Virus record (IMG/VR): IMGVR_UViG_3300046511_000086
Location: 1 to 21,647 of that record
From: a virus
Length of the DNA: 21,647 bases
Reading direction: 5' to 3' (one strand)
This document shows positions 1-21,647 of this stretch, piece by piece. Position 1 is the stretch's first letter. Each line of letters begins with the position of its first letter. Position numbers and translations under genes: made by a program. The notes beneath the pieces were generated by a model. That model made no database searches, had not been told where the DNA came from, and saw only the letters and a list, made by a program, of their open reading frames with translations.

Positions 1-1018
1 CTGAGAGCTGATCCGTCTGCTGAGACAACGTCTTCTGAACCTGGGCGAACCCCTTGACGTGGTCACCTGCCTCCGAGACGGCCCCCGCTATACCCCGATG
101 CGCCCTGGCCAAGTCCTTGGCATTCTCACCTGTGGTGGTCAGGGCGGCCTGGTACGCGGGGATGGTCCCCATTGTCTTCTTTAGAGCTTCTGTGGTGGTC
201 TGACCGAGTGCATGGGCACCCTTACCAGAGACCTCGCTGAGCCACTGCATGGTGGCTCCAAGCCCTTCCTTGCCCATCTTCTGATTGACCGCGGCTTGCG
301 TGACGCCGAGGGCCGTCCATTCCTTGGTCTGAGCCAAGGTCGGGGCGGACAGGTGGATCATCGCCTGTCGGATGTCAACAGCAGACTGCGCCGCGGACAT
401 GCCGTGAGCAGTCATCGTCGCTTCAACGCTGGCCACGTCCGCAAAAGAGAGATGCATCTTGCCGGCCAGAGGCAAGATGGTTGCCATCGACTTGGAAAAG
501 TCGTCAAGGTTCGTCTTACCGAACGAGATGGCTTCTACCATCTGTGACGTCACCTTGGCCGCGTCCGTGGCTGGCCGGTGGTAGTCCTTGAGGATATCGG
601 TCACCGCGTTGACGACGTGCCCTAGATCAGCATGCTCGATCTTGGCTGCCTCTGCTGAGGCACGCAGAACCTTCAGGCCAGCCGCCCCGTGATACCCGGC
701 AGACTCTGCCACGTACATGCCCTCTGACAGAGCCTTGGCGCTGATACCGACGTCACCCGCCATCTTGAGCATGGCGTTGCCAACCGTCTTCAGGGCGCCG
801 GCCTGCTCACCCCCACTGGTCACCAGTCGGGTGGTGGACTTCTCGAAATCAGAAGCCATACTGACCGACTTGATCGCCACGGCTGCGATGCCTGCTACGG
901 CCAATGCACCCATAGCAGTCATGGCCTTCTGCAAGCTCCGGGCACTGGCCTCAGCCGAGGCGAATCCCGGAGCAGCCAGATTCCGACTGGTCACGACGAT
1001 GTCAATGACGTTTGCCAA
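1..1018 (-). CDS. Tape measure protein, N-terminal part (runs off the window)
   Basis: The reading frame starts at a TTG (1016-1018), two codon-lengths after the chaperone T stop, with an AGGAG-type ribosome-binding site about ten bases upstream. It stays open for 339 codons to the left edge. The protein begins MANVIDIVVTSRNLAAPGF and is rich in Ala, Ser, Met and Thr with long predicted helices. A short hydrophobic segment (AMGALAVAGIAAVAIKSV) falls near residues 35-52. This composition, the N-terminal conserved style (ASDFEKSTTRLVTSGGE) and the place directly after G/GT identify it as the tape measure protein, which sets tail length and passes DNA at infection. The TTG start is inferred from the ribosome-binding site; no ATG lies near the gene start. 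The C-terminal part, which often carries a peptidoglycan hydrolase, is outside the window. Confidence 0.9.
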   Translation of the reverse strand, partial: MANVIDIVVTSRNLAAPGFASAEASARSLQKAMTAMGALAVAGIAAVAIKSVSMASDFEKSTTRLVTSGGEQAGALKTVGNAMLKMAGDVGISAKALSEGMYVAESAGYHGAAGLKVLRASAEAAKIEHADLGHVVNAVTDILKDYHRPATDAAKVTSQMVEAISFGKTNLDDFSKSMATILPLAGKMHLSFADVASVEATMTAHGMSAAQSAVDIRQAMIHLSAPTLAQTKEWTALGVTQAAVNQKMGKEGLGATMQWLSEVSGKGAHALGQTTTEALKKTMGTIPAYQAALTTTGENAKDLARAHRGIAGAVSEAGDHVKGFAQVQKTLSQQTDQLS

Positions 1019-1021
1019 GGC

Positions 1022-1560
1022 TCAGCTCTCCTCTCTCCTGCCCATGGCTTCGATGTTCATCAACTGAAGAAGTTCCGCGTCCTCTTCCATGAGCGTCTTC
1101 AGCGTATATCCGCCGAATCGCTCAAGCGTGCTGAGAACGAAGTTCGCGAACTTCAGCTCTCTTGGTTCGGAGACAACACCGCCATCGGGAGCGAACCCTC
1201 CGGGAACGTCTCTCCAGAGTCGGACCCTCCGGGCAAAGGGGGCGCCACTCCAGAAACGGCCTCCGTCCATGCGGAGATGATGGCCATCACCAAAGACATG
1301 TCCTGTTGCTTCAGGCCGTCCACGGTCGCGGGGGTGGGCTCCCCTGCCGCGTTCTCGATGTTCCATGAGACCAGGGCCTCCGCCAGAACCTGAATAGACC
1401 GCTCCAGACGTTCCGTGGCGTGTTCCGGGCTCTCTGTAGACATTTCACTGAGGCCCAGCAGGGTTCCGATGCTGGCTGATGCCACAGTGACTTCTAGACC
1501 GTCCAGCTCGTGGTCTTTGAACTTGAGTCGGTACTGCTTTCGCTGCGGGACGAAGCCCAT
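1022..1560 (-). CDS. Tail assembly chaperone GT, made by -1 ribosomal frameshift
   Basis: This entry joins the G frame (from 1560) to an overlapping frame that ends at the TGA at 1022. The switch is at the canonical slip heptamer C CCT TTG (minus strand, 1240-1234). After slipping, the frame reads ARRVRLWRDVPGGF, then runs through ELKFANFVLSTLERFGGYTL to the end, about 179 residues. In siphoviruses the G and GT products are non-virion chaperones. They coat the tape measure and recruit tail tube protein, and their ratio matters. The T part has no convincing start of its own. The position between the tail tube genes and the tape measure is the classical one. The mechanism is well established for the family; its use here is inferred from the slip site and the frame layout. 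Confidence 0.88.
1153..1560 (-). CDS. Tail assembly chaperone G
   Basis: This is the 135-residue unshifted product, starting MGFVPQRKQYRLKFKDHELD at an ATG with GAGGCAGG upstream. It has a beta-rich N-terminus and a helical middle (RLERSIQVLAEALVSWNIEN), typical for tail chaperones. The low-complexity Pro/Gly/Ser end (SGVAPPLPGGSDSGE) contains the slip site. It acts in the cytoplasm during tail assembly together with the longer GT form. It lies downstream of a tail tube paralogue and upstream of the tape measure, as expected. Sequence similarity between such chaperones is weak, so the call rests mainly on position and the frameshift. Confidence 0.88.
   Translation of the reverse strand: MGFVPQRKQYRLKFKDHELDGLEVTVASASIGTLLGLSEMSTESPEHATERLERSIQVLAEALVSWNIENAAGEPTPATVDGLKQQDMSLVMAIISAWTEAVSGVAPPLPGGSDSGETFPEGSLPMAVLSPNQES
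1234..1240 (-). promoter_or_regulatory. Programmed -1 frameshift slip site CCCTTTG
   Basis: On the minus strand the heptamer reads C CCT TTG in the G frame and CCC TTT G after slipping, a perfect X XXY YYZ pattern. It lies inside the overlap of the G and T frames, and the shift direction (-1) is exactly the one needed to enter the T frame. I did not find a clear stimulatory pseudoknot by eye. Confidence 0.85.
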
Positions 1561-1593
1561 GTCAGCCTGCCTCTCGATCGTCGGGGTGGGGGT

Positions 1594-2001
1594 CTAACTC
1601 CAGGAAGGAGCAGTGCCATCGGCAAGGACCGCCGGCACGGACCAGGTCAACTCGCCCGTGTTGCTCCGGGTAAGAGCGTAGTCGGTGAGAAGCGTCTCAG
1701 CCGTCATGAACGGGGTCGCTCCGGAGATGGGCTGGATCTTCACCGTTCGGATAACCCGGGTACTCGGAATGGTCGCGAACACGACGTGGCTCGACGCGGT
1801 GTTGAACACGCCGTTGAACGTCGCGGAGTAGTCGGCTAGGAGCAACAGCCGCTCATGCGCGAATTTGTCGACGCCGGTCGTGTCCTGAACCGCAAACGGG
1901 GTGGAAAACTGGAAGTTCGTAACGTCGTTACTGATGGTCTGCGGGGAGCCCGCACTATCATCGATAATGACGGTGGCTCCAAGCCCTGTGACCTTGGCCA
2001 T
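1594..2001 (-). CDS. Short tail tube protein paralogue
   Basis: A 135-residue protein beginning MAKVTGLGATVIIDDSAGSP. It is clearly related to the 248-residue major tail protein at 2439-3185. Both start MAK..GLG, share FAHERL (residues 47-52 here, 43-48 there), then a VF..A.S.HVV..T.P.T.VI stretch and a DYA.TR motif. This copy lacks the last ~100 residues of the longer one. A beta-rich sequence fits a tail tube fold. It may be a minor tube subunit, a tube initiator or tip subunit, or a duplicate with its own role. It lies just upstream of the chaperone genes. The homology to the longer copy is seen directly; the exact role is inferred. Confidence 0.75.
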   Translation of the reverse strand: MAKVTGLGATVIIDDSAGSPQTISNDVTNFQFSTPFAVQDTTGVDKFAHERLLLLADYSATFNGVFNTASSHVVFATIPSTRVIRTVKIQPISGATPFMTAETLLTDYALTRSNTGELTWSVPAVLADGTAPSWS

Positions 2002-2004
2002 AGC

Positions 2005-2439
2005 CTAGCCTTTCTGAATCTCTGAGTTTATCCGGGCTTGGTTGCCCTGGAAGTCTTCGACCCATTCTGCCGCATTCGCGTGATAGAAACGCTGCCCGGA
2101 CGGATTGCCTCGCCAGTCGCCGTGACGTCGCACGTACACGTCAGGTCGGGTCCGGTGCTCCGAGAAGCACCGCTGAAACGGCTCGAACCGGAACACGGAC
2201 GTGCCTGCTCCGGTCTTAGCCTCCTTGAACGTCCGACCGGACATCCTGCGAATGTAGGCCGCCTGGTTCGCCCCGAGTACCGTCGACTCGTCCACGATGG
2301 TCTCCCACCCGTTCTGCCAGGCCTGACAACCGGCATCCTTGCACGCGGTGACGACCCCCGTGTCCCGGGAAGCGGAGATCCCGTACGTGATGTATTTCTC
2401 CACGGGGAGCATCGGCTCAACCCGGAACGGTTGCTGCAT
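2005..2439 (-). CDS. Conserved tail-region protein between the two tail tube genes
   Basis: A 144-residue soluble protein that starts MQQPFRVEPMLPVEKYITYG. Its ATG overlaps the TGA of the major tail gene by one base (TGATG), so the two are probably translationally coupled. Visible features are Cys at KDAGCQAWQNGW (around residues 33-44), many aromatic and Arg residues (FRFEPFQRCFSEHRTRPDVY) and the stretch HANAAEWVEDFQGNQARIN near the end. I recognise it as a kind of protein found in the tail region of actinophages but cannot assign a biochemical function. Its position between two tail tube paralogues suggests a role in tail assembly. Confidence 0.7.
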   Translation of the reverse strand: MQQPFRVEPMLPVEKYITYGISASRDTGVVTACKDAGCQAWQNGWETIVDESTVLGANQAAYIRRMSGRTFKEAKTGAGTSVFRFEPFQRCFSEHRTRPDVYVRRHGDWRGNPSGQRFYHANAAEWVEDFQGNQARINSEIQKG

Positions 2440-3185
2440 CAGAACTCCGAGGCTGTCAGGTTGCGGGTAAGGGACACGGCGAACGCCAGCGACGTGAAGC
2501 CGCCGGTCGTGACCGTACTGACGCGAACGTACTGACGGACCGTGGCAGTACCGCCCACAGCGATTCGCTGCGCCTGCGGCGTGGTGGAGGTGATCTGCGT
2601 GAATGCGCCCGAGGCGAGATCCGCGAACGTGCTGTTGTCTGCGCTGTCCTGGATCTTCACAGTGGCATCAGTCCCCGCGAAGCTGAACACGTGCAGGTAC
2701 GCCTGAAATCCGAAAGAGGACGGAGCGACGTCGTTCACAGACGTGCCCAACGTGGCCGCGACGTCAGTCCGCTTGCCGGCCGTCAGTTGCTGGCCCCACT
2801 CCAGCCCGTAGGCGTTCCCCTGAATGCTGATCGAGTTGGTGAGCATTCCATCGTTAGCACGAGTCGGGGCGTAGTCGATTTGCTTACCATTGAGCGAAGC
2901 CGCAGCACCACCCAGGACCGGCGTAATGAAGTAGCTAGCGATGACGTCTGTTCGGGGCAGGGTGGAGAGAACGACATGCTCAGAAGCCACGGCGTTGTCG
3001 AACACGGTAGTGAAGTCCATGGATCCGTCCCGCAGACCGCCCAGCCGCTCGTGTGCGAACTTATTGATGGCCGTCACATCCAGGGTGGCCACAGTTCCGG
3101 ACACACTGCCCAGTGCGTTGACGTCTCCGGACAGATCGTATCCGCTGATAAAGAACGCGTCACCTAGTCCGTTCTGCTTGGCCAT
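2439..3185 (-). CDS. Major tail tube protein with C-terminal beta domain
   Basis: A 248-residue protein starting MAKQNGLGDAFFISGYDLSG. Its ATG has a strong AAGGAGGT ribosome-binding site nine bases upstream, as expected for an abundant virion protein. Residues 1-135 match the short paralogue at 1594-2001, including FAHERL and DYAPTR. Residues ~155-248 form an extra beta-rich domain (YLHVFSFAGTDATVKIQDSA, then QYVRVSTVTTGGF) like the added surface domains seen on many tail tube subunits. It should polymerise into the tail tube. The start lies 26 bases inside the preceding membrane/zinc gene. The call is based on position, paralogy and composition. Confidence 0.82.
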   Translation of the reverse strand: MAKQNGLGDAFFISGYDLSGDVNALGSVSGTVATLDVTAINKFAHERLGGLRDGSMDFTTVFDNAVASEHVVLSTLPRTDVIASYFITPVLGGAAASLNGKQIDYAPTRANDGMLTNSISIQGNAYGLEWGQQLTAGKRTDVAATLGTSVNDVAPSSFGFQAYLHVFSFAGTDATVKIQDSADNSTFADLASGAFTQITSTTPQAQRIAVGGTATVRQYVRVSTVTTGGFTSLAFAVSLTRNLTASEF

Positions 3186-3441
3186 TACCGCTTACCTCCT
3201 TGATATCCTCTGCGCTCGGGGCGCCGGTCGGGTGATGCTTGCTGCAAACGAAGTATCCGCTACCGTCCCCCAAAGGGAACTTACCGATACGGTTACACCG
3301 CCGGACCGGGCAATTGTGCTTCCACAGCACAGTGGCTGCTGCCGCAATAAGTCCAAGATCACTAGCGAATCCTGACCACCACAGATACCAGGGACCCGTG
3401 GAGTCATCGGTACCGAGGAAGTGCAAGGCCCAACCCATCAC
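3160..3441 (-). CDS. Small membrane protein with a Cys/His knuckle
   Basis: About 92-93 residues; the start is either GTG at 3441 (GTGA overlap with the upstream stop) or ATG at 3438. A hydrophobic aromatic stretch (WYLWWSGFASDLGLIAAAAT, residues ~18-37) is a likely single membrane span. It is followed by a putative metal site with C44, C49, C66 and H69/H70 (HNCPVRRCNRIG ... YFVCSKHHP). The tail is polar. Proteins of this shape recur among tail genes of actinophages, but I know of no established function. It sits between the tail terminator and the tail tube gene, which is odd for a membrane protein. The gene end overlaps the tail tube start by 26 bases. Confidence 0.75.
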   Translation of the reverse strand: MMGWALHFLGTDDSTGPWYLWWSGFASDLGLIAAAATVLWKHNCPVRRCNRIGKFPLGDGSGYFVCSKHHPTGAPSAEDIKEVSGNGQAERTR

Positions 3442-3896
3442 GGCGCCTCCGTCCAGACGTCGTTCACGATGATGGGGAGGGTGATGACGAACGCCCGGAA
3501 CTTCTTGCCATCCTGATCAAGGTAGCCTGCGTTACACCGGAGCTTGGTTCCCGACTCCCCGAACAGATCAACGTCCCTGACGATCCCGCCCAACGTGAAC
3601 GCCCCTGCGTACTGCGTCATGAGCGCGTCTGCGGCTTTCATCAGGGCGGGATCAATGGCGTCATAGGGCTGGGACAGAAAGTCCAGATAGAGACGGATTG
3701 TGTAGACGAGACTGATAGTGACCGCGTTGAGCCCGCTTCCTCCGGGAAACGGCTCGATGGTCTGCAACCAGATGGCTACGTTGAGCCCGTTCCCGGGTGC
3801 GTTCTTCGGCTCGTGACCGTTGACGGTCTCGAACATGCCCGTAGCAGCCGCGTGGGAGATCAGTTGAGCAGCGATGCCGTCTGCGTCAATGGCCAT
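3438..3896 (-). CDS. Tail terminator protein
   Basis: A 152-residue protein, MAIDADGIAAQLISHAAATG. An N-terminal helix is followed by strands (NVAIWLQTIEPFPG; VTISLVYTIRLYLDFLS), a helical segment (DPALMKAADALMTQYAGAF) and C-terminal strands (FRAFVITLPIIVNDVW). This matches the lambda gpU / HK97 gp10-type terminator pattern, and the gene lies between the neck protein and the tail tube gene. The product caps the tail tube so that it can join the head. Its ATG overlaps the preceding stop (TGATG). Assigned from position and secondary-structure pattern. Confidence 0.75.
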   Translation of the reverse strand: MAIDADGIAAQLISHAAATGMFETVNGHEPKNAPGNGLNVAIWLQTIEPFPGGSGLNAVTISLVYTIRLYLDFLSQPYDAIDPALMKAADALMTQYAGAFTLGGIVRDVDLFGESGTKLRCNAGYLDQDGKKFRAFVITLPIIVNDVWTEAP

Positions 3897-4279
3897 CAGT
3901 TCATCCTGAACAGGAATTTGGGGAGCGTACGGACAGCGATCCGTATCGACTCCTTTTCAAGGCGGTCCTTGACCTTCCGGAACGTGCCGTATCCCTTGAA
4001 CCGGGTCGTCTGATTGCGACTGGACGTGCCTTCCAGCCACGGGCCGTAGACCACGCCACCATCCGTGACCACGTCTACGAAGTTCGCACGCCCTTCAACA
4101 CGCACCTGCGACTCGTAGTATCCGGTCGGGTTCTGCAAGACCTCATGCAGGGTCTCCAGGACCATTTCCTTGCCCCGTTCGGCAATCCGGTACCGCATTT
4201 CGATCTCATACTCGTGGAGGGCTCGAAACGCCCTGCCGTCGAACATGGGACCGCGGGCATGCGACTCGAATTCAGGCAC
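3896..4279 (-). CDS. HK97 gp10-like neck / tail-completion protein
   Basis: A 127-residue protein from a GTG start. It has a long helix (YEIEMRYRIAERGKEMVLET), then the characteristic GYYESQV...VVTDGGVVYGPWLEGTSSR block and an Arg/Lys-rich end (GTFRKVKDRLEKESIRIAV). The YGPWLEG motif is the usual signature of the gp10-like minor tail/neck family, whose members help connect head and tail. It lies between the adaptor and the terminator, as in other siphoviruses. Confidence 0.8.
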   Translation of the reverse strand: MPEFESHARGPMFDGRAFRALHEYEIEMRYRIAERGKEMVLETLHEVLQNPTGYYESQVRVEGRANFVDVVTDGGVVYGPWLEGTSSRNQTTRFKGYGTFRKVKDRLEKESIRIAVRTLPKFLFRMN

Positions 4280-4281
4280 CG

Positions 4282-5352
4282 TTATACCGTCCTCTTTCGG
4301 GCCTTACGGCCGTACAGGGTGAACGCCTGTTCCCGGAGCCTGTCCAACCCCATCCCGATGTTCCCCTTCTTGCTGGGACCGCTGCCCTGAACCGTGGCGT
4401 AGGCGCCCTGCTCCATGGCAAGCTCTACGGTCGCCTCGCCTACCGCAAGCTGGCGGATCAGGGAAGGGACTGCGTGAACGTTGACGGTCGAGGCGATCAG
4501 GTGGGTAGCCGCGACCGTTCCCTGTGCCCCCCGGGTGACCGTAAGAAGCCGGCTTACGAAGACCGTGGAGCCCGTGTGCGCAGACAGAACCGTACCGTCC
4601 CACGCACGCTTCACCGTCAGGTTGTTACCGGTAACGTCCACCACCAACATGCGCTCTCCGTCAAGGGTGACTACCTCGTTTACGAAGAACTTCGTCCCGT
4701 CCGTGACGGCCAGGATGTTGTCTGAGGTGAGCACAGTGCCGACACCTGCGCCTTGCTGCGTCTGGCCGCTGGTGACGTTGGCTCGTTCGGTGACGAGAAG
4801 ACGCTCCGTACCGATCAGAAGCAGGTCTCCGACACCGATGGCCGCCCCGTTAGTGACCGTGGCCGCAGTGCCGGTGGTGTCCGTGAGCGCTACCGCCAGC
4901 GTTCCGCCTGGACGGGTGTCGATGCCGAATCCGTAGGTGCCCGTGATGGCGACGTCGCGCTGCGGGGTGTTCCCCCGACCGAAAGACTCACTGCTTGAGC
5001 GATTCAGTTCCATGTACGTGAACGGCGGAGTGTACTGGGGGTGGCCCCAGAAGATGTTCGCGTTGTTGATGACATGGCCCCCGCTGGTGGCCACCGGAAC
5101 GTTCACAGTGACGTCAGCAAGTTCGGCTTCATCGAACCAAATGCGCCATGGGTAGGCGTACTGGAAACTCGGCCAATCCCAGAAATGCGTGGTGTCAGTC
5201 GGGTAGAAGACGCGGTGCATCAGCCCATCAATGGTCCGCGATGCGGCTTCGATGGCGCGATCCAGCTGCACGTTGTTACGCGCGGTCTGCTTGTAGTCCA
5301 AGGCAGACTTTACGTCCTCACGCGTGCAGTACACGGGAGTGCTGATGGTCAC
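4282..5352 (-). CDS. Head-tail adaptor with an inserted beta-rich domain
   Basis: A 356-residue protein starting with GTG. The first ~60 residues (YCTREDVKSALDYKQTARNN, then LDRAIEAASRTIDGLMHRVF) match the helical opening of gp6/gp15-type adaptors that bind under the portal. A C-terminal helical part (PSLIRQLAVGEATVELAMEQ) resumes the adaptor-like pattern. Between them, about residues 145-290, is a Thr/Val/Gly-rich region with repeated strand-turn units (VGDLLLIGTERLLV; VNEVVTLDGERMLVV), which makes the protein far longer than a plain adaptor (~100-200 residues). The insertion probably forms a surface domain on the neck. The adaptor role is inferred from position and the N-terminus. Confidence 0.75.
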   Translation of the reverse strand: MTISTPVYCTREDVKSALDYKQTARNNVQLDRAIEAASRTIDGLMHRVFYPTDTTHFWDWPSFQYAYPWRIWFDEAELADVTVNVPVATSGGHVINNANIFWGHPQYTPPFTYMELNRSSSESFGRGNTPQRDVAITGTYGFGIDTRPGGTLAVALTDTTGTAATVTNGAAIGVGDLLLIGTERLLVTERANVTSGQTQQGAGVGTVLTSDNILAVTDGTKFFVNEVVTLDGERMLVVDVTGNNLTVKRAWDGTVLSAHTGSTVFVSRLLTVTRGAQGTVAATHLIASTVNVHAVPSLIRQLAVGEATVELAMEQGAYATVQGSGPSKKGNIGMGLDRLREQAFTLYGRKARKRTV

Positions 5353-5383
5353 TGCGTCCCCTACCGTTGACTCGCTTACTGTC

Positions 5384-5464
5384 CTAGGGCACCAGGCCCC
5401 GGATCAGGGATGAGATGTAGTTGTTGAACACAGAGTAGCTGATCGGGAGTCTGCTACTCCAGCC
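5384..5464 (-). other. In-frame extension after the UAG stop of the upstream structural gene
   Basis: The 5465 gene ends in TAG (5465-5467), but its frame stays open for 26 more codons to a second TAG (5384-5386). The encoded stretch, GWSSRLPISYSVFNNYISSL then IRGLVP, is protein-like and hydrophobic. It may be a readthrough tail, or the remnant of a tiny hydrophobic gene starting at the GTG of VFNNYISSL. No ribosome-binding site precedes that GTG. The remaining 31 bases up to the adaptor start hold only its leader. A 7-bp inverted repeat (gagtagc/gctactc) also lies here. Confidence 0.3.
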
Positions 5465-6217
5465 CTACGCCTCGGCCCAGATGTAGCCGAGGTTCCACAA
5501 CTGGTCTACGTCACCTGCGAGTACCTGACGCATGCACACACCCTCTCCGGGTGCGAACATGAACGACGCCCCCGGCGGAGGGCCAATGTTCCCGATGCTG
5601 CTCAGCCCCGAACCAGCCGAAGTGATGATAGGCGGGATCCCGCCCAACGTGGTTCCGGTAGTGGTGACGGTCGGATTCGTGATCCGAACCTCAGCGATTG
5701 AGTTGGGGGCAGCTGAGGAGAATTTATTGATGTTGGCGCCGGACGTCAGAGCACCCGCACTTGACGCCGAGATTCGGAACGACTCCATGGAGTTAAGGGC
5801 CGTCGTGGCTGCCCCCGCCCAGGGGATGATGAAGATCTGATAGAGGGTGATGGTTTTCCCGCTACCGACCGGATTGAACAGGGACAGGTAGTTGTACGTA
5901 GCCGCAGTCTGTCCCGGCAGGTTCGAGAACGACTGAGTGTAGAAGTTCGCACCCACGGGGACGCCCGGAACGGCGGTCACGGTGCCGCTCACGGCCTGCG
6001 TACCCGTGGGGGTGGCCGTCACCGTTCCGGTGACCGTCTGAGTGCCTGACGGGACGGTCGTCACCGTACCGGAAACGGGGAACGTGGCCGGCGAGGTGAC
6101 CGCTACGTTCTGCGTCCCGCTGGGCGTGGTGGTGAGACTTCCGCTTACCGGCAGCGGATTGGGACCGTCCACAGACACGTGCGTAGGTACGGTGACCATG
6201 GTGGCGAATACAGGCAT
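5465..6217 (-). CDS. Repeat-containing virion protein (possible head fibre or adhesin)
   Basis: A 250-residue protein, MPVFATMVTVPTHVSVDG. Residues ~24-83 hold short Thr/Val/Gly repeats (PVSGSLTTTPSGTQNV; PVSGTVTTVPSGTQTV; TGTVTATPTGTQAV; SGTVTAVPG) with a period of about 12-22 residues, suggesting a repetitive beta structure. The C-terminal ~160 residues form a non-repetitive beta-rich globular domain (SGKTITLYQIFIIPWAG; GASFMFAPGEGVCMRQVLAG) ending LWNLGYIWAEA. It lacks a signal peptide and metal motifs. Shaft-plus-globular-head architecture and a place among structural genes suggest a surface fibre, decoration or host-binding protein. The function is inferred; the repeats are seen directly. 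Confidence 0.65.
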   Translation of the reverse strand: MPVFATMVTVPTHVSVDGPNPLPVSGSLTTTPSGTQNVAVTSPATFPVSGTVTTVPSGTQTVTGTVTATPTGTQAVSGTVTAVPGVPVGANFYTQSFSNLPGQTAATYNYLSLFNPVGSGKTITLYQIFIIPWAGAATTALNSMESFRISASSAGALTSGANINKFSSAAPNSIAEVRITNPTVTTTGTTLGGIPPIITSAGSGLSSIGNIGPPPGASFMFAPGEGVCMRQVLAGDVDQLWNLGYIWAEA

Positions 6218-6221
6218 TACG

Positions 6222-6503
6222 TCACCAGCTCGTCAGTCGGGCAAACCCATTGGCGCTAGCCCAGATGCCGTCAACCTGCCCCGCGTACATCGGGGAAGTG
6301 AATTCGAACAACGCTCCGGGGGCAAGCTGAAACTTGTAGCTAGTGGTGCTGGCCGTGGCTCCGAACTTGACGTACAGAACCGCCGTGCTTTCGTTGAAGA
6401 TGGTGCGCATGCGGTCGTTGCTGGATACAGCGAACAGGGTAACGCTGGTTGCAGAGGAGGCGACGCTCGTGGTGGTAGCGGTCGTCGCCTGGGTAACGGT
6501 CAT
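6222..6503 (-). CDS. Small beta-rich virion-associated protein
   Basis: A 93-residue protein starting MTVTQATTATTTSVASSATS, with GGGAGAG upstream of the ATG. The sequence is Thr/Ser/Val-rich, then NDRMRTIFNESTAVLYVKFG and LAPGALFEFTSPMYAGQVDG. The short strands and the GALFEF..P.YAG.V.G pattern resemble small beta-sandwich modules of phage capsid or fibre components. It ends four bases before the start of the repeat-containing virion protein, so the two are probably co-translated and may act together. No enzymatic motif is seen. Confidence 0.65.
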   Translation of the reverse strand: MTVTQATTATTTSVASSATSVTLFAVSSNDRMRTIFNESTAVLYVKFGATASTTSYKFQLAPGALFEFTSPMYAGQVDGIWASANGFARLTSW

Positions 6504-6515
6504 ACGCTCTCCCTA

Positions 6516-6734
6516 CTACATGCCGGAATGGACTTCCGGATCCCAGTCGTTCGGGTAGGACCAGCCGTCGTACGGGCAGTACCAGACACCAGGCTGGTTG
6601 GGCGGACCGAGACGCAACGGTTCCCCATCATTGGGGCACGCCAAGGGCACCTGTGTGCGGTAGTAGTCGACGTACGACGCTTGCAGCGCCAGGGTCGAGT
6701 ACAAATCCCAACCGGTAACCCCTCCCGTTGCCAT
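6516..6734 (-). CDS. Small zinc-ribbon protein downstream of the capsid genes
   Basis: A 72-residue protein whose ATG overlaps the preceding TGA (TGATG). The N-terminal helix (GWDLYSTLALQASYVDYYRT) is followed by two CP.DG knuckles, LACPNDGEPL and WYCPYDGWSYP. Each carries a single Cys, so a full four-ligand site would need other residues (Asp or His) or a dimer. Proteins of this form are frequent in actinophage head regions, but the function is unknown to me. It may be a small head-completion or accessory virion protein. Confidence 0.7.
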   Translation of the reverse strand: MATGGVTGWDLYSTLALQASYVDYYRTQVPLACPNDGEPLRLGPPNQPGVWYCPYDGWSYPNDWDPEVHSGM

Positions 6735-6982
6735 CAGGAAGTCCCGGCGTCCTTGAACTTGTCGGGCATCGACGCCTCGGGCTCAACCGCCGGAGTAGTG
6801 GCCTTGGCAGGAGTGGCCTTGGCAGGAGCCGTCTTCTTGGCGTTCTTCTTGAGGGGCTCCACGAGGAAGCGGTCGAGTTCCGTCGAACCGACCTCAGGGT
6901 CCCGAGGGTGGATGACGCTGTGCACGACGCTTACGACTTCCTCCCACGCGTTGGACGCTCCGGCGATCGTTGCCTTGGGCAT
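6734..6982 (-). CDS. Small protein with a Lys/Ala/Pro-rich tail
   Basis: An 82-residue protein starting MPKATIAGASNAWEEVVSVV. The first ~45 residues look folded (VIHPRDPEVGSTELDRFLVE). The rest is low-complexity with repeats (KKTAPAKATPAKATTPA), probably disordered and basic, and the end is acidic. Such tails can bind DNA or other virion proteins. It lies between the putative decoration genes and the zinc-ribbon gene. I do not recognise a family. Confidence 0.65.
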   Translation of the reverse strand: MPKATIAGASNAWEEVVSVVHSVIHPRDPEVGSTELDRFLVEPLKKNAKKTAPAKATPAKATTPAVEPEASMPDKFKDAGTS

Positions 6983-7005
6983 TCCCTTGATCCTCTCTAC
7001 GGGTC

Positions 7006-7035
7006 GGGCCGACGTTCCACGTGGACCGTCGGCCC
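7006..7035. repeat. Near-perfect 30-base palindrome between two structural genes
   Basis: Reading inwards, nine base pairs (gggccgacg / cgtcggccc) are followed by one mismatch and then ccacgtgg at the centre. It lies between the stop at 7057 and the start at 6982. It has no T-run on the minus-strand side, so it may be an RNA-stabilising or attenuating stem rather than a classical terminator, or a protein-binding palindrome. Confidence 0.6.
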
Positions 7036-7056
7036 TTCCAGTCTGTCACGCTGCGA

Positions 7057-7521
7057 CTAGGCAGCGACCACCGTGGCGCCATCATCGAGCGGCACGTAGG
7101 TCAGGTACCACTTCATTGCACCCGTGGAAGAGGCGCCGGTCTTGAAGTCGATGGTACCGACCCTGGCCAGGTACGGAACGTTGGCCAGGCCGTTGCCCCC
7201 CGCCGTGTTGACCAGGAGGACACCGCCGAAGATGGCCGGAAGGGCGACCGTGGAGCCGACCTCCTTGCCGTTGATGTCCCCGACCGCGGTGGACCAGTTG
7301 ACATCGGTGCCCACGGTGGGGTTACCAATGATCTGGACCGTGGTGGCCTGGCCCTGGATCACCGTGGTGACCTCCCCGACGAACGACGTGATGAGCACGT
7401 CGCCACCGGTCACGGTGAACAGAGCGCTCTGAGCCGTCTGGGGGAGAGCCGCGGCATCCCGGGTGACCCGGTTCCCGTAGAGAAGGGTGCGCTGCTGCGA
7501 GCCCTTGATGAAGTCAGCCAT
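7057..7521 (-). CDS. Putative capsid decoration / virion protein B
   Basis: A 154-residue protein starting MADFIKGSQQRTLLYGNRVT. It is beta-rich with many Thr, Val and Gly residues (SALFTVTGGDVLITSFVGEV; TVQIIGNPTVGTDVNWSTAV) and has no enzymatic motif. The ATG is three bases after the preceding stop. Together with its neighbour at 7525-7974 it follows the capsid gene, the usual place for decoration proteins, and composition fits an abundant surface protein. N-terminal residues before the beta core resemble the arm of a trimeric decoration protein, but that is inference. Confidence 0.65.
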   Translation of the reverse strand: MADFIKGSQQRTLLYGNRVTRDAAALPQTAQSALFTVTGGDVLITSFVGEVTTVIQGQATTVQIIGNPTVGTDVNWSTAVGDINGKEVGSTVALPAIFGGVLLVNTAGGNGLANVPYLARVGTIDFKTGASSTGAMKWYLTYVPLDDGATVVAA

Positions 7522-7524
7522 GGC

Positions 7525-7974
7525 TCACGCCCCCAGGATCTGGAGGTTCGCCGGGGTCCGCTGCACGGTGAGGTCGTGTGTCACGACCACGATGGTGCAG
7601 TTGGTTCCGGTCACCTTGAGGTACTTGTACCCGTCAGCGATCTGCGAACCGAAGATGTCCACCACCGACATGTAGCCGGTGGTCCCGGCCAGGGCCAGGG
7701 AGTTCGTGGTCCAGACGGCCGGCATCTTGGTCCAGCCAGCGGTGCCGTTGGTGGCCGTGGACTGGTACCAACGGGTGGCCTGGCCAAAGCCGTTGGCCGG
7801 GGTGAAGTTGTCGTACGAACCGGCGAACGTCTTGGCCGCGGTGACCGCGATGGACGCTGCGCCGGAGGAAGTCGCGATGATCGAGACCGCGGAGGTCTCG
7901 TTCATGATGAATCCCTGACCGCTGGCGACCGTGATCACGTTGTAAACGCGTCCCAGTCCTTCCATACCCGCCAT
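7525..7974 (-). CDS. Putative capsid decoration / virion protein A
   Basis: A 149-residue protein, MAGMEGLGRVYNVITVASGQ. A very strong AGGAGGT ribosome-binding site seven bases upstream suggests high expression. The sequence is beta-rich and small-residue-rich (VSIIATSSGAASIAVTAAKT; YLKVTGTNCTIVVVTHDLTV), with no catalytic motif. It lies behind a terminator-like hairpin and may therefore be expressed from its own upstream signal. Position, expression signal and composition suggest a capsid decoration or head-fibre subunit. I cannot name the family. Confidence 0.65.
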   Translation of the reverse strand: MAGMEGLGRVYNVITVASGQGFIMNETSAVSIIATSSGAASIAVTAAKTFAGSYDNFTPANGFGQATRWYQSTATNGTAGWTKMPAVWTTNSLALAGTTGYMSVVDIFGSQIADGYKYLKVTGTNCTIVVVTHDLTVQRTPANLQILGA

Positions 7975-8068
7975 GGCAGGTACCTCCTACGTGTACGGCG
8001 AAGTCTTAGGCCGGGGGTGCCACTGCCCGGCTTGCTCACTCAGGACCCGGAAGGCCCCTACATGGGAA

Positions 8069-8098
8069 GAACCCGTGAGGCCTCTGCCTCACGGGTTC
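8069..8098 (-). terminator. Strong 13-bp hairpin after the endonuclease gene
   Basis: Perfect arms gaacccgtgaggc / gcctcacgggttc flank a four-base loop. On the minus strand the stem is followed by TTCCC, only a weak T-tract. It lies in the 174-base gap between the endonuclease VII-like gene and the next structural gene and probably ends or attenuates transcripts. A smaller 6-bp hairpin (gccggg/cccggc, 8010-8031) lies in the leader of the next gene. No clear -35/-10 pair was seen in the gap. Confidence 0.65.
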
Positions 8099-8148
8099 CA
8101 TAGTACGCCCCCACCGGTTAGCCAGTCGGTGTCTGGACCGGACCCATG

Positions 8149-8736
8149 TTACCCCCGGAGACGGAGGTTGGCCTCCCTGAGGTTCCGGGCAACCATTTCC
8201 ATGCGGTCCGGGTCGTCCCCGAAGGCGCCTATCCCTGTGTTGCACCCGTGGCACGCGAGCCCGCGCACGCACTCCCCACAAGACCTGTCGCTGTCACAGC
8301 ACGCGTGGTCGTGGTCCACGTGAACGCCCCGGGAAGCTTCGGGATCGAGAGCCTTCCCGCACAGGTAGCAGTTGCCGCCTTGTGCGTCCAGGATCTCTTT
8401 CCACGTGTCCCAGGTGATCCCGTGGCGGTACTTGAGATCCGAGGACGTGCTTCGCTCTCGGTCCCGCCAATAGTCCGGGTTCTCAGCCCGCTTCCTCGCG
8501 TGGTGTCGACGCGAAGCGGCACGACCCGGCTCCGGGTTGGCCGCATACTTCTCGTTGGCACGCTGCCGGTTGTACGCCTTGCGCGCTTCGGGGTCGTTCC
8601 AGTCGATCCGGGATGTACGAGCGTGTTTCCCACACGTACAGCCCGGAGCACAGGGGACCCTGGTTCCGCCCTTGCCACCGCTACGTGTGTGCTTTCCACA
8701 CGTGCAGTCTTCTTCACACTTCGCTCTGCCTGTCAT
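8149..8736 (-). CDS. Endonuclease VII-family HNH nuclease
   Basis: A 195-residue protein from the ATG at 8736, MTGRAKCEEDCTCGKHTRSG. The C-terminal half carries the endonuclease VII signature: C123-x2-C126 (NCYLCGKAL), the HVDHDH catalytic block at 139-144, then VRGLACHGCN with C162/C165 and a FGDDPDRM helix. The family cuts DNA at branched structures or as free-standing homing-type nucleases. The N-terminus has two copies of C-x3-C-x-C-G-K-H (C7-H16 and C29-H38), probably DNA-binding zinc knuckles, then a basic helical region. The frame is also open upstream, but that stretch lies inside the capsid gene. The chosen ATG follows GGGAGGT, which is buried in a hairpin. Insertion directly behind the capsid gene is typical for homing endonucleases. 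Confidence 0.87.
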   Translation of the reverse strand: MTGRAKCEEDCTCGKHTRSGGKGGTRVPCAPGCTCGKHARTSRIDWNDPEARKAYNRQRANEKYAANPEPGRAASRRHHARKRAENPDYWRDRERSTSSDLKYRHGITWDTWKEILDAQGGNCYLCGKALDPEASRGVHVDHDHACCDSDRSCGECVRGLACHGCNTGIGAFGDDPDRMEMVARNLREANLRLRG

Positions 8737-8773
8737 ACCTCCCACTCTACCAGAGAATGTAGAGTGGGAGGTA
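8736..8773 (-). promoter_or_regulatory. 15-bp hairpin that covers the endonuclease ribosome-binding site
   Basis: Perfect arms 8736-8750 and 8759-8773 flank an eight-base loop. In the minus-strand RNA the hairpin starts seven bases after the capsid stop codon. Its 3' arm contains the GGGAGGU ribosome-binding site and the A of the AUG of the endonuclease gene. It should block translation of the nuclease from the capsid transcript. It could also act as a transcript 3' end or RNA stabiliser, although no U-run follows. Confidence 0.8.
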
Positions 8774-8779
8774 CCTGGA

Positions 8780-10213
8780 TCAGCGGCTCGCGATGGCCAC
8801 AAACGGACTGAGCGTGTTTGAGCTGCCATTATGCGGCGTAAGCGGGCTCTGGAGCCACGGCCGACCGTCGACGCGGCTAACCAACCTGAACGCAACTTGG
8901 TTGTTCTGGAAGAGAAAATGCTCGGATGAGTCGACGCGGACCTGCTGACGGTCACCGATCAGGTAGTAGCTCAGGTCCACGAAGTTGATGTCACCCGTAG
9001 TACCGAGCGCCGGCGTCTTCTCAGTGAAGATGACCGGGCGACCCAGGATGGTCATGGGCGGCATGTCGGAGCCAGGCTGACTCCAGCCACCGATCCAGAC
9101 CGGGCCACCGCCGGTACCGACCGAGAGCGCCATGGTGGCCAACTCCGGGAAGGTATCGATCGAGGCGATCCAGTAGGCGTTTTTGAGCGACGTCGGCAGC
9201 ATGCGCGAGTACATCTTGACGATGTTTTCCCACACGATGGTCTTGGCGGTCTGGCCCGACTCCTTGGCGACCTGCACGGACGCCTCGGAGTTGATGAAGC
9301 CCTCGGGCTCACCCACACCGGAACCAGTCATGAACGAGACGTCCTCGAACCACGCGAGACCCTTCGGCACGCGGGAGTCGAACCAGCCGGCGAACGCCGG
9401 AGCGTCGTCCAGAAGCTCCGCAGGGACCTTGAAGAATCCCGTGAGCTTCTTCGCGTCAAGGACGACCTTGCCGAAGGTGGCCGTCGACTCAGTGAGCGAC
9501 GCGGCTTCCTCGGTCCAGTAGAACTGAACACCACCGAACAGCGAACTGACGTGGCTGGTGTCGTCCACGGTCGGGATCGGGACACGCAGCGTGCTCATGG
9601 GGATGACGGTCGCCTTGGAGCGGACGATCGTATCTTCCAGTGCAAGCTGATAGATCTCAGAGCGCATCAGCTCCGGGATCAGGAAGCCGCCGGCGCCAGG
9701 CTCTTCGGAGCTGAAGGAGTTCTGGAACTCCTGGATCCGACCCAGCTTGGCCACCATCTCCGCGCGCCCCGGACGGGTACTCGGAGCGCGAAGCTCAAAG
9801 ATCGCCTTGCAGTACTCCCCGATGTTGCTGAGGCGCTCCTCCTTAGGAAGCTCACGCTCAAGTGCGGCACCCATGGAGGTCTTGTTGTAGACCGTGCCAC
9901 GGCCCTTGCTGACCGCCGCAGTGCCCTCGGGGGTGAGGTCTCCGGCGTTGTTCAGGGATCCACCAAGCTTGGCGTTCCCCTTGCTGCTGCCGCCGTCACG
10001 AACCATGTCGAACAGAACCGACTGGACCTGGTTGCGCATGTCCGCAACGGTGTCCGGGTTGTTCTTGACGTAGTGACCGGCGTAGCTGTCGAGGAATTCC
10101 TTGGTCGTGCCGTTAGCCACGGCGGACGCCGAGAAGAAGTCCTTCAGCTTCGAATGGTCCCCTAGCGCGTCCAGCAAACCTTCAGAATCGGTGGGAACAG
10201 TCATCTTGGCCAT
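8780..10213 (-). CDS. Major capsid protein, HK97 fold, with N-terminal scaffold region
   Basis: A 477-residue protein starting MAKMTVPTDSEGLLDALGDH, one base after the protease stop. Residues ~1-165 are charged and helical, consistent with a delta/scaffold region removed at maturation. The shell part begins near SSEEPGAGGFLIPELMRSEI (GGFLIPE, 175-181), the usual start of the mature HK97-type capsid protein. Further hallmarks are FKVPAELLDDAPAF, a GSGVGEPEGFIN loop and LGRPVIFTEKTP. It forms the icosahedral shell. The preceding gene is the ClpP-like protease that would make the cut. The call is firm from family features and order; the exact cut site is inferred. Confidence 0.93.
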   Translation of the reverse strand: MAKMTVPTDSEGLLDALGDHSKLKDFFSASAVANGTTKEFLDSYAGHYVKNNPDTVADMRNQVQSVLFDMVRDGGSSKGNAKLGGSLNNAGDLTPEGTAAVSKGRGTVYNKTSMGAALERELPKEERLSNIGEYCKAIFELRAPSTRPGRAEMVAKLGRIQEFQNSFSSEEPGAGGFLIPELMRSEIYQLALEDTIVRSKATVIPMSTLRVPIPTVDDTSHVSSLFGGVQFYWTEEAASLTESTATFGKVVLDAKKLTGFFKVPAELLDDAPAFAGWFDSRVPKGLAWFEDVSFMTGSGVGEPEGFINSEASVQVAKESGQTAKTIVWENIVKMYSRMLPTSLKNAYWIASIDTFPELATMALSVGTGGGPVWIGGWSQPGSDMPPMTILGRPVIFTEKTPALGTTGDINFVDLSYYLIGDRQQVRVDSSEHFLFQNNQVAFRLVSRVDGRPWLQSPLTPHNGSSNTLSPFVAIASR

Positions 10214-11302
10214 TTAGTTGCCTCCCTTCAGGGCATCACGCAGGGCGGTTGCCATCAGCGTGTAATCAATCGAGTCATCCGGCGAGTAGTCCGGATTGAT
10301 CTTCTTCATCAGTCCCTCAAGCATGGACCGTGCTGCGTCCGCGTTCTTGAGATCCTGCGTCTGCGAAAGCCTTGCAAGGGCGTTCCGCACACCCGCCGCA
10401 TTGGGCGGGGAGTCGGGAGTGTATCGGTAGGGCAGTGCCCAATGGGCCTGGGTGGAGGGGTCGCCAGAGGTCTTCTCGCCAGCCGTGATGGCCCGGTAGA
10501 AAGCCTCCGGGTCATCGGCAGTAGTGCCGCCGTGCCAAGCCTTGGCAGCGTCCCAGGTGGACGTGTCGACGTCCGCGTTGCGGACCTGCTTCTCACCCTT
10601 GGTCTTCTTCTTCTTCGACCCTGGTACGGACGGAGCACTGTCGACATCGGTTTCGCCGGCTGCGTCCACGTTGAACACGGACAGGTCCCACGTGTTCTTG
10701 GGATCGTCCTGGCCGCTGATCCGGTCCGCCAGGCCATCGGCCACGGCTTCGGAATCCTTGTACCACGTGGTGGACTTCATCTTTGCGCGCCAGTAGTCCG
10801 CGGACTTGCCCGTACGCTCCGCATAGATGGACGCGATGTTGTCCGAGGCGGCGTCCAGCTGGTTCGCCAGATCACGCATATCGGCAGCGTTACCGATACC
10901 TGCCGCGAAGCCATCATGGATCATCATGGTGGAGAAAGGTGCCATCTCCAGCATGCCTGGGGACGCGGCCTGCGCGATGAACGAGGCTGCCGACGCAGCA
11001 AGACCGTCAATGGTGATGGCTACGGATCCGCGCCGGGATTTCAGTTGGTTGTAGATGGCAATAGCGTCGAAGACGTCGCCGCCGGGGGACGAAATATGAA
11101 CGTCAAGATCCCCGTTGATCCCGGAAAGTTCAGCCAGGAATTCACCAGCCGAGATCCCATAGAACCCGATTTCGTCGTAAATGCTGACTAGGGTCGGAAC
11201 GTCCGACTTGCCCTTGTTCTCGATTTTCCACCACTTGGTGGGCGCCCCGTGAAGGTTCTGAAGCCGCCGCGTGGAGCGCAACGGACGTGCACCGCGCGTC
11301 AT
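10214..11302 (-). CDS. ClpP-like prohead maturation protease
   Basis: A 362-residue protein whose ATG overlaps the portal TGA (ATGA). Residues ~35-200 show the ClpP/S49-like protease fold: VHISSPGGDVFDAIAIYNQL (SSPGG at 71-75), the nucleophile in GLAASAASFIA (Ser104) and the histidine in MMIHDGF (His129), followed by EAVADGLADRI. A Lys-rich linker (PGSKKKKTKGEKQ) leads to a C-terminal domain of ~130 residues (AHWALPYRYTPDSPPNAAGV; VRNALARLSQTQDLKNADA). This domain could be a scaffold or targeting region. The enzyme cleaves the capsid precursor and probably itself inside the prohead. It lies between portal and capsid genes, as expected. Confidence 0.9.
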   Translation of the reverse strand: MTRGARPLRSTRRLQNLHGAPTKWWKIENKGKSDVPTLVSIYDEIGFYGISAGEFLAELSGINGDLDVHISSPGGDVFDAIAIYNQLKSRRGSVAITIDGLAASAASFIAQAASPGMLEMAPFSTMMIHDGFAAGIGNAADMRDLANQLDAASDNIASIYAERTGKSADYWRAKMKSTTWYKDSEAVADGLADRISGQDDPKNTWDLSVFNVDAAGETDVDSAPSVPGSKKKKTKGEKQVRNADVDTSTWDAAKAWHGGTTADDPEAFYRAITAGEKTSGDPSTQAHWALPYRYTPDSPPNAAGVRNALARLSQTQDLKNADAARSMLEGLMKKINPDYSPDDSIDYTLMATALRDALKGGN

Positions 11303-13248
11303 GAGCGGCCTCCGAGTTCAATTGGCATGTATCCGTCGCTGAGAACACGACGGAGAAGCGACGACAGGTCCACACTATCCGTAACCGGGGCTTTCTCCTT
11401 AACCCACGCATTGCACACGTCGGTCTCGTAGATCACCCCTTTGACCAGAGTGCAGCCGTGAGGGGCCTGAAACATGGCACAGGTCCCACAGTTGCGACCC
11501 GGAACGTCTGCCTCGCGGTAGTCCACGCTCTTCTTACTGCGCTTCCGGACGTTGGTGAGTGCGTTCCCGACCGGGTACTCCTGGTCAGAGTGCATGTCCT
11601 CCCATGCACCGTGCTCGGAGTCAACGGTTCCGATGAAGGCGCGCAACGGCACGCCCAACTGGGCGGCAGCCAAGTAGCGGTGATGCCCGTCCACGAGTTG
11701 GAGCTTCGACCCCTTCGGGGTCTTCACCAGGATCACGGGCTTGAGCTTCTTGCCCGACTCCAGCCGCTCAACGAATTCGTACACCTGGTCCGGGCCGTCG
11801 TCCTCCATCTCCCCCGGGGTCCAGTCGATGTGATCCAGGGGGACAGACACCGGTCCCTTCCACTCAGCGTGGTGCATCCACCCCGTGGCACTCGGAGGGA
11901 AGTTCTCAGCAGCCTGTTCGAACACGGTCACGGATGCGTCAGCGTTGCGCAGCGTGATGGATTCCCTGTCCACCGGGACTGCTACGCCAGGCAGGGCCGG
12001 AGTCTCCGGAGGGGTGGGCTTAGCCGGCGTAGCGAAGTCCATGCCGGGCAGACCAACGACTTCCAGCACGTCATCCGGATCAAACCCGGCGTCGATCAAG
12101 GTTTTTGCCGCGTTCGACTTGGCCACCAACTCAGTTGATGCGTTTTCTGCGTTGACCGGGCTGGGGTCATCGAAATCGAATTCGCTGCCCTTCCCAGTCG
12201 TGCCGAAGAGGGGAAGCAACTTGGAGTTGAACGTGTCCCGTCGTCGGTTGAGTCGGGGCAGGACCTGCCATGAGACGAAGACCTCTTCACCCGTCTCAGC
12301 GTTAGCACGGTTGACGTCATCGGAAGAGCCCATCATGGACTTGTGGATGCGCCATGCCTCGCGAAGCTCGTCCCGGTTGGCCAGACGGAGATTCCCGTAC
12401 TCCATGTCCTTGTTCGTGGTGCTTGAGGGCTGCCACGTCATGCCGTCCTCAAGAACACCGACGTGGCCGGCGCGAGCGACGCCCCTGTGCGATTCACGCC
12501 AGCGTTCGATCAGTTCATCGAACTCGCGCTCAGACAAGTGGTTGGGAACCGTGATCACGCCGCCCGGGTCAGCGCCGTTGAGGAACAGGTTGCGCTGGTA
12601 CTCGGTCGCGTACCGCTGCTGCTGAATGTTGGGCATGATCGACTGGACCGGGCCCGCACCCCGGTAGGGGTCCATCGGGTCCGGACGCTTTTCGAGGATG
12701 ACCTCGCTACGCTTGAGCGGTACTTGCTCCCCAGTGGGCCCCGTGTAGATCCATCCGACGAGGTATTCGTTGGGATCCGGAACAGGCTCCATACGGTCGG
12801 GGCGCACGTACCACATGGATGTGGGGAAGCCCGCTTCCATATCCAGTACCCAAAACGTCTCACCCGTAAGTTCCTGGTGCTGCTGAGCGCCTTCAAAGAA
12901 TTCGAACCGGGAGTGGAAGGGGTTCGGGTTGTTGATCAGCTTGATAGCCGCGTGATCGATTATTTCCACACGCTGATCACTGCCAGTGTCACCCGTGCTG
13001 TACCGGCGGCGACCGTCGACCGGAGGCTTCTTGTAGAGATGCCACTCAGGGGTGGCTGTCGCTTCAGCGAGAAGCCCCACGATGCCGTACAGGGTCCCGG
13101 ACATGCCGTACTGGCGGAGAAACGTCTCTTTGTCCTGCTTACCCGCGCCCAGGCTGTAGCTCAGGCCGCGGGAGCGTGACGCAGGCTCCCCGATCGGGAT
13201 GGGCGGCTTGTTGCCGGCGTTGAGCAGTCGCCGGAGGCCTGACTTCAC
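11299..13248 (-). CDS. Portal protein fused to a ParB-like and a four-cysteine domain
   Basis: A 649-residue protein from GTG (GTGA overlap with the upstream stop). Residues ~1-410 are an HK97-type portal: MSGTLYGIVGLLAEATATPE, the helix-rich NIQQQRYATEYQRNLFLNGA, and the SMMGSSDDVNRANAETGEEV region. The portal forms the DNA channel and TerL docking ring. A Pro-rich linker (ATPAKPTPPETPALPG) follows. Residues ~450-545 resemble a ParB-type nuclease/NTP-binding fold, with LKPVILVKTPKGSKLQLVDG and GHHRYLAAAQLGVP (VDGHHR at 519-524). Residues ~578-616 hold C587, C590, C599 and C612 (GRNCGTCAMFQAPHGCTLV ... TDVCNAW), like the high-potential iron-sulfur type modules seen on phage virion proteins. 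A typical portal is ~400-500 residues. The extra domains are clear; their roles are inferred. Confidence 0.9.
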   Translation of the reverse strand: MKSGLRRLLNAGNKPPIPIGEPASRSRGLSYSLGAGKQDKETFLRQYGMSGTLYGIVGLLAEATATPEWHLYKKPPVDGRRRYSTGDTGSDQRVEIIDHAAIKLINNPNPFHSRFEFFEGAQQHQELTGETFWVLDMEAGFPTSMWYVRPDRMEPVPDPNEYLVGWIYTGPTGEQVPLKRSEVILEKRPDPMDPYRGAGPVQSIMPNIQQQRYATEYQRNLFLNGADPGGVITVPNHLSEREFDELIERWRESHRGVARAGHVGVLEDGMTWQPSSTTNKDMEYGNLRLANRDELREAWRIHKSMMGSSDDVNRANAETGEEVFVSWQVLPRLNRRRDTFNSKLLPLFGTTGKGSEFDFDDPSPVNAENASTELVAKSNAAKTLIDAGFDPDDVLEVVGLPGMDFATPAKPTPPETPALPGVAVPVDRESITLRNADASVTVFEQAAENFPPSATGWMHHAEWKGPVSVPLDHIDWTPGEMEDDGPDQVYEFVERLESGKKLKPVILVKTPKGSKLQLVDGHHRYLAAAQLGVPLRAFIGTVDSEHGAWEDMHSDQEYPVGNALTNVRKRSKKSVDYREADVPGRNCGTCAMFQAPHGCTLVKGVIYETDVCNAWVKEKAPVTDSVDLSSLLRRVLSDGYMPIELGGRS

Positions 13249-13514
13249 TCGCTGTCCGCAATGATGTGCTCAAGCAGGATCAGGGACGCCCCGGTTGCGA
13301 GCCATCCCCAGCCCCCGCCCAGGTGAAACGCCGCGTAGTCAATGCATCCGGTGCCGGCCACGGTCAGGGGGACCGCCTTCAGGTTGGCGATGGACGCCTT
13401 GTGCGGGGTCACCGCCTTTCGGATCACTGCGGTAAGAACCTCCGTGATCGCAGCGATAACGGAGGTGATGCGGGGGGTACTACGCCGGGATTCGCCGTGC
13501 GCCATTACTGCCAT
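13245..13514 (-). CDS. Small membrane protein between TerL and portal
   Basis: The frame also opens at 13523 (MMTM), but the near-perfect ribosome-binding site GGAGGTGA is best spaced for the ATG at 13514, giving 89 residues (MAVMAHGESRRSTPRITSVI). A first weakly hydrophobic helix (SVIAAITEVLTAVIRKAV) is followed by a hydrophobic C-terminal segment (YAAFHLGGGWGWLATGASLI, then LLEHII), a likely membrane span. The end overlaps the portal start (GTGA). I do not recognise the family. It could be an inner-membrane or virion-associated accessory protein. Confidence 0.7.
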   Translation of the reverse strand: MAVMAHGESRRSTPRITSVIAAITEVLTAVIRKAVTPHKASIANLKAVPLTVAGTGCIDYAAFHLGGGWGWLATGASLILLEHIIADSE

Positions 13515-13573
13515 GGTCATCACCTCCGTCGCTTAGTATGACTCTACGTGCTCATTGTGTCCATCGGGGCTGA

Positions 13574-13696
13574 TCAGCGACCTCCGCACGACTGACACGT
13601 GTGCCACGTCTGCCGGACCACGACCCGGGTACCCTCGGTCTCCGTTGTCTCTTCCAGCTTCCCGCCATCCCCATTGCACGCGCTACACACTGTCAT
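13574..13696 (-). CDS. 40-residue DnaJ-like zinc-finger protein
   Basis: A micro-gene from an ATG with GAAGGCAGG upstream. It encodes MTVCSACNGDGGKLEETTET, then EGTRVVVRQTWHTCQSCGGR. The two pairs C4-x2-C7-x-G-x-G and C34-x2-C37-x-G form a single zinc site like one DnaJ central-domain repeat. It starts 14 bases after the terminase stop. Such free-standing knuckles are common in phages; the function is unknown. The reading frame, codon use and both complete Cys pairs make it credible. Confidence 0.75.
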   Translation of the reverse strand: MTVCSACNGDGGKLEETTETEGTRVVVRQTWHTCQSCGGR

Positions 13697-13709
13697 CTCT
13701 GCCTGCCTT

Positions 13710-15038
13710 CTAGTACTTAAACGATCGGTACTGCGGTCGCCTGCCCAAGTCTACGTGAGCTATCGCGTACCGCATCGCATCCATCCCGTGATCATTGTCC
13801 TTGACCGGGGCTTCTTTCGGAGCCTGGTTCCCTGTGCGGTCCCAGACGTAGCCGACGATCTCATCCAGGGTGCTGGTAGGCCGTCGCGCATCATCCAGCG
13901 CGGGATCCCGCTTCACCAGTGCATCCCGGCACAGGTACAGCCCCGGTCGCCCGTCACCGCGAGGGCGCATGCGGGCTTGGACAGCTTGGATGCCGAGCGA
14001 AACGTCTTTCTTGGCCGCCACCGTGCTACGCCCTAGATGCCGTTCCAGGGTGGCACGTCCTTCCGCATCGTGATCACAGATGATCGCTTCAGGGGCGGAT
14101 TCCCGGGTACGGCCCTGAAACGCCTTGATGATCGCCTGGGCGTGATCTTCCACGAGCGTCTTCGTCTGGTAGATCTCTTTGTATAGGTACATGCGATCGT
14201 CGGGGTCGATGGCCCAGGCCTGCCACACGAACGGGTTCGTGTATCCGAAGTCGATAGCCCAGAACCTGCGCCACGTCTGCGGGGGCTCCCCGATCCGGGG
14301 GTGGATGTTCAGGGATGGGTCGAATTCGTCATAGACGAGACCATCTGCGGCAGCCCATACTCCCCCGCGGAGACGGAGCTTGCGGACTCCTGTCAGGGCG
14401 TCCAGTTTCTCCATGTAGGACGCGCCGTACTCGGTGAGCTCTCCGTCCTGATAGATCCGGGGGTTGTCGGTGTGCTGCGAGTTGAGCATGTGCGTACGCC
14501 CGCGGTCCGACCTGAGTTTGAGCCAGTGGTGCGGAACGTCCGGGTTACAGTCAGCCATGAGCTGCTGAAACGAGATCTTTCCGTTACGTAGTCGCGACGT
14601 AATTGCTTCCCAGTCACTCTCGGTAAGCTCAGTGGCTTCCTGCACGTAGGCGACGTCATATTCCGAGGACATGATCCGTGTTGCTTTGTCGAGACCTCCG
14701 ACCGAAATCGTGCTCCCGTTGGCGTACCGATACTGCGCGGCTTCCTGAGATGAACCTCCGTACCAGATGACCTCGCCGGACGCCAAAGCCTCCTTGGCCA
14801 CGTGCTCTTTGAACGTCACCAGGGCCGTTGATGTAAGCGATACCGCGGTCTTCCGAAGGATGACGCCCCGGGCATTGGGGGTCATGCTCATCATGAAGTG
14901 CAGTTTCTCCAGGCAGGCCCTGGACTTGCCCGTACCGGCTGGGCCCGAGAGAAGGATCTCCGGTCCGCGATACTTGAACAGTTCCAGCGCCGTGCCGTAC
15001 GGGTGGTATACGTGCCTCGACGAGACCTCAGTGGTCAT
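13710..15038 (-). CDS. terL: Terminase large subunit
   Basis: A 442-residue protein, MTTEVSSRHVYHPYGTALEL. The ATPase domain has Walker A GPAGTGKS (32-39), Walker B YDVAYVQEA (D128, E134) and a coupling motif near MADCNP (161-166). The nuclease domain has D263 (FWAIDFGYTNP), D322/D324 (IICDHDAEG) and D420 (DNDHGMDAMRYA). It powers DNA translocation into the prohead and cuts concatemers. Length is normal for the family. The ATG overlaps the end of a 34-residue gene by 11 bases. All catalytic residues appear intact. Confidence 0.96.
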   Translation of the reverse strand: MTTEVSSRHVYHPYGTALELFKYRGPEILLSGPAGTGKSRACLEKLHFMMSMTPNARGVILRKTAVSLTSTALVTFKEHVAKEALASGEVIWYGGSSQEAAQYRYANGSTISVGGLDKATRIMSSEYDVAYVQEATELTESDWEAITSRLRNGKISFQQLMADCNPDVPHHWLKLRSDRGRTHMLNSQHTDNPRIYQDGELTEYGASYMEKLDALTGVRKLRLRGGVWAAADGLVYDEFDPSLNIHPRIGEPPQTWRRFWAIDFGYTNPFVWQAWAIDPDDRMYLYKEIYQTKTLVEDHAQAIIKAFQGRTRESAPEAIICDHDAEGRATLERHLGRSTVAAKKDVSLGIQAVQARMRPRGDGRPGLYLCRDALVKRDPALDDARRPTSTLDEIVGYVWDRTGNQAPKEAPVKDNDHGMDAMRYAIAHVDLGRRPQYRSFKY

Positions 15039-15132
15039 TGAGCCACGTCGCCGGCTTCAGGGACAGCACACCGCGCTCCGTCCGGTCCCACCAATACCAT
15101 TTACCGAAGTAACTAACGACCTGAATCTTCAC
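15028..15132 (-). CDS. 34-residue Trp-rich micro-protein before TerL
   Basis: A GTG start overlaps the preceding TGA (GTGA) and follows GGAGG very closely. It encodes MKIQVVSYFGKWYWWDRTER and then GVLSLKPATWLNDH. The stop lies 11 bases inside the terminase gene, so it may couple translation of TerL. Four Trp in 34 residues are notable. No family is recognised. Unbroken overlaps on both sides support it as a real gene. Confidence 0.55.
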   Translation of the reverse strand: MKIQVVSYFGKWYWWDRTERGVLSLKPATWLNDH

Positions 15133-15344
15133 GACCTCCACCCCTCCCTACGGACGCCTCGTTCAGTACCGAGACTGTCCGCCACGGCCCTGACCCACTG
15201 CTTCGTCAAATAGAGCTCCCACGCGGTCTCGTTCGCGTAATCCATCGCCTCGCTCCACGTGCTGAACACCTTCACGGACGTGATGTCACTGTTCGCAACG
15301 ACCCATCCGAACGTCACAGACTTCCGCACCTGCCACTTGCTCAC
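15129..15344 (-). CDS. Small conserved-looking protein between TerS and TerL
   Basis: The GTG at 15344 forms a GTGA overlap with the upstream stop and gives 71 residues: MSKWQVRKSVTFGWVVANSD, then SVKVFSTWSEAMDYANETAW. A beta-hairpin start followed by a helix beginning FSTWSEAMDYA is similar in layout to the preceding 62-residue protein (both have a strand-rich N-terminus and an S.V.A or S.AMDYA helix). The frame is open further upstream but only as a shadow of the neighbouring gene. Function unknown. Confidence 0.65.
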   Translation of the reverse strand: MSKWQVRKSVTFGWVVANSDITSVKVFSTWSEAMDYANETAWELYLTKQWVRAVADSLGTERGVRREGWRS

Positions 15345-15529
15345 GTCAGCCCCTCCGGGGTCACGTCCCAAATCGGGATCACTTCGAAGATGCCGCCGGA
15401 TGTGAAGAAGAACTCCTCCAGGCGGGGGATGACGCGCACCGCATCGACCTCCGACGCGTACGGGCCGTATACCCGCATCACCCCGGACCTGTCCGAGTAC
15501 GACTCGACCACGCTCCATGCCTTCTTCAC
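15341..15529 (-). CDS. Small acidic protein downstream of TerS
   Basis: A 62-residue protein, MKKAWSVVESYSDRSGVMRV, from a GTG that overlaps the TerS stop (GTGA), with GGAGGAAC seven bases upstream. A predicted beta-beta-alpha-beta-beta pattern (YGPYASEVDAVRVIPRLEEF; GGIFEVIPIWDV) resembles a compact single domain. It lies in an unbroken chain TerS - 62 aa - 71 aa - 34 aa - TerL, suggesting co-translation with the packaging enzyme. Function unknown. Confidence 0.65.
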   Translation of the reverse strand: MKKAWSVVESYSDRSGVMRVYGPYASEVDAVRVIPRLEEFFFTSGGIFEVIPIWDVTPEGLT

Positions 15530-16068
15530 GTCAGTTCCTCCGGGTTCACGCCGATGATGATGTGCTCGACAGGGGTCACCGTCACGTTCACCTTGGCCGG
15601 AAGCTGGCCCAGCTCTTCCGCAACCGCGCGCAGGAACGATCCCTTGACCCTGAGCATGTCCGCCTCAGCCATCGTGGCCCCATCACGCTGCGCCTTGGCC
15701 TCGATCGCCTCGATGTCCGCTTCATACGTCGCGATACGGTTCAACTTGTCCGCGACCCACAGACCGGCGTACTTGTCGTCCACGTTGGCCTTGATCTTGG
15801 CAATGGCCCCCGCGTTCTTCTGTTTGAAGTCAGTGATCACGCTGCCTGAGACCCCGTACTCCCGCGCCATGTCGGCCTGGGTCCGCTGGGGGTCAGCAAG
15901 CTCCCGCATCAGGGCCAGCTTCCGCCACGGGGGGATGGTCACGGGTGGTTTGCGTGGCTTAGCCGGAATCTTCGATAGTTTTTGTCCGGGTTCGGCAATG
16001 GCCGGCAGAAGTTCAACTTCTTCAGGATCTGGCTCAGGAACCGCATCATTCACGCCTCTGATCAGCAT
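15526..16068 (-). CDS. terS: Terminase small subunit
   Basis: A 180-residue protein. A Pro-rich N-terminus (residues ~10-48) precedes a helix-turn-helix region at ~62-85 (RTQADMAREYGVSGSVITDF). A long charged helical/oligomerisation region follows (~85-155, KLNRIATYEADIEAIEAKAQ), then a beta-rich end (NVTVTPVEHIIIGVNPEELT) that may contact TerL or the portal. This order is the classical small terminase architecture; it recognises the packaging site and activates TerL. It lies upstream of TerL and directly behind a strong terminator-like hairpin, so its own promoter may lie between 16115 and 16069, though I see no consensus there. Confidence 0.85.
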   Translation of the reverse strand: MLIRGVNDAVPEPDPEEVELLPAIAEPGQKLSKIPAKPRKPPVTIPPWRKLALMRELADPQRTQADMAREYGVSGSVITDFKQKNAGAIAKIKANVDDKYAGLWVADKLNRIATYEADIEAIEAKAQRDGATMAEADMLRVKGSFLRAVAEELGQLPAKVNVTVTPVEHIIIGVNPEELT

Positions 16069-16115
16069 GCTTGTTCACACCCCCGGTAGCGGACGATTCC
16101 GACGAATTCCAGGAT

Positions 16116-16169
16116 AGGGCATGGAAGATGCCGCGGGTGCTCCGGTACCCGCGGCATCTTCCATGCCCT
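16116..16169. terminator. Perfect 23-bp hairpin ending the micro-gene operon
   Basis: Arms 16116-16138 and 16147-16169 are exactly complementary around an eight-base loop. It lies two bases after the stop of the last micro-gene and 47 bases before the TerS start, so it separates the early-type operon from the packaging/head operon. There is no T-run on either side. It may be a factor-assisted terminator, an RNA-stabilising end or an RNase III-type processing site. Confidence 0.75.
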
Positions 16170-16171
16170 CA

Positions 16172-16252
16172 TCAGTGCCCCGGGCTACCGGGTCCGCCGC
16201 ATGTGCACGTCTCCAGGGTCCCCCCGCACCGCGGGCAGGTCGGCTCATTCAT
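16172..16252 (-). CDS. 26-residue zinc-ribbon micro-protein
   Basis: The ATG overlaps the stop of the 32-residue gene (ATGAATGA). The product is MNEPTCPRCGGTLETCTCGG, then PGSPGH. C6-x2-C9 and C16-x-C18 give a complete four-cysteine knuckle of minimal size. It is the last gene of the operon, with the 23-bp hairpin immediately after the stop. It could bind nucleic acid or a protein partner. The small size makes it uncertain, but the frame overlap and complete metal site support it. Confidence 0.5.
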   Translation of the reverse strand: MNEPTCPRCGGTLETCTCGGPGSPGH

Positions 16253-16343
16253 CGTGGCTTCCCTCCCTGTGAGGCTGGGCCTCCCACTGGGGAGGAGCTT
16301 CGTCATCGCTCTCGTCATGCTGCGGTTCAGGCTCTCGCGCCAT
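16245..16343 (-). CDS. 32-residue acidic micro-protein
   Basis: The ATG overlaps the stop of the 66-residue gene (TGATG). The product is MAREPEPQHDESDDEAPPQW, then EAQPHREGSHDE, very rich in Glu, Asp, Pro and His and probably disordered. Its own stop overlaps the start of the next micro-gene. Acidic disordered phage peptides often mimic DNA or bind host proteins, but nothing specific is visible here. Supported by the overlap chain only. Confidence 0.45.
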   Translation of the reverse strand: MAREPEPQHDESDDEAPPQWEAQPHREGSHDE

Positions 16344-16543
16344 CAGTCGTCGTCTTCGGGAATCGTTGTGAGTTCCAGGATCTCCGCGTGGAGTCGTTCC
16401 AGGGCGGACATGAACTCGAACTGGGTGTGTGCGGAGATGTGGGCTGCTAGCAAGGTCTCAACGGACCAGCTTTTTACGACAATCGGCGGTTTGTCGTAGT
16501 ACCACCCGCAACGCAACGGGCACATGTACCGGTTTGTGTTCAC
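16343..16543 (-). CDS. 66-residue Cys/His protein
   Basis: A GTG start preceded by GGAGGAGG. The product MNTNRYMCPLRCGWYYDKPP has C8 and C12, and later H35 and H39 (AAHISAHTQFEFM), which together could form a C2H2-type site. A C-terminal helix (SALERLHAEILELTTIPEDD) ends in TTIPEDD, almost the same as the end of the upstream 44-residue gene (TTIPEDEN). C2H2 proteins of this type are frequent in actinophages. Function unknown. Confidence 0.65.
   Translation of the reverse strand: MNTNRYMCPLRCGWYYDKPPIVVKSWSVETLLAAHISAHTQFEFMSALERLHAEILELTTIPEDDD
16350..16370 (-). repeat. 21-base direct repeat at gene ends (copy 1; copy 2 at 16563-16583)
   Basis: Identical 21-base stretches lie 213 bases apart at the 3' ends of two adjacent genes. 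Both are read in the same frame and encode the TTIPED-type C-terminus. The repeat stops where the genes diverge, so it looks like duplication or exchange of a gene end. Confidence 0.8.
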
Positions 16544-16555
16544 TCCTCCTCCGGC

Positions 16556-16690
16556 TCAGTTCTCGTCTTCGGGAATCGTTGTGTCCGGGGCGGGCTCGGT
16601 CTGATTGACCGCAACCGCGTACCTGTTCGCCATCTCTTCCAGCGCGGTGGCCGGCTGATCCTTTTCCGTGGAATCCGGGAACCAGCCCAT
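16556..16690 (-). CDS. 44-residue micro-protein ending TTIPEDEN
   Basis: The ATG overlaps the preceding TGA (TGATG). The product is MGWFPDSTEKDQPATALEEM, ANRYAVAVNQTEPAPDTTIP, EDEN. An amphipathic helix is likely around ATALEEMANRYAVAV, between Pro- and acid-rich ends. Its C-terminus and DNA repeat the end of the next gene. No family recognised. The twelve-base gap to the next gene carries that gene's ribosome-binding site. Confidence 0.55.
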   Translation of the reverse strand: MGWFPDSTEKDQPATALEEMANRYAVAVNQTEPAPDTTIPEDEN

Positions 16691-16803
16691 CACTTGTCAC
16701 CACCAGTCGGAACCTGCTCCTGGGGGCCCTCGGGCTCCGACTGGGTGTCGGTCCAGATAACGTCTCCGGACCCGTTCGGGTCCTCGTGCGGCGTAGCGGG
16801 CAC
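16690..16803 (-). CDS. 37-residue acidic micro-protein
   Basis: A GTG start with AAGGAG seven bases upstream; that site lies over the end of the previous gene. The product MPATPHEDPNGSGDVIWTDT, QSEPEGPQEQVPTGGDK is acidic and probably disordered. Its TGA overlaps the next ATG. Supported by the good ribosome-binding site and tight coupling on both sides; function unknown. Confidence 0.5.
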   Translation of the reverse strand: MPATPHEDPNGSGDVIWTDTQSEPEGPQEQVPTGGDK

Positions 16804-16804
16804 G

Positions 16805-16933
16805 TCATTTCTCCTTGAATGTCTTGCAGTAGCACAGGTAGCAAGCGGTCTTGCTGCCCCCGGGGTGTTCCGCGGTGTGCTTCATTCTCCAATGACCACA
16901 CCGCCGGCATTTGGCCTGGTCCCACAACTTCAT
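16805..16933 (-). CDS. 42-residue zinc protein with the CGH-x4-H ... C-x2-C-x-C motif
   Basis: The ATG overlaps the HTH gene stop (ATGA). The product is MKLWDQAKCRRCGHWRMKHT, AEHPGGSKTACYLCYCKTFK, EK. Putative ligands are C9, C12, H14, H19, C31, C34 and C36. The same motif (CGH-x4-H, then C-x2-C-x-C-x2-F) forms the end of the resolvase-like nuclease in this operon. It may bind nucleic acid or the nuclease's partner. The motif match is seen directly; function is inferred. Confidence 0.7.
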   Translation of the reverse strand: MKLWDQAKCRRCGHWRMKHTAEHPGGSKTACYLCYCKTFKEK

Positions 16934-17169
16934 CGGGCCTCTTCGTCTTCCATGATCAGGTACTTGTGCAGTCCGTGCGAAACGCCCAGCCACTCCAGGA
17001 GTCGCAAAGCGTTGTGGACGTCTGGCGCGCGCCCCTTAGACATCCGGGTGAAGGCGGACCGTCCTACCCCGGTCTCACGCGACACGTCGTTCCACGTGAG
17101 ACCCTTTACCGACATTCGCCATACCAAATCCGCATACAGCTTCTCGGCATCGAAGGACTTGACGGTCAC
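16930..17169 (-). CDS. XRE/Cro-type helix-turn-helix protein
   Basis: A 79-residue protein from a GTG that overlaps the previous stop (GTGA). Residues ~24-61 (LTWNDVSRETGVGRSAFTRM, then SKGRAPDVHNALRLLEWLGV) form a standard five-helix Cro/C1-like HTH. The recognition helix begins near GRSAFTRMSKG. It should bind DNA as a small regulator of phage or host genes. It lies in the middle of the micro-gene operon, downstream of the nuclease. No integrase or second repressor is visible in the window, so there is no evidence here for a lysogeny switch. Confidence 0.85.
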   Translation of the reverse strand: MTVKSFDAEKLYADLVWRMSVKGLTWNDVSRETGVGRSAFTRMSKGRAPDVHNALRLLEWLGVSHGLHKYLIMEDEEAR

Positions 17170-17384
17170 TCCTGAACCTCAGGGTCGATCAGGTCGGCTG
17201 CCGCGAACATTCCAAGGGCCATCTGACCGGACGTCTGACGGGCGGCCAAACGGATCGTCTCAGCTACCTCGTGCGCGTAGGCGTCCAGTTCGGCTTCAAT
17301 GAACCGTTCGTGTTCTGCGTAGGGCCCCGGGTGCCATTCGCCGGCGTACGACATCGTGGCTAGAACGGCAGCCCGCGCGCTCAT
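17166..17384 (-). CDS. 72-residue protein ending ADLIDPEVQE
   Basis: The ATG overlaps the preceding TGA (TGATG). The product MSARAAVLATMSYAGEWHPG has a long helical middle (ERFIEAELDAYAHEVAETIR) and ends in ALGMFAAADLIDPEVQE. The last ADLIDPEV is also the end of the upstream 63-residue protein. Mostly helical and acidic; no known domain recognised. The two genes may be distant duplicates or share a moved 3' end. Confidence 0.65.
   Translation of the reverse strand: MSARAAVLATMSYAGEWHPGPYAEHERFIEAELDAYAHEVAETIRLAARQTSGQMALGMFAAADLIDPEVQE
17182..17199 (-). repeat. 18-base direct repeat at gene ends (copy 1; copy 2 at 17400-17417)
   Basis: The identical 18 bases gggtcgatcaggtcggct occur at the 3' ends of two adjacent genes, 218 bases apart and in the same frame (ADLIDP). 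This parallels the 21-base repeat pair at 16350/16563. Confidence 0.8.
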
Positions 17385-17575
17385 CAGCTCTCCACTTCGG
17401 GGTCGATCAGGTCGGCTAGGTGGTTGCGGCCGGACCGCCAACCGTTGGCGTAGGCCCATCCGTAACGGTCACGGACCTGCAGGAAGCCCTCTTCGGTGTT
17501 CCGGCGCTGCGCCTCCGCCAACTCGTGCACGAAAGCCCGCATCTCCGGGTTGAGCTCCCCGAGAGTCATCGTCAC
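17384..17575 (-). CDS. 63-residue helical protein ending ADLIDPEVES
   Basis: Two adjacent GTG codons could start it (17578 or 17575). The second makes a GTGA overlap with the nuclease stop and is preferred; an ATG at 17569 is a third option. The product VTMTLGELNPEMRAFVHELA, EAQRRNTEEGFLQVRDRYGW has a helical N-terminus and an aromatic middle (YGWAYANGWRSGRN). It ends in the DLIDPEV tail shared with the next gene. Function unknown. Confidence 0.65.
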   Translation of the reverse strand: MTMTLGELNPEMRAFVHELAEAQRRNTEEGFLQVRDRYGWAYANGWRSGRNHLADLIDPEVES

Positions 17576-18177
17576 CACGCCTTGAACTGCTCACACAGGC
17601 ACGTCATGCATACCTGCGGCTGACTCCAGATGTGCGCGGACAGTCCGTGACCGCACTCGCACAGGTGACGTACCTGGAGCCCTCGCCACTGGTCCGGGTA
17701 CGTCACCTGACCGGCGATCCGGGTCCTCGGCGCGGTCTCCGGGTACGTCACCTGACCGGAGATCCGGGCCAGCGTCTCCCCCGTCAGGATGCTGGACGTG
17801 TCCGTCGCTCGGAGCGTCCAGGGCATCCAGGGCTTGTGGCGTCCCCGGGGGGTACGGGTACCCGTGAGCTCCCACAGGTCCGCCTCAAGGGTCCGACCCT
17901 CCGTCTTCTGGGCCACGACGGCGAGGCAGCCGGCCGCGTCCGCGATGGCGTAGAAGTGGTTCCACGCCTCCACCCCGAGACCGTTCTTACCCCGCTTGCA
18001 CTGGATCATCAGGGGAACGGGGTGGTGAGTGATGCGGTCGGCCATCAGGTCGAAGGCGACCAGATCGGCCACACCCTTGCTGCCGGCGGATCGGAGGACG
18101 TAGTAACCAGCCTCTTCGAATCGGTCCTTGACACGGTTCTCAAAAGCGGCGCCCTGCCTGTACTGTTGAGTTGCCAC
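17572..18177 (-). CDS. PD-(D/E)XK nuclease, Holliday junction resolvase-like, with zinc tail
   Basis: A 201-residue protein from GTG (GAGAGG nine bases upstream). The N-terminal domain (1-100) matches the archaeal-type Hjc/PD-(D/E)XK fold: E13 (AFENRVKDRFEEAGYYVLRS), D38 (GSKGVADLVAFD) and K61 in LMIQCKRGKNG. The family resolves branched DNA during replication and packaging. The usual acidic residue before x-K is Gln59 here, a known variant in some subfamilies. A linker with two GQVTYP repeats (141-161) leads to a zinc-type end, LCECGHGLSAHIWSQPQVCM, TCLCEQF. It heads the larger genes of the micro-operon and probably serves recombination or debranching. Confidence 0.82.
   Translation of the reverse strand: MATQQYRQGAAFENRVKDRFEEAGYYVLRSAGSKGVADLVAFDLMADRITHHPVPLMIQCKRGKNGLGVEAWNHFYAIADAAGCLAVVAQKTEGRTLEADLWELTGTRTPRGRHKPWMPWTLRATDTSSILTGETLARISGQVTYPETAPRTRIAGQVTYPDQWRGLQVRHLCECGHGLSAHIWSQPQVCMTCLCEQFKAW
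17662..17768. repeat. Three copies of a 13-mer, two direct and one inverted, inside the nuclease gene
   Basis: ggtacgtcacctg occurs at 17697-17709 and 17742-17754, inside a 31-base direct repeat (17693-17723 and 17738-17768, one mismatch, period 45). Its exact reverse complement lies at 17662-17674 and can form a 13-bp stem with the first copy. The direct copies encode the GQVTYP repeats. The arrangement could be a protein-binding or recombination site set in coding DNA. Confidence 0.75.
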
Positions 18178-18201
18178 CTGAGTCTGCCTCTCGGTTGGTC
18201 C

Positions 18202-18231
18202 GCGGCCCTGGTGCTCATACCCCAGGGCCGC
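18202..18231. terminator. 10-bp GC-rich hairpin before the nuclease gene
   Basis: Arms gcggccctgg and ccagggccgc flank a ten-base loop. It lies between the stop of the 52-residue gene (18241) and the GTG of the nuclease (18177). T-rich bases follow only on the plus-strand side; on the minus strand it is preceded by AAAGAAG. It may stabilise or attenuate the transcript rather than end it. Confidence 0.5.
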
Positions 18232-18240
18232 ACTTCTTTG

Positions 18241-18399
18241 TCAGTACCTCTGCGGGGTTCCTTCGTTGCTGCCCCACTGCTCCGTAGCGAAGGGCTTGAT
18301 TCTCGGGGTATTCCGGTGGAGACCCAGGTGACCGTCATGGCGTACACACACCGCCTGGGTCCCGAAGAGGTTCCGGTTACCGCACTTCTGAGACGCCAC
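18241..18399 (-). CDS. 52-residue Cys/His micro-protein
   Basis: A GTG start with GGAG seven bases upstream. The product is MASQKCGNRNLFGTQAVCVR, HDGHLGLHRNTPRIKPFATE, QWGSNEGTPQRY. C6, C18, H21, H24 and H28 are well spaced for one metal site, and the GHLGLH pattern recurs in small actinophage zinc proteins. The frame is open further upstream to about 18500 without a good start, as an Arg-rich stretch. It lies between the HNH gene and the nuclease, where a larger alternative frame (18045-18503) overlaps the nuclease and is less likely. Confidence 0.5.
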   Translation of the reverse strand: MASQKCGNRNLFGTQAVCVRHDGHLGLHRNTPRIKPFATEQWGSNEGTPQRY

Positions 18400-18527
18400 C
18401 CGTACGCTCCATCTTCGGTTTCTCTGACGTTGTCCAGTCCGGGAAGCCCTTGCGTTGCCATCCAGTGGCTTTCGTCGGGCTTCCCGTTCCTTCTGAGTTC
18501 CACTCTACACAGCTTGGCTACCCGTGT
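18400..18527 (-). other. Gap between the HNH gene and the micro-gene operon
   Basis: No confident gene. A 10-bp inverted repeat (18440-18449 / 18477-18486, cgggaagccc) with a 27-base spacer can form a stem-loop 40 bases upstream of the 52-residue gene's start. I looked for -35/-10 sequences on the minus strand and saw none that are convincing. The gap is the natural place for a promoter of the operon. Confidence 0.4.
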
Positions 18528-19007
18528 CTACCCTTGTCCTCGCTTCTTTTCCCTGTACCTGCGCACTGCCTCGCGGTGTCTCTCCGGGTCAGCCAAGCGG
18601 TGCTCCCGCCCCCTGTCGGTAGAGCAGGTCTTGCAAACCCTCCTCCCCCGGTACATCCGGACGTTTCCTTCGTCGTAGGGATGGCCCTGCGGACAGTGCG
18701 TCTTAGCGGCCCAGTGCTGACCCCCGTTTCCGCGACGGACGTTCTCTGTGTGGTGAACCACCTGGAGGTGCTCCGGGTTTACGCAATTCCTGACTCGGCA
18801 GAGGTGGTCCACCTCCATCGGGTACTCGACGGTGCCTTGCGTCAACTCCCATATGGCTCTGTGAGCCAGAGGGGCCCACGAACGGCTCATCCGTATGCGC
18901 CCGTACCCGTCCGGGTTGAGAGTGGCTGTCCACAGCCAGCACCCCGACTCGTGGACAGTCACCTTCTTCCAGAATCGTTCCGGAAGCCTCTCGTCACCGC
19001 ATTCAAT
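18528..19007 (-). CDS. HNH endonuclease overlapping the DNA polymerase 3' end
   Basis: An HNH_3-type nuclease, numbered from the ATT at 19007 (159 residues). It has FWKKVTVHESGCWLWTATL, a DGYGRI loop and APLAHRAIWE. The catalytic block is VDHLCRVRNCVNPEHLQVV (D67-H68, C70/C75, N77, H80), followed by a HCPQGHPYD and CKTC zinc knuckle (C105, H109, C125, C128). The helical end (ERHREAVRRYREKKRGQ) should bind DNA. The start is unclear. No ATG or GTG lies between the polymerase stop and FWKKV; the nearest in-frame ATGs are 150-166 bases inside the polymerase gene, and a GTG at 18962 would cut the domain start. It is probably a free-standing homing-type endonuclease next to the polymerase gene. Confidence 0.78.
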   Translation of the reverse strand: MECGDERLPERFWKKVTVHESGCWLWTATLNPDGYGRIRMSRSWAPLAHRAIWELTQGTVEYPMEVDHLCRVRNCVNPEHLQVVHHTENVRRGNGGQHWAAKTHCPQGHPYDEGNVRMYRGRRVCKTCSTDRGREHRLADPERHREAVRRYREKKRGQG

Positions 19008-20739
19008 CCTTGCTGTAACAAGCAGCCCAGTTGATTCCGGGCTTACTGGCCCCGCAGGTGATCCGGACTCCCCTCCACTCGAAGGTGAGGGCTTGCTGAA
19101 TGTGCTCGCTGATTTCGTCAACACGACTTGAGGGTACACTACAGACCACTTCATCGTGGACCACCGCACGGAGCATGGGGTGGATCGCGGGGTCCAGGCG
19201 GAGCAGGCCCTCGCACATCAGGTCCCTGGCCCCTCCCTGGCCCATCAGGGCCGGCGCCTGCGTGTGAGACCTGTTCGGGTCGCATCGCATCGTGCGGCCG
19301 AAGCCGTTGTCCAGGAGCGCTCCGGAGGACCCGTACGCACGCCACTCCTCGCGCTTGCTGCACAGCACGGGGAACCGGTGGGTCATCTGCGTATCGAACT
19401 GCTGCGCAACCTGAGGGTCCACACCGGACCTGATCAGGCCGTTGACGCTCATCCCGTAGTTCCAACCGTGGCCGCAGCGCTTGGACTTGTCCCGCCAGTC
19501 GCCATCGCTGCGACCGAAGACCAGCATGGCAATCTCGCTGTGCGCGTCCCGGCCCGGCTCGAAGAGCTTCATGTACTCCGTGTCCTGGGACAAGGCAGCG
19601 ATGGCGCGCATGTCGACCTGGTCGAGGTCGAAGGAGATCAGGACGTGACCGGGCTCGGGGAGGAAGACCGCGCGCTGGGCCACCTTCTTCTCACCGCGCT
19701 TGCCGATGTTGGTGAGGCTTGGCCGGGTCATGGCCCAGCGACCGGAAGCCTGATCGGCACCGATACCGCCGTGCACCCTGTCCTCGATCAGGTGGTTCTG
19801 GATCTCCTGATACTTCGCGGTGACGCCGGCGACCTCCGTCATCAGGGCGAGGATTGATGCCGCCTCGGTACTGATTCCGGGGCGGTTCCCCAGTTCCGTC
19901 AAAGCGGCACCGGAGACCGAAACCTGCCCGTTCGGGTGTGCCTCTGTCGGCTTGGTCATGACCGGGGCAATGCCCTGGCTGGCGAGACCCTCCGCGAACC
20001 ACTCCTTACCCGCCTTGGAGCCCAGCGGGGCCTTGCCCCCGGTCCGGGGGAGGCCGTAGCCGTCGTGCAGGGACTCCAAGGCGGACAGGCGGTGCTCCTC
20101 CTCGATACGCACACGGTCTGCGAGGAGTGGAACGTCAATCCGCCAACCGTTGAAGGTCATGCGGTTCTGGATCGAGACCACACGCATCTCACGGCGCGCG
20201 TACGGGGTCAGCGCCGGCTTCAGTGCCTCGTACACCGCCCTGGTCGCGGACAGGTCGCCTCGGAGGTACGCCCGGTAGTCGGGATCATCCACGGGGATCC
20301 TGTCGTATCCGCCGTGACGGGCAGCGAGGCCAGCCAGGTCATCGGTCTTCCCAGGGACGCCCACGCGTGCCGCTACGGCGTCCAGGGAGTAGTAGCCGGG
20401 TGTAGACCAGGGCTTCTGTCCGCGGGCTCCCGGAGGATCCGCCAGACGGGCCAGCACCATGGTGTCGACGGCTCCTTCCGACAGCTTCGCGTAGTCCCCG
20501 CCCTCATGACGTGCCAGGGCGGGGATGTCGAACGCGAGGATGTTGTGGCCGATCTTGACGTCTGCCTCCGCGAGAGTCTGAACATACTCCCGCTTCATGC
20601 CGGGTCCGGCCAGGATGGATATGCCTCCGTGCGGCTTCTGGATACCCAGGAGCCGGACGAACGGGCCCTCGTGGTTGCCCTTGTACAGCTGGTCTGCGGA
20701 CGCGCCTTCGAGGTCGAAGACGAGTTCCACGGGCGCCAT
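19003..20739 (-). CDS. Family A DNA polymerase with 3'-5' exonuclease
   Basis: A 578-residue protein, MAPVELVFDLEGASADQLYK. Exo I is D9/E11 (VFDLEG), Exo II GHNILAFD (N66, D71) and Exo III YLRGD (Y158, D162). Polymerase motif A is SFDLDQVDMRAIAAL (D371), motif B R416-DKSK-RCGHGWNYG with K420 and Y428, motif C VVHDEVV (H528, D529, E530). All catalytic carboxylates are present. At the O-helix position that is usually Phe or Tyr (Taq F667) there is H424. No 5' nuclease domain is present, so the length is right for an exo-pol phage replicase. The ATG is one base after the preceding stop, and the end overlaps the HNH gene. Confidence 0.95.
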   Translation of the reverse strand: MAPVELVFDLEGASADQLYKGNHEGPFVRLLGIQKPHGGISILAGPGMKREYVQTLAEADVKIGHNILAFDIPALARHEGGDYAKLSEGAVDTMVLARLADPPGARGQKPWSTPGYYSLDAVAARVGVPGKTDDLAGLAARHGGYDRIPVDDPDYRAYLRGDLSATRAVYEALKPALTPYARREMRVVSIQNRMTFNGWRIDVPLLADRVRIEEEHRLSALESLHDGYGLPRTGGKAPLGSKAGKEWFAEGLASQGIAPVMTKPTEAHPNGQVSVSGAALTELGNRPGISTEAASILALMTEVAGVTAKYQEIQNHLIEDRVHGGIGADQASGRWAMTRPSLTNIGKRGEKKVAQRAVFLPEPGHVLISFDLDQVDMRAIAALSQDTEYMKLFEPGRDAHSEIAMLVFGRSDGDWRDKSKRCGHGWNYGMSVNGLIRSGVDPQVAQQFDTQMTHRFPVLCSKREEWRAYGSSGALLDNGFGRTMRCDPNRSHTQAPALMGQGGARDLMCEGLLRLDPAIHPMLRAVVHDEVVCSVPSSRVDEISEHIQQALTFEWRGVRITCGASKPGINWAACYSKD

Positions 20740-20740
20740 G

Positions 20741-20926
20741 TCAGGCCACCCCCGCGAACCAAAGGATGTGGACGACGACAGTCACGACAAGCCACAGGAC
20801 GGCCAGGATGATCACGCCGAATGAGGCGTAGTCGCCCCACCACTGGAAGGCGTACGGGTACCTGTCCTCCGCCCACCGGACGAACCACATGGGCACGAAC
20901 CGCATCGGGTCCTTCGTGGGCTCCAT
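20741..20926 (-). CDS. 61-residue single-span membrane protein
   Basis: The ATG follows the lipoprotein stop by one base. The N-terminal half is aromatic and charged (MEPTKDPMRFVPMWFVRWAE, then YPYAFQWWGDY). Residues ~36-60 form a strong membrane span (FGVIILAVLWLVVTVVVHIL). The gene lies between a lipoprotein and the DNA polymerase and is tightly coupled to both. It may anchor a complex to the membrane or take part in exclusion of other phages. It does not look like a standard holin, which usually has two spans or a charged C-terminus. Confidence 0.75.
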   Translation of the reverse strand: MEPTKDPMRFVPMWFVRWAEDRYPYAFQWWGDYASFGVIILAVLWLVVTVVVHILWFAGVA

Positions 20927-20927
20927 G

Positions 20928-21350
20928 TCAGGCCACCCCGAGTGCCACTAGGCGCACGAGCAGCGAGTTGAGAGTGAACCTCGCGTCGGACAGATCGTTG
21001 GACACGGCGGAGGGGTTCCCTCGGGAGGTGTCCTTCGACGCGTCCATGTAGTCGGCCAGGATCGCGCTCCACTCAGCCTGGGCAATCGGGTCCGGCATCG
21101 GACGGAACGTGCTGCCGCTGATCGAGTCTTCTTTGAGCAGGGCGGGGTTAGCGGGGAGCTTGCGGAGATCGTCGGTGATGTCCTGGACCAGCGTGGAACC
21201 GCCGTGCTCGGACCAGGCCTGCATCTGAACCTTCATGGTCACAGGGCTGGGACCGGGGGCGGGGCGCGGGGTGGCCTCCGGTCCGCATGCGGCCACGGCG
21301 AGGCCGGCTACGGCCAGGGCGAACGGGAAGAGTGCTGCGGTGCGATTCAT
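20928..21350 (-). CDS. Phage-encoded lipoprotein
   Basis: A 140-residue protein from the ATG at 21350 (AAGGCAGG upstream). The frame is open further upstream, but that part is a shadow of the previous gene. MNRTAALFPFALAVAGLAVA then AC forms a signal peptide with lipobox V-A-A-C (Cys22), followed by a Pro-rich linker (GPEATPRPAPGPSPV). The mature part (MKVQMQAWSEHGGSTLVQDI; FTLNSLLVRLVALGVA) is helical. It should be exported and lipid-anchored on the outer face of the cytoplasmic membrane. Phage lipoproteins often block entry of related phages; that role is an inference. The downstream membrane protein is coupled to it. Confidence 0.8.
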   Translation of the reverse strand: MNRTAALFPFALAVAGLAVAACGPEATPRPAPGPSPVTMKVQMQAWSEHGGSTLVQDITDDLRKLPANPALLKEDSISGSTFRPMPDPIAQAEWSAILADYMDASKDTSRGNPSAVSNDLSDARFTLNSLLVRLVALGVA

Positions 21351-21373
21351 GATGAGCCTGCCTTGGTTGTCGA

Positions 21374-21647
21374 TCAACGGGGGACGTCGGTGAATGCTTG
21401 TTCCAGGATCTCCGACGGGTACATCTTCACGCTCCCGACGCGGGAGTCTTGGCAGTGACCGGGGGTCACGCCCTGCACGGTGCACAGAGCCGAGGCGCGC
21501 TTACCGACCCGGGAGAGGTACGCGCGTTCCGTACGGAGATCGTTGCGCTTGGCGTAGGCGAGAGCCGTGAACCAGTCGTAGCGGCTCTCGATACCCGCGA
21601 TCTTCGCCTCCGCAACATCCTGACGGAGGGACAAGGCCGTCTGCTCG
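21374..21647 (-). CDS. Partial protein at the right edge, C-terminal part
   Basis: The frame is open to the edge, so the start is probably outside the window; a TTG at 21634 is only the first possible start seen here. The visible part (SLRQDVAEAKIAGIESRYDW; RTERAYLSRVGKRASALCTV) begins with a helical, charged stretch. It has two Cys (ALCTVQGVTPGHC) 11 residues apart, which could form a disulfide if exported. It ends EILEQAFTDVPR. It precedes a lipoprotein gene by 23 bases and may work with it outside the cell. No family recognised. Confidence 0.6.
   Translation of the reverse strand, partial: EQTALSLRQDVAEAKIAGIESRYDWFTALAYAKRNDLRTERAYLSRVGKRASALCTVQGVTPGHCQDSRVGSVKMYPSEILEQAFTDVPR

Follow-up and report, generated by a model that had tools for sequence, protein, structure and literature searches.

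The gene studied here resembles most closely the polyvalent proteins of phages, in which a portal or MuF protein is fused to PBECR, 2H or InPase domains (PMC5512222) or to a Nudix domain (PMC9503650), and which are read, in the available parts of these papers, as being packaged and injected. Portal-MuF fusions were also reported from Microbacterium phages (PMC7302621), whose portals carry MuF like two of the relatives discussed below (L001 and L002), and no ParB-like or HiPIP domain is described for them in the available part of that source. Likewise, the available part of PMC5512222 makes no mention of HiPIP, iron-sulfur or Fe-S, and the ParB domain of its fusions is DdrB-like and not known to belong to the DGHHR family found here.

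Taken separately, each of the two domains considered here has its own relatives. The portal's ParB-like domain has the VDGHHR signature and the ParB/Srx fold in common with SerK and SbnI, and it resembles in fold the N-domain of the ParB, Noc and KorB CTPases (Z about 9-10), from which it differs in the absence of the GERR box, of an HTH by Pfam, and of any visible partition context. The second domain shares the Tyr, the CxxC...C...C pattern, the Trp and the fold with HiPIPs of the PioC/Iro type, which are soluble periplasmic electron carriers, whereas the predicted HiPIP described here forms part of a portal protein. Searches of the open PMC library, from which subscription papers are mostly absent, listed no paper describing a phage portal with a HiPIP.

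Computation on the window, i.e., the whole stretch of 21,647 nucleotides of viral DNA that was analysed, and on its relatives established the reading frame of this fusion, the identities of its domains, its recurrence on several kinds of portal, and its modular gain and loss. As in the polyvalent fusions, disparate domains are found on one head protein (portal, ParB and HiPIP in the window), with the head protein at the N-terminus, interchangeable domains behind it, and Nudix and MuF among the partners in the ORFs compared. The cassette described here differs from those fusions in being internal, before a conserved tail.

The portal gene and its neighbourhood

The gene (positions 11299..13248, on the minus strand, which the preliminary description did not specify and on which all the features given below lie; 649 aa, GTG start) stands in the order terminase, portal, ClpP-like protease, capsid, the neighbours being the terminase large subunit (13710..15038, by Pfam and PHROGs), a ClpP-like head maturation protease (10214..11302; PF00574 8e-27, phrog_2976 1.5e-66), and the major capsid protein (8780..10213; PF05065 4.7e-50). 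Residues 54-362 (12163..13089) form the portal core, which belongs to the Phage_portal family PF04860 (E 2e-50; 172.3 bits against a curated cut-off of 39.1), and the ORF is also matched by phrog_2662 (1.4e-55). This core and the Pro-rich linker that follows it (about residues 403-432, 11953..12042), similar linkers being found in relatives, agree with the preliminary description, which had reported a normal portal half and such a linker.

Behind the linker come a ParB/Srx-superfamily domain (about residues 438-560, 11569..11937), a HiPIP-like domain (residues 571-617, 11398..11538), and a C-terminal tail, LLRRVLSDGYMPIELGGRS (residues 631-649, 11302..11358), whose conservation was established by comparing the tails of relatives. 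The ORF is a bona fide portal protein with a two-domain cassette inserted into its C-terminal tail. The ATG of the protease gene overlaps the portal stop codon, and the Shine-Dalgarno-like GGAGG before this ATG falls within the last codons of the portal tail, so the conservation of the tail may partly reflect the needs of the protease gene.

The two domains of the cassette

The preliminary description had drawn attention to VDGHHRYLAAAQ (residues 519-530) as part of a ParB-like strand pattern, and the profiles and the predicted ParB/Srx fold agree with this. AlphaFold models most of the domain with a pLDDT of about 92-98, and the 26 Foldseek matches of the model at E <= 0.001 are all ParB, Noc, KorB, PadC, Srx, SerK or SbnI, with Z values in structural comparison of up to 10.3 (rmsd 2.5 over 95). 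By sequence, this part is matched by phrog_1033 (4e-6) and by TIGR00180 (2e-4, under the cut-off of that model), Pfam ParBc_2 scores 12.4 bits and does not reach its gathering cut-off of 23.6, and PF02195 has no match across the whole virus record. When compared with the PDB, the profile of the domain, which was built from relatives, retrieved SerK and SbnI entries alone up to E 0.01 (1.5e-5 to 8e-4), the best match being free serine kinase at 1.5e-5, and the SerK match is confined to the ParB-like N-part of that enzyme.

The DGHHR signature of the domain spans residues 520-524 (11677..11691). Among 40 distinct ParB segments of nearly full length, 37 retain the GHH, which follows an Asp in 36 of these 37, a retention that looks like that of a ligand or active site, and the catalytic Glu30 of SerK (known from PDB titles) aligns with a column that is not Glu, in a poorly aligned loop. 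Two more familiar identities were considered and set aside. ParB CTPases carry a GERR (GxRR) phosphate box and an HTH DNA-binding domain, and a ParB CTPase proper is argued against by DGHHR in place of that box and by the lack of any HTH family by Pfam in the portal protein. Sulfiredoxin, on the other hand, has its catalytic Cys within a GCHR motif, and this Cys is absent here, as all four cysteines of the protein belong to the HiPIP motif. Given this, the domain is called ParB/Srx-superfamily and SerK-like, not ParB, and it is a candidate for the binding of nucleotides or phosphoesters.

The four cysteines, the only ones in the 649 residues, are C587, C590, C599 and C612, exactly as previously described, and their spacing, taken together with Y577, was reproduced by none of 200,000 sequences obtained by shuffling residues 425-649. 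The iron oxidase model NF041615 matches this part at 5.5e-6, under the model's own cut-off, and Pfam PF01355 (HIPIP) scores 13.8 bits, short of its gathering cut-off of 22, while PDB sequences are matched at 1e-4 (PioC) and 8e-3 (the HiPIP 3h31). A profile built from 28 phage HiPIP-like sequences has three matches in the PDB at E values up to 0.01, PioC (6e-10) and two further HiPIPs, and in these matches the cysteines are aligned, as is the tyrosine typical of HiPIPs. None of 37 aligned sequences departs from the Tyr or from any of the four Cys, and the CxxC-C-C plus Tyr pattern fits 45 of 47 distinct sequences, the exceptions being L130 and L131.

Prediction of the fold points in the same direction, with a core pLDDT of about 94 for the HiPIP part alone in the best of five models, two of the five being below 50, as is the HiPIP part of the joint ParB-HiPIP piece. 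The model has short strands only, and HiPIPs have scant secondary structure, with a fold that rests on the cluster. The 16 best of 19 Foldseek rows against the PDB are HiPIPs or a HiPIP-bearing complex (prob 1.00; best E 8.9e-3, none lower), the Z values across the HiPIP rows are 4.4-6.7, and 48 residues of 1isu superpose on the model with an rmsd of 1.1 A (Z 6.5). A zinc ribbon is disfavoured by the invariant Tyr and by the fold matches. By profile and by predicted fold, the four-cysteine domain is of the HiPIP type, in line with the high-potential iron-sulfur-like module of the preliminary description, and it is predicted to hold a [4Fe-4S] cluster.

Recurrence and exchange of the cassette

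Scans for the HiPIP yielded 56 distinct phage contigs, some of them near-identical, and the domain lies within a portal ORF in 34 of the 56, a share that is biased upwards because the scans were seeded mainly with portal-borne HiPIPs. The portal was called by our own HMMs in 33 of these 34 and by phrog_12 and phrog_2662 in the other (L126). The same HMMs gave the portal label for most large ORFs, with 0 matches among 22,176 reversed-sequence decoy ORFs for each of six models, and curated libraries were run on L094, L097, L099, L103, L106, L107, L123, L126, L104, L150 and L168. Almost all of the portal-HiPIP ORFs (32/34) also contain the ParB-like domain, in either order, often with NUDIX or MuF, and one ORF (L106) combines portal, ParB, HiPIP, MuF and NUDIX. 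The portals concerned are HK97-like ones close to that of the window, divergent portals of phrog_2662, which are joined to NUDIX and in some cases also to MuF, and portals of the Mu type (L104 and L107; phrog_113 for both, PF06074 2e-24 for L107).

The preliminary description had suggested that the same fusion, and split versions of it, be sought in related phages, and both exist. A separate HiPIP ORF stands downstream of a portal-MuF-ParB ORF in five contigs (L164 and L167-L170, with one identical HiPIP sequence in L168-L170), the members of split pairs being about 1.5 kb apart in L164 and in overlapping frames in L172. Elsewhere, the HiPIP follows a truncated MuF-ParB ORF (L124), belongs to an ORF that contains MuF and is preceded by a portal ORF (L102), is encoded between the terminase and the portal (L122), or is cut by the contig end (L144), and the HiPIP matches of L129-L131 are not credible. 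A second portal gene downstream, suggested at many loci by our own portB HMM, was treated as a linker artefact, because three downstream ORFs (two of them portB matches) were assigned by PHROGs to phrog_21715 (unknown) and partly to head maturation protease or major head protein.

No prophage relative was confirmed in two scans of genome contigs (22 and 14 pattern matches), and tblastn against annotated phages gave a single weak KorB-like match for the C-terminus of the window and no match for the L099 and L103 pieces. The module is, therefore, known here from uncultivated contigs alone.

A portal-seeded scan confirmed 568 relatives, and the best 80 of these, together with the window, L002, L004 and L008, make up a table of 84 rows, of which 77 have a complete C-terminus. 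In these 77 portals, from a panel of the best 80 of 568, no module is present in 52, MuF alone in 14 and ParB alone in five, and the remainder have MuF-ParB-HiPIP (two), ParB-HiPIP (two, the window and L010), MuF-ParB (one), or HiPIP alone (one, L011). The portal tree, a quick one with many weak branches, requires at least 8 changes for MuF, 7 for ParB and 4 for HiPIP. Within the window's portal clade, the three modules are gained and lost as cassettes, which lie behind the linker and often in front of a conserved tail. An LRRVLSDGY-like motif ends 24 of the 77 proteins, including 10 that have no module, and was seen in a single one of 15,400 tails after shuffling. The cassette is absent from the portal of Streptomyces phage Dagobah, which is the nearest of the annotated phages.

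The first viral matches (L001 and L002) have the same ParB-HiPIP end, with a MuF-like domain, about 240 aa long as excised for HMM building, between the portal and the ParB. This domain is supported by phrog_595 (3e-7 and 1e-4) and by tblastn matches to the MuF-like minor capsid proteins of Arthrobacter phages (down to 1e-8), Pfam Mu_F being under its cut-off. MuF may simply have been lost in the window, although the modules change many times on the tree. The portal of the window is 87% identical to that of L010 and 52% to that of L002, whereas the ParB part is 55% and 59% identical, respectively, a pattern that points to cassette exchange of the kind seen for conflict effectors. In the ParB and HiPIP parts of L010, L001 and L002, and in the HiPIP alone of L011, pN is lower than pS (pN/pS 0.33-0.82 across the relatives compared, with dS saturated in places).

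Possible roles of a portal-borne cassette

The effector-like evolution of the cassette, its Nudix and MuF partners, and the retention of residues of a putative ligand site favour, therefore, its reading as a virion-internal cargo of the portal, with nucleotide-binding and redox functions, which would be deployed around DNA ejection; its probability is put at roughly 0.45. Portals are dodecamers, and those of the HK97 type have their C-termini on the side of the capsid lumen, so that about twelve copies of the cassette would be expected inside the head, beside the DNA. The cassette would then act at or after ejection as a virion-borne effector, as was proposed for the PBECR, 2H, InPase and Nudix fusions, with host nucleotides, nucleotide-derived signals or redox cofactors as its likely targets. 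The ParB-like domain would bind a nucleotide, and the HiPIP would either exchange an electron or report the redox state. Release from the portal might be performed by the ClpP-like protease encoded next to it, which is a guess. By eye, the linker of the portal (RESITLRNAD) and the tail of the protease (VRNADVD) are alike, but a common cleavage site was not supported by a shuffle test, in which only three of 25 phages reached p <= 0.05, and did so in stretches that are Pro-rich or of low complexity. The 10 of the 56 HiPIP contigs that have no portal link (L114, L119, L121, L125, L127, L128, L171, L173, L174 and L175) count against the cargo reading, the portal itself is not known to us to be injected, and we know of no toxin or anti-defence HiPIP. 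The cassette would, in any case, not be a free C-terminal toxin, because the conserved tail comes after it.

This retained tail argues for the main rival, a fixed device that stays on the portal ring and controls packaging or ejection in response to redox state and nucleotides, in which the HiPIP would sense the passage from the oxidising outside to the reducing cytoplasm and the ParB-like domain would bind either a nucleotide or, at the mouth of the channel, the DNA. The covalent fusion to the portal and the placement of the HiPIP within the ORFs of both HK97-like and Mu-like portals are consistent with such a device, but the clade portals that have none of the three modules make the cassette dispensable for packaging, and HiPIP and ParB may be lost singly (L030, L011) or the HiPIP encoded separately. 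Such a control is considered rather unlikely.

A purely structural role, in which the cluster would stabilise a small fold and the ParB-like domain would clamp DNA or scaffold with no redox chemistry or catalysis, would suit the dependence of HiPIPs on their cluster, a model with short strands only, and the expected position of portal C-terminal domains near the packaged DNA. The near-invariant GHH and its Asp, which resemble a ligand or active site, and the frequent NUDIX partners make this role distinctly unlikely.

Less probable again is a version of the proposal of the preliminary description in which packaged DNA, or that of the host, would be processed by a nuclease or CTPase of the ParB type. 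The fold is that of the ParB superfamily, and the DdrB-like ParB domains of virion polyvalent proteins were proposed, in the available part of PMC5512222, to be NTP-regulated DNases, but the signature here is nearer to free serine kinase and SbnI than to the GERR box, the nearest profiles are those of SerK and SbnI, Pfam finds no HTH, and the early claim of nuclease activity for RK2 ParB is called ill-founded in the available part of PMC3482391. The preliminary description was, then, right on both domain identities. Its DNA cutting and CTP hydrolysis find no support in the DGHHR signature, and its sensing of packaged DNA and its placement towards the terminase are not supported either. Finally, a chimeric assembly or an untranslated extension, which might be suspected of a single uncultivated contig, can be dismissed as highly improbable given that contigs of several metagenomes, L001, L002 and L010 among them, contain this fusion in frame as well, and given the excess of pS over pN and the conserved tail behind the cassette.

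A bolder, joint claim, which is itself rather doubtful, is that the packaging portal is a redox-active, nucleotide-binding device, in which the DNA channel would be ringed by HiPIP [4Fe-4S] clusters and SerK-like domains, about twelve of each, and that on meeting the reducing cytoplasm ejection would be switched or the host cell acted upon. If true, the motor vertex of a virus would have an electron-transfer protein built into it. Portals are among the most constrained of phage proteins. The recurrent pairing of HiPIP and ParB/SerK-like domains on HK97-like and Mu-like portals points to a function in the head that is under selection, and to redox chemistry within the virion, and the cassette offers residues open to point mutation (the four Cys and DGHHR) through which the delivery of portal-borne domains, and a redox protein within a virion, may be approached.

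Module order on the portal reading frames

NUDIX is found within the portal ORF, beside HiPIP (a four-Cys domain of the high-potential iron-sulfur protein type) and ParB, in the related uncultivated phage contigs L106, L099, L103, L108-L113, L115-L118 and L136, among others, and the domains stand in either order. The portal-ParB ORF of the relative L013 (5677-6411) presents an extra C-terminal piece beyond ParB, which is weakly MuF-like (9e-4) and, if real, would represent a reversed module order, with MuF placed after ParB.

Intein and nuclease-like genes

The portal-MuF-ParB ORF of L007 (3644-7456) is interrupted by an intein (PF14890, 1.5e-8) located at the NTC..C motif of MuF, and this intein is absent from the relative L008. 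This ORF is overlapped on the opposite strand by another (5783-7390), whose product resembles, by eye, a zinc-ribbon plus nuclease sequence.

In the window, the capsid gene is overlapped at its 3' end by the open frame of an Endonuclease VII-type gene (8149-8955, minus strand; PF02945, 5e-17). The ORF for a family A DNA polymerase (19003-20739; PF00476, 1.3e-29) likewise shares its end with an ORF judged HNH endonuclease-like by eye (18528-19169, minus strand).

HiPIP outside the portal

HiPIP also occurs as small stand-alone ORFs of 64-101 aa in L171, L174 and L175, where no portal was seen in the vicinity; the one in L171 lies close to a gene for a DNA polymerase clamp loader. L125/L177 (5597-8092) bear HiPIP on an 832-aa ORF, the remainder of which matches DarB-like antirestriction and minor head proteins; this places a HiPIP within a polyvalent-type protein.
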